DNA from: Chitinophagales bacterium
Lineage (GTDB): Bacteria; Bacteroidota; Bacteroidia; Chitinophagales; CAIODY01
Assembly (NCBI GenBank): GCA_947452995.1
Contig: CANGEV010000003.1
Location: 1 to 64,000, forward strand
Direction of reading: 5' to 3'
Length of the DNA stretch: 64,000 nt
In this document: positions 1-64,000 of the stretch, piece by piece
How the letters are laid out: each line of letters opens with the position of its first letter
How positions within the stretch are numbered: position 1 is the first letter of the stretch
The notes under the pieces: generated by a model
The model's database searches: none
What the model was told of the DNA's origin: nothing
The model's input: the letters and a program-made list of their open reading frames with translations, nothing else
Position numbers and translations under genes: made by a program

Positions 1-2
1 AC

Positions 3-119
3 TTCAATAGGGGTGCGAAAATTTTAAAACAAAGAGAAGAAATCAAGCAAAAAACCATTTTACAAAGACGAATTAATCACCTATTGCAAATTCAAAATCA
101 ATCACTTAGTTTTGTTTAA
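3..119 (+). CDS. C-terminal fragment of an unidentified ORF running in from the left edge
   Basis: An open frame enters from the left edge and stops at TAA 117-119, giving 38 residues rich in Lys, Arg and Gln. It overlaps the 3' end of the oppositely oriented integrase remnant, which suggests that foreign or rearranged sequence was joined to the integrase here. The fragment is too short to assign, and chance openness of AT-rich DNA is a real alternative. Confidence 0.3.
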   Translation, partial: FNRGAKILKQREEIKQKTILQRRINHLLQIQNQSLSFV

Positions 120-1214
120 CACTTGTCCTAATGAACTTGACGACGTACAGGTGTGACGAGCCACATGATACGACAAGATTTTTGTGATTCCGCATAGGTC
201 TGCAATTTCCTTAATGTAAGCATTCATCTTTTGATTGCTGAGGATAGGCAGAATTGGATCGTTGTCTAGAAGCATATCAATATTGACATACTTATTGATG
301 ATTTTAATCGGTACTTCTAGTAAGGGAATGTTAGCACGGCCTCCAGTCTTTTGGCGCTTGGTTTTGATCCAGTAACCGGCTTCATTGACTTCAATTTCAC
401 TACGCTTAAGTTTCTTGACATCGGCATAGGCTAATCCAGTGAAGCATGAGAAAATAAAAAAGTCACGCACCCGATTTAATCGATCAAATGGCGAAGTAAA
501 ATCCATGAGCTTTTGAAGTTCTTCCTCGTTTAAATAAGGGCGGTCAACTTCCTTCATCTTTAAGCTGATTCCGGCAAATGGATCTTTTAATATCCAGCCA
601 TGATGTAGGCATCGATAAGTGATTCTTTTAAGGTTTTGAAGGAACTTGTTTGCCGTGTTGAAATTGCAACCTCGTTCAGTTTTCAAATACATCGCAAACT
701 CAGTAATCATGTAATGGTCAACTGCCTTTACCGGAACATCAGATGTTTTGTATTTAAGCTTCAGAAAATTGACGAAGTGGTTTCGAGCAGAGGTGTATTT
801 TTGACATGTTGCAACCGTACATTCTTTGCCGATGAGCTTGCGTAATCCGGAGATATGATCATCCCAAATTTCAACGATCATTCGTGCCTTAGCTGTATTT
901 ACTCCTAGAATCGAATCTCGAAGCATCTGAGGCGTTATCGTCTCATGAAGGGTAATTAGCTCCGAATACTTTTGTCGTGCCCTGGTAAGCACTGATTCGA
1001 TGTAACGATTAAACTCAGTAGCCTCATGCGAACGACCGCTAACACGGTTGCGTTTGCTGTCCCATTGATCTGGGTGAATGCTACGATGGAGCTGCATGAC
1101 TACACGCTCTCCATTGATGTTAATCTTCATCAGAACGGGAACTTCACCGTTCTGTTTTGTTTTGGTTCTGCTGATGTAAACGACCAGCGAGAAGTTTGCT
1201 TTTTGAGAAACCAT
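102..1214 (-). pseudogene. Tyrosine recombinase (phage/conjugative-element integrase), C-terminally truncated
   Basis: This 370-residue protein has the three-part layout of Bacteroidota integrases: an N-terminal arm-binding domain (about residues 1-90), a SAM-like core-binding domain (about 110-205) and the catalytic domain (from about 215). The motif FTGLAYADV replaces the usual GLR box; this variant lacking Arg I is known in CTnDOT-type integrases. The Lys-containing hairpin TKRQKTGG and HVARHT (residues 350-355) are present. After HVARHT the protein reads about 15 unrelated residues and stops, so the LGH box and the nucleophilic Tyr are missing. Family members normally continue for roughly 50 more residues. 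It should therefore be unable to recombine DNA. No intact mobile element surrounds it in the window, so it may mark the edge of an eroded or rearranged island near tRNA-Ser. Confidence 0.8.
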
Positions 1215-1424
1215 ATTGGCGCAATTTTTTAATAATTGTGCCCCCCATTTGTGATTACAAAATTACATTTCTAAGGAAGAAAAAGTGCGCATAACTTGTT
1301 GTTTTTCAGTCTTATTATGTCCAAATATGTCTAACTGCTTGGTTTCTTTTTTGAGCGTTCTAAAAAGAAACCCGCTTAGAAACCCAAAGTATAGACAAAA
1401 CGATACATTTTAAGAACAGAACTA

Positions 1425-1463
1425 AAACAAAAAAGCGCCTAAATGCTTGATTTAGACGCTTTT
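1425..1463 (-). terminator. Rho-independent terminator downstream of tRNA-Ser
   Basis: A hairpin with 13-bp arms, AAAAGCGCCTAAA (1431-1443) and TTTAGACGCTTTT (1451-1463), has a single mismatch and a 7-nt loop. Read on the minus strand it ends in a T-rich tract, directly downstream of the tRNA-Ser gene. Confidence 0.75.
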
Positions 1464-1487
1464 GGACTTTTTTAGATAGTCACCTGG

Positions 1488-1572
1488 CGGAGGAAAAGGG
1501 ATTCGAACCCCTGGACCTGTTACAGTCAACAGTTTTCAAGACTGCCGCAATCGACCACTCTGCCATTCCTCC
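1488..1572 (-). tRNA. tRNA-Ser (anticodon TGA)
   Basis: On the minus strand the acceptor arms are GGAGGAA and TTCCTCC with discriminator G. There is a D arm, an anticodon loop reading TTGAAAA with anticodon TGA, a long variable arm typical of tRNA-Ser, and a T arm with GGTTCGAATCC. The length is 85 nt. CCA is not encoded. A terminator follows. Confidence 0.95.
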
Positions 1573-1673
1573 GCTACAAAGATAAGACGAGTTTTTTAAT
1601 TACACAACATTTTTCTTACGAACTTTGTAGCATCGCCCTTTGTTACTTAGCTTTATATCCCTAACCTATTCCT

Positions 1674-2078
1674 ATGAACTACTGGCTTATCAAATCCGAA
1701 CCCTTTGTCTACTCCTATGATCAACTCGTAAATGACGGTAAAACCGACTGGACAGGCGTTCGTAACTACCAAGCCCGTAACAACCTCAAAGCAATGGAAA
1801 AAGGCGATATCTGCTTCTACTACCACTCCAACGAAGGAATGGAAATAGTAGGTAGCGCTAAAGTCAATAAAACCTTCTTCCAAGACCCTACTACCGAAGA
1901 TAAAAACTGGGTAGCCGTGGAAGTCGTTCCGCACAAAAAATTCAAAAAGACCGTCAAATTACAAGACGTAAAAGAAGATAAACGCCTTGCCAATATGGTG
2001 CTCGTAAAGAACAGCCGCTTATCGGTTCAACCCGTTACAGCAGCAGAAGCAAAAATCATCGAGGAGCTATCGAAATAA
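1674..2078 (+). CDS. EVE domain-containing protein
   Basis: This 134-residue protein matches the EVE (PUA-like) family throughout. The N-terminus MNYWLIKSEPFVYSYDQL, then W-x-GVRNYQARN, the central GDICFYYHS and the EIVG segment are characteristic. EVE domains are thought to bind modified bases in RNA or DNA; bacterial single-domain members have no firmly known role. The length is normal for the family. It stands alone between tRNA-Ser and the convergent DUF1501-like gene. The family call is secure; the substrate is unknown. Confidence 0.9.
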   Translation: MNYWLIKSEPFVYSYDQLVNDGKTDWTGVRNYQARNNLKAMEKGDICFYYHSNEGMEIVGSAKVNKTFFQDPTTEDKNWVAVEVVPHKKFKKTVKLQDVKEDKRLANMVLVKNSRLSVQPVTAAEAKIIEELSK

Positions 2079-2088
2079 AAGGAATCGC

Positions 2089-3423
2089 CTATACCAAGGC
2101 CTCCGTTAGCACCCTTCCTGGTAACATCCCCGAAGGTATATCATTATAAAATCCTAATAAATGCGCAATCGTAGGAACGATATCAATCGTCTCCCCTACC
2201 GGCGCCGTATTGCTGCCAAAAACTTGGTTCGACTTGATCTTGCCATTCGGACCAACCATTAGCGCAAATAACCTTCTACTGTTCGAATCACTCGTGTGGT
2301 CAAACGCACGCATACCATACGGATCGATAATGGCATTCGGAGAAAGATTTCGTCCATGCTCCGGCATACAAATCATCACCGTATCATTAGCTAAACCCGG
2401 TGTAGACTGTATCTTATTCCATAACCACCCTATCCCGTAATCCGCTCTATGCGTATATTCTAAATACGAACTGAAATCAGAATGACAAACATCCAAGTTA
2501 AATGTATTAATCACCGTCAGCTCCGGCTTGAAGGTTTCCAAGACTTGCCAAGAATAAGCGATATTCGTCAAATCACCTGTCAGACTAGCTCTTGAGCCAC
2601 CTGGTGTTGGTAATGGCAACGTATTATTAGCCAACTTCGCATAGGTATCGGCCATAAACTGTTTAATATTCACGCTATCTGCCGCATCATTATGTACGCC
2701 AGGCATTTCACTGGCCGCCCGATGAAAACTCTTATTCAGAAAGTCTTTCACCGTCTTCATGCGCTGCACATCATCTGGCTGATACGTCTTCGCATCACTT
2801 AAATACTGCTGTCCATAGCCTTCAAAAATCGTGGATGGATTGATATAGTTAGCGCCATATTGTGGTCCGTAAAGCGGATGTCGACTGAAATTCAAACTTG
2901 GATAAGGTCCTAAGCCTTCTGAAATCCACCACGCATTCACGGCACTCTTATTAGGATTCGTATGCTTGCGGTAGTACTCAAATAAGGTCGGCATGTCTGG
3001 ATTGATATTTAAATTCAAACCAGTATTGGTATAATTACCCGTCATCGCCACGGTATGCCCATTGTAATGGCCCGTAGGACCTTGAGCATAACGAAGTTCT
3101 TGAAACAAGGATCCTTGCGTACTGAGCGGACTAGCTAATATCGGCGACCAAGGCGTAAAAATCGGATTGCTGAGTGGCGCATTACCACTCAACATATTAT
3201 TCATGATATTACCTGTAATAGAAAAGCCTGTTTGCGTAGCGGTGAATTGTTGTTCGATCGACTCTTGATTTCTTAATCCTCCCGCAAACAATACAAAGAC
3301 CACATGATTCACGACACGCGACCCTGTAGAAGCAAATAAGCGACCACTCGGCAAGATATACGGAGCAAGCATTGCTCCAGTAGTAGCAAGGGCGGCTTTC
3401 TTTACAAAACTTCTTCTTTTCAT
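2089..3423 (-). CDS. Exported DUF1501-like / alkaline-phosphatase-fold protein
   Basis: The start at 3423 is chosen because it opens a Tat-like signal (MKRRSFVKKAALATTGAML) and leaves a 10-nt gap after the upstream lipoprotein gene; a start at 3453 would overlap it. The mature part of the 444-residue protein begins with VNHVVFVLFAGG and ends with IDIVPTIAHLLGF and SGMLPGR, features of DUF1501 and sulfatase-like proteins of the alkaline phosphatase superfamily. A HGRN segment and an HTSDSNSRR segment may hold metal or substrate ligands, but I cannot place a complete active site. It is the last gene of a three-gene set with two lipoproteins. Pairing of DUF1501 with DUF1549-type proteins is known in other genomes. 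The enzymatic activity is unproven. Confidence 0.65.
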   Translation of the reverse strand: MKRRSFVKKAALATTGAMLAPYILPSGRLFASTGSRVVNHVVFVLFAGGLRNQESIEQQFTATQTGFSITGNIMNNMLSGNAPLSNPIFTPWSPILASPLSTQGSLFQELRYAQGPTGHYNGHTVAMTGNYTNTGLNLNINPDMPTLFEYYRKHTNPNKSAVNAWWISEGLGPYPSLNFSRHPLYGPQYGANYINPSTIFEGYGQQYLSDAKTYQPDDVQRMKTVKDFLNKSFHRAASEMPGVHNDAADSVNIKQFMADTYAKLANNTLPLPTPGGSRASLTGDLTNIAYSWQVLETFKPELTVINTFNLDVCHSDFSSYLEYTHRADYGIGWLWNKIQSTPGLANDTVMICMPEHGRNLSPNAIIDPYGMRAFDHTSDSNSRRLFALMVGPNGKIKSNQVFGSNTAPVGETIDIVPTIAHLLGFYNDIPSGMLPGRVLTEALV

Positions 3424-3433
3424 TGCCTTAGAT

Positions 3434-3955
3434 TTAATAAAACCAATATTCATCGCTCAATGCAAAAGAGCTATAAACCAATTCAGGAGTCATATTCGGG
3501 TCGTCCGTGATTAGTTTACGTAAACCATACAATTCATACGAAGTAGGCTTGCGTTGGTAAAAACGGATATACGTATCTGTGATAAATTGATCTAGGTTAC
3601 TGCGCATATAAGCAGCTGTCGGAAGCACCACCCCAGGATTATTCATGTAATGACTCACCAATATATCATTCACCAATCCTTTGTCGCCAAAACCTAAATT
3701 TACTTGACTCAAATTAGTCAATTCATTATTCGGAATGGTGGTCTGCTTTAAATCGGCGTATAAAATAGAAAGATATTGGGTAGCCGTTTTTTGCTTAGCC
3801 TTTTGAGAGGCAGAAGTATATACTACTTGATTTCCTAGATCATAAATCACATTATCATAGACCTTATCTTGCACAATCGTCTTCTTACACGAGCTCGTCA
3901 TGAAGGCGATTGCCAGACCAATGCTGACCCATAAAACAAATTTAGAAGCCTGCAT
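3434..3955 (-). CDS. Predicted lipoprotein, unknown function
   Basis: The 173-residue protein starts with a hydrophobic signal and a lipobox-like TSSC (Cys about residue 23), so it is probably lipid-anchored. The C-terminal half has the pattern YIRFYQRKPTSYELYGLRKL, reminiscent of the LYxxLLGRxP motifs in the upstream neighbour and in DUF1549-like proteins. It overlaps the upstream gene by 14 bp and is followed after 10 bp by the DUF1501-like gene, so the three are probably co-transcribed. I do not recognise a defined family. Confidence 0.65.
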   Translation of the reverse strand: MQASKFVLWVSIGLAIAFMTSSCKKTIVQDKVYDNVIYDLGNQVVYTSASQKAKQKTATQYLSILYADLKQTTIPNNELTNLSQVNLGFGDKGLVNDILVSHYMNNPGVVLPTAAYMRSNLDQFITDTYIRFYQRKPTSYELYGLRKLITDDPNMTPELVYSSFALSDEYWFY

Positions 3956-4850
3956 AATTTTTGGATGCTAAGATTGTTTTGAGTAAGAAAAGATAATCAT
4001 GATTATGCGCTGCGAGCTGATCTTGTAGCGTATGAATTTCTGTATCTGAAGGTTCACGTAACAAGAAGTTTAGATAAGCCCCGCGTATCATCCCTTCATA
4101 AAAATCATTAGAGTATACAACGATTTGAATAAAGTCGCCTTTCCCTGTTCCCGATTGACCAAACAAAGTAGCCGCGTTAAAGCCGTCTACCATTGTTTTT
4201 CCGGCGGCAAGCTCATTGGCTGTTGCTGCGCGATGGAATAAATTTTCGAAGCAGGCTTTCACAAAATTCTCCGAACCCATATTGATTTGATCGTAGAAGT
4301 AGTTGTTCAAAAAACGAGCATAGAATTGATTGATCGAGAGATTGCCTATTCGGTACAAGGAATCACAATAGTACAAATCAGCTACTCGATTATATTCTGA
4401 AAGCATATAGTTTGCTCCTACCTGATCATTGTTTGCAAGCGATGATTGATACAAGGATTGGAACTGAGCACCTTGTTGCGTTATCTCCAATTTAGAGGTC
4501 CCATTCAAAACATTATTAGAAGTTTTAATAAACAACTGTTCAAAAAAGGTATGCGACAACATCAGCTGATTCACTAAATTCTCTTTCGCCAGAACGGTAG
4601 TGCTCGCACTCCGAAAGTCACTCACGGCAGCGCTGAGCTCGGCAGCTAATGGTTCACGTCCTAACAAGTCGACATACAACTTATTGATATACGCTTCAAG
4701 ATCTACCGTTGAAATACTAGTCGGCAAGGTGCCATGGTCGACAGGCACAACTAAATTCTCATGCACATTTTCATGTAGCGTCTTTCGGCAGGCACTTTGC
4801 AGCAAGCAAAGCACACTCAGCATGAAACCGTATAGTAAAAATTTGCGCAT
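3942..4850 (-). CDS. Predicted lipoprotein with DUF1549-like motif
   Basis: The start at 4850 gives MRKFLLYGFMLSVLCLLQSAC, a lipoprotein signal with Cys at about residue 21; an upstream ATG at 4910 would put 20 unlikely residues in front of it. The 302-residue protein contains INKLYVDLLGREPLAAEL (about residues 55-75), resembling the LYxDLLGRxPT segment of DUF1549 proteins, and a second related segment FENLFHRAATANEL. It is the first gene of a probable operon with the lipoprotein and the DUF1501-like protein. The function is unknown; an extracytoplasmic complex is plausible. Confidence 0.65.
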   Translation of the reverse strand: MRKFLLYGFMLSVLCLLQSACRKTLHENVHENLVVPVDHGTLPTSISTVDLEAYINKLYVDLLGREPLAAELSAAVSDFRSASTTVLAKENLVNQLMLSHTFFEQLFIKTSNNVLNGTSKLEITQQGAQFQSLYQSSLANNDQVGANYMLSEYNRVADLYYCDSLYRIGNLSINQFYARFLNNYFYDQINMGSENFVKACFENLFHRAATANELAAGKTMVDGFNAATLFGQSGTGKGDFIQIVVYSNDFYEGMIRGAYLNFLLREPSDTEIHTLQDQLAAHNHDYLFLLKTILASKNYAGF

Positions 4851-4884
4851 ACTTAAATATACGCAAAGACAATGAAATTTACAA

Positions 4885-5661
4885 CTAGCCTTTGAAAAGC
4901 ATTGCAGCAACTGCTTCTACCGCACTTTTAGGCAATATATTACCTAACCAAACCCCCATTTTATTCGAGAATCCCGCGATCACTTCTGGCTTGCGCTTAA
5001 ACATCGCATGAACCCCAAGACGTGCTACATCACTAGCTTCCATGCCCATCTTTTCAAAAAATTTATCTATCGTAGCATTCATTCCTGCACGTGCCACAAA
5101 ACCTGTTTTTGTTGGTCCCGGACAAAGCGCTGTAACACTTACCTGCCCTTTCCATTCATGATATAAAGCACGAGATAAGGATAATACAAATGATTTTGTC
5201 GCAGCATAAGCAGCCATTTTAGGAACAGCCTGAAAAGCAGCTGTACTAGCCACATTCAAGATATAGCCCTTATTTTGAGTCAATTTCAAATGAAATAGAT
5301 AACACAAGCTCATCAACGACTCATTGTTCAAACGTAGCATCTCTTGCTGTTCTTGCAGACTACATTTTTCAAAAGCCCCCCAAACACCATATCCTGCGTT
5401 ATTAACCAAGATTTCAATCGACAATTGATGCGTCGTGCAAAAATCTAATAATGCTTGCGGGCCTTCCGCTTTAGCAAGATCTACTTTACATATTAAGGCT
5501 TTCACCCCATACTTGGCTTGTATTGCTTGCGCAATGTTCTGAAGCTTCTCTTCAGAGCGCGCTGCTAAAACGAGGTTGTATCCACGTTCTGCTAATAAGC
5601 TTGCTAGTTCTGTCCCGATTCCGGAGCTCGCACCTGTGATAACTGCGTATGTATTTTTCAT
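4885..5661 (-). CDS. Short-chain dehydrogenase/reductase
   Basis: A 258-residue classical SDR. TGASSGIG near residue 9 is the dinucleotide-binding motif, NNAG is at about residue 86, and the active site is Ser (NVASTAAF) with YAATK. The C-terminal part (PGPTKTGF and the MGVWLGNILPKS tail) resembles the DltE/YqjQ-like subgroup acting on small carbonyl or hydroxy compounds. The substrate cannot be inferred from the context. It is probably transcribed alone: a terminator lies just upstream and the following gene starts 34 bp downstream. Confidence 0.85.
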   Translation of the reverse strand: MKNTYAVITGASSGIGTELASLLAERGYNLVLAARSEEKLQNIAQAIQAKYGVKALICKVDLAKAEGPQALLDFCTTHQLSIEILVNNAGYGVWGAFEKCSLQEQQEMLRLNNESLMSLCYLFHLKLTQNKGYILNVASTAAFQAVPKMAAYAATKSFVLSLSRALYHEWKGQVSVTALCPGPTKTGFVARAGMNATIDKFFEKMGMEASDVARLGVHAMFKRKPEVIAGFSNKMGVWLGNILPKSAVEAVAAMLFKG

Positions 5662-5697
5662 GTTCTTTAAACGAATTTTTATAGATTTTGTTCATAA

Positions 5698-5721
5698 AAA
5701 AGGCCCCTTTCGGAGCCTTTT
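5698..5721 (-). terminator. Terminator of the PorE-like gene
   Basis: Hairpin with arms AAAAGGCCCC and GGAGCCTTTT and a 4-nt loop, with a T run on the minus-strand exit side. It lies 9 bp after the stop codon of the OmpA-family gene. Confidence 0.8.
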
Positions 5722-5730
5722 CTACGGTAT

Positions 5731-7755
5731 TTAATGTTTTTCTACTGATTCATGCTCAGCTGTGCTCGGAACTGGATTTTTTTTTTCAATCTCCATTAGT
5801 ACCGAATGATTCGGTGCTTGGTTCTTATTTCGCACATTGATAATTTTGAAGTTGGTACGACGATTTTGTGCATGCTCTTGCTCAGAACATTTAACGCCAT
5901 CTTGGCAATGATTTACTGGCTGTGATTCACCATAACCGCGAGACACCATACGACGCTTATCAACGCCTTTACGACGTAAATAGAACACAACTGCAGCAGC
6001 ACGACGCTCACTCAACCACATATTATACTTCGCTTTACCACGGCTATCGGTATGTGCTGAAATTTCAATATCCAATTGCGGGTTATCACGTAATTTCTTC
6101 GCTAGTGAATCCAATGTCTTCACCGCATCTTTACGAAGCACCCATTTATTGAATGCATAGTAGATATTACGTAAAGGAATATCCTTGTTCACTTCAACAG
6201 GTTCCATACCTAAGTTAACCACAAAGCCTTTGCGTTTTGCTTCCTTAACCGTACGCAATACATCTTTAGAGCCAATGTATTGATTTCCTTTTGAAACGCG
6301 GATATCATAATTAGAACGACAAGCAACATCATCGAAAGAGTATTTACCTTCTTGATCTGTTGTAGTAGAAATGATAGAATTGTTTTGGTTATTGATCAAT
6401 TCAACCTTTGCACCAACAATAGGTTTATTTGATTTTTTATCCATGATTTGTCCTTCTACGAATAAAACAGGATCGTTACGAGTCCAGTCGAAAATACGAT
6501 CACGGCCTGTTCGGTTAGTGGAGAAGAATCCTGTTTCACCAGAACCTTTCGTAACGAAGCAATAATCATCGTGCGAAGAGTTAACGGGTACGTTCAAGTT
6601 TTCTGCAGCATCAAAGCTAGATCCATTCCAAGTAGCAGAGAAAACGTCCAAACCACCTAAGGTATAACGTCCATCCGTAGAGAAGTACAAGGTATTGTTA
6701 TCATCAACGAATGGGAATACTTCATTACCATTGGAATTCACTGATTCACCTAAGTTTTGTGGTTCGCTCCATGAATTATTTTCCGCGTCGAAGTGAACAA
6801 CATACAAATCCGTTCCACCCATTCCGCCAGAGCGATCCGACATGAAATACAAATCTTGACCATCGATTGACAAGGCAGGATGACCTGTATTGAAATCATT
6901 GCTATTGAAAGGCAATTCTTTGATATTCTGCCAAGTGTTATTGTCTTCTTTGGTAGCAGAATAAATCTTCATGCGGCTGATGTTCAACATAGCACCTGAC
7001 TTATCTTTCGCTTTGATAACGCTCGTACGTGTGAAGTAACAGATATTACCTTCTGCGTTGAAAGTAGCAGGACCTTCGTGCGCAGGGGTATTGATTTTAC
7101 CCATCAATTTAACAGGCTTAGTCCATTCTGCATCTGGCACAGTATCTTTTTCCGTATAGAACAAATCAAGGTAGCCAGGAACTGCATAAGAGCCTTTCTT
7201 AGCTTTCGGGTCTGCAACTTCTTGCGCATACACGATACCGTTTAAGTAAGGCACTGCAGCAAAACGATCTCCAGAACCACGGAAACCCGCTTCGTTAATA
7301 GTGTACAAGGCTGTATCACGTTTGAACATCGCGATAGAGTCGCAACTTTCCATCCATAATGAAACAGAAGCGTCGCTGTTGTTTGTCAGCTCATTGTATT
7401 TAGCAAACCATTCACGCGCATCTTCATATTTCTCGTTAGCCATCAACATTTGCGCATAATGCAAAACGTCCTCTGGCGTTGCTTTAGCAGCTGTTTTTTT
7501 ACCACGCACTAACTTCGAGTAAGTTGATTCCGCTTGACGCGTTTTGTTGGTCAAACGATAAGCATCTGCAAGCTTTCTTAAGGCATCCGCGTTTTCAGGC
7601 TTCGACTCCACATATTTCTTCATATAATACGCCGACTTCGGGTAGTTCATCTCGTTATATGCTTGAGATGCTACCTTGTAGTTTTGTCCAGAACAGGCTG
7701 CTAAAAAGGCTACGGCCAACAGCACTGCAGAGTAGACAAGGGTTTGTTTTTTCAT
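5731..7755 (-). CDS. OmpA-family lipoprotein with TPR, PD40 and CarboxypepD_reg-like domains (PorE-like)
   Basis: A 674-residue envelope protein with a lipobox signal (LAAC, Cys about residue 21). In order it has TPR-like helices (about 25-130), WD40/PD40-type propeller repeats (GQDLYFMSDRSGG and LYFSTDGRYTLGG), a carboxypeptidase-regulatory-like domain (VEGQIMDKKSNKPIVGAKV, about 440-520) and a C-terminal OmpA peptidoglycan-binding domain (SAHTDSRGKAKYN, LSERRAAAV, RGYGESQP). This order matches PorE of the type IX secretion system and its paralogues, thought to link the secretion machinery to peptidoglycan. Several paralogues usually exist per genome, so PorE itself is not certain. It has its own terminator. 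Confidence 0.85.
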   Translation of the reverse strand: MKKQTLVYSAVLLAVAFLAACSGQNYKVASQAYNEMNYPKSAYYMKKYVESKPENADALRKLADAYRLTNKTRQAESTYSKLVRGKKTAAKATPEDVLHYAQMLMANEKYEDAREWFAKYNELTNNSDASVSLWMESCDSIAMFKRDTALYTINEAGFRGSGDRFAAVPYLNGIVYAQEVADPKAKKGSYAVPGYLDLFYTEKDTVPDAEWTKPVKLMGKINTPAHEGPATFNAEGNICYFTRTSVIKAKDKSGAMLNISRMKIYSATKEDNNTWQNIKELPFNSNDFNTGHPALSIDGQDLYFMSDRSGGMGGTDLYVVHFDAENNSWSEPQNLGESVNSNGNEVFPFVDDNNTLYFSTDGRYTLGGLDVFSATWNGSSFDAAENLNVPVNSSHDDYCFVTKGSGETGFFSTNRTGRDRIFDWTRNDPVLFVEGQIMDKKSNKPIVGAKVELINNQNNSIISTTTDQEGKYSFDDVACRSNYDIRVSKGNQYIGSKDVLRTVKEAKRKGFVVNLGMEPVEVNKDIPLRNIYYAFNKWVLRKDAVKTLDSLAKKLRDNPQLDIEISAHTDSRGKAKYNMWLSERRAAAVVFYLRRKGVDKRRMVSRGYGESQPVNHCQDGVKCSEQEHAQNRRTNFKIINVRNKNQAPNHSVLMEIEKKNPVPSTAEHESVEKH

Positions 7756-7818
7756 TCCTTCGATTGATTAGATGGACTTATAATACTAGTGAGCAAATTT
7801 AATCTATTTTATCCAAAG

Positions 7819-7852
7819 AAAAAGGTCATTTTCCTTAGAAAAATGACCTTTT
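7819..7852 (-). terminator. Terminator of lolA
   Basis: Long hairpin pairing AAAAAGGTCATTTT with AAAATGACCTTTT across a short loop, 38 bp past the lolA stop. It is nearly symmetrical, but the flanking genes make the minus-strand role the relevant one. Confidence 0.8.
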
Positions 7853-7889
7853 AGGTTGAAAATTTAGGAAATAGGACATTTCCCTTAAC

Positions 7890-8564
7890 TTATCGAATAT
7901 CGTTCACCTCTACACCAGGGTATTTTTTAGCATCGAAAACAAAGCTAGCGTCTGTAACATCTTTTGGGTTAGCCGTAAACTGAACAATATCGTAGGTAAT
8001 GAAACCGCCATTATTGTTGAAGATTTTCATCTTCTGAATCGACTTTTCAGCTTTGTTGACAAAAAGTTTAATCTTAAAATAAGCCTTCTTTTTATCAGTT
8101 GGCGTTAACTCAACCACTTGCAAGCCTTTTGCTGCATCCACTTCAGCCATTTGGTAGATAAATCCCTTTTCGTACATCGTAAAAATTTCAGAAGGGTTCA
8201 CCTCGTGGGCATTGTGCTCATAATTATTTACTTGCACCTCATTCGACTCTTTAGAATAAGTCCAAACGGTCTTACCATCGCAATAGATATCTTGATTATC
8301 GAGTTGAATGATGTATTTAGTTCCCTTCAAAACCAAGGCACCTCTTTTCTCTTGCTTGGTCTTCATATTCGGGTGTTCCATGCTCAACTTAAAAGTAGCG
8401 CGGATAGACTTGATTGCTTTATAGTGTTGGCTGACAGCATCCAATAATGTTTTTGCATTAGGATCCATGGCTGCCGGAGCCGCTTTTTTCTGTTGGATAA
8501 GCATTGGTGCCGATGTAAAGGCAAATGCAGCCACAACAGTCAAAAGCAAGAAAATCTTTTTCAT
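7890..8564 (-). CDS. lolA: Outer membrane lipoprotein carrier protein LolA family
   Basis: The start at 8564 gives a clean signal peptide (MKKIFLLLTVVAAFAFTSA); the longer frame from 8615 adds a non-signal extension. The 224-residue product has the LolA layout: an early SIRATFKLSMEHP strand, GALVLKGTKYIIQLD, CDGKTVWTYSKESNEVQV and ending DASFVFDAKKYPGVEVNDIR. LolA carries lipoproteins across the periplasm to the outer membrane. It follows pcrA by 61 bp on the same strand. Confidence 0.85.
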   Translation of the reverse strand: MKKIFLLLTVVAAFAFTSAPMLIQQKKAAPAAMDPNAKTLLDAVSQHYKAIKSIRATFKLSMEHPNMKTKQEKRGALVLKGTKYIIQLDNQDIYCDGKTVWTYSKESNEVQVNNYEHNAHEVNPSEIFTMYEKGFIYQMAEVDAAKGLQVVELTPTDKKKAYFKIKLFVNKAEKSIQKMKIFNNNGGFITYDIVQFTANPKDVTDASFVFDAKKYPGVEVNDIR

Positions 8565-8625
8565 AATTAGGTTTTTCAAATCTATGCAAATATACGGCCA
8601 AATTTTGAAATCCACACGCTTTCGC

Positions 8626-10983
8626 TTAGGAAGGCATCACCATCAACTTCGCAAACTTGAGCATGATTTTCTTAGCACCGAGCTGTTGAAACACCACATT
8701 CGCAAAAACTTGATCCCCTGCTGTCTCTAAACTTTCCACTACCCCCATACCAAATTTCTGATGGGCAACATTTACCCCAGCTTGAATGGCTTCGAGCGGA
8801 CTCACCACGAAGTTAGCAGGAACCTCTGCAGGTGGCGGAGTCGGAGTGCTAGCGGCAGGACGAATCGGTGCGCTAGGCTGTGCCGGACGGTTGGCAGGAT
8901 AATCCGGACGATTTTGAGTACCGAAGCTACCACGTGCTTGCGGTTTGCTCGCTGTATTATTGAAACCACTTCGGAATGAAGACACACGCGTAAATGCATC
9001 AGGCTCTTGGGCTTTCGGCTGACGAATACCACTCGTTTCGGTAAAATGTTCTGGAATTTCTGTCAAGAAGCGACTTGGATCGCAGAACATCAACTTTCCA
9101 AAACGATATCGGTTCAAGGCATAGGTTAAATATAATTTCTCCCTAGCGCGTGTTACCGCTACATAAAATAAGCGTCTTTCCTCTTCTAAATCAGAACGAT
9201 CATCGACGCTTCTCGCACTTGGAAAAAGCTCTTCTTCCATCCCAACGACAAAAATACATGGATACTCCAAACCCTTTGCTGAATGGACGGTCATCAATTT
9301 TACCTTATCTTCATCTTCCTCCTCTGCTTCACTTGACGTAAGCAAGGAAACGGTTTGTAAATAGCTCCCTAAAGATTTATCTACGATCTCACCAGTTTCT
9401 TCATTCACACGAACTTCTTCTGTAAATTCTTTGATGGAATTGAGTAACTCTTGTACGTTTTCATAACGACTTACCCCTTCCACCGTTTTATCATCTGCTA
9501 GTTCTTTAATCAAGCCTGTTTGTTTACCAATATATTGAGCGAGGTCGTAGGCATTGGTATTAGCCATCATCCCTGTGAAAGACTTAATCATCCACACAAA
9601 ATCTTCTAAAGACTTTCCGGCTTTGATAGAATATAAAGAGGCGTTGGCAACCACTTCCCAAAGGGTACGATCGGTTTCGTGCATAGCCACTGTTGCTCTA
9701 TCCATCGTGGTTTTGCCGATGCCCCGCGCTGGATAATTAATTACACGACGTAAAGCCTCTTCATCTTGCCAGTTAACGGTAAGTCGCAAGTAAGCAATAA
9801 AATCTTTAATCTCTTTACGTTGGTAGAAGGATAAGCCTCCATAGATACGATAAGAGATATCTAAACGGCGTAAGGCTTCCTCAAAAGAACGAGATTGTGC
9901 GTTGGTACGATAAAGGATCGCGAAATCCTTATTGCGCCAACGGTTGCGCATTTTATTTTCGAAGATTTTATCAGCTACCCAACGACCTTCTTCGTTATCG
10001 GAGGCGGTTTGTACAATTTGCACTTTGTCGCCACCTGGATTTTCGGTCCAGATTTCTTTTTTAATCTGTGCGCGGTTGTTCTCGATAATGGAGTTCGCCG
10101 ACTTTACAATATGTTGGGTGCTACGATAGTTTTGTTCGAGCTTGAAGGTCTTTACATCTGGATAGTCCTTTTCGAAATTGAGGATATTGGCAATCGTCGC
10201 ACCACGGAAGGCATAGATCGACTGGGCGTCATCCCCTACTACCGCGATATTTTCATTAACGGCAGCGAGTTTTTTGATAATCTCATACTGCGCGAAGTTA
10301 GTATCCTGAAACTCATCAATGAGGATATACTTAAACTTGCGTTGGTACTTAGCAAGTGCCTCTGGCGAATTCTCCAAGAGCTCATGCATTTTCACCAAAA
10401 GATCGTCAAAGTCCATCGCACCACTCTTTTCACAACGCTTGGTATACCATTCAAAAATCTTTCCCATCATCGGACGGCGAGCCATTCGATCCTCTGTCAT
10501 CAACTCCGGACTCAACTGATATTGTTGCCAATTGATCAAGGAGTTTTTTGCCGAGGAGATTCTTCCTAAAATGCTATTTGGCTTGTAGATCGCGTCGTCG
10601 AGGTTGTTTTCTTTAATGATGTTCTTCAAAACGCTTTTTGCATCATCGGTATCATAAATCGTAAAATTCGTTGGATAGCCAATCTTATCGGCTTCCATGC
10701 GTAAGATGCGAGCAAATACGCTATGGAAGGTACCCATCATCACATTTCGCGCTTCGTCACCCACCATGTGCGAGATACGTTCTTTCATCTCTTGAGCCGC
10801 CTTATTGGTAAAGGTTAGTGCCAAGATATTAAATCCATCCACCCCCGAATTCAACATATGAATGATCCTGTAGGTAAGCACGCGGGTCTTTCCCGAGCCT
10901 GCACCTGCAATGATCATAACCGGTCCGTTGATACATTCAACAGCCTTCCTTTGTTCGGGATTCAATTCTTCTAAATACTGCAT
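8626..10983 (-). CDS. pcrA: ATP-dependent DNA helicase, UvrD/PcrA type
   Basis: A 785-residue SF1A helicase. It shows the Q motif (LNPEQRKAVE), Walker A (AGAGSGKT), motif Ia (ALTFTNKAAQEM), motif II (DEFQDTN), motif III (GDDAQSIYAFRGA), motif IV (LEQNYRST), motif V (TVHSAKGLEYPCIFVVG) and motif VI (YVAVTRARE). The Pro/Ala-rich stretch near 690-730 followed by a small C-terminal domain (VAHQKFGMGVVESLE) is typical of PcrA/UvrD. It unwinds 3'-5' and acts in nucleotide excision repair and in clearing blocked forks. It is transcribed away from trmH. Confidence 0.95.
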   Translation of the reverse strand: MQYLEELNPEQRKAVECINGPVMIIAGAGSGKTRVLTYRIIHMLNSGVDGFNILALTFTNKAAQEMKERISHMVGDEARNVMMGTFHSVFARILRMEADKIGYPTNFTIYDTDDAKSVLKNIIKENNLDDAIYKPNSILGRISSAKNSLINWQQYQLSPELMTEDRMARRPMMGKIFEWYTKRCEKSGAMDFDDLLVKMHELLENSPEALAKYQRKFKYILIDEFQDTNFAQYEIIKKLAAVNENIAVVGDDAQSIYAFRGATIANILNFEKDYPDVKTFKLEQNYRSTQHIVKSANSIIENNRAQIKKEIWTENPGGDKVQIVQTASDNEEGRWVADKIFENKMRNRWRNKDFAILYRTNAQSRSFEEALRRLDISYRIYGGLSFYQRKEIKDFIAYLRLTVNWQDEEALRRVINYPARGIGKTTMDRATVAMHETDRTLWEVVANASLYSIKAGKSLEDFVWMIKSFTGMMANTNAYDLAQYIGKQTGLIKELADDKTVEGVSRYENVQELLNSIKEFTEEVRVNEETGEIVDKSLGSYLQTVSLLTSSEAEEEDEDKVKLMTVHSAKGLEYPCIFVVGMEEELFPSARSVDDRSDLEEERRLFYVAVTRAREKLYLTYALNRYRFGKLMFCDPSRFLTEIPEHFTETSGIRQPKAQEPDAFTRVSSFRSGFNNTASKPQARGSFGTQNRPDYPANRPAQPSAPIRPAASTPTPPPAEVPANFVVSPLEAIQAGVNVAHQKFGMGVVESLETAGDQVFANVVFQQLGAKKIMLKFAKLMVMPS

Positions 10984-11089
10984 AACTCGTTTTTCTATAT
11001 ACGCTTGACTCGCAAAAATAATTTACTTATTAAGGAATTAAGCATAAGCGGGAAAATTAAATTTACTTTGTGTCAGAATTTTTGCTGAC

Positions 11090-11620
11090 ATGAAGAAAAC
11101 TAATAACGAAGATTTGGGTAGAATTAGTGTGGAGGAGTATAAAAATAGTCCGAAACACCCGATTGTCATTGTATTAGACAATATCCGCAGTTTTCATAAC
11201 GTAGGTTCGGTATTTCGCACGGCAGACGCCTTTCGCATCGAAGCTGTGTATCTATGTGGCTATACGCCTTGTCCGCCCCACCGTGATATCCACAAAACCG
11301 CGCTAGGAGCTACCGAAAGCGTTACCTGGGAATATCGCGAGAGCACTTTGGATGCTATTCATGAATTAAAAGGTCAAGGTTATACCGTTTATGGCGTTGA
11401 GCAAGCAGAACCGAAAACGTATCTGAATGAGTTGCAAGTAAACGGTCCGATTGCTTTAGTCATGGGCAGCGAAGTGGGCGGCATCGATGAAATAGCGCTC
11501 GCAGCATGCGACGCTTGCCTAGAGATTCCACAATGGGGAACCAAACATTCTTTGAATATATCGGTTGCTACCGGAGTCGTGTTGTGGGAAGTAATTCGGC
11601 AGATTGCACCAAAACATTAA
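11090..11620 (+). CDS. TrmH/SpoU-family RNA 2'-O-methyltransferase
   Basis: This 176-residue SPOUT enzyme has motif 1 (LDNIRSFHNVGSVFRTADAF), motif 2 (MGSEVGGI) and motif 3 (SLNISVATGVVLWE), the knot that binds S-adenosylmethionine. It lacks an N-terminal substrate-recognition domain, so whether it modifies tRNA or rRNA cannot be told. It ends in a 4-bp overlap with the convergent thioesterase gene. Confidence 0.9.
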   Translation: MKKTNNEDLGRISVEEYKNSPKHPIVIVLDNIRSFHNVGSVFRTADAFRIEAVYLCGYTPCPPHRDIHKTALGATESVTWEYRESTLDAIHELKGQGYTVYGVEQAEPKTYLNELQVNGPIALVMGSEVGGIDEIALAACDACLEIPQWGTKHSLNISVATGVVLWEVIRQIAPKH

Positions 11621-12087
11621 TCCAATTTCGGCAGTTCGAATTTCATATGACGTGCAGCCACTTGTGGCAAAACAGCCACAGTATGGCGCGAAAGGCACAT
11701 TAAATTACCAGATTCATCAGTAATTTTTATCTCCCAAATTTGGGTCATTCTTCCCAAGTGAATCGGCTTTGCAGTACCTAGCACATAACCTTCATGTTTG
11801 GTACGAATATGATTGGCATTGATCTCCAAACCAACCGCATAATTCACATCTTGATCTAAACACAGGTTAGCCGCCAAGCTTCCGATTGTCTCCGCTAAGG
11901 CAACATTCGCACCGCCATGTAAAAGTCCTGCACTCTGGCGTGTACGCTGATCCACAGGCATTTTAGCGACAAGATAGTCGTTACCCACTTCGACACATTC
12001 AATACCCAAAAGTTGAATCATATTGGTCATGAATAGCTCATTGACACGTTGCGGAGTGAGTTGATATTTCCAAATAATGGTAGACAT
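11617..12087 (-). CDS. Hotdog-fold acyl-CoA thioesterase (PaaI/YdiI-like)
   Basis: The 156-residue protein has a hotdog thioesterase core: GLLHGGANVALAETIGSLAAN with the HGG motif and the catalytic Glu, then INANHIRTKHEGYVLGTAKPIHLGR and the WEIKITDE strand. This resembles the group including MenI (1,4-dihydroxy-2-naphthoyl-CoA thioesterase) and YdiI/PaaI. No menaquinone gene is adjacent, so the substrate is open. It converges on the methyltransferase gene with a 4-bp overlap. Confidence 0.8.
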   Translation of the reverse strand: MSTIIWKYQLTPQRVNELFMTNMIQLLGIECVEVGNDYLVAKMPVDQRTRQSAGLLHGGANVALAETIGSLAANLCLDQDVNYAVGLEINANHIRTKHEGYVLGTAKPIHLGRMTQIWEIKITDESGNLMCLSRHTVAVLPQVAARHMKFELPKLD

Positions 12088-12182
12088 AACTAAATTTTTA
12101 ACGGGGCGAAGATAATGCCTTTTATTGCAGGATACTATCCCAAGTAAATTGCGTATTTTCGCGCGAGCAATTCAGAAATTTT

Positions 12183-14294
12183 ATGTCGAAGCAACGTTTT
12201 CTTATTACGGCGGCCCTTCCTTATGCGAACGGTCCTATTCATATCGGTCATTTAGCGGGCTGTCATTTGCCTGCGGATATTTTTGCCCGATACAGGCGTA
12301 TGCAAGGCGACGACGTATTGTTTATTTGCGGTACGGATGAGCATGGTGTACCTATCACTATTGCTGCCAAGAAAGAGAATACAACGCCGCAAGCCGTTGC
12401 AGATAAGTATCATGAGCTAATCGATGTTTCATTGTATAAGTTTGGCATTTCTTTCGACAATTTCTCTAGAACGACGAACCAAGTCCATAAGGACACGGCA
12501 GCGGAATTCTTCACGCATTTGTACGATAAAGGACTTTTTATAGAAAAAGAAGAAGAGCAATTTTTTGATGAGCAGAACCAACAGTTTCTTGCCGACCGTT
12601 ATATCATGGGCACTTGTCCGAAATGTGGTAACGACAGAGCTTACGGCGATCAATGTGAAAAATGTGGTAGTACTTTAAATCCGCGCGATTTGATTAACCC
12701 GCGCTCCACCCTATCAGATGCAGCCCTTGTATTAAAACCAACGAAACATTGGTATATCCCCTTAGATCAGTATGAGGCTTGGTTGAGAGAATGGATTTTG
12801 GAAGGTCATAAAGAATGGAAGACGAATGTATACGGTCAGTGTAAAAGCTGGATTGATGGCGGTTTGCAAGCACGTGCGGTGACGCGTGATTTGGATTGGG
12901 GAATTCCAGTTCCTTTGGCAGATGCAAAAGGAAAGGTATTATACGTTTGGTTCGACGCACCGATAGGTTATATCAGCGCTACGAAAGAGATTACGAACGA
13001 TTGGAAGAAATACTGGTGTAACGAAGACACGCATTTAATTCACTTCTTAGGAAAGGATAATATCGTGTTTCACTGTATCATCTTCCCTACCATGTTGAAA
13101 ATGCATGGAGGTTTTGTATTGCCTGAAAATGTGCCGGCGAATGAGTTCTTGAATTTGGAAGGTGATAAAATCTCCACTTCTAGAAATTGGGCGGTTTGGT
13201 TACACGAATATTTAGAAGAATTCCCAGAACAGCAAGACGTCTTGCGTTATGTATTGGCTGCCAATGCGCCAGAGACGAAGGACAATGATTTCACCTGGAA
13301 AGACTTCCAAGATCGCAATAACAGCGAGTTGGTAGCGATTTTAGGTAATTTCTTTAATAGAAGTTTAGTCTTAGCACATAAGTTTTGTGGCGGAAGAATT
13401 CCTGCACATCATGTTTTATTCGATGGACCTTTAGAGGAGCAATTATGGGGCGAAGTGGAGGCTGGCAAGCAGAAGATTGAGGCGGCGATGGCGCAGTATA
13501 AAATTCGCGAAGCTTTACAAGAGATGATGAACGTGGCACGCGCTGGTAATAAGTATCTAACGGAGTTAGAGCCATGGAAGAAAGCCAAAGGTGAATACTA
13601 TGTAGGCGAAACGGAGGAAGACCAATTACATAATAAGTACTTGGTAGAAAACTGCCTATTCCACTGTTTACAATTGTCGGCGAACTTATCGATTTTGATG
13701 TATCCATTCATGCCATTTACGGCGAAGAAGATGTTGTTACATTTCAATATTGATAAGCGCGCAAATGAGTTGTTGAAATGGGAACATATTGGAAGAAAAG
13801 ATTTATTGTCGACAAGATATATCATCAACAATCCTGTTTTGCTATTTAAGAAAGTAGAAGACGAACAGATTGCTGCGCAGATGGAAAAGTTGAATCAACA
13901 GAAAATGGCTAGCGCAGCTGCAACTGCAGTGGTAAAGGAAGAGAGCGTGGCAACGGAGCCTTTGAAAGCAGAAATCGCTTTTGATGATTTCGCTAAAATG
14001 GATTTACGTGTAGGGACGATTATCGAGGCTGAGCGTGTACCGAAGGCGGATAAGTTATTGAAGTTGACGGTCGATCTTGGCTTTGAAAAACGCACGGTGG
14101 TGAGTGGCATTGCCGCACATTACGCTCCGGAAGATATCATCGGTCAGCAGGTAACTTTGCTTGCGAATTTAGCTCCGCGAAAAATGCGCGGCGTTGAAAG
14201 TCAAGGGATGATTTTGATGGCCGAAGACGCAGACGGGAAATTGCAGTTTATGCAACCTAAAGATACAACAAGCAACGGTTCGAGTGTTGCTTAG
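12183..14294 (+). CDS. metG: Methionyl-tRNA synthetase
   Basis: A 703-residue class I aminoacyl-tRNA synthetase. HIGH is at residues 20-23, a zinc-binding knuckle CPKCG...CEKCG sits at about 145-162, and the KMSKS-equivalent reads KISTS at about 337. The anticodon-binding helical domain follows. After a linker rich in Ala and Glu, an EMAP-II/Trbp111-type tRNA-binding domain (FDDFAKMDLRVGTIIEAERV, RKMRGVESQGMILMA) completes the protein, as in dimeric MetG forms. Its stop lies 5 nt before tRNA-Arg. Confidence 0.97.
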   Translation: MSKQRFLITAALPYANGPIHIGHLAGCHLPADIFARYRRMQGDDVLFICGTDEHGVPITIAAKKENTTPQAVADKYHELIDVSLYKFGISFDNFSRTTNQVHKDTAAEFFTHLYDKGLFIEKEEEQFFDEQNQQFLADRYIMGTCPKCGNDRAYGDQCEKCGSTLNPRDLINPRSTLSDAALVLKPTKHWYIPLDQYEAWLREWILEGHKEWKTNVYGQCKSWIDGGLQARAVTRDLDWGIPVPLADAKGKVLYVWFDAPIGYISATKEITNDWKKYWCNEDTHLIHFLGKDNIVFHCIIFPTMLKMHGGFVLPENVPANEFLNLEGDKISTSRNWAVWLHEYLEEFPEQQDVLRYVLAANAPETKDNDFTWKDFQDRNNSELVAILGNFFNRSLVLAHKFCGGRIPAHHVLFDGPLEEQLWGEVEAGKQKIEAAMAQYKIREALQEMMNVARAGNKYLTELEPWKKAKGEYYVGETEEDQLHNKYLVENCLFHCLQLSANLSILMYPFMPFTAKKMLLHFNIDKRANELLKWEHIGRKDLLSTRYIINNPVLLFKKVEDEQIAAQMEKLNQQKMASAAATAVVKEESVATEPLKAEIAFDDFAKMDLRVGTIIEAERVPKADKLLKLTVDLGFEKRTVVSGIAAHYAPEDIIGQQVTLLANLAPRKMRGVESQGMILMAEDADGKLQFMQPKDTTSNGSSVA

Positions 14295-14299
14295 TGACT

Positions 14300-14371
14300 G
14301 GCCTCGTAGTTCAATGGATAGAACGGAAGTTTCCTAAACTTTAAATACAGGTTCGATCCCTGTCGAGGCTA
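14300..14371 (+). tRNA. tRNA-Arg (anticodon CCT)
   Basis: The 72-nt tRNA has acceptor arms GGCCTCG and CGAGGCT (one G-T pair), discriminator A, a D arm GTTC...GAAC, anticodon loop TTCCTAA with anticodon CCT, and a T arm CAGGTTCGATCCCTG. It begins 5 nt after the metG stop and is probably processed from the metG transcript. CCA is not encoded. Confidence 0.93.
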
Positions 14372-14452
14372 CATTGCCTATGCCGCGGTATGTGAGACAT
14401 GTCGCGAAATTTTAAAATAAAGTGAGTTAATTAAAAACAATAATTATTAGAA

Positions 14453-15040
14453 TTATTTATTTGGAACAACTTTACCTTGTCGGTCGTAAGTTATGAATGA
14501 GTTCAAATCTTCATTGTAAGCATAAAAATACAACTGATCATCTGAAATTTCTATTGAATAATACTTGAAAGGGATTATCAATCCAACCTTTGAATCAACA
14601 ACACCGTAACCCTTAGCATCAGTCTTTAATATTATATATTTCCTGTCTAAGGTTATATTAGGAAGTCTAATTAAAAGTTTATTTTCTTGATCAGGAGTTG
14701 GTAATTCATCTAATTCAATAGACTCCTTAACCAACTTGTTTAAAGAAAAATTGTATAAGTTCCAACTAGAAGAATTTACCGCTGTATACTCCCCAATACC
14801 CTCATCGAAATAATAGCGGATCTCCTTAGCAAAGAAACAATTAACACTATCTAAAAAAACAACATCGGAGATACTATCTAACATAACAACGTTATGTGCA
14901 TTATCAACAACTTCATAAAATTCTCCATCATAGTAAATAGTAATTTTACTATCTAAAGACCGAACTGCTGATTTTGTTTTTATTTGAGCATTAGCAAAAA
15001 GAAAAGAAAAACAGCTAAATAAAACCAGTAAATATTTCAT
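14453..15040 (-). CDS. Secreted protein with a WG-repeat-like C-terminus, unknown function
   Basis: The 195-residue protein starts with a clear signal peptide (MKYLLVLFSCFSFLFANAQ). The C-terminal half contains KGYGVVDSKVGLIIPFKYYS, which fits the consensus of WG repeats (G-x-W/Y-G-x-x-D, then I-I-P-x-x-Y). The rest is not recognisable. Base composition is more AT-rich than metG, and it sits beside the RAYT element, so it may belong to a recently acquired patch. Confidence 0.6.
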   Translation of the reverse strand: MKYLLVLFSCFSFLFANAQIKTKSAVRSLDSKITIYYDGEFYEVVDNAHNVVMLDSISDVVFLDSVNCFFAKEIRYYFDEGIGEYTAVNSSSWNLYNFSLNKLVKESIELDELPTPDQENKLLIRLPNITLDRKYIILKTDAKGYGVVDSKVGLIIPFKYYSIEISDDQLYFYAYNEDLNSFITYDRQGKVVPNK

Positions 15041-15117
15041 TTTTAAAAAATTAAAAATTAAAAATAAAGGATCAAAATATTAATCGAATATAACTACTAA
15101 AACTAAATTTTAAAAAC

Positions 15118-15160
15118 AATTAATTATAATACATTCAAGATGGTTCGTGAGACACGAACC
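15118..15160 (+). repeat. 43-bp direct repeat, left copy, ending in a REP-like palindrome
   Basis: Matches 16152-16194 except for one A/G difference. Its right end starts the perfect palindrome TGGTTCGT (15141-15148), 5-nt loop GAGAC, ACGAACCA (15154-15161). Confidence 0.85.
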
Positions 15161-15317
15161 ATAACGTGAGACACGAACCATAACGTGAGACACAAACCAT
15201 AACGTGAGACACAAACCATAACGTGAGACACGAACCATAACGTGAGACACGAACCATAACGTGAGACACGAACCATAACGTGAGACACGAACCATAACGT
15301 GAGACACGAACCATAAC
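15147..15317. repeat. Nine tandem copies of a 19-bp unit
   Basis: The unit GTGAGACACGAACCATAAC repeats nine times without spacers, exactly 19 bp apart. Units 3 and 4 carry A instead of G in the GAACC core. The unit equals the right arm of the left palindrome plus an ATAAC linker, so the array looks like local amplification of half of a REP-like element. An open frame through it is a by-product of the repetition. Confidence 0.9.
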
Positions 15318-15367
15318 ATATTTCCTTTACAACAATCCTTTACTCTTGTAAAACAAAATACCATGCC

Positions 15368-15391
15368 ACGGTTCGTGTCCACACGAACCGT
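15368..15391. repeat. REP-like palindrome upstream of the transposase
   Basis: Perfect hairpin: ACGGTTCGTGT (15368-15378), 2-nt centre, ACACGAACCGT (15381-15391). It shares the GGTTCGTG core with the flanking palindromes. Confidence 0.8.
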
Positions 15392-15459
15392 AAAATCATA
15401 CTGCACAAAACAATATCTAGACCAATTGTCACGTTATATAGTTAATTAAAATTAATAAC

Positions 15460-16017
15460 GTGAATAGCAAGAAGTCAATAAGACGAAAATCATATACCGA
15501 AACAGGTAAACTTTACTTTTTCACAGCAACAATAAATCAGTGGGAGCGTTTATTTGAATTAGAGAGAAATAAAGAAATTGTAATCGAATGTTTGCAACAT
15601 CTATCAAACACGAATAAAATAAGGGTCTATGGTTTTGTAATAATGCCTACGCATCTGCATATAATATGGCAAATTCTAGGATCAAACAACAAAGAATCAC
15701 CACAAACAACATTTTTAAAATTCACAGCGCATGCATTTCTAAAAACTATTAAAGACAAAAAGAAACAATTGTTAAGAAATTATAGAGTCAGTGCAAATAA
15801 TAAACGTTATGAATTCTGGCAAAGAGATTCACTTGCTTTCGAATTAAAAATAAGAAAAACAGCATTAACAAAATTAAATTACATTCACAACAACCCTATT
15901 GCTAAACACTGGCGACTAGCAAGCTCACCTGAGGAATACAAATATTCATCTGCACAATTTTACAAGAACGGAGAAAACAATTTTTCGTTTCTGAAGCACA
16001 TCATGGAAGTTATTTAG
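15460..16017 (+). CDS. REP-associated tyrosine transposase (RAYT; Y1/IS200-like family)
   Basis: The 185-residue protein has the HUH motif in MPTHLHIIW (about residues 67-75), the N-terminal YFFTATINQW strand, and the catalytic Tyr in LNYIHNNP (about 150). Y1 enzymes of this group cut and join single-stranded DNA at hairpins. It lacks the TnpB partner and terminal structure of IS200/IS605 but is surrounded by palindromes, as RAYTs are. The ORF appears intact. AT-rich codon use sets it apart from neighbouring core genes. Confidence 0.9.
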   Translation: MNSKKSIRRKSYTETGKLYFFTATINQWERLFELERNKEIVIECLQHLSNTNKIRVYGFVIMPTHLHIIWQILGSNNKESPQTTFLKFTAHAFLKTIKDKKKQLLRNYRVSANNKRYEFWQRDSLAFELKIRKTALTKLNYIHNNPIAKHWRLASSPEEYKYSSAQFYKNGENNFSFLKHIMEVI

Positions 16018-16095
16018 ATTGAATTTTAACATGGTTCGTGAGTACCGAAATCCCGAATTTTCGGAACGGAACGAAACATAATGTGTTTCCATGCA

Positions 16096-16132
16096 ACGGT
16101 TCGTCCCGAACATTCGCCCCCCCTCGAACCGT
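16096..16132. repeat. REP-like imperfect palindrome downstream of the transposase
   Basis: Arms ACGGTTCG (16096-16103) and CGAACCGT (16125-16132) flank a 21-nt loop containing a C run. The core matches the palindrome at 15368-15391, consistent with paired REP elements around a RAYT. Confidence 0.65.
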
Positions 16133-16151
16133 GATAACGCCCTAAAAAAAT

Positions 16152-16194
16152 AATTAATTATAATGCATTCAAGATGGTTCGTGAGACACGAACC
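16152..16194 (+). repeat. 43-bp direct repeat, right copy, ending in a REP-like palindrome
   Basis: Copy of 15118-15160 with a single difference. It ends in GGTTCGT (16176-16182), loop GAGAC, ACGAACC (16188-16194). The tandem 19-bp array is absent on this side. Confidence 0.85.
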
Positions 16195-16229
16195 TTTGTA
16201 AAAAGTTAAATTGTCAAAACCAATAAACT

Positions 16230-17150
16230 TCACAATTTTTTAGATTGCTTGTAAAACGTAATTGTACGTTGAATTCCAATTTGGAGATCATAGCTAATCG
16301 ATGAGCCTTTCGTATTATATTCCACCTTATTCGAAATTGCATTCAACTTTTTTATCCCAGCATGATTCAGCAGATTTACTACAAAAGCAGGAATGCGCAA
16401 GTACCGTATTCTAACATGTATGGCGTTGCCCAACAAACGATAAAAATCAATTAAAGGCAGGGCGGAACCAACATTCCAAACGGTTAGTTTAGTTTTAGGA
16501 TCGACGGCCCGTTTAATTTCCTCCACTAGGTCTTTAACGTAGACGTAGTTCACCATCGCTCCTTTCACATACATAGCAGGAATTCCCTTTTTTAGCTGCA
16601 TGGAAAGATTCAATAAAGCATTGAAAGGATGATGTTCGCCGATTACATTCGTCGGACGAAGAATGCATAAAGAGATTGTACTATCGACAGTAAAATCTTT
16701 CAACAACTGCTCCGAGACTAATTTTGTCTCTTCGTATTTATTTTTCGGGAAACAAGGGAAATGCTCGTCTACTAAAACTGTATTATTCGAATATTGCATA
16801 CCTACCACCCCGACACTACTTAGATGAACAATATGCTTAACGCCACATACATTTGCCGCACGAATCAAATTTTTGATTCCATCAATATTACTAGCCTCCA
16901 TTTTAGCAACATCGCGAATTTCTGCCGCGATATTTATAATTACATCTTGTCCTGCAAAAGCGGTTCTTAATGAGGATTCATCCGACAAATCAGCAATGCA
17001 CTTTTCACACTTAGAAACATCGGCCCAAAGTGCTTTATTAAAACTCCGGCTCACGATACGAACATTCCATTTCGAATAATCAATCGCATCCAATAGGTGC
17101 TGCCCTACAAAACCGGTTGCTCCGGTAATTACGACGTTTAATTTTGTCAT
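16230..17150 (-). CDS. NAD(P)-dependent epimerase/dehydratase family protein (extended SDR)
   Basis: The 306-residue protein has the extended-SDR Rossmann motif GATGFVGQHL at the N-terminus, INIAAEIRD, the Ser in HLSSVGVVG, and an active-site segment NKYEETK in which Tyr and Lys keep the YxxxK spacing. Family members act on nucleotide sugars, dihydroflavonols or 3-beta-hydroxysteroid-like substrates. Nothing nearby identifies the substrate. It is transcribed divergently from trxA and ends 36 bp from the RAYT direct repeat. Confidence 0.85.
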   Translation of the reverse strand: MTKLNVVITGATGFVGQHLLDAIDYSKWNVRIVSRSFNKALWADVSKCEKCIADLSDESSLRTAFAGQDVIINIAAEIRDVAKMEASNIDGIKNLIRAANVCGVKHIVHLSSVGVVGMQYSNNTVLVDEHFPCFPKNKYEETKLVSEQLLKDFTVDSTISLCILRPTNVIGEHHPFNALLNLSMQLKKGIPAMYVKGAMVNYVYVKDLVEEIKRAVDPKTKLTVWNVGSALPLIDFYRLLGNAIHVRIRYLRIPAFVVNLLNHAGIKKLNAISNKVEYNTKGSSISYDLQIGIQRTITFYKQSKKL

Positions 17151-17252
17151 GTTACAAATTTACACAAAAGGAGGAATTGAACCTACATAGCCGTAAAGGT
17201 TACATTTACCTAAGGGTAACAAATGTTACTTATTTTGAGTTAAGAAATGCCC

Positions 17253-17260
17253 TACCTTTG
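17253..17260 (+). promoter_or_regulatory. -7 promoter element of trxA
   Basis: TACCTTTG fits the Bacteroidota -7 consensus TAnnTTTG, 16 bp before the trxA ATG. No TTG at the ideal 19-bp distance is present, so the -33 box is weak or shifted. Confidence 0.5.
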
Positions 17261-17275
17261 TACAAACGATAGAAC

Positions 17276-17656
17276 ATGCCAACCATTAAATTAACGACAG
17301 AAGCTTTCAAAGAGCAAATATTCAATTACGATACACATCAAGATTGGGCGTACAAAGGTAGTCTTCCTGCAATCATCGACTTTTATGCAGATTGGTGCGG
17401 GCCATGTAAAATGGTTGCGCCAATATTAGAAGAGCTCGCAGAAGAATATGCTGGCAAGATCAACATTTACAAAATAGATACCGAAGCGGAATTAGAATTA
17501 GCCCAAGTATTTGGCATCCAAAGCATCCCTTCACTTTTATTTATCGATGCGAACGGTCGACCAATGATGCAACCAGGAGCCTTTCCCAAAAGCACCTTTA
17601 AGAAAGTAATTGAGGAACATTTATTGAATCCTCCAAAAGAAACAAATGAACAATAA
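17276..17656 (+). CDS. trxA: Thioredoxin
   Basis: The 126-residue protein has the thioredoxin fold with DFYADWCGPCKMVAPIL (CGPC active site, about residues 41-44) and the cis-Pro loop GIQSIPSLLFID. It is slightly longer than E. coli TrxA, with a charged C-terminal tail. It reduces cytoplasmic protein disulfides. A terminator follows immediately, separating it from the ECF cluster. Confidence 0.93.
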   Translation: MPTIKLTTEAFKEQIFNYDTHQDWAYKGSLPAIIDFYADWCGPCKMVAPILEELAEEYAGKINIYKIDTEAELELAQVFGIQSIPSLLFIDANGRPMMQPGAFPKSTFKKVIEEHLLNPPKETNEQ

Positions 17657-17658
17657 AT

Positions 17659-17684
17659 AAGGGAGTCTAATTGGCTCCCTTTTA
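17659..17684 (+). terminator. Terminator of trxA
   Basis: Stem GGGAGTC/GGCTCCC with a 5-nt loop followed by TTTT, directly after the trxA stop. It makes readthrough into the ECF sigma cluster unlikely. Confidence 0.75.
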
Positions 17685-17755
17685 GTTTAAAAAATAGTTA
17701 CCACTAATTCCCTACTTAAACTTCTAAGCAAAAAAGAAGTCATATCTTAACGAAG

Positions 17756-18319
17756 ATGCAAGAAAGCAAGTTGGATATCACGAAGCTCCGTAATGGAGAG
17801 GCCAGTGCCTATGTCCAACTTTTGCAATTATATCAAGCCAAGGTATATGCTACTTGCTATAAATTCTTCTTAAATGAGGAAGACGCCAAAGATTTAACGC
17901 AAGAGGTTTTTATTGAAGTGTTTGAATCCGTAAAACATTTCAAAGAGGAATCTCAGCTATCCACCTGGATTTACAGAATCGCAAGCAACAAATGTTTGGA
18001 TGAAATTAAGCGCCGTAATCGTAAAAAACGATTAGTGAACATTGCTAATAAAATTGGTCTGGAAAGCTTACAAAACCTATTAGCAAGTGATGCGAATCCT
18101 GTAAAGGAACTCCTGATAAAAGAAGAACTAAAAGCTGTTTTAGCAGCCATGAATAAACTTACCGACCAACAACGCACTGCTTATACCCTTAGTAAAGTAG
18201 AATCCTATAGCAACAAAGAAATTGCAGCAATATTATCCCTAAGTTTGAGTGCTACAGAGGCCTTAATAAAACGAGCGAAACAAAAATTACTTGAAGAACT
18301 CAAAAAAAAGAAAAAGTAG
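17756..18319 (+). CDS. ECF-type RNA polymerase sigma factor
   Basis: The 187-residue protein has region 2 (YKFFLNEEDAKDLTQEVFIEV and STWIYRIASNKCLDEIKRRNR) and region 4 (LTDQQRTAYTLSKVESYSNKEIAAIL with the helix-turn-helix and EALIKRAKQ). There is no C-terminal extension. It heads an eight-gene same-strand cluster with very small gaps. The next two genes encode a one-TM protein and a CnrX/Spy-like protein, the positions usually held by anti-sigma factor and sensor. Confidence 0.9.
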   Translation: MQESKLDITKLRNGEASAYVQLLQLYQAKVYATCYKFFLNEEDAKDLTQEVFIEVFESVKHFKEESQLSTWIYRIASNKCLDEIKRRNRKKRLVNIANKIGLESLQNLLASDANPVKELLIKEELKAVLAAMNKLTDQQRTAYTLSKVESYSNKEIAAILSLSLSATEALIKRAKQKLLEELKKKKK

Positions 18320-18378
18320 CGCCTGATTTATTTTGAAAGGTCGTCTAAACTTAATTATAACGACCTAAATTCCACAAA

Positions 18379-18660
18379 ATGGATCCAAATGAAACACTAT
18401 CCTTGTTCGATAGTGAAAATAAAGCTGAATCCCCCATTACACTCCATCAATTAATGGAGCAACTAGGTGAAAAAAGAAAAACGAAGTCGAAATCGAAAAC
18501 CAACTTCGTAATTATTTCACTTCTTGCTATATCCATAAATATTATCGGCATCGCAATGCTAATGAGTAGCGAAGTAAAAAACGAATCAACTTCCTCCAAC
18601 CAAGAAAATGAATGGCAGAATGTCTATTCTTCTTTATTAATCAACCAAAAGCCTAATTAA
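18379..18660 (+). CDS. Small single-TM protein, candidate anti-sigma factor
   Basis: The 93-residue protein has an acidic N-terminus (MDPNETLSLFDSENKAES), a Lys-rich stretch, then one membrane helix (FVIISLLAISINIIGIAML, about 50-68) and a short outer tail. It lacks the HxxxCxxC zinc motif of ZAS anti-sigma domains. Its place directly after an ECF sigma gene suggests an anti-sigma role, but only by position. It ends one base before the next gene begins. Confidence 0.5.
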   Translation: MDPNETLSLFDSENKAESPITLHQLMEQLGEKRKTKSKSKTNFVIISLLAISINIIGIAMLMSSEVKNESTSSNQENEWQNVYSSLLINQKPN

Positions 18661-18661
18661 T

Positions 18662-19162
18662 ATGGACTATATTTCAAAATATAAAATCCTTTTCCGATTA
18701 GTTATCTTACTATTCATATTAAATGCAACTACGATAGGTTTCATCGTGTGGCATAAATTCAATAAACCGAAAAGAGAAGCTCACTTATTTAAGCAAAGAG
18801 AGTCCTTTAAGGATGTTTCAAAAATATTAAAGAGTGAATTGCAACTTGATCAAAACCAAATGCTTCACTTCGAAAGCATACGAGAGAAATATTATCAGCA
18901 AGAGGTAAAAATTGCAAGTAGAATTAAAGCTGAAAAGGATTCTATAAATGCAATCATGTTTAACAAAAACAGCAATGAAATTTTGTTAAAGCAACTTGCG
19001 CATCGAGTAGCAGAAAATGAAGAAGCAATGGAACTTGTGCGTATTGAGCAGGCACATGAATTAAAAACAATTTGCACTCCCGATCAGCAGGTAAAATTCG
19101 AACTACTTGTGAAAGAAATTCGAGACTATTTCCGTCCGGACAACCGCCCAAATCAAAAATAA
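18662..19162 (+). CDS. CnrX/Spy-like periplasmic sensor or chaperone-type protein
   Basis: The 166-residue protein has an N-terminal membrane anchor (about residues 10-30) and a helical periplasmic domain. LQLDQNQMLHFESIREKY and CTPDQQVKFELLVKEI resemble the paired LTxxQ-type segments of Spy/CpxP and CnrX proteins, which fold as four-helix hairpins. CnrX senses Co/Ni and works with an ECF sigma and an anti-sigma. Here metal ligands are not obvious beyond scattered His residues, so a metal-sensing role is inference. It lies between the anti-sigma candidate and the first phosphoesterase. Confidence 0.6.
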   Translation: MDYISKYKILFRLVILLFILNATTIGFIVWHKFNKPKREAHLFKQRESFKDVSKILKSELQLDQNQMLHFESIREKYYQQEVKIASRIKAEKDSINAIMFNKNSNEILLKQLAHRVAENEEAMELVRIEQAHELKTICTPDQQVKFELLVKEIRDYFRPDNRPNQK

Positions 19163-19166
19163 TCTG

Positions 19167-20819
19167 ATGAAAAAAGCATTCCAATTTATTACAATTGTTT
19201 CATTAATAGGTACATTTTGCAACTATAAAACCTTTGCACAAGGCTATAATATTATTTTAGGTCGTCCGACAGATACAAGTATTACCGCTAGTATTCTCTT
19301 CGAAAACAACACAACTTTTTACCTAGAATATGGATTGACAACTGGTGCTTATTCAAAGCAAACGAGCAGCTATAACGCATTAGCAGGAATTCCAATTGAA
19401 ATAGACATTAAGTCGCTAAGCGCAGATACTAAATACTTCTACCGAATTCAATATAAAGTGAATGGTGTCTATACCCCTTCTCTGCAATATAGTTTTCACA
19501 CACAACGAATGCCTGGTGCTACATTCACCTTCACTGTCGAAGCAGATGAACATTTATATGATAAGAAAGGTGTAAAGAACATGTACAATGTAACCTTAGC
19601 TAACGAAGCTGCAGACAATCCTGATTTCATGTTATCCCTTGGTGATATCTTCGGCGACGACCACTACCCTTTTACGATTACTTCTGGTGGACTTGATTCT
19701 CTTCATAAAGATTATCGCCCATTCCTAGGAAGTATTTGTCATTCAATCCCTTTCTATATCTGCCTCGGTAATCATGAAGGAGAAAATGATTATTACCAAA
19801 GCTTCAATGCACCCAATAACCTGTGTGATTGGGCAACACAATGGAGACAATACTACTACCCAAATCCATATCCGAACAATTTTTATACCGGCAATGGCAC
19901 GATAGAACCTTTTGGAATCGGATATCCTGAAAACTATTATGCATGGACTTGGGGAGATGCCTTGTTTGTAGTATTAGATGTTTATCGAACAGAATGTCAC
20001 GATAGTTTAGTGCCGAAGCCGCAAGGATGGAATTGGACTTTAGGTCAGACACAATACAACTGGCTCAAAACAACGTTGGAAGGTAGCACAGCAAAATATA
20101 AATTCGTTTTTGCACATCACTTACGCGGACAAGGACGTGGAGGTGTAGCGTGGGCAACAACCAATGAGTGGGGCGGCTTACAAAACACGAATGGCAACTA
20201 TACCTTTCCTACGTATCGACCAGGTTGGGCAAAGCCAATACATCAAATATTCAGAGATACCAAGGTGACGATGTTTGTTCAAGGGCATGATCATGTCTTT
20301 GCACATGAAGTTTTAGATAGCATCACTTATATCTCTACCCCAATGGCAGCAGATTCCACTTATGAAATTGGCATGTTAGCAAATGCTGATGCTTATGTTT
20401 CTGATACAGTAGATGGAACAGGGCATTTGCGTTTTACGGTAAGTCCGGAATGTGTTAAAATGGATTATGTAAAAGCCTATCTTCCACAAGACACAGCAGG
20501 GATTCATAAAAACCGTGAAATAGGATTCAGTAAAACAATTGGAGTGTGTAAGACAAATACGTTAATCAACAATCTACCTTCTTATAAATTAGCGGTAAAA
20601 CCGAATCCGAGCAGCGATTTTATAACAATTGAGAATAATACAAGGCGAGCACTTGGAAAAATAAGTATTCAAAATATCCTTGGAGAAACAGTCTGGAGCA
20701 ATAGTAGTGAAGACAGTTTTCTTAGAATTGAAACGAATAATTGGGCCAACGGAATTTATGAAATCAGTGTAGAAAATGGAACTGAAATCGCTGCTAAAAA
20801 ATTGATCATCCAACATTAA
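19167..20819 (+). CDS. Secreted metallophosphoesterase with T9SS sorting domain, copy 1
   Basis: The 550-residue protein has a signal peptide (to about residue 25), an N-terminal Ig/Fn3-like purple-acid-phosphatase-type domain (TSITASILFENNTTFYLEYG, about 35-110) and a calcineurin-like phosphoesterase domain. The metal motifs are DEHLYD, SLGDIF, LGNHEG, FAHH and QGHDHVF. The C-terminus (KPNPSSDFITI ... NGIYEISVENG ... KKLIIQH) is a type A T9SS sorting domain, so it is probably exported and surface-attached. The substrate is unknown. The GDIF and DEH spellings differ from the usual GDx(G/N) and DxH motifs. It is followed after 5 bp by a paralogue. Confidence 0.88.
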   Translation: MKKAFQFITIVSLIGTFCNYKTFAQGYNIILGRPTDTSITASILFENNTTFYLEYGLTTGAYSKQTSSYNALAGIPIEIDIKSLSADTKYFYRIQYKVNGVYTPSLQYSFHTQRMPGATFTFTVEADEHLYDKKGVKNMYNVTLANEAADNPDFMLSLGDIFGDDHYPFTITSGGLDSLHKDYRPFLGSICHSIPFYICLGNHEGENDYYQSFNAPNNLCDWATQWRQYYYPNPYPNNFYTGNGTIEPFGIGYPENYYAWTWGDALFVVLDVYRTECHDSLVPKPQGWNWTLGQTQYNWLKTTLEGSTAKYKFVFAHHLRGQGRGGVAWATTNEWGGLQNTNGNYTFPTYRPGWAKPIHQIFRDTKVTMFVQGHDHVFAHEVLDSITYISTPMAADSTYEIGMLANADAYVSDTVDGTGHLRFTVSPECVKMDYVKAYLPQDTAGIHKNREIGFSKTIGVCKTNTLINNLPSYKLAVKPNPSSDFITIENNTRRALGKISIQNILGETVWSNSSEDSFLRIETNNWANGIYEISVENGTEIAAKKLIIQH

Positions 20820-20824
20820 AATAA

Positions 20825-22546
20825 ATGAAAAAACAAATAGTTAGTCTTGGCGTTGTTTTATTGACTTCCATTACAAGCTACGCTCAAACTATTTTACGTA
20901 GCGAAGTTTTAGGTCGTTGTACCAACAACAGCGTGGTGATTCAAATGTTATTTGCAGATTCTGCAGATGTAAAAGTCGACTACGGTTCGGCACCTGGAAC
21001 CTTCACTGCACAAACAACCTGGCAAGTATTTGCGGATAGTATAAATGCAGATATTGCCATAAATGGCTTACAAAAAAATACGCAATATTATTACCGGGTT
21101 ACCACCAGGAAGCATGGTACATTAACAACGAAGGCTCGTTCGGAGCATCAATTCCATACCCAGCGAGATTTAAACGACTCATTCGTTTTTACTGTTCAGG
21201 CAGATCCGCATATGGATGCTTCAAGTGATACTGCGTTGTATAAAGTATGTTTACAAAATCAATTAAACGATCATCCTGATTTCATGATCGACCTCGGTGA
21301 CTTCCTCATGACGGACAAGCTTAGAAACAGCGCGAATCAAGTACCTTTCGACACGATTCCTTATAGATGTAATCTTTTGCGCGCTAAGTATGAAACCGTT
21401 TGTCATTCAATTCCTTTATATATCACTCTAGGCAATCATGAAGGTGAGGCGGGCTGGTATAATGATGGAACTCCGAACAATATTGCAGTTTGGGACACGA
21501 AAGAACGTAAAATATATTTCCCAAACCCTTTCCCTGACGGATTTTTCAGCGGGGATACCACACATTATCCATACGTTGGCCAAAGAGCCAGTTATTATTC
21601 ATGGACTTGGGGAGATGCTTTGTTTATCGTTTTAGATCCATATTGGTTTACCAATCCAAAGCCAGATGCACAGACAGGTTGGAGATGGACTCTCGGCAAA
21701 CAGCAATACGACTGGCTAAAACAGACTTTGGAGGGCAGTCATGCGAAATATAAATTCATCTTCTCACATCAAATAGTTGGCGGAGATCCAGAAGGGCGTG
21801 GAGGTATTGAATATGCCTCACGTTATGAATGGGGTGGCAACGATATAGATGACACCACCTACACATGGAACACAAATCGTCCGGGTTGGTATAAACCAAT
21901 AAAAGACTTGTGTATGGAAAACAGAGTAAATATCTTCTTTCATGGTCATGATCATTTTTTTGCAAAACAAGAGAAAGATTGTATGATCTATCAAGAAACT
22001 CCGCAGCCAAGTTTGCCAAATTTTAATTATCCAAATTCAGCTACCCCATATGGATACCTTGGTGGACTCATTTTAGGAAATACAGGTCATTTAAGAGTAA
22101 CTATAACCGGTCAATACACCAAAGTAGAATATATCAAAGCTTATCGTCCTTCACAAGAAACAGGCACACGACACAATGGAGATATTGTAGCAACCTATTT
22201 TATTAACGCAAGCAATAATTGTTATGACTCTATGTTCACCAATTCACCGATGATTTGGAACACGAATTACTTTAATGAAGTAGTTTTCCCAAACCCAAGT
22301 GCAGAATCTACAAACATTCAATTAGAGTCAATCAATAACAATCCTATTAGTCTTCAAATTTTTGATTTAAATGGCAAATTTATTCGCACCTTGCTCAATA
22401 ATGAAACACTAAGTTCGGGTAATTATACCATCAATTGGGATCATAAAAACTACCAACAAGAAGTCGTTCCAGCCGGCACCTATCTCTACACAATTCATAA
22501 CAGCAACAAACAAATAGCTAGCGGTAAAATTTGCATTCAAAAATAA
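20825..22546 (+). CDS. Secreted metallophosphoesterase with T9SS sorting domain, copy 2
   Basis: This 573-residue paralogue of the preceding gene has a signal peptide, a Fn3-like domain (KVDYGSAPGTFTAQT) and a metallophosphoesterase domain with ADPHMD, DLGDFL, LGNHEG, FSHQ and HGHDHFF. Here the first motif is the canonical DxH, unlike copy 1. The C-terminus (PNPSAESTNIQLE ... VPAGTYLYTIHNSNKQIASGKICIQK) is a FlgD-like T9SS domain. Adjacent placement and shared order indicate an old tandem duplication. The substrate is unknown. Confidence 0.88.
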   Translation: MKKQIVSLGVVLLTSITSYAQTILRSEVLGRCTNNSVVIQMLFADSADVKVDYGSAPGTFTAQTTWQVFADSINADIAINGLQKNTQYYYRVTTRKHGTLTTKARSEHQFHTQRDLNDSFVFTVQADPHMDASSDTALYKVCLQNQLNDHPDFMIDLGDFLMTDKLRNSANQVPFDTIPYRCNLLRAKYETVCHSIPLYITLGNHEGEAGWYNDGTPNNIAVWDTKERKIYFPNPFPDGFFSGDTTHYPYVGQRASYYSWTWGDALFIVLDPYWFTNPKPDAQTGWRWTLGKQQYDWLKQTLEGSHAKYKFIFSHQIVGGDPEGRGGIEYASRYEWGGNDIDDTTYTWNTNRPGWYKPIKDLCMENRVNIFFHGHDHFFAKQEKDCMIYQETPQPSLPNFNYPNSATPYGYLGGLILGNTGHLRVTITGQYTKVEYIKAYRPSQETGTRHNGDIVATYFINASNNCYDSMFTNSPMIWNTNYFNEVVFPNPSAESTNIQLESINNNPISLQIFDLNGKFIRTLLNNETLSSGNYTINWDHKNYQQEVVPAGTYLYTIHNSNKQIASGKICIQK

Positions 22547-22551
22547 AAGCC

Positions 22552-24195
22552 ATGTTTAAAAATCTTCTTTCTCGTTTTTTAGTAGTGGTACTCATTACAA
22601 TCAGTACTAATACAATTTTTGCGCATGATTTAAATTACGCAAGTTCGATTCCACACCATTGGACGATGATTGACCAAAAGAAATCGTTTAATGGTAGTTT
22701 TTACTTTCTAAAAAACGGCTATGTAAAAATTGAATTGAGTAATAATCGATTTACAGAAATTAAGCTCGAATCACTTTGCGCTGAAGACAAAAAATACGTA
22801 TTAAAGAGACAAGCAAAAATTGATGCGCTCAACCAGCAAATCATTGCCAATCTTGTTTCAAAGCAAAAGGCTAATACTATAACGAAGATTCCAGCAACAA
22901 AAACAATTATCCTATTGACAATTCTCATGGTGATAAGTTTGTCTGGATTTTTAATTCGTAGAAAGAAAAATGCGAAGTACCTAATACCAATTTTTAGTAC
23001 AGCACTTATTTTTTCTATTGTGAGCTTTTCATTAAAATCAATGCAAGCAAGTAATCCTGCGACGATAAACAATGCTTTTGCTCCATTCGTTCCAAATATT
23101 CATACCTTTTTTGATAGCACTTATTTTTGGGTTGAATCAAAAGGCATTCCGACTACACATCAAATGATGGTTGGTATTTCTTCTAGCGGTTGGCAGCGTC
23201 AGGTGCCGATTCCCCAATGTTATATGGGGACGAATGCATGGCCAATACCATTAAATCCTGTTATGGCAAGTAATCCTATTCCTGTTGACAGTATTCACTT
23301 CACACGTGGGGCAATTGCCATTGCTGTAAATGGCGTACCAATTTTTAACGAGCATACCAATACCGGAGCTGATGCCTTAACCGCTGGCCAGTTAGATACT
23401 TACGGAGGACATTGTGGGCGAGGCGATGACTATCATTATCATGTTGCCCCATTGCATCTATATAACCATACAGATGCGACATTACCTATTGCCTACGCAT
23501 TAGATGGCTTTGCTGTTTATGGAGTGAAAGAAGCTGACGGCAGCAATATGCAAAGCTTGGATGCTAATCACGGACACGCATATGGAGGAACCTACCACTA
23601 CCATGGTACGAGTACATATCCCTATATGATTGCAAAAATGGCCGGACAAGTAACGGAGGATGGTACACACCAATTGATACCGCAAGCCGTAGCACATCCT
23701 GTTCGTGCAGGGCAATTACCACTAAACGGTGCTTTAATCACTGCTTGTATTCCGAATGCTACTAATAACGGCTATAATTTAACGTATACGTACAAAAACA
23801 ATACAGATTCTGTGGTCTACAGTTGGGATGCAAACGGCAATTACACGTTTAATTATTATACTGGCGCAACCATGGATTCCACAGAAACAAAACACGGCTT
23901 CGTACAATGTGTCGTTCCCGCCACACCAACAGGCCTGCAAAATTTAGTTGCTAAAGAACAGATTTCATTGTTCCCTAATCCAACAACAGATAATTTATTT
24001 ATCCAATCAAAAAACTTGATTCAATCTGTTCAAGTTTTTAACATCAATGGTACTTTAGTATTAACAGAAAACAAATCAGCTAAACAAGCTGGCCTTTATT
24101 CTCTTTCCGTTAAACAGCTCATTCCTGGCATGTACCTTTTACGAATTACAGACCTTGACAATACTGTAAGTATTAAAAAATTTGTAAAAGAGTAA
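22552..24195 (+). CDS. YHYH domain protein with SHD1-like N-terminus, two TM helices and T9SS sorting domain
   Basis: The start at 22552 (MFKNLLSRF) opens a signal peptide; an upstream ATG would overlap the previous gene. The 547-residue protein begins with an SHD1-like segment (HWTMIDQKKSFNGSFYFLKN ... LCAEDKKYV, about 35-85). Two hydrophobic helices follow (about 123-143 and 152-170), then the YHYH domain with DYHYHVAP and a second TYHYHG, and a T9SS tail (FPNPTTDNLFI ... MYLLRITDLDN). YHYH proteins have no proven role; the His pairs suggest metal binding. Internal TM helices in a T9SS cargo are odd. It overlaps the HupE-like gene by 1 bp (TAATG). Confidence 0.82.
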   Translation: MFKNLLSRFLVVVLITISTNTIFAHDLNYASSIPHHWTMIDQKKSFNGSFYFLKNGYVKIELSNNRFTEIKLESLCAEDKKYVLKRQAKIDALNQQIIANLVSKQKANTITKIPATKTIILLTILMVISLSGFLIRRKKNAKYLIPIFSTALIFSIVSFSLKSMQASNPATINNAFAPFVPNIHTFFDSTYFWVESKGIPTTHQMMVGISSSGWQRQVPIPQCYMGTNAWPIPLNPVMASNPIPVDSIHFTRGAIAIAVNGVPIFNEHTNTGADALTAGQLDTYGGHCGRGDDYHYHVAPLHLYNHTDATLPIAYALDGFAVYGVKEADGSNMQSLDANHGHAYGGTYHYHGTSTYPYMIAKMAGQVTEDGTHQLIPQAVAHPVRAGQLPLNGALITACIPNATNNGYNLTYTYKNNTDSVVYSWDANGNYTFNYYTGATMDSTETKHGFVQCVVPATPTGLQNLVAKEQISLFPNPTTDNLFIQSKNLIQSVQVFNINGTLVLTENKSAKQAGLYSLSVKQLIPGMYLLRITDLDNTVSIKKFVKE

Positions 24196-24752
24196 TGTCG
24201 CACTTCGTTAGATATTTACAACTCGGGATAGAACATGTTCTACCGCTTGGCTATGATCACGTATTATTTATAGTTGCGTTGTTTCTTTTGAACTCAAAAC
24301 TGAAAACAGCTTTCATTCAATGCACCCTATTCACCATAGCTCATTCACTTACGCTAGCGTTAGCAATATTCGACTTTATAAACATTCCAACCCAAGTAAT
24401 TGAAACCGCCATTGCATTCTCCATAGCGTTGGTAGCTATTGAAAACCTATTTATTCCAACACTAAATATTTTACGACTAAGTCTTGTATTCTTGTTTGGA
24501 TTGCTGCACGGATTGGGCTTTGCAAATGCATTAAAAGAAATAGGAATACCTAAATCACAATTAATAGGCAGCTTATTTGGTTTTAATTTAGGCGTTGAAA
24601 TCGCACAGCTATTAATAATTTTAATTTGCTATATATCTATCGCTTACTTTTGGAAGAAGAAAGATTGGTATCAAGAAAAACTGATCAACCCATTGAATAT
24701 GATCATCGCCTGCACTGCTTTGGTAATAGGCATTCAACGACTTTTAAATTAA
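24195..24752 (+). CDS. HupE/UreJ-family membrane protein
   Basis: The 185-residue, mostly hydrophobic protein has about six membrane helices. Its N-terminus GIEHVLPLGYDHVLFIVALF matches the GxxHxxxGxDHxLF signature of the HupE/UreJ_2 group, and a second polar motif LLHGLGFA lies in a later helix. Family members are suspected metal (Ni/Co) permeases or metal-handling accessories. There is no hydrogenase or urease here. Its translation is coupled to the YHYH gene. Metal transport is inferred. Confidence 0.82.
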   Translation: MSHFVRYLQLGIEHVLPLGYDHVLFIVALFLLNSKLKTAFIQCTLFTIAHSLTLALAIFDFINIPTQVIETAIAFSIALVAIENLFIPTLNILRLSLVFLFGLLHGLGFANALKEIGIPKSQLIGSLFGFNLGVEIAQLLIILICYISIAYFWKKKDWYQEKLINPLNMIIACTALVIGIQRLLN

Positions 24753-24756
24753 TACA

Positions 24757-25983
24757 ATGAAAAAACGGATACTTCTATTTTTTATTATTCTTAGTCAAGT
24801 AACTTTTGCCCAGTCTGTAAAAAAAACAATGAAGCGCTTGCCAGATACTGGTCAAAACACAAGTTATACCAATACTTTTGGAGAAGACAATGACTATTCT
24901 TTCAATGTCCCATTTTATATCAATAATGGCGACGGAACCATTACAGATACGATTACTGGCTTGATGTGGCAAAGGACTGATGGCGGAGAAATGACAATTG
25001 ATAGCGCACATAAATACGTTCAAAGCCTTACACTTGCAACATATTCAGATTGGCGGCTTCCAAGTATTGCCGAAAGCTTTTCCTTACTCAACTTGCAAAT
25101 GATGAATCCTGCTTTAAACATCCTCTACTTTCCAAATACGACTGCAGAATATTGGTGGTGCTTAGATACTGCTTTTAATAATCCCAGTAAAATTTGGGTA
25201 ACAAATGCCGGTGGTGGTCAAGGTCCACACCCTAAATCGGAAACAATCAGTGCAGGTGGTAATAAACGCTTTCACACTAGAGCTGTTCGTGATATTAATA
25301 TTCCGAGTATTATTACACAGCGTTTCACTGATAACGGGGATAGCACAATTACTGATAACTTAACAGGCTTGACTTGGCAAAAATTTGGAACGAATGATAC
25401 GATGAGTTGGGAGAATGCATTGCAACGAGCTGAATCAAGCACAACTGCGAATTATACCGACTGGAGATTACCAAACATAAAAGAATTAGAAAGTATCAAC
25501 AACGTCAAGGCAAATGCTCCGTCTGTCTACACCACATTCTTTCCGAATTTGAAAGCCGCTAACTATTGGTCGAATACTACACAATTCAATCACAGTACGA
25601 ATGCATGGTATATTGATTTTAAAAATTTCGGATTGACGACATACATGGACAAAAGCGCTCGCTCAGCCTATATAATCTGTGTTCGAAATATAAACAAATC
25701 TACCACTGCAATAACATCCCAAACGACAACAAATAAGGTAGTCGCATTTTACTGCAATGAAAACAAAAGCCTCACAATATTACCTTCACAACAATTTAAA
25801 AACAGCTTATTATCGGTCTTTAATTCTTCAGGTCAACAAATTTTTACTACAACAATTACAGGTATAAATTCCGCAGAGAAATTTGAAATCCCATTACCTC
25901 CTCTAACAACAGGTATCTATACCTATTCATTAAAGAACGATGGCCAAATAAGCAGTGGCAAATTCAGTGTAAATAATTATTAA
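24757..25983 (+). CDS. DUF1566 (Lcl-like) secreted protein with T9SS sorting domain
   Basis: The 408-residue protein has a signal peptide and two copies of the DUF1566 module. The first has DGTITDTITGLMWQR and YSDWRLPSIAE; the second has DSTITDNLTGLTWQK and YTDWRLPNIKELESI with AYIICVR. The C-terminal part (ILPSQQFKNSLLSVFNSSG ... LTTGIYTYSLKNDGQISSG) looks like a T9SS sorting domain. The Lcl domain of Legionella is a lectin/adhesin, so surface binding is possible. It is the last gene of the ECF cluster and overlaps the convergent acs gene by 4 bp. Confidence 0.82.
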   Translation: MKKRILLFFIILSQVTFAQSVKKTMKRLPDTGQNTSYTNTFGEDNDYSFNVPFYINNGDGTITDTITGLMWQRTDGGEMTIDSAHKYVQSLTLATYSDWRLPSIAESFSLLNLQMMNPALNILYFPNTTAEYWWCLDTAFNNPSKIWVTNAGGGQGPHPKSETISAGGNKRFHTRAVRDINIPSIITQRFTDNGDSTITDNLTGLTWQKFGTNDTMSWENALQRAESSTTANYTDWRLPNIKELESINNVKANAPSVYTTFFPNLKAANYWSNTTQFNHSTNAWYIDFKNFGLTTYMDKSARSAYIICVRNINKSTTAITSQTTTNKVVAFYCNENKSLTILPSQQFKNSLLSVFNSSGQQIFTTTITGINSAEKFEIPLPPLTTGIYTYSLKNDGQISSGKFSVNNY

Positions 25984-27893
25984 AGCACCTTCGCTGACTG
26001 AATAATTTCCTCTACCACCGCTGGATCTAGCAAAGTCGTAGTATCTCCTATCGCAGCATACTCCCCTTCCGCAATTTTACGAAGGATACGACGCATTATC
26101 TTTCCAGAGCGCGTTTTCGGAAGTCCTTTTACGAATAGTATTTTATCAGGTTTTGCAATCGCTCCTATCGTCTTCGTTACCGCATTCAAAATATGCTGAC
26201 GAAGCACGTCATCTGTTTTTATATCTGAAGATGCAATAACGTAAGCGAAAATTCCTTGCCCCTTAATATCATGCGGATAGCCAACCACTGCGCTCTCCAC
26301 CACTTCATGATGTAAGTTAATTGCATTCTCCACTTCAGCTGTGCCAATGCGATGACCACTCACATTCAACACGTCATCTACCCTACCTGTAATTCGATAA
26401 AATCCGTTTTCATCACGCAAGCAACCGTCACCCGTAAAATATAAATCTTTATACGCACTAAAATAATTGGTCCGGCAACGTTCATGATCTCCATAAGTCG
26501 TTCGTAACATCCCGGGCCACGGCTTTGCAATACACAAATTCCCGCTCACGTTAGGACCTTCTAATCGATTACCCTGTTCATCCACTAATACAGGCTCTAT
26601 GCCAGGTAAAGGTAAGGTGGCGAAAGACGGTTTCGCTGGCGTAACACCTGCCAAATTAGAAATCAAAATACCACCCGTTTCTGTTTGCCACCAAGTATCT
26701 ACAACAGGCAATGTTCCCTTGCCCGCCTTATCTTGATACCAATGCCAGGCCTCTTCATTGATAGGTTCACCAACCGAACCTAACACTTCTAAAGAGTTTA
26801 AAGACTTTCCTTCAAAAGGTCCATCTCCAAAGCTCATCAGCGAACGAATCGCCGTGGGTGCGGTATATAAAATATTTACGCTATGCTTATCACAAATATC
26901 CCAAAAACGACCAGCATCCGGATAGGTAGGAATACCTTCAAACAACAAACTCGTCGCTCCGGCACTTAATGGACCGTATAGAATATACGAATGCCCTGTT
27001 ATCCAACCGATATCAGCCGTGCAAAAATGAACTTGTCCCGGGCGATATTGAAACACATTGACGAAAGTATAATTCGTCCACACCATATAACCAGCACAGG
27101 TATGCACGACGCCTTTTGGCTTTCCAGTTGATCCACTCGTATACAAAATGAAAAGCATATCCTCTGCGTCCATTACCGTCGCAGGCAGAAAATCCGTACT
27201 TACTCTTTCCATCGCCTCATGCCACCATAGGTCGCGCGAAGCATCCATTGCGCAAGCCTCTCCTGTTCGCTGGTAGACCAATACTTTTTTAACGGATTCC
27301 GTTTTAAGTAAAGCCTCATCTACCACCGCCTTTAAAGGAATAGATTTGTTACCGCGATAAGCGCGGTCACACGTAATCACAAAACTCGCCTGCGCATCCT
27401 CTACTCTATCTGCGATACTTTGTGCGGAAAAGCCTCCGAAAATAACAGAATGTATTGCCCCAATACGCGCACAAGCTAAGGTAGCAATGGCCAATTCAGG
27501 AACCATCCCCATATAAATACACACACGATCCCCCTTTTGAACGCCCATTGCCAACAATACACGTGCACATTGATTCACCGCTTGTAATAGCTCAGCGTAG
27601 GTATATCGACGAACCGCTTCCTGCGGATGATTTGGCTCCCAAACCAAGGCTAATCGATCAGGCGCTGTAGCTGCGTGACGATCTAAACAATTTTCTGTAA
27701 TATTTAATTGCGCCCCCTCAAACCAACGAATAGCTGGTTCTTTAAAATTCCAATCCAACACTTTATCCCATTTACGGTGCCAAACAAAATTTTCTGCGAT
27801 GCCCGACCAAAACTGATCCGGGTAATTCAAACTCTCCGCATAGGCAGTTTGATATTCTGCCATTGTACCAATCTGATAAGGATAATGCTTCAT
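25980..27893 (-). CDS. acs: Acetyl-coenzyme A synthetase
   Basis: The 637-residue ANL-superfamily enzyme has the P-loop-like LYTSGSTGKPKG (about 260), WWQTETGG, the YFTGDGCLRDENGFYRITGRVDD hinge region and the C-terminal PKTRSGKIMRR with the acetylatable Lys. The N-terminus (WHRKWDKVLDWNF ... WFEGAQLNITENCLDRH) is typical of Acs. It converts acetate, ATP and CoA to acetyl-CoA. The start could alternatively be Met 11. It converges on the DUF1566 gene. Confidence 0.95.
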   Translation of the reverse strand: MKHYPYQIGTMAEYQTAYAESLNYPDQFWSGIAENFVWHRKWDKVLDWNFKEPAIRWFEGAQLNITENCLDRHAATAPDRLALVWEPNHPQEAVRRYTYAELLQAVNQCARVLLAMGVQKGDRVCIYMGMVPELAIATLACARIGAIHSVIFGGFSAQSIADRVEDAQASFVITCDRAYRGNKSIPLKAVVDEALLKTESVKKVLVYQRTGEACAMDASRDLWWHEAMERVSTDFLPATVMDAEDMLFILYTSGSTGKPKGVVHTCAGYMVWTNYTFVNVFQYRPGQVHFCTADIGWITGHSYILYGPLSAGATSLLFEGIPTYPDAGRFWDICDKHSVNILYTAPTAIRSLMSFGDGPFEGKSLNSLEVLGSVGEPINEEAWHWYQDKAGKGTLPVVDTWWQTETGGILISNLAGVTPAKPSFATLPLPGIEPVLVDEQGNRLEGPNVSGNLCIAKPWPGMLRTTYGDHERCRTNYFSAYKDLYFTGDGCLRDENGFYRITGRVDDVLNVSGHRIGTAEVENAINLHHEVVESAVVGYPHDIKGQGIFAYVIASSDIKTDDVLRQHILNAVTKTIGAIAKPDKILFVKGLPKTRSGKIMRRILRKIAEGEYAAIGDTTTLLDPAVVEEIIQSAKVL

Positions 27894-28049
27894 AAACTCA
27901 ATAAATTGCCTTTCAAATTAAGGAATGTTTAAAAATTAGCAGATAAAAGTTTAAAAAGCCTCCGACATTTTAAAATAAATCCTAAAATGAGATCAAATTT
28001 GTTTAATTTTAAGTCAATAACATAGCCAGAAACATAAACATCATAAATT

Positions 28050-28082
28050 TTGTTGAATTTTTTCGCCAAAATTATTGAACAA
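28050..28082. promoter_or_regulatory. 33-bp inverted repeat upstream of crtI, candidate CarH operator
   Basis: TTGTTGAAT (28050-28058), a 15-bp spacer, and ATTGAACAA (28074-28082). The arms match except for one base. An inverted repeat with the same arm length, core and total span lies in the sigma/carH intergenic region (31532-31564). It ends 26 bp before the crtI ATG, where repressor binding would be expected to interfere with expression. Confidence 0.55.
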
Positions 28083-28108
28083 ACTAAACAAATGCGTGTT
28101 ACACTACT

Positions 28109-29593
28109 ATGTCACGCATTATAATTATCGGAGCAGGATTCTCCTCTTTATCAGCAGCAGCCTACCTAGCAAAAGCAGGACATGAAGTACATGTACTCGA
28201 AAAATGGGAACAACCCGGCGGGAGAGCACGTACATTTAGCGCAGAAGGTTTCTTATTTGATATGGGACCGAGTTGGTATTGGATGCCCGATGTTTTCGAA
28301 CGCTTCTTTGGCAACTTCGGCAAAAAAGTAAGTGACTATTATAACTTAGTTCGTATAGACCCTTCCTATAAAGTAGTTTGGCAAGATGGTTCCCAATGGG
28401 ATATTCCTGCCGGCATGAAAGCTCTAGCAAAGCTTCTAGAAGAAAAAGAAAAAGGAGCTGGCAAACAATTAGAAAAGTTTCTAGCCCAAGCGAAAAAGAA
28501 ATATGAATTAGGGATTCAAGAATTAGTGTACAAACCGAACCTTTCTTTCGCGGAATATCTTCATTTAGGCTTATTAAAAGGACTATTAGAGTCGGATGTA
28601 TTCACCTCGATGCGCAAGCATATCGCAAAATACTTCTCCGATTCAAAAATCATTGAATTACTTGAATTCCCTGTACTTTTCTTAGGTGCCGGCGCACAAG
28701 ATATTCCAGCTCTTTATAGTTTGATGAACTACGCTGATATCGTTGGCGGTACGTGGTATCCGATGGGAGGAATGCACTTAATTGCCAAAGCAATGGAGGC
28801 AGTGGCAAAGGAACAAGGAGCGCATTTTCATTACGGAGAAGAGGTGATTTCTATTTCAACAAACGGTGATAAAATAAATGGGATAAAAACGTCAAAAGGC
28901 TTATGGGAAGGCGATTTCTATCTCTCGGGTGCAGATTATCACCACACAGAAAATTTATTACCGAAGACATTACAACAATACGATGAAAATTATTGGCAGA
29001 AGCGTACAATGGCGCCTTCCGCATTAATTTATTATGTCGGTTTGAATACTAAAATGCCTGATACGGTGCCGCATCATACCCTTTTCTTCGACGCTGATTT
29101 CGAAAGACATTCTGAAGAAATATATGATCGTCCACAAATGCCGACTGATCCATTATTCTATCTCTGTGCACCTAGTAAAACGGATTCGTCTGTTGCCCCA
29201 GCAGGTTGTGAAAACTTATTCTTTCTTATACCTACAGCACCTGGCTTAGATAACGATACAGAAGAGGTTCGTCAAAAATATTTTGACATGCTGTGCACGC
29301 GACTTGAAAAGCATTATGGAATGAACATCCGTCCGCATATAGTATATCAAAGAAGTTTTTCTGTGAAAGACTTTAAGCAAGACTATAATTCCTTCAAAGG
29401 GAATGCCTATGGACTTGCCAATACCTTAAATCAAACAGCGATTTTAAAACCACGATTAGTAAGCAAAAAAGTGAGGAATCTTGCTTACTGTGGGCAGTTG
29501 ACAGTACCAGGTCCTGGTGTCCCTCCTGCTCTCGTAAGTGGTGAAGTAGCTGCAAATTATATCCATCAAAAATTAAAAAGAACCAATCATTAG
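28109..29593 (+). CDS. crtI: Phytoene desaturase (CrtI family)
   Basis: The 494-residue FAD-dependent enzyme begins with a dinucleotide-binding fold, IIIGAGFSSLSAAAYLA, followed by GHEVHVLEKWEQPGGRARTF, and ends with the CrtI signature NLAYCGQLTVPGPGVPPAL. The third glycine of the GxGxxG motif is replaced by Ser. It introduces double bases of the polyene chain by desaturating phytoene. It is the first gene of crtI-crtB-idi (gaps 3 bp and -4 bp). No lycopene cyclase or hydroxylase gene is in the window, so the end product is open. Confidence 0.92.
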   Translation: MSRIIIIGAGFSSLSAAAYLAKAGHEVHVLEKWEQPGGRARTFSAEGFLFDMGPSWYWMPDVFERFFGNFGKKVSDYYNLVRIDPSYKVVWQDGSQWDIPAGMKALAKLLEEKEKGAGKQLEKFLAQAKKKYELGIQELVYKPNLSFAEYLHLGLLKGLLESDVFTSMRKHIAKYFSDSKIIELLEFPVLFLGAGAQDIPALYSLMNYADIVGGTWYPMGGMHLIAKAMEAVAKEQGAHFHYGEEVISISTNGDKINGIKTSKGLWEGDFYLSGADYHHTENLLPKTLQQYDENYWQKRTMAPSALIYYVGLNTKMPDTVPHHTLFFDADFERHSEEIYDRPQMPTDPLFYLCAPSKTDSSVAPAGCENLFFLIPTAPGLDNDTEEVRQKYFDMLCTRLEKHYGMNIRPHIVYQRSFSVKDFKQDYNSFKGNAYGLANTLNQTAILKPRLVSKKVRNLAYCGQLTVPGPGVPPALVSGEVAANYIHQKLKRTNH

Positions 29594-29596
29594 GAT

Positions 29597-30445
29597 ATGG
29601 AAAACAAAGTTAAACTCTACGAACAAGTAGCATTTGAAAATAGCGAATCGCTCACGAAACGTTATTCAACCTCTTTCAGTAGTGCAATTCGACTATTGCA
29701 TCCGAAATTACACGCACCCATTTATGGCATTTATGGATTTGTACGTGTGGCCGATGAAATTGTCGATAGCTTCCATCATATTGATCAAGCAGCAACCTTA
29801 GCCGCCTTCAAAAAAGAAACCTATGAAGCAATAGAAAAGAAATTTTCTACCAACCCCATTTTACATTCTTTTCAGTCAGTTGTTCATGAATATAAAATAC
29901 AACACGATTTGATAGAATCCTTCTTCAAAAGCATGGAAATGGATTTGGATAAAAAGGCCTATCACACACAAGAAGAATATCAAAGTTATATTTATGGCTC
30001 TGCCGAAGTAGTTGGCTTAATGTGTTTAGCTGTTTTTTGTGAAGGCAACAAAGACTACTGCAACTCACTTGTGGCTCCAGCAAGAGCCTTGGGATCAGCA
30101 TTCCAAAAAATCAATTTCTTAAGAGATTTAAAGGAAGATTATGTTGATTTAAAAAGAACTTATTTTCCAAACGTAGACTTCGACAATTTGAGTGAAGCAG
30201 ATAAAGATGCAATTATTCTAGACATTGAAAACGATTTTCAAAACGGGCTAGAAGGTATTCGCAGACTACCTTTGAGCAGTCGCTTTGGTGTTTATACCGC
30301 ATTCAACTATTATTATAAGCTATTTGAAAAAATCAAAAAAGTACCTGCAAAAACTATTCAGCAAGAACGAATTCGCATTCCTGATATTCGCAAATTCTTT
30401 ATCTTGTTAGAATCCTACTTAACGATACAATTGAATCGCATTTGA
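29597..30445 (+). CDS. crtB: Phytoene synthase
   Basis: The 282-residue trans-isoprenyl diphosphate synthase of the squalene/phytoene type has two Asp-rich motifs, RVADEIVDSFH (about residue 53) and NFLRDLKEDYVDLKRTYFP (about 173-191), which bind Mg-diphosphate. It joins two geranylgeranyl diphosphates into phytoene. It starts 3 bp after crtI. Confidence 0.93.
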   Translation: MENKVKLYEQVAFENSESLTKRYSTSFSSAIRLLHPKLHAPIYGIYGFVRVADEIVDSFHHIDQAATLAAFKKETYEAIEKKFSTNPILHSFQSVVHEYKIQHDLIESFFKSMEMDLDKKAYHTQEEYQSYIYGSAEVVGLMCLAVFCEGNKDYCNSLVAPARALGSAFQKINFLRDLKEDYVDLKRTYFPNVDFDNLSEADKDAIILDIENDFQNGLEGIRRLPLSSRFGVYTAFNYYYKLFEKIKKVPAKTIQQERIRIPDIRKFFILLESYLTIQLNRI

Positions 30446-30957
30446 TGACGTCTGTAATTTTAGTAAATGAATTAGATGAAGCCATAGGAACTATGGAGAA
30501 AATGCAGGCACATCGCGAAGCACTTTTACATAGGGCCTTTTCAGTCATTTTACGAAATAACGAAGGAAAGATATTACTGCAACAACGCGCTCTATCAAAA
30601 TATCATAGCGGAGGATTATGGACCAATACCTGTTGTAGTCATCCTGCTCCAGGAGAAGATATTTTAACAGCCGCGAAACGTCGACTTGAAGAAGAATTAG
30701 GCATTACCTGTCACGATTTGAACGTCAAATATAGCTTCATTTATAAGGCAGTTCTAGACAATGAGCTCACTGAACATGAATTGGATCATGTTGTCTTAGG
30801 AAACTATGACGGCCCTGTTTCTTTAAATGATGAGGAGGTGGCAGCCATCGAATATGTTACCAGCGAAGAGCTCGCTGAACGCATGCAGATAGCACCCGAA
30901 CAATTCACCGTATGGTTTAAAGCTATCTACCAAAGCTTACATCCTGAATTTCTTTAA
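30442..30957 (+). CDS. idi: Isopentenyl-diphosphate delta-isomerase, type I
   Basis: The 171-residue Nudix-fold enzyme has HRAFSVILRN, the SGGLWTNTCCSHPAPGE segment with the catalytic Cys, RRLEEELGI and the YKAVLDNELTEHELDHV motif with the catalytic Glu. It interconverts IPP and DMAPP and so feeds carotenoid synthesis. It overlaps crtB by 4 bp and is followed by a strong terminator. Confidence 0.95.
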   Translation: MMTSVILVNELDEAIGTMEKMQAHREALLHRAFSVILRNNEGKILLQQRALSKYHSGGLWTNTCCSHPAPGEDILTAAKRRLEEELGITCHDLNVKYSFIYKAVLDNELTEHELDHVVLGNYDGPVSLNDEEVAAIEYVTSEELAERMQIAPEQFTVWFKAIYQSLHPEFL

Positions 30958-30960
30958 AAT

Positions 30961-30993
30961 AAAAAAGCCCGTGTCATTGACGCGGGCTTTTTT
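30961..30993 (+). terminator. Terminator of the crtI-crtB-idi operon
   Basis: AAAAAAGCCCG, an inner loop, then CGGGCTTTTTT. The near-perfect hairpin with T run lies 4 bp past the idi stop. It can also act on the opposite strand for the convergent ECF sigma gene. Confidence 0.9.
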
Positions 30994-31018
30994 CTTAATC
31001 CAAAACTACTAACTATAC

Positions 31019-31525
31019 TTATACTGCATAAGTCTTCAATGATTCTTGCAACTCTTTACGTGCAATAAATATTCTACTCTTAACCGTTCCTAAAGGCAAA
31101 TCCAACTCCTCTGCAATTTCTTGGTATTTAAATCCTTCAAAATGCATTAAAAATGGAACTTTAACTTCTGCCTTCAAATCACGCATTGCTAGATCGATAT
31201 CTTTCATAACAAGATTGTTTACGCCTAGATTGTGTTCAGTTTTTGGAGTGCTATTCAAAATAAATTTCGTCTCCGTATTATCAGTAACAGTATTCTGTTT
31301 AACCTTACGACGATAATCGTTAATAAAAATATTACGCATAATGGTGTACAACCATGCCTTGATATTTGTTCCTTCAGCAAACTTGTCTTTGTACTTCAAA
31401 GCCTTGAAAATCGTTTCCTGTACGAGGTCCTTGGCGTCGTCCATGTCTTTCGTTAAAGAATAAGCAAAGGGACGCATGCTACCGCTAAGGCGAATAATAT
31501 CGTTTTGAATGGCAAGTTGTGACAT
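31019..31525 (-). CDS. ECF-type sigma factor, divergent from the CarH-like regulator
   Basis: The 168-residue sigma-70-like protein has region 2 (MDDAKDLVQETIFKALKY, NIKAWLYTIMRNIFINDYRR) and region 4 (KVPFLMHFEGFKYQEIAEEL, PLGTVKSRIFIARKELQ). No anti-sigma gene is adjacent. It lies between the carotenoid operon (convergent) and the CarH-like gene (divergent), so it may be controlled by light through that regulator. A consensus promoter inside a palindrome precedes it. Confidence 0.9.
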   Translation of the reverse strand: MSQLAIQNDIIRLSGSMRPFAYSLTKDMDDAKDLVQETIFKALKYKDKFAEGTNIKAWLYTIMRNIFINDYRRKVKQNTVTDNTETKFILNSTPKTEHNLGVNNLVMKDIDLAMRDLKAEVKVPFLMHFEGFKYQEIAEELDLPLGTVKSRIFIARKELQESLKTYAV

Positions 31526-31531
31526 AGTCTT

Positions 31532-31564
31532 TTGTTTAACTTTTTACTCTGCAAAGTTAAACAA
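31532..31564. promoter_or_regulatory. Perfect 12-bp inverted repeat between the ECF sigma and carH-like genes
   Basis: TTGTTTAACTTT (31532-31543), a 9-bp spacer and AAAGTTAAACAA (31553-31564). The palindrome begins 6 bp upstream of the sigma start and overlaps the sigma -7 box. It is the strongest operator candidate of the window. The regulator gene next to it and the matching site at crtI point to the CarH-like protein as the binder. Confidence 0.65.
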
Positions 31565-31581
31565 GAAATTCAATTGCGCAA
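31552..31581 (-). promoter_or_regulatory. Consensus promoter of the ECF sigma gene
   Basis: On the minus strand TTG (31581-31579), exactly 19 bp spacer, and TAACTTTG (31559-31552). This is a full match to the Bacteroidota primary-sigma consensus. The -7 element lies within one arm of the palindrome. Confidence 0.7.
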
Positions 31582-31656
31582 GTCATAATTTTTTAATTTT
31601 TTGTTATTTTTATACAAGAATTTTAAACCTATTTAAGATTAGAGTGTTGTATAAGC

Positions 31657-32556
31657 ATGTCAAACATGTCAGGAGTTGTTAATTACGCTATAAGTGAGTT
31701 GGCCCAACTTAGTGGGATCAAGCCTCACACGATTAGAATGTGGGAGCAACGCTATGGCATTTTAAAGCCAAAGCGTACCGAAACAAAGATCAGAACTTAT
31801 ACAGATAAGGATCTTCGTTTCCTCATGAACATTGCCTTGCTCAACAGACAAGGTTATAAAATTTCAAAAATCGCTGAATTAGAAAACGAAGTAATCAACA
31901 ACCTCGTTACACAGATTGAACAGTCGGATCCAAGTTTTGAAATATTAGTCGATCAGCTAACGAAAAATATGATTTCCTTCGATGAAATAGGCTTCGAAAG
32001 AACAATCAACACCTCTGTCTTGCGCAATGGCTTCAAAGATACCATGTTGCAAGTAATCTATCCCTTCCTCGAAAAAATTGGTCTTCTTTGGATTACCGGT
32101 CATATCAACCCTGCCCAAGAACATTTTGTATCTAACTTAATTCGTCAAAAGATAATTGTCGCTATTGATGGCCAAAATTTACAATGGGGTCCAGGATCGA
32201 AAAAGATATTATTATTCTTGCCTGCGCACGAATTACACGAGCTCTCTTTATTGTTCTTCACGTACAATTTAAAGACGCAAAACCATCATACGATTTATTT
32301 AGGTGCTAATTTACCGAATGCCGATTTACAACCGGTCATTGATGTATACCAACCAGATTACGTTTTCACCGTACTCACAAGTACACTTTACATAAAGAAC
32401 AGCGTTAATCTCCTACAACAAACAGCGAAAAACAATCCTAAAATTAATTTTAAGATTGCGGGTATGCAAGCGCATCATGCTGCAAAAGGAGCACCGAAAA
32501 ATCTGACTACTTTTCAAAGCTTGCCGGACGTTCTCAAGTTCGGCCAAAATTTGTAA
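31657..32556 (+). CDS. MerR-family regulator with B12-binding domain (CarH/LitR-like photoreceptor)
   Basis: The 299-residue protein has an N-terminal MerR helix-turn-helix (YAISELAQLSGIKPHTIRMWEQRYGIL, about 9-35), a four-helix cobalamin-binding cap with W-x9-EH (WITGHINPAQEH, about 146-157), and a Rossmann B12-binding domain with ELHELS, a variant of the DxHxxG lower-ligand motif. W-x9-EH is the signature of adenosylcobalamin light sensors of the CarH type, which bind operators in the dark and release them in light. The gene is divergent from an ECF sigma and close to crtI-crtB-idi, the classic carotenogenesis context. Confidence 0.88.
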   Translation: MSNMSGVVNYAISELAQLSGIKPHTIRMWEQRYGILKPKRTETKIRTYTDKDLRFLMNIALLNRQGYKISKIAELENEVINNLVTQIEQSDPSFEILVDQLTKNMISFDEIGFERTINTSVLRNGFKDTMLQVIYPFLEKIGLLWITGHINPAQEHFVSNLIRQKIIVAIDGQNLQWGPGSKKILLFLPAHELHELSLLFFTYNLKTQNHHTIYLGANLPNADLQPVIDVYQPDYVFTVLTSTLYIKNSVNLLQQTAKNNPKINFKIAGMQAHHAAKGAPKNLTTFQSLPDVLKFGQNL

Positions 32557-32585
32557 TCCCTCCTCCGAAAGCGTATATTCGTACA

Positions 32586-34493
32586 ATGCGCCGCCGTATT
32601 CTATTTTCTATTTTCATTCTTTTATTTGGGTTAACTGCTTTAGCTCAAACGAAAAATGGAATAGGCATGCAAGTTAAAAACGATTATGACCTAAGTTACG
32701 AACGGCTTCAGCTCCATCTCAATCCAGATCGCTTTTATATCGAGGGCGCTATCCTTTTTAAATTCACCGTTCGCGACTCCGCCATTGCAGAATTTCGTTT
32801 GGATATGAGCGACTCCTTACAGGTCGACTCCATCCTCTATCACGGACAAGCGGCACTTTATCAAGGTCCGCAATCTAATCTCCTCCGCATCAACTTCCTG
32901 TCGCCGCTCGCTCCGCTCGCGACCGACTCCTTGCAAATCTTCTACCATGGTCCGCCTCATCATGCAACCGACCAAGCCTCCTTTACCATCGACACCATAG
33001 ACGGACATCGCGTATTATTTACCCTGTCAGAGCCCTATGGCGCCAAAGATTGGATGCCCTGCAAACAAGGCTTACAAGATAAAATTGATAGCATCGATTT
33101 ATTCTTAAGCTGCGCTGATACTTTACGTACCGCATCAAATGGACTGTTAAAAGAACGTACATTTTACGCGAACCATACTGTTACCGAACATTGGCAAACA
33201 CGCTACCCCACTGCCTCCTATTTGATTGCCGTGGCATGTGCCCCCTATATTGAATACAAAGAGTATTCCATCAAAAACCAAGACTCCCTATTAATTCAAA
33301 ACTTCGTTTATCCAGGCTTCGACACGATAGCACCAAAACAAACAGCTCAATTAATTCCTGTACTACAAAAATTCGAAGATTTATTCGGACCATATCCATT
33401 CAAAAAAGAGAAATATGGTCATGCCCAATTTACGTGGCGTGGTGGAATGGAACACCAAACGCAAACCTTCGTTAAAAATTTCGGTCAAGGACTATTATCA
33501 CACGAACTAGCACATCAATGGTTTGGCGATTTAGTTACTTGTGGCTCTTGGCAGGATATTTGGCTGAATGAAAGTTTTGCCACCTATTGTGCCGTACTTG
33601 CCGATGAAATGGTTTGGAAACCGCAAAGAGCGATCGATTGGCGCTTTCTGACCACCGACCGATTACGCAAAATTGAAGACGGTAGCGTGCATTGTGAAGA
33701 CACTACCTCCATTGCAAGAATTTTTAGTAGCGATTTTAGTTATAATAAAGGAGCCTTTGTACTGCATCAACTTCGTTACCAAATGGGCGATTCTGCCTTT
33801 TTTAAAGCCATTAGAAGCTATTTAAGCGATTCTGTCAATACATACAGCTTTAGTAGAACATCTTCACTTAAAAAGCATTTAAAACAATACTGCAACTTAA
33901 ATATTGACCACTACTTCGCAATATGGCAAGAACAAGCCGCATTACCTGACTATCAAATTTATTTTTGGCAAGACTTCGATAATCGTATTTTTATTAAAGT
34001 TTGGCAACAGACACATAACGACAGCATTGATTTCTACCCTTTACCGCTATCCTTTAAAATTAGAACGGATTGGAATCACGAAGCCGATAGTATCATTCAT
34101 ATCTTCCCGCAAACGAATGGAGAAATCAACAGCATTGCTTTTGATAAGAAAGTATTACTATTAGAAGGTGATCCGAATGCGCAATTATTGGCTAGATTTA
34201 AAGTAGAGGAATTCAATGCAAGTAATCACGCCTACAATAAAAACGACTTCATTATTCGAAATCCTGCTGATCAGGTGATTTGGATACGAGGCAATTCTCA
34301 AACAGCCATTTCTTATCAAATAATCGATGTTTTGGGACGTATTGTACAAAGCGATTCAATGAATGGCTCTAGTGTCTCGAGTGCCGACAATAATTCGCAA
34401 ATTGACATCAACGCGATCAGCTGTGGTTTTTACTTTTTACAACTAACACAACGCAATGGAGCAATTTGGTCTGAATCTTTCATCAAGCAATAG
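32586..34493 (+). CDS. Secreted M1-family metallopeptidase with T9SS sorting domain
   Basis: The 635-residue protein has a signal peptide, an N-terminal saddle domain and the gluzincin site HELAHQWFGDLVTC with the third ligand in WLNESFATY (HExxH-x18-E, about 302-325). The exopeptidase loop reads GGMEHQT instead of GAMEN. The C-terminus (IIRNPADQVIWI ... CGFYFLQLTQRNGAIWSESFIKQ) is a T9SS sorting domain. It probably trims peptides outside the cell. It lies 29 bp after the carH-like gene and may share its transcript, but no functional link is evident. Confidence 0.9.
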   Translation: MRRRILFSIFILLFGLTALAQTKNGIGMQVKNDYDLSYERLQLHLNPDRFYIEGAILFKFTVRDSAIAEFRLDMSDSLQVDSILYHGQAALYQGPQSNLLRINFLSPLAPLATDSLQIFYHGPPHHATDQASFTIDTIDGHRVLFTLSEPYGAKDWMPCKQGLQDKIDSIDLFLSCADTLRTASNGLLKERTFYANHTVTEHWQTRYPTASYLIAVACAPYIEYKEYSIKNQDSLLIQNFVYPGFDTIAPKQTAQLIPVLQKFEDLFGPYPFKKEKYGHAQFTWRGGMEHQTQTFVKNFGQGLLSHELAHQWFGDLVTCGSWQDIWLNESFATYCAVLADEMVWKPQRAIDWRFLTTDRLRKIEDGSVHCEDTTSIARIFSSDFSYNKGAFVLHQLRYQMGDSAFFKAIRSYLSDSVNTYSFSRTSSLKKHLKQYCNLNIDHYFAIWQEQAALPDYQIYFWQDFDNRIFIKVWQQTHNDSIDFYPLPLSFKIRTDWNHEADSIIHIFPQTNGEINSIAFDKKVLLLEGDPNAQLLARFKVEEFNASNHAYNKNDFIIRNPADQVIWIRGNSQTAISYQIIDVLGRIVQSDSMNGSSVSSADNNSQIDINAISCGFYFLQLTQRNGAIWSESFIKQ

Positions 34494-34504
34494 TCTCCAC
34501 CATA

Positions 34505-34534
34505 AAAAAAGGCCTTCTCGAAAGAAGGCCTTTT
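34505..34534. terminator. Bidirectional terminator between the M1 peptidase and gdhA genes
   Basis: AAAAAAGGCCTTCT, loop CGAA, AGAAGGCCTTTT. It is symmetrical, with A and T runs on both sides, and lies between two convergent genes. Confidence 0.9.
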
Positions 34535-34555
34535 AATTTTATAAGCATTACTTGA

Positions 34556-35992
34556 TTAAGGGAATATACCCAATTGCAAGTAGCTATCACCAATTTTATT
34601 AATCGCATTCGCAAAAGATGCTGTACGCAAATCAGTAATTTTCTTGTTAGACAAACGCATTTCACGAATCTCGTTATAAGAAACGATCATTGAATCTTCC
34701 AAACCAGAGTATACTAAATCAACTTCATCCGGACCGTGAGCGATTAACTTACGTTCTGCAGCGCTAACTTTTTTACCTGTTAAAGATTCTACAGTATTCA
34801 ACATGTTTGCATGTGCTCCTTCTTGGAAACGTTTTTCCATACGACCGAAACGAACATGACTCAAGTTTTTCAACCATTCGAAATAAGAAACAGTTACACC
34901 ACCTGCATTCAAATACATATCAGGAACAACAACCGCACCTTTCTTCAACAAGATTTCGTCTGCTTCTGGAGTCAAAGGTCCATTCGCAGCTTCACCGATG
35001 ATTTTAGCTTTTACTTTTGCAGCATTGCTTCCATCGATAACGTTTTCCAATGCAGCTGGGATTAAGATATCGCAATCACATTCCAAAACGTCAGAAGCTT
35101 TCTTCGTAGTTTTTGTAGCGTGCTTATAATTCAAGATAGAACCTGTTTCGCGACGGCAAGCCATAACAGCTTCAACATCCAATCCTTTCGGGTTGAAGAT
35201 AGAACCTTCCATTTCTGACAAACCAACAACGATAGCGCCGTTAGCGTGGAAATAATGCGCAGCATGGTAACCTACGTTACCCAAACCTTGAACAGCTACG
35301 CGTTTTCCTTCAACGCCAGTAGTCATGCCCAATTTCTTCATATCTTCTACATTGCTCAACATTTCACGGATACCATAGAAAACACCAAGACCAGTAGCTT
35401 CCTTACGTCCGCGTACACCGCCTTGTGCAATTGGCTTACCAGTGATACAACCTGCTGAATCGATTTCACCAGGACGCATTGCTTGGTACGTATCCAAGAT
35501 CCAACCCATTTCACGTTCGCCGGAACCGTAGTCAGGCGCAGGAACGTCGATACCAGGTCCGATGAAATTCTTTTTCACCAATTCAGCAGCATAACGACGT
35601 GTGATACGTTCTAATTCTTCAACTGTATAATCTTTTGGATTGATTTTGATACCGCCTTTACCACCGCCAAATGGAACGTTAACCGTTGCACATTTGTAAG
35701 TCATAAGAGCTGCCAATGCCATTACTTCATCTTGGTTAACAGCAGTGCTGTAACGAATACCACCTTTACATGGCAATTTATGATGAGAGTGTTGAACACG
35801 GTAAGCTTCAATTACCTGCACTTGTCCACGGATATTCACCGGGAAACGCATTTGGTAAACGCTATTACAAGCCTTGATTTGTTCCAACAAACCTTTGTCA
35901 AACTTCGTGAACTTAGCCGCTTTATCAAAAGAGCGTTCTACACTGTTGAAAAAGCTGTACTCATGTGCAGCTGTGGTCTTCTTTGTAGCCAT
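34556..35992 (-). CDS. gdhA: Glutamate dehydrogenase (Glu/Leu/Phe/Val dehydrogenase family)
   Basis: The 478-residue protein has the dimerisation segment KGGIRYSTAVNQDEVMALAALM, the catalytic Lys loop VNVPFGGGKGGI, PAPDYGSGEREMGWI and a Rossmann motif (VAVQGLGNVGYHAA). The sequence is of the GdhA/RocG-like type that interconverts 2-oxoglutarate and glutamate. Cofactor preference cannot be read with certainty. It is a little longer than the usual 420-450 residues because of an N-terminal extension. Confidence 0.92.
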   Translation of the reverse strand: MATKKTTAAHEYSFFNSVERSFDKAAKFTKFDKGLLEQIKACNSVYQMRFPVNIRGQVQVIEAYRVQHSHHKLPCKGGIRYSTAVNQDEVMALAALMTYKCATVNVPFGGGKGGIKINPKDYTVEELERITRRYAAELVKKNFIGPGIDVPAPDYGSGEREMGWILDTYQAMRPGEIDSAGCITGKPIAQGGVRGRKEATGLGVFYGIREMLSNVEDMKKLGMTTGVEGKRVAVQGLGNVGYHAAHYFHANGAIVVGLSEMEGSIFNPKGLDVEAVMACRRETGSILNYKHATKTTKKASDVLECDCDILIPAALENVIDGSNAAKVKAKIIGEAANGPLTPEADEILLKKGAVVVPDMYLNAGGVTVSYFEWLKNLSHVRFGRMEKRFQEGAHANMLNTVESLTGKKVSAAERKLIAHGPDEVDLVYSGLEDSMIVSYNEIREMRLSNKKITDLRTASFANAINKIGDSYLQLGIFP

Positions 35993-36031
35993 GTTAATGG
36001 TTTAGGGTTAAATTATGATTTTAGTTTAAGT

Positions 36032-36250
36032 TTAATTTTTATCTAATTCTTTATGCAACTTATTTACTTTCTTATCTAGATTGAAAAGAAAGACAAACAA
36101 GCCAATAAGGATAATTAAAATTACTGCAATAACAACACGAATCTTTCCGTCAGCGCGAAAAGTATCGGCCATTTCAACGGAATTTGTCCCTGCATGCGCA
36201 ATCATTGCAACACAGCTAAATAGGACAGCCAAAAACACACTTTTTCTCAT
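36032..36250 (-). CDS. CcmD-like small membrane protein
   Basis: The start at 36250 (MRKSVFLAVLFSCVAMIAHAG) gives a signal-like segment; the frame from 36307 adds 19 unlikely residues. The 72-residue protein continues ADTFRADGKIRVVIAVILII, a second helix, and a charged tail LDKKVNKLHKELDK. This matches the short CcmD-family proteins of Bacteroidota, which normally sit beside cytochrome c maturation genes. No ccm genes are here, so the role is uncertain. Confidence 0.65.
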   Translation of the reverse strand: MRKSVFLAVLFSCVAMIAHAGTNSVEMADTFRADGKIRVVIAVILIILIGLFVFLFNLDKKVNKLHKELDKN

Positions 36251-36383
36251 ACCAGGACTTCTTGATAATAAGGGAACAAACGTAATGCTAAATGTGGAAT
36301 AATGCAAGAAAAATCATCATTTCACGTCAAAAATCATGCGCGAATTATGCACACTATTTTGTGCTTTACTTGAATTAAATAAA

Positions 36384-36411
36384 AAAAGCCTCTCCAGAAG
36401 GAAAGGCTTTT
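36384..36411 (-). terminator. Terminator of rpmE2
   Basis: AAAAGCCT, inner mismatch, TCC/GGA, AGGCTTTT around a 3-nt loop, with an extended T run on the minus-strand exit side. It is 16 bp after the L31 stop. Confidence 0.8.
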
Positions 36412-36427
36412 AATGAATTGAAAGAAA

Positions 36428-36682
36428 TTATTTTGCTTTCTTTTCGTATTTCTTGTTGAACTTATCGATACGACCAGCAGTATCGATGAATTTCATCTTA
36501 CCAGTGTAATAAGGATGGCTTGTATGCGAAATCTCTAATTTTACTAACGGATATTCGTTGCCATCTTCCCATTTGATGGTTTCTTTTGTGTTCACGCAAC
36601 TGCGAGTTAAGAAAGAATAGTCGTTTGACATATCTTTAAATACCACAAAACGGAAACTTGAAGGATGGATATTTTGTTTCAT
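36428..36682 (-). CDS. rpmE2: 50S ribosomal protein L31, type B
   Basis: The 84-residue protein begins [19 protein letters not shown] and contains [27 protein letters not shown], the L31 signature. It lacks the CxxC zinc ligands of type A L31, which identifies the zinc-independent type B form normal in Bacteroidota. It has a good promoter and a terminator and is transcribed alone. Confidence 0.95.
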
Positions 36683-36712
36683 TTTTCTTTGATTTACTAG
36701 AATTCAGGACTG

Positions 36713-36741
36713 CAAAAGTAATCATTTTCTTTAAAAAGCAA
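36713..36741 (-). promoter_or_regulatory. Promoter of rpmE2
   Basis: On the minus strand TTG (36741-36739), 18-bp spacer, TACTTTTG (36720-36713), matching TAnnTTTG. The predicted leader is about 24 nt. Confidence 0.6.
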
Positions 36742-36838
36742 AAAAATTATTAAAAATATATTGTTTTTGGCCTAGATGCGCGGTCATTCCGATCGTAGTG
36801 AGGGAATCGGTTCATCAATCCTACAAGCATTCTTTCAA

Positions 36839-37260
36839 ATTGCTGCTGGAAGACCCGAAGATTCAAAGCAAAAAAGAATTTCCGTACCTAACAAAATCCT
36901 TAGCCCCTTATAAACTTTGAGTCTTCGAACATTTCTTAAAATTGCTGTTGGAAGACCCGAAGATTCAAAGCAAAAAAAGAATTTCCGTACCTAACATAAC
37001 CCTTAGTCACTTATAAACTTTGAGTCTTCGAACATTTCTTGAAATTGCTGTTGGAAGACCCGAAGATTCAAAGCAAAAAAGAATTTCCGTACCTAACTTA
37101 ACCCTTAGTCACTTATAAACTTTGAGTCTTCGAACATTTCTTAAAATTGCTGTTGGAAGACCCGAAGATTCAAAGCAAAAAAGAATTTCCGTACCTAACT
37201 TAACCCTTAGTCACTTATAAACTTTGAGTCTTCGAACATTCCTTAGAATTGCTCTTGGAA
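36839..37260. repeat. Four tandem 102-bp repeats plus a partial fifth
   Basis: Units start at 36839, 36941, 37044 and 37146 (spacing 102, 103, 102), with a truncated fifth at 37248. Each unit holds a 13-bp inverted repeat, CGAAGATTCAAAG and CTTTGAGTCTTCG, with one G-T mismatch, separated by about 50 bp. Differences between units are few, so the array is young or homogenised. There is no coding frame. Flanking 36775-36830 holds a short imperfect palindrome around CGATCGTAGTGAGGGAATCG; nothing else is seen in this 630-bp gap. Confidence 0.9.
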
Positions 37261-37314
37261 GGTTAAAACCCAAAGGCTAGAAAAATAAAATCTAGAAAGC
37301 TGCGTTAATAGTAA

Positions 37315-37695
37315 ATGAATGAAACAGAAATAACAGCCAAAGAAATAGTGGACATCGCATTTCAGATTCACAGCCAAATTGGGCCAGGTCTTTTAGAATC
37401 AATTTATGAAAAGTGCTTTATACACGAACTTCAAAGTCGAAATATAAAATACAGTACACAACTATATATTGACCTAAATTACAAAGACATGAATTTACCT
37501 AATGCATTAAAATTAGACCTAATAATCGATGATACAATTATCGTTGAATTAAAAGCGAGGGAAAATTATCATCCTGTTTGGAAAGCACAATTACTAAGTT
37601 ATCTTAAGTTCACGCAAACGCAAATTGGCTTCATAATAAATTTTAACGTGCCATTGATAAAGGAAGGCATAACACGAATTAGCTATAGGCCCTAA
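37315..37695 (+). CDS. GxxExxY family protein (PD-(D/E)XK nuclease-like)
   Basis: The 126-residue protein carries the family motif as GPGLLESIYE (about residues 23-32) and a PD-(D/E)XK-like core: LKLDLIIDDTIIVELKA with Asp and ExK, followed by AQLLSYLKFTQTQIGFIINF. The family is common and highly mobile in Bacteroidota; its biological role is not established. It stands directly after the 102-bp repeat array and converges on ftsZ. Confidence 0.88.
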   Translation: MNETEITAKEIVDIAFQIHSQIGPGLLESIYEKCFIHELQSRNIKYSTQLYIDLNYKDMNLPNALKLDLIIDDTIIVELKARENYHPVWKAQLLSYLKFTQTQIGFIINFNVPLIKEGITRISYRP

Positions 37696-37703
37696 AAAAC
37701 AGA

Positions 37704-37729
37704 TGCCGGTAAGAATAAACTTACCGGCA
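37704..37729 (-). terminator. Hairpin between the GxxExxY gene and ftsZ
   Basis: TGCCGGTAAG, loop AATAAA, CTTACCGGCA: a perfect 10-bp stem. On the minus strand a TTTTTT run follows after a few bases, making it the likely ftsZ terminator; it also lies just after the convergent GxxExxY stop. Confidence 0.7.
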
Positions 37730-37769
37730 CTGTCACCTTTAAAAACAGACAAACAAGAACGTCTCTTTT

Positions 37770-39422
37770 CTAGTCCAACTTATCGTGGAGGTAGGAGTTT
37801 CTGCGAATTTCCGACTGGTTATCAGCATTACGGATTACGCTAAACTCATTATAGGTTTTCTCTGCTGAGCTATGAGCGACGAAATCCTCATTCGGATTTT
37901 TCTCGCTAAACGCAGAGTTTGGATAATTATAACTTAATTGCTTCAATTTGTTTTTACGTTCTTCAGCGATAACATTTGCATTGTTTTCAACTGCAGCAAC
38001 TGTGCTAGCAACAAAATCTTGCATTTGACCACGTGGTGCCGATTGGTGTAACGGATCACTTATTGGCGCAACGCTAAATTGAATTTCATTAGATTCTACT
38101 TCAGCAGCAGGAATCTCTGCTTCGTTAATAACGAGGTGTTCGAATGGCATTTCTACTTCTGCAAGGGGTGCTTCTTCGATTTCGTTTTCAACAGCAGGAG
38201 CTTGTACCGCTTGAAATAAATCCAACACGATAGGCATTTCCACTTCCATTTCAAACTCCACAACAGGTGATTCTTCAACCTGCGCCGCCACCACAGCCTG
38301 TTCTACTTCTGCAGCAGGAACAGATTCAACAATATTTAATGGAGCAGGGTTGATATCCAACTCAAAGGCTGCATTTGAAACTGGACTCACCACTTCCGCA
38401 ACTTGCGCAGGAGCCGCAGCATTTACTTCCTCCGCACGATTAAAACCCGCAGCAATAATAGTTACGCTGATATTATCTTCTAATGTTTCATCAAAAACGC
38501 GACCTTGCTTAATTTGAACATTATCTCCCGCAGCACGACGTACATAGGTAGCGATTTCTGTCAACTCATCCAAGGTAATCTTCTTAGTTCCGTAAGTAAC
38601 GTTGATCAAGATGAATTTAGCGCCTTGAATTTCTTTATCATTCAATAAGCGTGATTCTAAGGCACGTTCAGTAGCTGCTAAAGCACGACCTACTCCACTT
38701 GCCGCTCCGTTACCAATTAAGGCAACACCACTGTTTGTTAATGCTACACGCACATCTTCAAAGTCGACGTTTTGTGTACCAACAGTAGTAATACATTCTG
38801 CAATGCTCTTTGCAGCAGTCGCCAAAATATCATCGGCTTTGCCATAAGCATTATCAATATCCATATCGCCATACTCCGCACGTAATGTTTCATTTGAAAC
38901 AACGATTGTAGCATCTGCATACTTTTTCAATTCTTCAATACCACTATCAGCTTGCTTTTGTGTACGCAATCCTTCATAATCAAAAGGAGTTGTTACAATA
39001 CCTACTGTCAAAAGGCCAAGTTCACGAGCCACGCGAGCGATAACAGGTGCAGCACCAGTACCAGTACCACCACCCATACCGGCAGTGACAAATAACATTT
39101 TTGTACTTCCTTGTAAATATTCACGGATGGCGTCGATTGATTCAAGCGCCGCTTCACGACCACGTTCAGGATTTGTTCCTGCACCTAATCCTTCCGTTAA
39201 TTTTTCACCTAACTGAATTTTGTTCAATACCGGGCTCATATCCAAAGATTGGCGATCGGTATTCGCTACTACTAAATCAACATCCTTAATACCTAAGCTG
39301 AACATATGATTCACCGCATTGGTACCGCCACCGCCTACACCAATAACTTTGATGCGAGCGCTTTTGTTTTTAGGCATGTTGAATTCTAACATTCGATTGA
39401 GATTTGGTTGATTTTGGTTCAT
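37770..39422 (-). CDS. ftsZ: Cell division protein FtsZ
   Basis: The 550-residue tubulin homologue has GVGGGGTNAVNHM (about 27-39), the signature GMGGGTGTGAAPVIA (about 113-127), NxDFxDV as NVDFEDVRVAL, and the T7 region. The GTPase core ends near residue 330. It is followed by an unusually long, acidic Glu/Val/Ala/Pro-rich linker (about 335-490) and a C-terminal segment ending RRNSYLHDKLD that may be the FtsA-binding tail. It is the last gene of murC-ftsQ-ftsA-ftsZ. Confidence 0.97.
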   Translation of the reverse strand: MNQNQPNLNRMLEFNMPKNKSARIKVIGVGGGGTNAVNHMFSLGIKDVDLVVANTDRQSLDMSPVLNKIQLGEKLTEGLGAGTNPERGREAALESIDAIREYLQGSTKMLFVTAGMGGGTGTGAAPVIARVARELGLLTVGIVTTPFDYEGLRTQKQADSGIEELKKYADATIVVSNETLRAEYGDMDIDNAYGKADDILATAAKSIAECITTVGTQNVDFEDVRVALTNSGVALIGNGAASGVGRALAATERALESRLLNDKEIQGAKFILINVTYGTKKITLDELTEIATYVRRAAGDNVQIKQGRVFDETLEDNISVTIIAAGFNRAEEVNAAAPAQVAEVVSPVSNAAFELDINPAPLNIVESVPAAEVEQAVVAAQVEESPVVEFEMEVEMPIVLDLFQAVQAPAVENEIEEAPLAEVEMPFEHLVINEAEIPAAEVESNEIQFSVAPISDPLHQSAPRGQMQDFVASTVAAVENNANVIAEERKNKLKQLSYNYPNSAFSEKNPNEDFVAHSSAEKTYNEFSVIRNADNQSEIRRNSYLHDKLD

Positions 39423-39477
39423 GTGTCTTGTCTGTTTATGGTTGCTGTATGGTTAAAGGTACGTCTGTTTGATCCGT

Positions 39478-40935
39478 TTAATTATCGATGCTCGGATCTT
39501 CATCGCCTTCGAAAAGGTCTTTGGTCATTTTTAATAGGCCGGCAAGTGAAAATCTATTTTTCTCTTTCACAATCTTGGCAGTATCATCACCTGCTACAAT
39601 GGATTCTTGCGAAACGGTAGGCTCTTGAGGCTGTACGTTCAATTCACCGTTTTGAGTATCTACCTGAATTGCTTCTGCCTGTACCTCTACTTGTGCTTCA
39701 GAAGCTTCTTTGGCTACGTCAGCCACTTTCATCGAATTGTTCAACGGAATAAGACTTCCGTTTTCATAACCCCATTTCACCAATCCAATAACAGTAGAAT
39801 GCGACGCATTGCTGAATACCTCTTTATCAGTATTTGCTACATATGCAACTGGCAATCCAATACGCGTGGCAATACCCGTATGCACATCAAATAACTTCGT
39901 AAGATGCTTCAATTGAGACCCTCCTCCTGTTAATACGATACCGGCGATTAACTTACGTTGATCGAAGCCTGCATTCGTGATATGAGATTTCACAGAATTT
40001 ACGATATCTTCCATGCGTGCATGAATGATCTTAGATAATTGATATAAAGAAATTTCTTGAGCTGGATTCCAACGCATTCCCTTTATGGTGATTACTTGGT
40101 TTTGATCCATCTCGTTTGGCATTGCACAACCATACTCTACTTTCAATTTCTCCGCAATATTCTGCATCACAGAACAGTCCTGCTTGATATCCATGGTAAC
40201 GATATTTCCACCGTAACCAATTACACCTGTATGATGAATTACATTATCCTTAAAAATAGCGATATCTGTCGTTCCGCCTCCGATATCCACTAAAACAACA
40301 CCTGCTTCAATCTCCTCAGCTGTTAATACAGATGCAGAAGATGCTAATGGCTCTAGAGTAGATCCTGCTATCTGTAATCCGGCGTTAAGCACGCAACGGT
40401 AAATAACTTTAACTGCATTCAAACGTGCCGTGATAATATGGAAATTACCCGTTAAACGAGTGCCGATCATTCCGCGAGGATCTACGATACTACGTGAAGT
40501 ATCAACGATAAAATCTTGAGGTAATACATTGATGATTTGCTCACCTGGGTCAACTTGCAACTTGAACATATCGTCAACCAAACGTTGGATGTCAGCCGTA
40601 TTAATAGGCTCTTCAACTTGATCACGAATTATTATTCCAGTATGTTTTGAGCTTTTAATATGCTGACCAGCGATACCTACAAATACGGTACGAATATTAA
40701 CACCTGCTTGTTCTTCTGCTATTTTTACCGCTTGCCTGATAGCCTCTTCTGTCAAAACAACATTTACAACACCATCGTTTTTATCTACGCCAGAAGAAGG
40801 AACTCTACCAATACCTAAGACTTCAATCTTATTATGCTCATTCACCTTCGCGACAATAGCCACAATCTTAGTGGTCCCGATATCTAATCCTGCGATGATA
40901 TCGCCAGGTAAAACTTTGTGTTTAGGTGAACTCAT
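39478..40935 (-). CDS. ftsA: Cell division protein FtsA
   Basis: The 485-residue actin-family protein has phosphate 1 (AGLDIGTTKIVAIVA), VDIGGGTTDIAIF and IVLTGGGSQLKHL, with the SHS2 insertion of FtsA in between. The C-terminus ends in a basic-amphipathic stretch (KNRFSLAGLLKMTKDLFEG) that probably anchors FtsA and thus the Z-ring to the membrane. It follows ftsQ by 17 bp and precedes ftsZ by 55 bp. Confidence 0.95.
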   Translation of the reverse strand: MSSPKHKVLPGDIIAGLDIGTTKIVAIVAKVNEHNKIEVLGIGRVPSSGVDKNDGVVNVVLTEEAIRQAVKIAEEQAGVNIRTVFVGIAGQHIKSSKHTGIIIRDQVEEPINTADIQRLVDDMFKLQVDPGEQIINVLPQDFIVDTSRSIVDPRGMIGTRLTGNFHIITARLNAVKVIYRCVLNAGLQIAGSTLEPLASSASVLTAEEIEAGVVLVDIGGGTTDIAIFKDNVIHHTGVIGYGGNIVTMDIKQDCSVMQNIAEKLKVEYGCAMPNEMDQNQVITIKGMRWNPAQEISLYQLSKIIHARMEDIVNSVKSHITNAGFDQRKLIAGIVLTGGGSQLKHLTKLFDVHTGIATRIGLPVAYVANTDKEVFSNASHSTVIGLVKWGYENGSLIPLNNSMKVADVAKEASEAQVEVQAEAIQVDTQNGELNVQPQEPTVSQESIVAGDDTAKIVKEKNRFSLAGLLKMTKDLFEGDEDPSIDN

Positions 40936-40952
40936 GTTAGCTGTTTGTGTGT

Positions 40953-41717
40953 TTATTTCTTGGTAGCGACAATTTGCCGGTCGAATTGAACGGAAATCTT
41001 TCTATATGCTTGCGGAAGATGACTCTGGTAGAACGTTTGCAGTTTATTCAATTTCTCTTCAACATTTTCTGGCCCTCCGAATTCTATAAACGCATCGCCC
41101 AACAAAGGATAAAGGTGAATCATTTGTGGACTCTTCACATCCATCATCGTAATCTGACTTTGCCAGAACACATCGCTTTGAATTTTTTTGGCAAGGTGAA
41201 CCAAATTAGCTCCAAAATGTTGTGTAGTATCACGAGGATTGAAAATACTCTCTGTCACTTCTCCGCTAACAATAAGAACGCGTGGTGTAAAAGTAGGGCA
41301 ATACGGCATGGTTCGTCCGTTTTCATCCACATAAAACCCTACATCGTTTTTGTGAATTATCCTCATTAGTGGACAACGTTGTTTGATCTTGATATCCACC
41401 ACCCCATTTCTATCGACAAAAACCTCGGCATCTTGCACCCAGAAATTAGCTTCCAAAGCACGTTCTAAGATATTTAAACGTATTGCATCTAAGGGTTTGT
41501 TAAACAAAGTATCATAGCCTTCACGTTTGAACATGGCATGCACATCACGCTTCGTTACGAACTGTTTATTCACATCTGTATCAATGGTGATATTGATGGT
41601 CGGAACTTTCTTCGTTTGGCGAACAAAAACACCCCATACAATGGCGGTGAGCAATATGGCTCCTAGCAAAATCCAAAGCGACCAATAGCCTATCTTTTTC
41701 CAGTCGATATTCTTCAT
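40953..41717 (-). CDS. ftsQ: Cell division protein FtsQ
   Basis: The 254-residue bitopic membrane protein has a short cytoplasmic tail, one membrane helix (about 12-32) and a periplasmic part with a POTRA-like segment (FVTKRDVHAMFKREGYD) and the FtsQ/DivIB beta domain (FWVQDAEVFVDRNGVVDIKI). Position between murC (4-bp overlap) and ftsA supports the call; sequence conservation in this family is low. Confidence 0.88.
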   Translation of the reverse strand: MKNIDWKKIGYWSLWILLGAILLTAIVWGVFVRQTKKVPTINITIDTDVNKQFVTKRDVHAMFKREGYDTLFNKPLDAIRLNILERALEANFWVQDAEVFVDRNGVVDIKIKQRCPLMRIIHKNDVGFYVDENGRTMPYCPTFTPRVLIVSGEVTESIFNPRDTTQHFGANLVHLAKKIQSDVFWQSQITMMDVKSPQMIHLYPLLGDAFIEFGGPENVEEKLNKLQTFYQSHLPQAYRKISVQFDRQIVATKK

Positions 41718-43084
41718 GTGTTATTTCTATTCTTGGCCCACTGCGAAAGCGGCTCTATTAATAAATCAATATCTCCGGCTCCGATCGTACATAAAACCTC
41801 TATTTCTAAGGTCTCCAAATAGGCTAATACCTTATCCATCGGCATGACCGATTTTTTAAGCGCCGTGCAATTTTCTAAGATCAACTCCGAAACGATACCC
41901 GGTATCGGTAATTCACGCGCTGGATAAATTGGCAATAAAATCAACTCATCACATAAACTCAACGACTCGCTGAAGCCCGGCAAAAAATCTCTTGTCCGAC
42001 TATATAAATGCGGCTGAAATATCGCTGTGATCTTCTTTTGCGGATATAATTCTCTCACTGAATTTAAAAACGGAGCGATTTCATTGGGATGATGTGCATA
42101 ATCATCGATATATATAACGCGAGCACCTTTTTCAACATATTCAAACCTCCTTTTCACACCTCGAAAACTACGCACACCCTCTTTCACAAGCTGGCTATCT
42201 AAGCCAATCGTATAACAAAGTGCAATGGTGGCGAGTGCATTTTCCACATTATATCTGCCATGAATAGTCAATTCATATTCACCTAAACTATCGCCCTGAT
42301 GCACTACTTCAAAATGATAAGTGCCGTTCTCAATGCGTAGATTTCGAACGGTCCAGTCTGCTTGCGTGTCATCGATACTATAACTTTGTTGATTAGGATG
42401 CGCCAAACGCCCTTCTATTCGTATTCCCTTTTTGTATAACAAAACGCCCTCCTTTTTCACCACCTCACTGAACGCACAAAAGGTATCTTCAAAATCTTGA
42501 ATACCTCCTTTGTAAATATCCAAATGATCAGGATCTGCTGCCGTAATGATAGCTGCATAAGGTTCTAATCGTAAAAAGGAACGGTCATATTCATCCGCTT
42601 CCACAACCATCCAATCGCTATCTCCCAAGAGAGAATTAGAATTGTAATTCGCAGAAATACCACCTAGAAATGCAGTAGGATCGACCCCTGCTGTTTTAAA
42701 TAGGTGCGCTAGTAAAGTGGAACTAGTAGTTTTACCATGTGTGCCAGCAACTGCCGCCACTTTACTTTGTGCTGTAATCCATTGCAATGCCTCACTACGC
42801 TTCATACAAGGCACTTTTCCGTTTATAACAACTTGCAACTCTCGCATATCTTTCGGTATTGCAGGCGTGTAAACGAATAAATCAATATCACTAGGTAACT
42901 GTTCAGGACAATCTTCATAATGAATTTGCATCCCCTCCTGTTCAAGCTCCTTTGTTAGCAAGGTTGCGGTCTTATCGTAACCGCTAATTTTTATACCTCG
43001 ACGATTGAAATAACGCGCAATGGCACTCATTCCAATTCCACCGATACCAATAAAGTAAACATGTTTTAATTGCTGCAATTGCAT
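41714..43084 (-). CDS. murC: UDP-N-acetylmuramate--L-alanine ligase
   Basis: The 456-residue Mur ligase has an N-terminal Rossmann domain (HVYFIGIGGIGMSAIARYF), the ATP loop GTHGKTTSSTLLAH (about 115-128), the EADEYDRSFL metal/substrate motif and a C-terminal domain with DDYAHHPNEIAPFL. It adds L-Ala to UDP-MurNAc in peptidoglycan precursor synthesis. It is the first gene of the local division operon; murG, usual upstream neighbour, is not here. Confidence 0.96.
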   Translation of the reverse strand: MQLQQLKHVYFIGIGGIGMSAIARYFNRRGIKISGYDKTATLLTKELEQEGMQIHYEDCPEQLPSDIDLFVYTPAIPKDMRELQVVINGKVPCMKRSEALQWITAQSKVAAVAGTHGKTTSSTLLAHLFKTAGVDPTAFLGGISANYNSNSLLGDSDWMVVEADEYDRSFLRLEPYAAIITAADPDHLDIYKGGIQDFEDTFCAFSEVVKKEGVLLYKKGIRIEGRLAHPNQQSYSIDDTQADWTVRNLRIENGTYHFEVVHQGDSLGEYELTIHGRYNVENALATIALCYTIGLDSQLVKEGVRSFRGVKRRFEYVEKGARVIYIDDYAHHPNEIAPFLNSVRELYPQKKITAIFQPHLYSRTRDFLPGFSESLSLCDELILLPIYPARELPIPGIVSELILENCTALKKSVMPMDKVLAYLETLEIEVLCTIGAGDIDLLIEPLSQWAKNRNNT

Positions 43085-43185
43085 AAAGGGTCGTTTTCAT
43101 CCGACTCCTAAAATTACTTTGCAAAGCGTATTACAGGAAAGTATATTGTTCACAAGGCTAATCCATTAGCACTAAATTGTGAACG

Positions 43186-43851
43186 TTATTTGTTTGAATA
43201 ATCTCTTGCACCGAACAAAACGCTTCCTATGCGAATCATGGTACTACCTTCTTCAAGCGCAATAGTATAATCGCTACTCATGCCCATTGAAATAATGTTG
43301 GCATCATTTTTTACCGCGAGCAATTGTTGAGACGCATGCTTTAAGTGTTGAAATTCGGCACGTACTTGTGCCAGATTGTCCGTGAGTGAAGACATCCCCA
43401 TCACGCCCATAATTTCGACATTCGGCCATGGAGTTAGATCGGAAATAACTACGGATAATTCAGCTTGATCAAAGCCAAATTTTGTTTCTTCTTGTGCAAT
43501 AAATACTTGCAACAGGACCCTTATTTTTAAATTTGCTTTGGCCGCTTCTTTTTGAATTTCGTTTAATAGTCGTTCAGAATCTACCCCATGAATAAGATAG
43601 ACATGCGGTAGAATCTGTTTGACTTTATTTCGTTGAAGATGACCTATAAAATGCCAACGGATATCAGCTGGTAGCGCGGGTACTTTTTCTACAAACTCCT
43701 GGACATAGTTTTCGCCGAAATCGCGCTGTCCCATATCGTAATACCCTTGAATATCTTCAATGGGTTTGGTTTTCGAAACGGCAACCAGTTGTACCTGCTT
43801 GCCGCCGAAAGACTTTTTTATTTGCTGATAGGCATCAACATTAATCGCCAT
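43186..43851 (-). CDS. YggS-family pyridoxal-phosphate homeostasis protein
   Basis: The 221-residue single-domain PLP-binding protein has LVAVSKTKPIEDI with the PLP Lys (about residue 27), FGENYVQEF, RWHFIGHLQRNKVKQI and GMSSDYTIALEEGSTMIRIGSVLFGAR. YggS/PLPBP proteins buffer PLP and have no known enzymatic reaction. It lies 2 bp after folE. Confidence 0.93.
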   Translation of the reverse strand: MAINVDAYQQIKKSFGGKQVQLVAVSKTKPIEDIQGYYDMGQRDFGENYVQEFVEKVPALPADIRWHFIGHLQRNKVKQILPHVYLIHGVDSERLLNEIQKEAAKANLKIRVLLQVFIAQEETKFGFDQAELSVVISDLTPWPNVEIMGVMGMSSLTDNLAQVRAEFQHLKHASQQLLAVKNDANIISMGMSSDYTIALEEGSTMIRIGSVLFGARDYSNK

Positions 43852-43853
43852 AA

Positions 43854-44441
43854 TTAGTGTAAACGCTTCGAAATAAGTTTTAAGAATTCAGAACGAGTAG
43901 CCTGATTTTTGAAAACGCCCGTGAATGCGGAGGTAGTCGTACTTGAATTTTGTTTCTGTACACCACGCATCATCATACATAAGTGTTGACATTCGATAAC
44001 CACGGCAACGCCAAAAGGCTTCAACCCTTCTTCCAAAGCGACTAATACTTCGTTCGTCAGACGCTCTTGGACTTGTAAACGACGTGCAAACACTTCTACA
44101 ACACGAGCAATTTTGCTAAGGCCAATGATTTGACCATTAGGAATATAGGCGATATGTGCTCTTCCGAAGAAAGGCAACATATGATGTTCGCACATGCTAT
44201 AAATCTCGATATCCTTCACCACTACCATTTCACTCACTTCTTCTTTGAATAAAGCGGATTGAATAATATCAGCGGCAGACATTTTATAACCTCCGGTAAG
44301 GTAGGACAATGACTTTGCCACGCGTTCAGGTGTTTTTAACAAACCTTCTCTTTCTGGGTTTTCACCAATTTCAGAAAGGACGAGTTTGTATTGCTTGGCA
44401 ATAGCTTCCATTGTCGGGGTTAATTCCACTTTCTCTTGCAT
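43854..44441 (-). CDS. folE: GTP cyclohydrolase I
   Basis: The 195-residue enzyme has [20 protein letters not shown] (zinc and catalytic Cys/His), [23 protein letters not shown] and the third zinc ligand in [11 protein letters not shown]. It converts GTP to 7,8-dihydroneopterin triphosphate, the entry to folate and tetrahydrobiopterin. It is flanked at 17 bp by a pyruvoyl-tetrahydropterin synthase family gene and at 2 bp by the yggS-like gene, suggesting one operon. Confidence 0.96.
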
Positions 44442-44458
44442 ATATTTAGTTTAATTTT

Positions 44459-44866
44459 TTAATCTCCGTAGTATTCCACAAAAATATTTTCCGTTTCCTG
44501 CAATTTTACGCAATGCAAGATTCCGCCTTCAATATGAGGCACCATTTGGTCCCAGATAGCTTTCGCTACATTTTCTGTCGATGGCATGATACCTTGTAGA
44601 AAAGAAACATCCAAATTGAGGTTTTTGTGATCGATATGTTTGATCACCTGTTCATTGATTACCTTGCTGAGATCGCGCATATTCATCACGAAGCCCGTAT
44701 CCGGATTTACATTTCCTTTAACGGTTACCCATAGGGTATAATTATGCCCATGCCAATTCGGATTGGCGCAGCCACCAAAAACCGTTTTATTCTGTTCTTC
44801 GGTCCAATTTGGGTTAGAAAGCTTGTGAGCGGCGTTAAAATGCTCGCGACGGGTTAGGTAAAACAT
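44459..44866 (-). CDS. 6-pyruvoyl-tetrahydropterin synthase / QueD family protein
   Basis: The start at 44866 (MFYLTRREHFNAAHKL) fits the family N-terminus; a start at 44908 adds 14 residues. The 135-residue protein has the zinc His (AAH), CANPNWHGHNY and the ENIFVEYYGD end. The catalytic Cys spacing is C-x5-HGH. Within the family QueD enzymes usually show C-x3-HGH and PTPS-type enzymes C-x5-HGH, so a pterin role is favoured, agreeing with folE next door. QueD is the alternative; both use dihydroneopterin triphosphate. Confidence 0.85.
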   Translation of the reverse strand: MFYLTRREHFNAAHKLSNPNWTEEQNKTVFGGCANPNWHGHNYTLWVTVKGNVNPDTGFVMNMRDLSKVINEQVIKHIDHKNLNLDVSFLQGIMPSTENVAKAIWDQMVPHIEGGILHCVKLQETENIFVEYYGD

Positions 44867-44936
44867 GTTTAATGATTGGATATAAAGGGTAGAACAAAAG
44901 TACAACACAATAGTTCAGAAATTTTCTTAAAAAATA

Positions 44937-44967
44937 TTTGGAGAAACAAAAAGTGTTCGTATCTTTA
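44937..44967 (+). promoter_or_regulatory. Promoter of tRNA-Asp
   Basis: TTTG (44937-44940), 19-bp spacer, TATCTTTA (44960-44967), one base from the TAnnTTTG consensus and 18 bp upstream of the tRNA. Confidence 0.6.
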
Positions 44968-44985
44968 CACCCGCTTCAACCGCGT

Positions 44986-45059
44986 GGTGCGGTAGTTCAG
45001 TTGGTTAGAATGCCGCCCTGTCACGGCGGAGGTCGCGGGTTCGAGTCCCGTCCGCACCG
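44986..45059 (+). tRNA. tRNA-Asp (anticodon GTC)
   Basis: The 74-nt tRNA has acceptor arms GGTGCGG and CCGCACC, discriminator G, D arm, anticodon loop CTGTCAC with anticodon GTC, and T arm CGGGTTCGAGTCCCG. It has its own promoter and a strong terminator 9 bp downstream. CCA is not encoded. Confidence 0.96.
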
Positions 45060-45068
45060 CAAGAAGAT

Positions 45069-45103
45069 AAAACCCCGATTCACGATGTGTCTCGGGGTTT
45101 TTA
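45069..45103 (+). terminator. Terminator of tRNA-Asp; left copy of a 35-bp repeat
   Basis: AAAACCCCGA, loop, TCGGGGTTTTT. The same 35 bases occur at 51604-51638, just upstream of recG, without a mismatch. The two copies enclose a 6.5-kb island of exported-protein genes. Confidence 0.9.
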
Positions 45104-45242
45104 GTTTTTAAGAACCCTTGAAATTTCCCACTATATTAATACAACAATAAACTAGAACCCCGATAGGGCTTTGTACTAGTGGAATATCTAAAAATTATTA
45201 GTGCGTGCTAGGAAACCATTAAATTACTTATAAATAACAGCG

Positions 45243-45411
45243 CTAGCCTTCGACAATCAATTTTCTGTGCAATTGTTCAGTTTCAGTTGCAATTTCTATT
45301 AAATAAATGCCTGTAGGCAAACTAGTGCAGTCGATTGAAAATTCATTGTTGCCAGCTTCTTAAGCTTGAGCATCTAAACCGAAGCAATAAAAAAAGAGTG
45401 ATCTGTTGCAT
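45243..45411 (-). pseudogene. Remnant of a VCBS/T9SS gene: start and sorting domain fused by internal deletion
   Basis: From ATG at 45411 the first codons (MQQITLFLL) resemble the start of the VCBS gene at 49291 (MKQIILFLL). After about 12 codons the reading frame shifts and runs into sequence coding EAGNNEFSIDCTSL and then IYLIEIATETEQLHRKLIV, nearly the same as the last 38 residues of the VCBS protein. More than 2.6 kb of coding sequence is missing. The remnant follows the barrel gene exactly as the intact VCBS gene follows its own. The rest of the 45104-45420 gap shows nothing else. Confidence 0.8.
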
Positions 45412-45420
45412 GGAAATAGA

Positions 45421-46212
45421 TTAAAACTGATAACTCATTCCTAACGAACATGCAATATGTTTAATTCTTAAAATAGTCTGCCATTCCTTGTATCCAGCCA
45501 AGGGAATTTCTAAGAAATCTTTAAAATCTAATATTTGATAATAATAACACAATGATGTATTTAATTTAATCCGATTTCCTAATTCGTAACTTGCTTGTAA
45601 TCCTGCGCAAGCATGCAAATTAAATCTATAATCAGGTTTTCTAGGATAAAATCTTTCTTGCCACAAGGCACCATCCCAATCTGCATAATAATCGATTTGT
45701 TTCTGAATCATACTAGTCTTAAAACCTAGATAGGTATTTAAGAAAAGCTTGCGACTTAGTTTTACTCTGTAAACAAAATCAGATTCCAAATTATACACAT
45801 TAAAAGTTCGTTCAAACTTAGAACGACTATATGCAGCTGGCCAATCAGGATCATTGTTTAGTACCTTATACCCGAATCTATTATATCCTGAACTTAGCTT
45901 TACGCCAATTTTTTTTGAAAAATAATACTGAATTAAAATGTTAACATGTCCAGTTAATGGGTATGAAGTGAGTCTATAGCCATAAGTTAAAAGTATTATT
46001 TGACTTTTAAATAGCTGAAAATTTACACCTCCGTTTACCCCCAACTCCCAGCGCTTAAACTTTTGTCCTGTTTGGTTAAGAGTATCACGCAGAACAGCTT
46101 TTTGCTTATGTAAATTCGTTGAAAAGGTTTGCAAATTGGCTTCAGGGCTATAGGCTTTCGCAAATGAAAGGCTTAATGTCCAGAATAGTATAATGGCTAA
46201 AAAACGTTTCAT
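45421..46212 (-). CDS. Predicted outer-membrane beta-barrel protein, copy 1
   Basis: The 263-residue protein has a signal peptide (MKRFLAIILFWTLSLSFAKA) and alternating hydrophobic strands ending in a C-terminal Phe (CSLGMSYQF), typical of outer-membrane barrels. It is a clear paralogue of the protein at 49301-50083, with matching signal, WELGVNGGVNFQ, FKTS, RKPDYRFN and end. I do not recognise a named family. Upstream it has a promoter block shared with the other copy. Confidence 0.7.
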   Translation of the reverse strand: MKRFLAIILFWTLSLSFAKAYSPEANLQTFSTNLHKQKAVLRDTLNQTGQKFKRWELGVNGGVNFQLFKSQIILLTYGYRLTSYPLTGHVNILIQYYFSKKIGVKLSSGYNRFGYKVLNNDPDWPAAYSRSKFERTFNVYNLESDFVYRVKLSRKLFLNTYLGFKTSMIQKQIDYYADWDGALWQERFYPRKPDYRFNLHACAGLQASYELGNRIKLNTSLCYYYQILDFKDFLEIPLAGYKEWQTILRIKHIACSLGMSYQF

Positions 46213-46362
46213 CGGTTTAATATTTTTATTGTTTTTCTAGCTATTTTAATCGGATTTGCATTACTGCCTTAAAAGTCGATTTTATATTAACAATTAGTTT
46301 TACAATATTAATTAATAAGTTAATAAATATACAGATATTTTTTTAACCAAGCGCTTAATCAG

Positions 46363-46421
46363 ATTATTTTAATTAATTATCTAACAAACATGAAATAAAA
46401 CTATTGATAATACAATACCCT
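46363..46421 (-). repeat. Upstream block shared with 51357-51415
   Basis: About 59 bp with the common core AATTAATTAT, AACAAACAT and ATACAATACCCT. It precedes the barrel copy 1 gene, while its partner precedes the gene at 50088-51281. It probably carries the promoter of each unit. The remainder of 46213-46447 is AT-rich, with no other visible feature. Confidence 0.6.
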
Positions 46422-46447
46422 CATTAAATTACGTAAAAATAACAGTT

Positions 46448-49291
46448 CTACCTTTGCACAATCAATTTTCTGTACAATTTTTCAGTTTCAGTTGCAATTT
46501 CTATTAAATAAATGCCAGCATTCAAACTTGTGCAGTCGATCGAAAATTCATAATTGCCAGCTTCTAAAGTTTGAGAATCTAATATCGATTGCACTTTACT
46601 TCCAACAATATTATACATAACAATATTGGTTTTAGATATTAATGGAATTGTTATTTTAAAATTTGTATAATTGTTTAATGGATTAGGATAAATTGAAATC
46701 AAAGTACTTGGATTCTGATTTTTGTGTAAAACCAATACATTTTCAGTTTGAGTAGCATTATGGGTGGTTCGCAGGATATTAGAGTTGCTGCATAACAAAG
46801 ATGATTCTATGGAAGCATGAAAATTTGACCCACTTTTTGCATTAAAACCATCATTCAAAACGATTAAACGACCTGCATTAAAATCTACTTTGCTCCCATC
46901 ACCCGCAACAACAAAATTTTTGGCTGTCAAAACATTATTCGAATGGAAATCAATAATATAATCATTATTTATACTAGAAGAATTATTGTTGATCGTGTAA
47001 TTATCATCAATGGTTTGATTTGATAAATGTAGGCTTGGGCAAATACCATCCATATTATATATCATAATCTGCCCATCATAGTTTCTAAACATGACTAATG
47101 CATCTTTACTATCGTCTAATTTGAAACGTGCTGTGCACATTGCTTTATTTAATTGATCTATTGGAAAATGCTCGCCATAAACGGGTATAATTTGACCATT
47201 TTTCAGCTTATAGATTATTACCTGTCCGTCATAATCGCGATGGGCAATCATTTCGCTAATACCATCTCCATCTAAATCACCGGCTGAAATGCCTGTCCAA
47301 ATATTATAGGTGCCTGCCGCCCCAGTATAATTATAAAGTAGATGTAAACTATTATTGCTAAATTCAAAAATGCTTATAAAACCAGTATTATTATCCGTAA
47401 CTGCAATTTGTGGATTTGTGTTATTCAAATCAAAAATGCCCGAAGATATATTAACAGGGTGATTATTCATAGAACCAATACTCAAATAATTAATTGATCC
47501 ATTTGAAAATGTAATTAAATATGCATTACCATAATTATCAGTTGCAATTGCTTCTGAGCCGTTGATGGTTGCAATGCCCGCCCAACCAGTAACAGCAGTA
47601 TTTATTATCTGTTCACTAAAAATAGAACCAGACAATTCAAAATAATGAATTGAACCGGATGTTTTATTAAGTGCAATTAGCTCTTGCCCTGCATGGTTGC
47701 TATTAAAATCACCGGCAGACAAACCACCCCAATTACCTGAATGATTTGATGAAGATGCCACTACCCAACAATTATTAGGTAGATTAGGGTCACTGCAAAT
47801 ATCAGGGGTATAAATATAAAACACACCATTAGCATTATCTACGCTCACAAAATCATTTAAACCATTATTATCAAAGTCACCACTGGCCAAATAATCACAT
47901 TGCGAATTAATACTATGTCCTCGTCTAACACCTATTGGATTAAATTTGTAATTAGTTCCATAACTAAAATTTGAAGAACTGTAGATACTTTGCAAAAGAG
48001 ATAATTTCGAGTCTTCAACAATTCCATTGTTGTTTTTATACAGAGCATCTTCGGCGTAATAGTCTAATAATATTTGATAAACATATTGATTATATTCGGA
48101 CAAGAATGGATATTGCTGTAAGCTTACTCCCCCCTGCGATATATTTGTAGATGTTCCATATGTATTCAATCCAAATTTTAATGGCGCCTGATAAATATGT
48201 TTACTAAAAGTGTTGCCCATTTTAATTAAATCACTTTGACTAAAAATGGGATTGGAGGAATATGTGTCAATTAATTGAAACCTAACACACCAGTCAATAA
48301 ATGACATCACTAAATAAGCATGCTCAATATCTTCAATATTATTACAATCATAATCATGACACCATGTAAAACTTGATGGATCGTTATTATTTAACGTTAG
48401 CTGACTTTTTGTCAAATTAGCAAGTATAGATGCATTTTGAAATAAGGTATTATTTATGTTATTATCAAGAATAGAAATCTCATACATAATAGCTAAAACC
48501 CTACCCATCGCAGCCTGCATATTTAATTCAGCCTTATTTCCATTGTTTTTTCGTTTATACAAATCAGTAAATAAATCTTTCCCATTTGGTGTTGATACTG
48601 AATCCTTTTTCCAATCATTATTGTTATGATAGTCTATAGTTTCATTTATTTTACATTTCAACCAATTACTGTAGTCCCCAATCGTGGAGATATGATTAAT
48701 GTTACAAGCTGTTGTTGGCTGAACATAGCCTACTTCAGCCGGAGCAGTCAAATTAGACAATGCCATAAAAAAAGGATCGGTCTGCATATAATAAACAAAC
48801 TGTGCCATTGGATATATAATTTCGGCAGAATGTAGTACATATGCCGAATTAGGATAACATTTACCACCATCTATGCATGACCATCCCTTAGAACTTGATG
48901 AAATCAAAGATGCAATATCATTTTTATTTCCAGAACACGAAGGGGCCAAAGGAGCAGGCCCAGTATTACCACCACTATTAAATCCTGAAATCTGATTTAG
49001 TGGCAACAATTTAATGACATCATCTCTGCGCTCTTCTACTCTTTTACTATGAATTATAAACTTATAAATATATTGCACATCATGTGTTGCTCTAAACATG
49101 TCTATATATGACTGAAGATACGCAAACTCAGTATTAGAAAGAACAGAAACAATATTAGAATGAAAAGATGCCCCTTGGCCATTATTACTAGCGCTAGATT
49201 CTTCAATAATGTCATAGGCGGCTCTAAATGTCTGCGCATTGATAATGGTTGACAAAGTTAAGAAAAGCAAAAAAAGAATGATCTGTTTCAT
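46448..49291 (-). CDS. Large secreted VCBS/FG-GAP repeat protein with T9SS sorting domain
   Basis: The 947-residue protein has a signal peptide (to about 19). The N-terminal ~450 residues, with several Cys and helical segments, are not recognisable. From about 465 there are FG-GAP/VCBS-like repeats with Ca-binding loops (DFDNNGLNDF, GDFNSNHAGQEL, DLDGDGISEM). The C-terminal 85 residues (ISIYPNPLNNYTNFKI ... GIYLIEIATETEKLYRKLIV) form a T9SS sorting domain. It is probably surface-exposed or released. It follows the barrel gene after 9 bp. A deleted copy of it lies at 45243-45411. Confidence 0.82.
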   Translation of the reverse strand: MKQIILFLLFLTLSTIINAQTFRAAYDIIEESSASNNGQGASFHSNIVSVLSNTEFAYLQSYIDMFRATHDVQYIYKFIIHSKRVEERRDDVIKLLPLNQISGFNSGGNTGPAPLAPSCSGNKNDIASLISSSSKGWSCIDGGKCYPNSAYVLHSAEIIYPMAQFVYYMQTDPFFMALSNLTAPAEVGYVQPTTACNINHISTIGDYSNWLKCKINETIDYHNNNDWKKDSVSTPNGKDLFTDLYKRKNNGNKAELNMQAAMGRVLAIMYEISILDNNINNTLFQNASILANLTKSQLTLNNNDPSSFTWCHDYDCNNIEDIEHAYLVMSFIDWCVRFQLIDTYSSNPIFSQSDLIKMGNTFSKHIYQAPLKFGLNTYGTSTNISQGGVSLQQYPFLSEYNQYVYQILLDYYAEDALYKNNNGIVEDSKLSLLQSIYSSSNFSYGTNYKFNPIGVRRGHSINSQCDYLASGDFDNNGLNDFVSVDNANGVFYIYTPDICSDPNLPNNCWVVASSSNHSGNWGGLSAGDFNSNHAGQELIALNKTSGSIHYFELSGSIFSEQIINTAVTGWAGIATINGSEAIATDNYGNAYLITFSNGSINYLSIGSMNNHPVNISSGIFDLNNTNPQIAVTDNNTGFISIFEFSNNSLHLLYNYTGAAGTYNIWTGISAGDLDGDGISEMIAHRDYDGQVIIYKLKNGQIIPVYGEHFPIDQLNKAMCTARFKLDDSKDALVMFRNYDGQIMIYNMDGICPSLHLSNQTIDDNYTINNNSSSINNDYIIDFHSNNVLTAKNFVVAGDGSKVDFNAGRLIVLNDGFNAKSGSNFHASIESSLLCSNSNILRTTHNATQTENVLVLHKNQNPSTLISIYPNPLNNYTNFKITIPLISKTNIVMYNIVGSKVQSILDSQTLEAGNYEFSIDCTSLNAGIYLIEIATETEKLYRKLIVQR

Positions 49292-49300
49292 TGAAAAATA

Positions 49301-50083
49301 TTAAAATTGATAACTCATTCCTAAAGAACATGAAAGATGATTAATGCTAAATACACTTTGCCAATCCTTGTAGCCACCCAATGGCACATCTAGGTAATCT
49401 TCGAAATCAATCATTTGCCTATAATAATTCAAATTTGAACTTAATTTAATTCGATTAAATAACGCGTAACTTAACTGTAAACCGGCAGAAGTATGGAAAT
49501 TAAATTTATAATCAGGCTTCCTTGTGTTAAAACCTTCTTTATATGACGACGAGCCGATAAAATTATTATAATAGCTGATATCTTTCTGAAACTTACTGGT
49601 CTTAAAACCTAGATACGTATTTAAGGACAACTTGGGACTTAGTTTTATTTTGTAAACAAAATCAAATTCCAGGTTATACACAATAAATGTTTGTTCAAAC
49701 TTATAGCTATATGAAATCGAATTGAGCAGGTATTTATACTCAAGCGAATAGGCAAATTTATCATATCCTAAACCTACATACACTCCAAACTCATTGAAAA
49801 ACAAATACTGAATCGTGGTATGAAAATGTTCAGTTAATGGTAATGATGCATTTACCAAATCCATATCTGTTACACTGTTGAATTGTTGAAAATTTACTCC
49901 CCCATAAATACCAAATTCCCAGCGTTTAAACTTTTGTTCTTTTTGGTTAATAGTATCACGCAGAATAGATTTATCCTTATGTAAATTCGCTGAAAAGCTT
50001 TGCACATTGGCACCAAGGCTATAGGCTTTTGCAAATGAAAGACTCAATGCCCATAATAGTATAATGGCTAAAAAACGTTTCAT
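49301..50083 (-). CDS. Predicted outer-membrane beta-barrel protein, copy 2
   Basis: The 260-residue paralogue of 45421-46212 has signal MKRFLAIILLWALSLSFAKA, WEFGIYGGVNFQ, LGFKTSKFQKDI, RKPDYKFNFH and CSLGMSYQF with terminal Phe. It lies between the gene at 50088 (4-bp gap) and the VCBS gene (9-bp gap). It may be a surface partner of the VCBS protein because the two genes travel together in the duplication. Confidence 0.7.
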   Translation of the reverse strand: MKRFLAIILLWALSLSFAKAYSLGANVQSFSANLHKDKSILRDTINQKEQKFKRWEFGIYGGVNFQQFNSVTDMDLVNASLPLTEHFHTTIQYLFFNEFGVYVGLGYDKFAYSLEYKYLLNSISYSYKFEQTFIVYNLEFDFVYKIKLSPKLSLNTYLGFKTSKFQKDISYYNNFIGSSSYKEGFNTRKPDYKFNFHTSAGLQLSYALFNRIKLSSNLNYYRQMIDFEDYLDVPLGGYKDWQSVFSINHLSCSLGMSYQF

Positions 50084-50087
50084 TAGT

Positions 50088-51281
50088 TTAATGTTTTTCT
50101 TGTTTTTCTAACTCCTCAATTCGTTTATTTTGCTCTATTACAATTAAAGTGAGCTCTTCTATCTTCTGCAAAAGTTTATTTTGCATTTCACTAACTTTTA
50201 CGCCACCTGTTTCTGCTTGTTCGGCAGAAAGTATTTCTGGTAGATGATGGTTAGTATTAATGTAATCTTCTAGTTCATGCAAGCCCATCATGCAATAGTC
50301 TTTGCTAAATACAAAATCAGGAAAAGCTGTTGTTTGGACTTTTATTTCACGAGCGTATAAGATTTGGTCTTTCCCGTTTATTTCAACTATTTTATTGCCT
50401 GCAAAATCATCCGCTTCAAAAATAGAATAATCAGCTGAAGCGTTGGCACCATCGCCAGCAGCAATTTTCAAACCCATTCCTTGTGAATTATTATTCTTAA
50501 TTAACAAGGCTGCACCTACAGGACCTGCAACTATTTGTGAAAAGCCATTAGCAAAAATTCCACTTTCTAAATGCAAGGAACCAAAAGGACTTAAATACAT
50601 ACTTGTAACGTATGATCCTGCGGTATTACAATTCGGTGTTTGCCAACCAAATCCAGTTGCATTTTGCACCAAGGCTGGTGAACCTAAACCATAAATACTA
50701 CAGGGAGAGGCTTGTTGTGCTGTACTGACGCTATTTAAAAATCGCTGTGAGGTAGTAGAATTATTGATGTTTAATTGGTCATAATTCGAGAATGTAGACA
50801 TAAATACAGTCCCTTGCCGAAATAATCCATCATTAGATTCTTCACTTGTAAAAGAAATTTCAAAATTATCTAGCGGATCGCCATTATTACCTAAAATTCC
50901 ACTTTGATTTCGATTGGTATTTCCTTTTCCGTTTAAATTAATCCTATTTAATGAATCAGTATGAAAAGTTTGAGTTATTCGAAAGTTGACATTATTATCA
51001 TCAAATATATGTAATTTCACCGATGGTGTTTGTGTACCCACTCCTACAAGCCCTCTGTAGTTGCTATACTGTCCACCTGCAAATAAGGTGGTATGCCCTA
51101 TGGTATCTTTAATTATTACATTGGTATTAGTAATAACGGATGTATCGGTAATGGTCAATACGCTATCAGCAGTCGTTTGAGCATTTGCTTTAAAAGTTAA
51201 AATCAGTGTGTTGACTAATATCAACAAAATAATTTTAACCCCAAGCTGAATTTGAATTGATTTCTTAAAAGTCATTTTCAT
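50088..51281 (-). CDS. Tail-fiber/S74-like exported protein with C-terminal coiled coil
   Basis: The 397-residue protein has a signal peptide (to about residue 35), a VGVGTQTPSVKLHI segment typical of fiber-like Bacteroidota surface proteins, and a C-terminal stretch FSKDYCMMGLHELEDYINTN, HLPEILSAEQ and a coiled coil (MQNKLLQKIEELTLIVIEQN). This end corresponds to the intramolecular-chaperone-like tail seen in many Bacteroidota proteins. It lacks a T9SS domain. It is the first gene of the unit continuing with barrel and VCBS genes, and has no counterpart in the shorter, duplicated unit. Confidence 0.7.
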   Translation of the reverse strand: MKMTFKKSIQIQLGVKIILLILVNTLILTFKANAQTTADSVLTITDTSVITNTNVIIKDTIGHTTLFAGGQYSNYRGLVGVGTQTPSVKLHIFDDNNVNFRITQTFHTDSLNRINLNGKGNTNRNQSGILGNNGDPLDNFEISFTSEESNDGLFRQGTVFMSTFSNYDQLNINNSTTSQRFLNSVSTAQQASPCSIYGLGSPALVQNATGFGWQTPNCNTAGSYVTSMYLSPFGSLHLESGIFANGFSQIVAGPVGAALLIKNNNSQGMGLKIAAGDGANASADYSIFEADDFAGNKIVEINGKDQILYAREIKVQTTAFPDFVFSKDYCMMGLHELEDYINTNHHLPEILSAEQAETGGVKVSEMQNKLLQKIEELTLIVIEQNKRIEELEKQEKH

Positions 51282-51356
51282 TTTTTTATTGGTTTGATGA
51301 GATTACTAAAAAACTTCCCAGTGTACGTGTTATTCTTTTATTCACGTAATGAATTA

Positions 51357-51415
51357 AATTATTTTAATTAATTATTCAACAAACATAAAGTAATATTATT
51401 CTTTATACAATACCC
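51357..51415 (-). repeat. Upstream block shared with 46363-46421
   Basis: The partner of the block at 46363-46421, about 76 bp before the start of the gene at 50088-51281. Its presence in front of both units marks the limit of the duplicated cassette. The remaining part of 51282-51603 shows no gene or RNA that I can support. Confidence 0.6.
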
Positions 51416-51603
51416 TAGAACTAGGTTTATTTTGTAAAAAAAGGTCGAAATCTGACATTTTTTACTAATACAAGTGAAGTTTTACGCCAATGTTAGTAGC
51501 CAGCCATTTTAATTGCTCAATAGTCCTTTAACTTTCTTCCCTTTTAAAAGACAGTTTGATGCTAAAAAATATCGCTCCGTTGTACATATTTTATCCTCAA
51601 ACA

Positions 51604-51638
51604 AAAACCCCGATTCACGATGTGTCTCGGGGTTTTTA
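51604..51638. terminator. Second identical copy of the 35-bp terminator
   Basis: Identical to 45069-45103. It has no tRNA or gene directly upstream on the plus strand; on the minus strand it lies upstream of the fiber-like gene. It sits 16 bp before recG. Confidence 0.8.
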
Positions 51639-51642
51639 ATTT

Positions 51643-51650
51643 TATATTTG
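51643..51650 (+). promoter_or_regulatory. -7 promoter element of recG
   Basis: TATATTTG fits TAnnTTTG but ends only 4 bp before the recG ATG, implying a nearly leaderless transcript. There is no TTG at the right distance because the terminator hairpin occupies that place. Confidence 0.4.
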
Positions 51651-51654
51651 CAGC

Positions 51655-53766
51655 ATGTCTTTCAACCCTTCCATTCTTAGCAGTCCTCTCGCCTACTTAA
51701 AAGGCGTCGGGCCACAGCGCGCCGAACTGCTGGCGAGGGAACTTGAATTACATAACGGAGAAGACCTGCTCTTTCACTTCCCCTTCCGCTATGCCGACCG
51801 TACACGCTTCACAGCGATCAAAGAGGTCGATAACGAAGAGATGTACTATCAGCTGAAAGGGATCGTCACCTCAAAGGAAGTAATTGGCTCGCCGCGACAA
51901 AAACGGCTAGTTGTAAAACTTAAAGATGACACGGGTACTATCGAGCTCGTATGGTTCCAAGGTGTGCAATGGCTCGAAAAATCGATCCTTCATGGCCAAG
52001 AATACGTTGTATTCGGCAAACCGCAACTGTTCAATAGCCGCTTCAATTTTAGTCATCCCGAAATCGAACTCGCGGCACAAGATCGCGAGTCGCAAGTTGG
52101 TCTGTTTCCTGTCTATTCTAGCACCGAAAAGCTAAAGCAAAGAGGATTAGCCACCAAAGCAATTGCCAAACTAACGAAACAATTAGTTAGTGGTATTAGT
52201 AGCAATGAACTCCCTGAAATACTACCCGCTTGGGTCTTGCAAAAATTCAAACTTTGTGGACGTTACGAGGCCTTTAAATGGATACACTATCCGCACGATG
52301 AAGAACAACTCAAACAAGCACAACGCAGAATAAAATTCGAAGAGCTCTTCCTCAATCAGATGGGCATTCTTCGGCTTAAGGGTCATCACGACAGAACCGA
52401 ACAAGGCCCCGTCTTAAAGGCTGTGGGTCCCCTCTTACAACAATACCTCGACCATCATCTTCCTTTCTCGCTCACTAATGCGCAAAGAAGGGTGCTGAAG
52501 GAAGTTCGTCAGAATATCATATATGGCAAACAAATGAATCGTCTCGTACAAGGCGATGTAGGAAGTGGTAAAACGATGGTCGCATTTTTATCGATGTTGA
52601 TGGCTATTGACAACGGCTACCAAGCCTGTCTTATGGCGCCGACAGAAATCCTCGCTAAACAACACTTCCAAACCTTGTCGGGCTATGCAGAGCCCTTAGG
52701 TATTAAGATCGGCTTGCTCACCGGCTCTACCAAAGCAGCACAACGCAGGCCCTTATTAGAAGGAATACTAAATGGAGAGATCCCTATCCTCATCGGCACG
52801 CACGCCCTTATCGAAGATAAAGTACAATTCGACAAGCTCGGATTGGCGGTGGTCGATGAACAACATAAATTCGGCGTAGCACAAAGAGCCGCTTTACATC
52901 AGAAAGGTACTTTGAAGCCACATATCCTAATCATGACGGCAACACCTATCCCAAGGACTTTGGCCATGACGCTCTATGGCGACCTAGAAGTGAGCGTGAT
53001 CGACGAATTGCCACCCGGACGTCAGCCTGTAAAAACACAGCATTTTAACGATAGTCATCGCTTGCAAATCTTTGGCTTCATGCGGGATGAAATTGCAAAG
53101 GGAAGACAAGTGTATGTCGTTTATCCCTTGATTGAAGAGAGCGAAAAGATGGACTATAAGGATTTGATGGATGGCTATGAAAGTATTGTAAGAGCCTTTC
53201 CAATGCCCCAGTACAATGTGAGCATTGTGCATGGAAGGCAAAAGGCAGAAGACAAGGAATGGGAGATGCAACGATTTGCAAAAGGGGAAACACAGATTAT
53301 GGTTGCTACCACAGTGATTGAAGTAGGCGTGAACGTCCCAAATGCTACGGTAATGATCATTGAAAGTGCCGAACGATTTGGACTTTCACAACTGCATCAG
53401 CTACGTGGACGTGTGGGTCGTGGTGGTGAACAATCCTTTTGTATCCTCATGACAGGTCATAAGTTGAGTAACGAAGCACGCACTAGGATGCGGACGATGG
53501 TAGAGACGAATGACGGCTTTAAGATTGCGGAAGTCGACCTTAAGCTCCGCGGCCCTGGTGATATGAGTGGCACCCAACAAAGTGGAGTATTGAGTTTCAG
53601 ATTAGCCGACCTTAGTCAGGATCAAGCTATCCTGCAGGCGGCCCGCGAAACCGCTATTGAATTATTATCCGCCGACTCGCTCATGGAACGCCCCGAACAT
53701 GCGGCATTGCGTTATCATTTATCCTTGCAACGTAAGTCGAGTACGGATTGGAGTAAAATCTCATAA
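51655..53766 (+). CDS. recG: ATP-dependent DNA helicase RecG
   Basis: The 703-residue SF2 helicase has an N-terminal wedge/OB domain (YLKGVGPQRAELL, about 55-150), Walker A GDVGSGKT, motif Ia APTEILAKQHF, the Walker B box DEQHKFGV, TATPIPRT, VIEVGVNVPNA, HQLRGRVGRG and the C-terminal TRG-like segment with RGPGDMSGTQQSG. It remodels stalled replication forks and Holliday junctions. The family's usual length. Confidence 0.96.
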   Translation: MSFNPSILSSPLAYLKGVGPQRAELLARELELHNGEDLLFHFPFRYADRTRFTAIKEVDNEEMYYQLKGIVTSKEVIGSPRQKRLVVKLKDDTGTIELVWFQGVQWLEKSILHGQEYVVFGKPQLFNSRFNFSHPEIELAAQDRESQVGLFPVYSSTEKLKQRGLATKAIAKLTKQLVSGISSNELPEILPAWVLQKFKLCGRYEAFKWIHYPHDEEQLKQAQRRIKFEELFLNQMGILRLKGHHDRTEQGPVLKAVGPLLQQYLDHHLPFSLTNAQRRVLKEVRQNIIYGKQMNRLVQGDVGSGKTMVAFLSMLMAIDNGYQACLMAPTEILAKQHFQTLSGYAEPLGIKIGLLTGSTKAAQRRPLLEGILNGEIPILIGTHALIEDKVQFDKLGLAVVDEQHKFGVAQRAALHQKGTLKPHILIMTATPIPRTLAMTLYGDLEVSVIDELPPGRQPVKTQHFNDSHRLQIFGFMRDEIAKGRQVYVVYPLIEESEKMDYKDLMDGYESIVRAFPMPQYNVSIVHGRQKAEDKEWEMQRFAKGETQIMVATTVIEVGVNVPNATVMIIESAERFGLSQLHQLRGRVGRGGEQSFCILMTGHKLSNEARTRMRTMVETNDGFKIAEVDLKLRGPGDMSGTQQSGVLSFRLADLSQDQAILQAARETAIELLSADSLMERPEHAALRYHLSLQRKSSTDWSKIS

Positions 53767-53767
53767 A

Positions 53768-53834
53768 AGTGAATGGGGAAGAGTGAATGGGGAATGGTGA
53801 TCCCGATGCGAAGCTATCGGGAGTGAATGGGGAA
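53768..53834. repeat. Three copies of AGTGAATGGGGAA with an embedded palindrome
   Basis: The 13-mer occurs at 53768-53780, 53782-53794 and 53822-53834. Between copies 2 and 3 lies TCCCGAT (53801-53807), an 8-nt loop and ATCGGGA (53816-53822), a perfect 7-bp stem. It may act as a weak terminator of recG or be a dispersed intergenic element. Confidence 0.65.
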
Positions 53835-53885
53835 TAATTTAGGGTAGATATGATCCAAAGAGATCAGTATTGCGATTTTGGAATG

Positions 53886-53915
53886 CTGAAGTTTCGCTGT
53901 GATTCCGTACCTTTG
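53886..53915 (+). promoter_or_regulatory. Promoter of cmk
   Basis: CTG (53886-53888), 19-bp spacer, TACCTTTG (53908-53915). The predicted start of transcription is a few bases before the ATG at 53925, supporting that ATG and not the earlier one at 53850. Confidence 0.55.
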
Positions 53916-53924
53916 AATTTAGTT

Positions 53925-54677
53925 ATGCCAAAGCCAATTATTGTAGCGATAGACGGATTCTCCTCTTGCGGTAAAAGTACCGTGGCGAAGCAATTAGCCA
54001 AACAACTCAGCTATATTTTCATCGATTCTGGCGCAATGTATCGTGCAGTAACACTTTATTTCATTCGTCATCAAGTGGATCTTCAAAATAACGAAGCGGT
54101 TGAAAACGCCCTAAAGAACATTCATATTCATTTTGAATATACGAGTGAGGGTTTGCCTGCGACTTTTTTAAATAACGAAAACGTCGAAGCTTCCATTCGT
54201 CAGATGGAAATTTCTCAAATGGTGAGTCCTGTCAGCGCCTTGAAGCCTGTGCGCATAGCCATGGTGAAGCAACAGCAACGAATGGGTGAAAAGAAAGGGA
54301 TTGTGATGGATGGTCGTGATATTGGCACCACCGTTTTTCCAGATGCAGAACTAAAGATATTCCTTACAGCGCATCCATTGATTCGCGCACAGCGTCGTCT
54401 TTTAGAATATCGTCAGAAAGGCGAAGAAATGGATTTGGACACCGTATTACAGAACTTAGCAGAAAGAGACAGAATAGACAGCACCCGCGCTGAAAGTCCG
54501 CTCCGTAAGGCAGAAGACGCTATCGAAATAGACAATTCCAATCTCGACAGAGACCAACAATTACATTTAATCAGCGAATTGGTAGAAATGGCCAAAGAAG
54601 GCCAATTTTCACAAGGTCGTAAACAATTAGCGGTCGAACGCTATTTATGTGTACACAGTAAAAAGTTTAATTTATGA
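53925..54677 (+). CDS. cmk: Cytidylate kinase
   Basis: The start at 53925 (MPKPIIVAIDGFSSCGKSTVAKQLA) is chosen because it begins right before the P-loop and just after a promoter; the frame open from 53850 would place coding sequence over that promoter. The 250-residue kinase has GFSSCGKST, DSGAMYRAVTLY, MDGRDIGTTVFPDAELKIF and the RDxxDSTRAESPLRKAEDA lid region. It phosphorylates CMP and dCMP. It overlaps ispH by 4 bp. Confidence 0.95.
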   Translation: MPKPIIVAIDGFSSCGKSTVAKQLAKQLSYIFIDSGAMYRAVTLYFIRHQVDLQNNEAVENALKNIHIHFEYTSEGLPATFLNNENVEASIRQMEISQMVSPVSALKPVRIAMVKQQQRMGEKKGIVMDGRDIGTTVFPDAELKIFLTAHPLIRAQRRLLEYRQKGEEMDLDTVLQNLAERDRIDSTRAESPLRKAEDAIEIDNSNLDRDQQLHLISELVEMAKEGQFSQGRKQLAVERYLCVHSKKFNL

Positions 54678-55894
54678 AAAGCTTCAATGTCCCAATAATT
54701 TATCGTAGCCCGATGATCTCTGCCATCAAAGCAAATCGTAAGGCGGCAGATAAGTTAAAGAAAGACTTTACCCCTACTCTATTGGATTTTGGTCCCTTGA
54801 AGATATACCTCGCGCGTCATTTTGGCTTTTGCTATGGTGTTGAGAATGCAATTGAGATTTCATTTCGTGCGGTAGAAGAGAATCCTGGTAAGCGTATTTT
54901 CTTATTGAGTGAAATGATTCACAACCCGCAGGTGAATGACGATTTACAGGCTCGTGGCGTGCAATTCTTGATGGATACACATGGCAAACAGTTGGTTGCC
55001 TGGGAAGCATTAAGTAGCGAAGATGTGGTGATTATTCCGGCCTTCGGAACAACCTTAGAAATTGCCGACAGATTAAGCAAAATTGGCATTTCGCCGATTC
55101 AATACAATACCACCTGTCCGTTTGTAGAACGCGTTTGGAATAAAGCCGAGCAAATTGGAGAGCAGGGTTATACGGTCATCATCCATGGTAAGCCGAAGCA
55201 CGAAGAAACCCGTGCCACCTTTTCGCACAGTCGTTCTCATACCCCATCGGTGGTCATCAACGATATGCAAGAAGCGATTAATTTGGCGGCTTATATCCGT
55301 GGAGAAAAGGACGCGTCACTTTTTCTAGAAGAGTTCAAAGGGCAATACTCAGAAGGTTTTGATGTCAGCAAAGACTTTGAAAAAATCGGAGTGGTGAATC
55401 AAACGACTATGCTTGCGAGTGATACACAATCTATTGCCGATTATTTAAAAGAGGTAGTTACACAAAAGTATCCGAATGCTCCGGTACAAGAGCACTTTGC
55501 CGACACGCGTGATACGCTTTGTTATGCTACTAATGACAATCAAACTGCCGTGAGAAACTTATTGAAACAAGAGGCTGATTTAGCCATTGTGGTTGGCGGT
55601 TATAATAGCAGTAATACTAGCCATTTGGTTGAACTATGTGAGGAAGTATTACCGACCTATTATATCAGCAGTGAAGAGGAGATGCAAGCAGATGGCAGTA
55701 TTAAACACTGGCATTTTCATGATAAAAAAGAATTAAGAACAGCACAATTTCTTCCACAAAAATCAGAAGTTAAAGTTCTGATTAGCAGTGGTGCTAGCTG
55801 CCCCGACGCATTAGTCGAAGGGGTTATTCGTAAGCTCCGCGACGGGGTGCCAGGCTGTAGAAGCATGGAAAGTGTAGAAAATGAACAGAAATAA
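54674..55894 (+). CDS. ispH: 4-hydroxy-3-methylbut-2-enyl diphosphate reductase
   Basis: The 406-residue enzyme has the three Fe-S cysteines in HFGFCYGVENA, YNTTCPFVERVW and SSGASCPDALVEGVI, with IIHGKPKHEETRATFSH holding catalytic His residues. It makes IPP and DMAPP in the last MEP-pathway step, supplying carotenoid and quinone synthesis. It is longer than the E. coli enzyme because of an N-terminal extension and an insertion near 210-235. It is translationally coupled to cmk. Confidence 0.94.
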   Translation: MKSFNVPIIYRSPMISAIKANRKAADKLKKDFTPTLLDFGPLKIYLARHFGFCYGVENAIEISFRAVEENPGKRIFLLSEMIHNPQVNDDLQARGVQFLMDTHGKQLVAWEALSSEDVVIIPAFGTTLEIADRLSKIGISPIQYNTTCPFVERVWNKAEQIGEQGYTVIIHGKPKHEETRATFSHSRSHTPSVVINDMQEAINLAAYIRGEKDASLFLEEFKGQYSEGFDVSKDFEKIGVVNQTTMLASDTQSIADYLKEVVTQKYPNAPVQEHFADTRDTLCYATNDNQTAVRNLLKQEADLAIVVGGYNSSNTSHLVELCEEVLPTYYISSEEEMQADGSIKHWHFHDKKELRTAQFLPQKSEVKVLISSGASCPDALVEGVIRKLRDGVPGCRSMESVENEQK

Positions 55895-55905
55895 GTGTAA
55901 AAAAC

Positions 55906-55935
55906 TTGTTTCATTCAAAAAATGTATTACTTTTG
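55906..55935 (+). promoter_or_regulatory. Promoter of rpmI-rplT
   Basis: TTG (55906-55908), exactly 19 bp, TACTTTTG (55928-55935). A complete Bacteroidota consensus, 20 bp before the rpmI ATG. The leader would be about 14 nt, too short for an RNA regulatory structure. Confidence 0.75.
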
Positions 55936-55955
55936 CGATTCCAAATTTCTGAGGT

Positions 55956-56150
55956 ATGCCAAAAATGAAAACAAACTCCTCTGCCAAAAAACGCTTCAAG
56001 CTTACAGGCACAGGTAAAGTAAAACGCAGCAAAGCTTTCAAACGTCACATCTTGACTAAAAAAGCTACTGATCGTAAAAAGCAATTAGGTCGTGCAGGTT
56101 TAGTGCACACTACTGATATGGATCGTGTATCTGCAATGCTTTGTATCTAA
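55956..56150 (+). CDS. rpmI: 50S ribosomal protein L35
   Basis: The 64-residue basic protein begins [20 protein letters not shown] and contains [15 protein letters not shown], the L35 signature. It precedes rplT by 30 bp. infC, normally the first gene of this operon, is not upstream. Confidence 0.97.
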
Positions 56151-56180
56151 TTATTAACGAACCACTAAAAGAGAAGAAAA

Positions 56181-56528
56181 ATGCCTCGTTCAGTCAACGC
56201 CGTTGCCTCTCGCGCTAAGAGAAAGAAAATATTGAAGTTGGCCAAAGGTAGCTTTGGTAAACGTAAAAATGTATGGACGGTAGCTAAAAACTCCGTTGAA
56301 AAAGGATTAACCTACTCTTACGTAGGCCGTAAAGTAAAAAAACGCGACTACCGCGCTTTATGGATTGCCCGTATCAATGCAGCCCTTCGTGAAGAAGGTA
56401 TGAGCTACTCTAAGTTCATCGGTGCTATGAAGACAAAGAATATCGAATTGAATCGTAAAACTTTGGCTTACTTAGCTGCTAGCAACCCTGAAGCTTTCAA
56501 AGCGGTTGTTGCTACTGTTAAAGGATAA
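56181..56528 (+). CDS. rplT: 50S ribosomal protein L20
   Basis: The 115-residue protein begins [20 protein letters not shown] and contains [20 protein letters not shown] and [21 protein letters not shown]20 binds 23S rRNA early in assembly. It is followed by a strong terminator. Confidence 0.98.
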
Positions 56529-56548
56529 TATCCAATAAAAAGAATATA

Positions 56549-56584
56549 AAAACCTTTCTTCTGCTTGCAGAGGAAAGGTTTTTT
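56549..56584 (+). terminator. Terminator of rpmI-rplT
   Basis: AAAACCTTTC, inner CTGC/GCAG pairing, GAAAGGTTTTTT. It lies 20 bp after rplT. Confidence 0.88.
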
Positions 56585-56618
56585 CTTGTATATACCTCAG
56601 CAGTAAACTTTAGCTATT

Positions 56619-56655
56619 AAAAAAGGGAAGAACAGCAACGCTATTCTCCCCTTTT
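56619..56655 (-). terminator. Terminator of the FAH-family operon
   Basis: AAAAAAGGGAAGAACAGC paired with GCTATTCTCCCCTTTT around a 3-nt loop; on the minus strand it ends in a T run, 19 bp after the FAH-family stop. Confidence 0.8.
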
Positions 56656-56674
56656 CTATTTTTAACGACTTGAA

Positions 56675-57676
56675 TTATTTCTTCTTTGCAAGAATAGAGA
56701 AATCAGTATCTACCTTTTTAATAGTATTCACCAAACGCCCTAAGCCTTCAATTTCCATCACCACCTCATCTCCATCTTGTAACCATTGTTCCGGATAGTT
56801 AGGATCATTAAGCTTTCCTGTACCATTTAACTCCAAGAAACAACCAGTTCCTACCGTACCAGAACCGATTACATCACCCGGTAGAATATCCACGCCGTAA
56901 GCACAACGCTCTAAGATTTCGGCAAAGGTCCAATCCATTTGAGACACATTACCTTCACTTACTTGAACACCATTCACCCAACACTTCATTGCAAGGTTAT
57001 AATTATTGCCTACATGCCCTTCTTTTGCAGGCACCAGGCAATCTTCTAACTCATCCGGCGTCACTAACCACGGTCCGATTACGGTGCTAAAATCCTTCCC
57101 TTTTGCAGGTCCTAGATTCAATAGCATTTCTTCCATTTGTAGGGTACGCGCAGACATATCATTCATAATCATGAATCCACCAATATAATCATCCGCTTCT
57201 TCTGCAGTAATATTACGGCCACGCTTGTTGACTACAATCGCAACTTCCAATTCAAAATCTAATTTTTTAAAATGATCCGGCATACATTCGATTTCACCAG
57301 GACCTTGAATCGCGTTATGATTGGTAAAGTAGAAAATTGGATAGCTGTCGAACTCCGCAATCATAGGAACGCCACGATTACGACGCGCCGCAGCCACGTG
57401 CTGACGGAAGGCATAGCCATCACGACAAGAGCTAGGGTGAGGCACAGGCGCCAACCATAACACCTCATCAACGCTTTTCGAACGAACAGTACGATTGCCA
57501 GCTTTGATCTCATCATGTAATACACGAATCATATCAATGCTATCTTCCCAATCGTACAACAAGAACTGCATATTGTTAGGCAAACGAGCATCGATATCAT
57601 GCAAATCATAAATGCGATTGTTAATTAAGAGGGCTAAGCGATCCTCCCCTTCTACCAAATGAGATATAAATTTCAT
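56675..57676 (-). CDS. Fumarylacetoacetate hydrolase family protein
   Basis: The 333-residue protein has the FAH fold signatures: YPIFYFTNHNAIQGPG, the metal-binding Glu and Asp in FELEVAIVVNKRGRN, FMIMNDMSAR, GKDFSTVIGPWLVTPDEL and DVIGSGTVGTGC. Members hydrolyse or decarboxylate beta-diketo acids, for example in aromatic amino-acid breakdown. The substrate is not indicated by neighbours. It is 20 bp downstream of the rhodanese gene. Confidence 0.9.
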   Translation of the reverse strand: MKFISHLVEGEDRLALLINNRIYDLHDIDARLPNNMQFLLYDWEDSIDMIRVLHDEIKAGNRTVRSKSVDEVLWLAPVPHPSSCRDGYAFRQHVAAARRNRGVPMIAEFDSYPIFYFTNHNAIQGPGEIECMPDHFKKLDFELEVAIVVNKRGRNITAEEADDYIGGFMIMNDMSARTLQMEEMLLNLGPAKGKDFSTVIGPWLVTPDELEDCLVPAKEGHVGNNYNLAMKCWVNGVQVSEGNVSQMDWTFAEILERCAYGVDILPGDVIGSGTVGTGCFLELNGTGKLNDPNYPEQWLQDGDEVVMEIEGLGRLVNTIKKVDTDFSILAKKK

Positions 57677-57696
57677 ACTCAGATTTTGTTATTCGA

Positions 57697-58005
57697 TTAA
57701 GCGTTATTTAATGCGTTCCAAGCAAGGATCCCTCCTTCCAAATTACGCACATTAGTAAAACCATTGCTCATTAATACTTGTGTGGCTGCTGCACTACGCG
57801 CTCCGCTACGACATTGCATAATCAATTCTTCGTTACGATATTGCTCGAGATCTTCCAATTTTAATGGCACCAAGGCCAATGGAATATTCGTAGCGCCAGG
57901 AATATTTCCTTCTTCAAATTCATACGTTTCACGCACGTCGATAATGGTCAATTTTTCGCCTTTATCCATTCTTTCTTTCAATTCTTGAACTGTGATGTTA
58001 GCCAT
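57697..58005 (-). CDS. Single-domain rhodanese-like protein
   Basis: The 102-residue protein has the rhodanese pattern IIDVRETYEFEEGNIPGATNIP and the active-site loop CRSGARS with catalytic Cys (about residue 66), plus LEGGILAW. GlpE/PspE-like proteins transfer sulfane sulfur. It lies 3 bp after the T9SS gene and 20 bp before the FAH gene. Confidence 0.93.
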   Translation of the reverse strand: MANITVQELKERMDKGEKLTIIDVRETYEFEEGNIPGATNIPLALVPLKLEDLEQYRNEELIMQCRSGARSAAATQVLMSNGFTNVRNLEGGILAWNALNNA

Positions 58006-58008
58006 GAT

Positions 58009-59895
58009 TTAATTTGATTTAATCCATTTAATAGTTTTAATATATCCTGTTGCAGATTGTGCACGCACAAGATAACATGCATCCGACCATTGATCGGTAG
58101 CAAAAGTTACATCTGTATTGGGATTTAAAGTAGTTTGTAGCAATACCTTACCCTGTAAGTCGTAAACAGTTAGCGACTGTACACAGGCCGCTCCATTACG
58201 GAGATGCAAGGATGTTGAAGGGTTTGGATAAACGCTAACTCCTTCGTTCTGAACAATTGCAGAAGGAATGGCTGTAGAAATAGCCGGCAGACAATCACTT
58301 CCAAAATAAGGACGCATCATAACAGCTCCGTTAATGGTGGAGTTAGTCCAACCTAATCCTGCATCATACCAGAGCTTGCTATGCGAATCATTATTCACAT
58401 CGAATCCAATATTCATCGGATCTGCTTGTAATTGTTCCCATCCAATATAAAAGGTGCCAGCAGGGACAACAAATGGCGTATCTATTTTATAGGTCGTCAT
58501 CCCATTAATAGAATCATATAAGGCGTCGACGTAAACAGGTTTCAAGAACCGCATCGTATGCATTTCAACATCATTGACGGCATTAGCGAAATCTAAGGTC
58601 TGCCATATCTTCAAATTGAAAAGCAATTTAGAATTGTCCATGGTGATATGCGCCCAATGCATTTGAATAGCCGTCAACGTATCTGCTTGATTGATGGTAA
58701 AAGCGTAGGCCAAGCGTGCACTATTCCCTGTCAAGGCATACGCCCATTCGGCGCTTCCATCATCATAAGCGAAATAGGGCGCAAATTTCTGCAAAGCAAT
58801 TAAGGTATCATTGTTATTATACTCTGGCGCACCTGAATTGAAGAAGAACTTGTTTGCTAAATAGCGCTCACAATTTGCATTTACAGGGTAATTATGTAAG
58901 GCATTGGCAGGCCATTTCAAGTTACAAGAATCCACCGGTGTTGGCGAGGCAAGCGAAAGTGGATTGACGGCAATGGAGGGTCCTTGAAAATTATGCAATA
59001 AAGTTTGCGTAGGCCACTCATACTGCTTCATCCCATAGCTGGTATTACGCGAGGTATTCCAATTATTAAATATTGGCATAGACATGAGTACATTAGATTC
59101 AGCAGTCGGACTAGACATATACTGCTCCCACGGCATTACGGTGTAGCGTTTTAAAAAATTACTAGGTGCTTGCGTAAAAGCTTCATCGCTCACGTATACA
59201 TCGGTATAACTTCGGTTGGAGGCCACCTTTACATAATCAATATTCCAATGGTCATTATTGCCATAGGTTGCATAATTACGAAAGCGGAATTTAAAATCTG
59301 TATGCAAGAAATCCAGTCGATAAATTGGAATTAAAACAGGTGTAAAGACACTTGCATTACTTGGCGCATTAGCATAGCCATCCATTCCCCATACATTCAC
59401 CCAATCGCCATTCGAAGTATAAAACTCAAGTACCAGTGAATCTCCGACATCTGGATAGTCGCCATTGCCTTGTGGCTCATAAAAAAAAGAAAAGTAAATA
59501 GAATCGCTAGGCAACTGAGTAGACAGATCTATGCGCTGCGAATAAACGGTATCTGCCGGACCACCAGCTTTGCTTATCCAAGTATAAGGCTCTCCCCCAC
59601 TCGTCAGTCCGTCTAAGGTTAGCACTCCGAAGCTTGGAGCCAATACAGGCATTGACGTATTGAGCCAAGCACCACGATTATCCCATAAAGTCGCATCTGG
59701 TTCGTTACTATCGAACGGTAAGACATGATTCCAAGAAAAGTCGTCGAAGAAGGGCAAACTCAAATTCTTATGCTGCAAAAAAGTGTGCGTATTATTACGA
59801 CGCTCTGTAAAACGATACGCGCGCAAACTTTCCTGTGAAAAGCCATACTGGCCAATCAGAAATAGAACCCCTAATAACGCGAGACGGATTTTCAT
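58009..59895 (-). CDS. Secreted T9SS sorting-domain protein, unknown function
   Basis: The start at 59895 (MKIRLALLGVLFLIGQYGFS) opens a signal peptide and avoids overlap with the PASTA gene; an ATG at 59958 is therefore less likely. The 628-residue protein contains a jelly-roll-like region (LPFFDDFSW, SQRIDLSTQLPSDSIYFSFFYEPQG) and ends with YPNPSTSLHLRNG, LTVYDLQGKVLLQ and CYLVRAQSATGYIKTIKWIK, a T9SS sorting domain. No catalytic motif is seen. It starts 7 bp after the PASTA gene. Confidence 0.82.
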   Translation of the reverse strand: MKIRLALLGVLFLIGQYGFSQESLRAYRFTERRNNTHTFLQHKNLSLPFFDDFSWNHVLPFDSNEPDATLWDNRGAWLNTSMPVLAPSFGVLTLDGLTSGGEPYTWISKAGGPADTVYSQRIDLSTQLPSDSIYFSFFYEPQGNGDYPDVGDSLVLEFYTSNGDWVNVWGMDGYANAPSNASVFTPVLIPIYRLDFLHTDFKFRFRNYATYGNNDHWNIDYVKVASNRSYTDVYVSDEAFTQAPSNFLKRYTVMPWEQYMSSPTAESNVLMSMPIFNNWNTSRNTSYGMKQYEWPTQTLLHNFQGPSIAVNPLSLASPTPVDSCNLKWPANALHNYPVNANCERYLANKFFFNSGAPEYNNNDTLIALQKFAPYFAYDDGSAEWAYALTGNSARLAYAFTINQADTLTAIQMHWAHITMDNSKLLFNLKIWQTLDFANAVNDVEMHTMRFLKPVYVDALYDSINGMTTYKIDTPFVVPAGTFYIGWEQLQADPMNIGFDVNNDSHSKLWYDAGLGWTNSTINGAVMMRPYFGSDCLPAISTAIPSAIVQNEGVSVYPNPSTSLHLRNGAACVQSLTVYDLQGKVLLQTTLNPNTDVTFATDQWSDACYLVRAQSATGYIKTIKWIKSN

Positions 59896-59902
59896 AACAA
59901 AA

Positions 59903-60736
59903 TTACTCTTCGTGCAGTTGAACATCCTGCACACGACTAGTTGAATCGCTATGCGCATCCACTTTACTTAGATCGTTCGTGAGCCAAATGTCTAATGGTG
60001 AACCTAGATGAATCTTACGTAGTTCGCCGCTGCCTGTATAAATATCCGGACTTTGTTTCCAGATCACTGCAGTGGTGGTATCATTCACGTCCTTATCGAA
60101 GATAATAGCGCTCAATGAAATTTTACTTTCATTCAAAAGTAAACGAGCTTCTTCTAAAGACAATCCAACCAACTCCGGTACCATAATTTCGTCGCTTCCT
60201 ACCCCATTTGCAATTACCAAATCAATATAAGAGCCTTTCCTTATTTCAGAACCCGGACTTAAGGTTCTTCCTTTAAATTGCATTTCAAGCACGACATTAT
60301 TCGCATAATCCGGCTTATAAATGATGCGTCCCATATTCAAGCCACTGCTCTTAAGCATCATAGCTGCTTGACGCATAGAAGCATCTTTCAAATTAGGCAT
60401 TTTAATAAATGGCGGACAAGTTACCTGTATTGAAACATAAATTTTTCTTCCGGGCTTAACAGGTGTATTTGGCTTTGGATCCTGCTCTAAAATCATCCCA
60501 GGCTTTTTTCCTAATACGAAGGTAGAATCCATCACAACGATATCCAATCCTCGCTCATCAAGTAGATCTTCTGCTTGATCGTAGGTTAATCCTTTAATTT
60601 GTGGTACATTAATCGCTTCGCCATGATGCGTGAGCCAACTCAATCCAATTAAAAAAAGCCAGACTAGCACGACCACTGCAACGATAGCAAGGCCAAGCTG
60701 TTTTAAGAAAGTCTTAGAGAAAATAAATGAGCGCAA
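59903..60736 (-). CDS. PASTA domain membrane protein
   Basis: The 277-residue protein has a short cytoplasmic tail, one membrane helix (about 13-33) and three PASTA domains: VPQIKGLTYDQAEDLLDERG, MPNLKDASMRQAAMMLKSSG and VPELVGLSLEEARLLLNESK. There is no kinase domain. PASTA domains bind peptidoglycan fragments or beta-lactams. In Bacteroidota such proteins are common near cell-wall genes; the function is not known. It is the first gene of a four-gene operon. Confidence 0.9.
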   Translation of the reverse strand: MRSFIFSKTFLKQLGLAIVAVVVLVWLFLIGLSWLTHHGEAINVPQIKGLTYDQAEDLLDERGLDIVVMDSTFVLGKKPGMILEQDPKPNTPVKPGRKIYVSIQVTCPPFIKMPNLKDASMRQAAMMLKSSGLNMGRIIYKPDYANNVVLEMQFKGRTLSPGSEIRKGSYIDLVIANGVGSDEIMVPELVGLSLEEARLLLNESKISLSAIIFDKDVNDTTTAVIWKQSPDIYTGSGELRKIHLGSPLDIWLTNDLSKVDAHSDSTSRVQDVQLHEE

Positions 60737-60800
60737 GGTTATTCAATATTATGGTGCAAAATAAAGAAAAAGAAGCGGTGGAAAGGTACGGATTATCCAC

Positions 60801-60824
60801 AAAAAAGGCGGTATAAAACCGCCT
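60801..60824 (-). terminator. Terminator of the DUF4783 gene
   Basis: GGCGGT, loop, ACCGCC with TTTTTT on the minus-strand exit side, 4 bp past the stop codon. Confidence 0.85.
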
Positions 60825-60828
60825 CTGT

Positions 60829-61209
60829 TTAATTTTCAAACCGTAGCTCTTGAATTACACTACCCGAACCACTTTTCTTGAGAAAGAAATAAACTTTAAA
60901 GGTCCCTTTTGCTGTAATTAGATTCCCTGTTCCGTACATAGAACCGTCCGGCGATTTCCCTTGATGTGTTAGCGTAAATCCAGAGACGCTATTTTCAGTA
61001 AAAAAGCGTTGGACAATAACCTCTGCTTGTTTTTTACTGTAATTCGATTCATTGTTTAGGATAGTAAGATCAACATTACTATCAAAATACGCCGCTAGTT
61101 CGGATGCATTATGATGCTGAAGTGCGGCTGTTACAGATTCTAAGATTCCTGCAAAAACAGGTGTTGTAATGACAGTCATGAGTAAAATCATGCTGATTAC
61201 ATGCTTCAT
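60829..61209 (-). CDS. DUF4783 domain-containing exported protein
   Basis: The start at 61209 (MKHVISMILLMTVITTPVFAG) gives a signal peptide; a start at 61233 puts 8 residues ahead of it. The 126-residue protein has the SnoaL/NTF2-like pattern of DUF4783: VTAALQHHNASELAAYFDSN, YSKKQAEVIVQRFF and GTFKVYFFLKKSG. Function unknown. It is transcribed alone and divergently from gpmI. Confidence 0.85.
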   Translation of the reverse strand: MKHVISMILLMTVITTPVFAGILESVTAALQHHNASELAAYFDSNVDLTILNNESNYSKKQAEVIVQRFFTENSVSGFTLTHQGKSPDGSMYGTGNLITAKGTFKVYFFLKKSGSGSVIQELRFEN

Positions 61210-61330
61210 TTTGGGATTTGTAGTAAAAATCATAGGTCTAATTTGAAGAGCGCTAAAATTCTAGCTAAATTTATGCCAAGAACACAGCGCATGCTGTAAA
61301 GTTGTTTTATTTTTTCGATTCTTCAAAGTT

Positions 61331-62854
61331 ATGCAAAGTAAAAAGGTCATTTTATTGATAATGGATGGTTGGGGAAAAGGTATGGGCGACAAAACTGACG
61401 CCATTTCCTGTGCGGAGACGCCATTCGTAGATAGCTTGTATAAACGTTACCCGCATAGCGAACTAATTACCTATGGTGAACAAGTTGGATTACCTGCTGG
61501 TCAGATGGGTAATAGCGAAGTGGGGCATTTGAATTTAGGTGCGGGAAGAGTTATTTATCAAGATTTAGTAAAAATTGAAATTGCCTTACGTGAAGGGCAG
61601 CTAGCCGCGAACGACACTTTTCAATCGCTTTTGCAGCATGTAAAGAACACTGGTTGTAAGCTTCACATAATGGGACTTGTTTCGGACGGAGGAGTGCATT
61701 CTTCGCTGCAACATTTAGCGTATCTTTTAAAAAGTATTCAAGCGGAAAATTTACCAGCTGTCTATCTTCATGCCTTTACAGATGGACGCGATACAGACCC
61801 GAAAAGTGGCAAAGCTTTTATGCAATCCACAGAAGAGCTGTGTTCGCAAAACAACATACAGTTAGCTTCCATGATTGGTCGCTATTATGCCATGGATAGA
61901 GATAAGCGTTGGGAACGTGTGAAGCTTGCCTATGACCTTCTTACGGAAGGGAAAGGCAAAAAGGTAAGCAATTGGCAAGAAGCAATTGAAGCGAGTTATT
62001 CAGAGAATATAACGGACGAATTTATGTTAGGGCATTACCATGAATCGCATTTCGCTCCGATAGAAGCAGGCGACGCGGTTATATGCTTTAATTTCAGAAC
62101 AGACCGTTGTAGAGAAATTACGCAATGTCTAACGCAAGAAGCGTTTCCAGCATTTGAGATGCAGCCTATCAAAGATTTACATTATGTGACAATGACGCGT
62201 TATGACGACAACTTCAAGAATGTAGGCGTTTTATTCGACAAGGATAATTTACGTTTACCATTAGGGGAAGTACTTTCTAATGCAGGGAAAACACAGATAC
62301 GAATTGCGGAAACGGAGAAATACCCGCATGTCACTTTCTTTTTTAATGGCGGAAGAGAAAATGTATTTGAAGGCGAAAAAAGAATTTTAATCCCTTCACC
62401 AAAAGTAGCCACCTATGATTTACAGCCGGAAATGAGTGCTCCGCAAATTACTGAAGCTATCCTTCCAGAAATTGAAAAAGGTGAAGTGGATTTCATTTGT
62501 TTAAATTTCGCAAACACCGATATGGTAGGTCATACAGGGGTATTCACCGCTGCGATGAAAGCTGCCTCAACCGTAGACAACTGTGTGCGACAAATTGTTG
62601 AATTAGCAGTACGCAAAGGTTATAGCATATTCTTAACTGCAGATCACGGCAATGCTGATTTTATGGTAAACCCAGATGGAAGTCCGAATACAGCCCATTC
62701 CATGAATCCTGTTCCACTATTCTTCATCGATCCGCAGGCGAACGATTATGATTTACACAGTGGAAAATTAGCCGACCTTGCTCCAACCATTTTGCAATGG
62801 ATGGGCTTAACGGTTCCTAAGGAAATGGATGGAAAAAACTTGCTAAAACATTAA
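61331..62854 (+). CDS. gpmI: 2,3-bisphosphoglycerate-independent phosphoglycerate mutase
   Basis: The 507-residue enzyme of the alkaline phosphatase superfamily has LLIMDGWGKG (first metal Asp), the catalytic Ser in MGNSEVGHLNLGAGRVIYQD, DGRDTDPKSG, FNFRTDR and the C-terminal metal sites FANTDMVGHTG and TADHGNAD. It interconverts 3- and 2-phosphoglycerate. The usual length is about 510. It overlaps the convergent BatA gene by 4 bp. Confidence 0.97.
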   Translation: MQSKKVILLIMDGWGKGMGDKTDAISCAETPFVDSLYKRYPHSELITYGEQVGLPAGQMGNSEVGHLNLGAGRVIYQDLVKIEIALREGQLAANDTFQSLLQHVKNTGCKLHIMGLVSDGGVHSSLQHLAYLLKSIQAENLPAVYLHAFTDGRDTDPKSGKAFMQSTEELCSQNNIQLASMIGRYYAMDRDKRWERVKLAYDLLTEGKGKKVSNWQEAIEASYSENITDEFMLGHYHESHFAPIEAGDAVICFNFRTDRCREITQCLTQEAFPAFEMQPIKDLHYVTMTRYDDNFKNVGVLFDKDNLRLPLGEVLSNAGKTQIRIAETEKYPHVTFFFNGGRENVFEGEKRILIPSPKVATYDLQPEMSAPQITEAILPEIEKGEVDFICLNFANTDMVGHTGVFTAAMKAASTVDNCVRQIVELAVRKGYSIFLTADHGNADFMVNPDGSPNTAHSMNPVPLFFIDPQANDYDLHSGKLADLAPTILQWMGLTVPKEMDGKNLLKH

Positions 62855-64000
62855 CGCCAAAAGCGCAAAAGAGCTACTTCAGCTAATACAAAAAGTAAGG
62901 CAAGGATAATGAGCCACTGCCAATAGTGTATCCCTTCTTGCATTTGATTGACTACCACGCCTGCGTTAGCTGCGTCAGCTTCGATAATTGATGCGTGTAG
63001 CAATTTTGCCCAACTTTCTACATTAGTATATTCTACCGGGGCAGATTCATTTCGACTATAGTTGAACGCCAATTCATATGCCTTCGACTGATCCCCTAAG
63101 GTATAACAGCCCGGCTTATTCAATTGGTTATGAAGAGTGATAAATAGACTTTGTCCAACAATTCGTTGTTCAGGTATGACATCAATATTGGCTGATTTTA
63201 AATGATATGCTTCTTCCGCATTCTTCGAATTGTAAGGCAACTCTATCGGACGTGATGATCCTAAGTCATACGCCAAAGGCTTTCGATCGGAAGATGCCAA
63301 CATCATTTTAGCCATCATAGGTGCAAAAAGTGCTTTTCTTGAAAAATTCGTCGATTCGTTAGCTAGTGAAAAGCCAAAAACAAAGACTTCAACACTACCC
63401 TTCTGCGCCGCTATTAATAATGGCGTTTCCTCTTTGGAATTTAAAAGTACATCTCCATTCACGCCTGACTGTATGGTGGCAGAAAGTGAATATGCGCTAG
63501 TAACGGAAGGCATCTCCATAGACTCATCGATCTTGCGGAACATATCCTTAAAAAAGGGATTTTGCGCATTTATAGGAGATAACACAACAGGACTGTATTT
63601 TTTACCCAATCCAATACCATAGGCTTGAAGAAAAGAATTCAGGTCTTCCGCATTCTTATCAGCAGGAAAAAGTACTAGACTTAGGCTTTGACCATTGATT
63701 CGCTTTTCAATCGTGGCAAGAATTCCTCCATTGATGTTTGAAACGTCTTGAAGAATCAACACATCCGCCTGTTCCATTTGATTATAATTGATATGATTAT
63801 AATCGCTAAAAAAGAAATCCGCATTTTTAAAACCTGCTGCCAATGCACTAAAACAAGTACTATTCGTATTACTAGACAAGCAATACACATTGAAGCTAGA
63901 CTTTACCTCTAATGTAAAATAGTAATCGTTATCGAAGTTGATGGGCTCATCATTGATATGTAATACGCCTGTTGTATAACCTGACTGATGGACAGCAATT
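62851..64000 (-). CDS. BatA-domain membrane protein, N-terminus beyond the window
   Basis: The frame is open to the right edge, so the gene is partial (about 382 residues visible). The first visible part, HQSGYTTGVLHINDEPINFD and NDYYFTLEVKSSF, and the C-terminal membrane helix (WQWLIILALLFVLAEVALL) match BatA-type proteins of Bacteroidota, in which an N-terminal pair of helices and a vWA-less middle domain are common. A DUF4350/ThuA-like fold lies in between. The missing N-terminus probably holds the Aer-N (BatA) domain. Function unknown. Confidence 0.78.
   Translation of the reverse strand, partial: IAVHQSGYTTGVLHINDEPINFDNDYYFTLEVKSSFNVYCLSSNTNSTCFSALAAGFKNADFFFSDYNHINYNQMEQADVLILQDVSNINGGILATIEKRINGQSLSLVLFPADKNAEDLNSFLQAYGIGLGKKYSPVVLSPINAQNPFFKDMFRKIDESMEMPSVTSAYSLSATIQSGVNGDVLLNSKEETPLLIAAQKGSVEVFVFGFSLANESTNFSRKALFAPMMAKMMLASSDRKPLAYDLGSSRPIELPYNSKNAEEAYHLKSANIDVIPEQRIVGQSLFITLHNQLNKPGCYTLGDQSKAYELAFNYSRNESAPVEYTNVESWAKLLHASIIEADAANAGVVVNQMQEGIHYWQWLIILALLFVLAEVALLRFWR

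Follow-up and report, generated by a model that had tools for sequence, protein, structure and literature searches.

In the classical REP/RAYT systems of Gammaproteobacteria, the REPs carry a one-sided GT(A/G)G head (Nunvar, 2010; PMC2817692). The RAYTs of Bacteroidetes have been classed in the published text as subclass 2.6, which corresponds to Bertels group 5, and are associated with non-GTAG structures, while the hairpins of this subclass are termed atypical and weaker (Quentin et al., 2018; PMC6006769). A RAYT locus found in a 64-kb window, which is the whole stretch of DNA analysed here, resembles subclass 2.6 as that text presents it in its Bacteroidetes host, its [NT]H[LI]H, WQ and YIHNNP motifs and SS tail, its hairpins without GT[AG]G and the copies elsewhere in the genome. 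It differs from the published description in that most of the hairpins have perfect stems of 8-11 bp and a GCC head. With the classical systems, represented by E. coli TnpA-REP (PDB 4er8), the locus shares a short one-sided hairpin head and dispersed REPs, but GCC replaces GT(A/G)G and the protein is about 18% identical to 4er8 in structural alignment. The HuH/Y1 fold and the hairpins on both sides are common to the IS200/IS605 elements (IS608, ISDra2), whereas here the whole unit is uncopied, YIHNNP stands in place of Y[IV]ENQ, and the gene stays at one site.

The locus is very probably a REPtron of the Bacteroidota type (subclass 2.6 / group 5), in which a single-copy, vertically inherited HuH/Y1 transposase is surrounded by clustered REP hairpins of its own, and the hairpins spread while the gene stays. 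An earlier reading made from the sequence only had rested its interest on a compact Bacteroidota RAYT system as such, a weak premise given that the published text of PMC6006769 already places Bacteroidetes RAYTs in subclass 2.6. The useful addition is the GCC head and the pairing of each enzyme with its cognate hairpin; the enzyme-plus-repeat system is of a recognised kind, and its signal is little described. Supplementary tables aside, the portions of text consulted from PMC6006769, PMC3733652 and PMC12306157 make no mention of a GCC head, and it may appear in the hairpin table of PMC6006769.

A congener (genome G002, locus L066), referred to here as the sister, carries a RAYT ortholog (95% amino acid identity) at the same site after metG and tRNA-Arg. 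The features of the locus in the window are as follows.

14300 to 14372, plus strand: tRNA-Arg(CCT), found with ARAGORN; the sister cluster starts directly 3' of it, as does the decayed relic here.
14382 to 14406, plus strand: decayed REP relic with a GCC head and the degenerate hairpin GCCGCGGTATGTGAGACATGTCGCG, at the position where the sister cluster has its first REP.
14453 to 15040, minus strand: ORF of 195 aa without a Pfam family, a neighbour outside the mechanism, between the relic and the remaining cluster.
15112 to 15162, plus strand: left direct repeat, consisting of an AT-rich linker and a reverse-type REP hairpin (stem 15140-15162, loop AGA).
15146 to 15317, plus strand: 19-bp tandem array, 9.1 copies of CGTGAGACACGAACCATAA at 98% match.
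15365 to 15391, plus strand: upstream forward REP, with a GCC head (15365-15367) and a perfect 10-bp stem (hairpin 15368-15391, loop TCCA).
15460 to 16017, plus strand: RAYT (TnpA-REP), 185 aa, start codon GTG, with HuH (H65, H67) and Y141.
16031 to 16079, plus strand: downstream reverse-type REP, imperfect; its sister counterpart is a perfect 10-bp hairpin.
16096 to 16132, plus strand: forward-type REP, imperfect, with a long loop and an 8-bp stem.
16146 to 16194, plus strand: right direct repeat, consisting of the linker and a reverse-type REP hairpin (stem 16176-16194).

The direct repeats, the hairpin at the end of each and the further palindromes of the same core around the RAYT gene, all described in the sequence-only reading, are present. 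The repeats are real, and the 43 bp given for them is a slightly short trim of 49 bp (15112-15160 and 16146-16194, 96% identity), both copies ending in GGTTCGTGAGACACGAACC. Five hairpins around the RAYT gene share the GGTTCGT/ACGAACC core. Three are perfect and fold well below dinucleotide shuffles (z of -5.7, -5.0 and -4.0), and the two imperfect ones deviate modestly (z about -2). The forward hairpin at 15365-15391 and the imperfect reverse hairpin at 16031-16079 flank the gene in inverted orientation, and the hairpin of the right repeat is paired in the same manner with that at 16096-16132. The 19-bp array and the decayed hairpin at 14382-14406 did not figure in the earlier reading; the array unit combines the right-hand half of the left hairpin with a spacer, and the decayed hairpin, judging by its sequence and position, may be the left edge of the ancestral cluster. 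Separately, a stretch of about 700 bp (14390-15111) that carries the 195-aa ORF is absent at the matching site of the sister, and because the decayed hairpin stands on its left, the stretch appears to have entered the hairpin cluster. A sequence related to the 19-bp array, with inserted TCCCGAA..TTCGGGA palindromes, is also found in the sister, at one of its dispersed loci (L168, about 840-910).

The RAYT protein narrowly passes the NCBIfam equivalog profile REP_Tyr_transpos (NF047646; 80.5 bits, cut-off 80), while a Pfam search returned a Y1_Tnp match below threshold and nothing else, and a PHROGs search returned nothing useful. A profile built from 41 relatives matches E. coli TnpA-REP 4er8 (E = 2.5e-6), which is also the top fold match of the AlphaFold model (pLDDT 90.7; E = 7.5e-8), followed by the TnpA of ISDra2 and IS608. 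The HuH motif and a single catalytic tyrosine are present in an IS200-like fold, with H65, H67 and Y141 invariant. Together, the family match, these residues and the fold match bear out the earlier identification of a Y1 transposase of the RAYT group. The THLH, WQ and YIHNNP motifs and the SS tail fit the published table for subclass 2.6 / group 5 (NH[LIV]H, WQ, YIH[QN]NP and SS), the first residue of THLH being T in the source genus and N in most other members of the subclass. Membership in this subclass would fit these data, the assignment being based on motifs and phylum. The gene is present as a single copy in the genome. Its dN/dS against the sister is 0.18, with amino acid changes in deficit (P = 4e-4), in comparison to the tighter constraint on metG (0.025). 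The RAYT gene is inherited vertically and purifying selection acts on it, and the hairpins are the dispersing part.

Across Bacteroidota, inverted matching hairpins were observed upstream and downstream of the RAYT gene at 30 of 71 loci, compared to none of 213 shuffled flanks. The remaining 41 loci have no perfect matching pair under the criteria used. The hairpin sequence follows the RAYT tree, and in two tests the dispersed copies match the RAYT hairpin of their own genome. Hairpins with TGCAGGTG number 8, 9 and 14 in the three genomes with that RAYT core, compared to one in one other genome and none in seven. Those with TTGTTGGTG number 51, 57, 2, 6 and 16 in the five genomes with that core, compared to three in one other and none in nine. 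The two genomes with 51 and 57 exact copies (G103 and G107, the genomes of L094 and L098) are the best found for studies of REP populations.

A further shared feature is the trinucleotide GCC at the 5' side of the hairpin foot, which occurs in 33 of 48 RAYT-flanking hairpins, compared to a background of 5.9%. Of 43 hairpin copies taken from the genomes of four relatives, roughly three of the copies lying next to a RAYT gene, 38 have GCC on the 5' side of the hairpin and three have it on the 3' side. As related loci enter all these counts as if they were independent of one another, the probability calculated from them should be read as indicative only. In the window, it stands directly at the foot of the upstream hairpin, in place of the GT(A/G)G that defines the head of classical REPs. 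Within the source genus, many dispersed copies have lost GCC, and the reverse hairpin with the AGA loop has no GCC head. The one-sided GCC head thus corresponds to the GT(A/G)G of classical REPs. We would give an even chance to the broader view that the Bacteroidota RAYT clade is guided by GCC and not by GT(A/G)G, the hairpin specificity being rewritten in each lineage (GGTTCGTG, TGCAGGTG, TTGTTGGTG and others), and that this constitutes a further REP superfamily beside the GTAG-tagged and CGTC-tagged ones, with its own cognate transposase.

Dispersal of the hairpins is evident in the sister genome, where 20 of 28 exact GGTTCGT..ACGAACC palindromes lie at 17 other loci. A genome search for such copies had been proposed in the earlier reading, and its outcome for the source genome depends on the pattern. 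The exact palindrome is almost limited to the RAYT locus, with one additional weak site, while the relaxed inner core TTCGTG..CACGAA has 19 sites, 16 of them off-locus, compared to one control match. Confinement of the palindromes to the RAYT locus, at which the exact patterns had hinted, was rejected on the basis of these 16 copies. Many of the dispersed copies carry CGTTTCGTG..CACGAAACG, in which one stem pair is altered with compensation, and the copies are intergenic. That this Bacteroidota RAYT is accompanied by cognate REP-like hairpins, and that these disperse, is supported by both genomes, in the source genome with the relaxed core only.

Presence and absence of REPs also distinguish the two species. 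Of 15 probes for sites orthologous to sister REP loci, three gave no match, and at nine of the 12 mapped sites the hairpin is absent from the source genome. There, a block of 472 bp that holds four hairpins is missing cleanly (L176/L192), and another site lacks a pair of hairpins (L168/L189). Owing to the rapid turnover of intergenic DNA, no more than one or two loci gave clean empty-site junctions. At three sites (C1:306440, C2:57850 and C20:383), the two species have a diverged hairpin in common, which may mean that some copies are old. At one sister locus (L167, 760-870), a stretch of about 37 bp (CGAATGTTTATTA..TATCGT..AGCGGAT..TTTTTTA) stands on either side of a hairpin, and both copies align to one stretch of the source genome, as if the insertion had duplicated host sequence. 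The intergenic DNA of both species (L166-L182 and L183-L194) also contains a second palindrome type, CCCGA..TCGGG, together with ATTCATCATTCATC-like repeats, both with very fast turnover between the species; this palindrome is absent within the 64-kb window.

In the sister cluster, the repeated modules are hairpins of forward and reverse type, an AT-rich linker and a longer hairpin; they make up units of about 150 bp on either side of the RAYT gene, and the hairpin cluster has expanded differently in the two species. This arrangement bears on the proposal that the gene and the direct repeats constitute an autonomous compact transposon with the 43-bp repeats as its limits, as the enclosure of the RAYT gene and hairpins by two such repeats would suggest. 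However, the direct repeat (linker plus reverse hairpin) occurs four times around the sister's RAYT gene as an internal module, and is therefore half of an inverted hairpin pair and not the limit of an element. On this basis, the repeats were rejected both as the limits of an element and as target duplications, and the bounded mobile element of the sequence-only reading is not supported. In addition, the site is common to both species, the genome has one RAYT copy, and no further copy of the gene-plus-repeats unit was found elsewhere in it, in contrast to the near-identical multiple copies of a whole mobile unit by which IS200/IS605 elements are recognised. An autonomous compact transposon is accordingly very improbable. 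With the epimerase gene as the anchor for an empty RAYT site, no orthologous locus was found in a third congener or in the sister genus.

An ordinary role of the hairpins in transcription termination or mRNA stability, with the RAYT gene adjacent by accident, is also quite unlikely. The intergenic position of the dispersed copies would suit such a role, and one hairpin scores as terminator-like on the minus strand, but terminator-like sites are no commoner than in shuffles, the hairpin core tracks the RAYT tree and matches the dispersed copies genome by genome, and a GCC head on one side only is not characteristic of terminators. A more serious possibility, though one to which we give somewhat less than an even chance, is that the system of the source genome is a decaying relic, in which the RAYT gene is kept but mobilisation of the REPs has ceased. 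That the system is active at present in this genome is doubtful given that the dispersed copies mostly carry the changed stem (CGTTTCGTG) and the exact RAYT-adjacent core is not dispersed, while the sister has many more exact copies. Decay is also seen in two of the five hairpins, which are imperfect, and at the left end of the cluster, and the constraint on the RAYT gene is weaker than that on metG. However, purifying selection is still detectable and the catalytic residues are intact, and the 16 dispersed copies with compensated stems could be a separately evolving active population.

For the REPtron in which the hairpins spread from a fixed gene, the steps can be proposed by analogy with TnpA-REP and the IS200/IS605 transposases. 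RAYT would most likely bind the hairpin as single-stranded DNA, and the GCC 5' of the hairpin foot would most likely act as a guide that positions cleavage by Tyr141. Strand cutting and rejoining would then, most likely, carry inverted hairpin pairs (REPINs) into intergenic sites, with the gene remaining fixed, and local arrays may arise by slippage or recombination.

The locus extends to a group outside Proteobacteria the pattern in which REPs disperse while the enzyme gene stays fixed. To our knowledge, the structure of REP recognition by a RAYT is known for the GTAG head only. A different head in a large clade whose hairpins change alongside the enzyme would offer natural matched pairs for learning how guide and hairpin are read.
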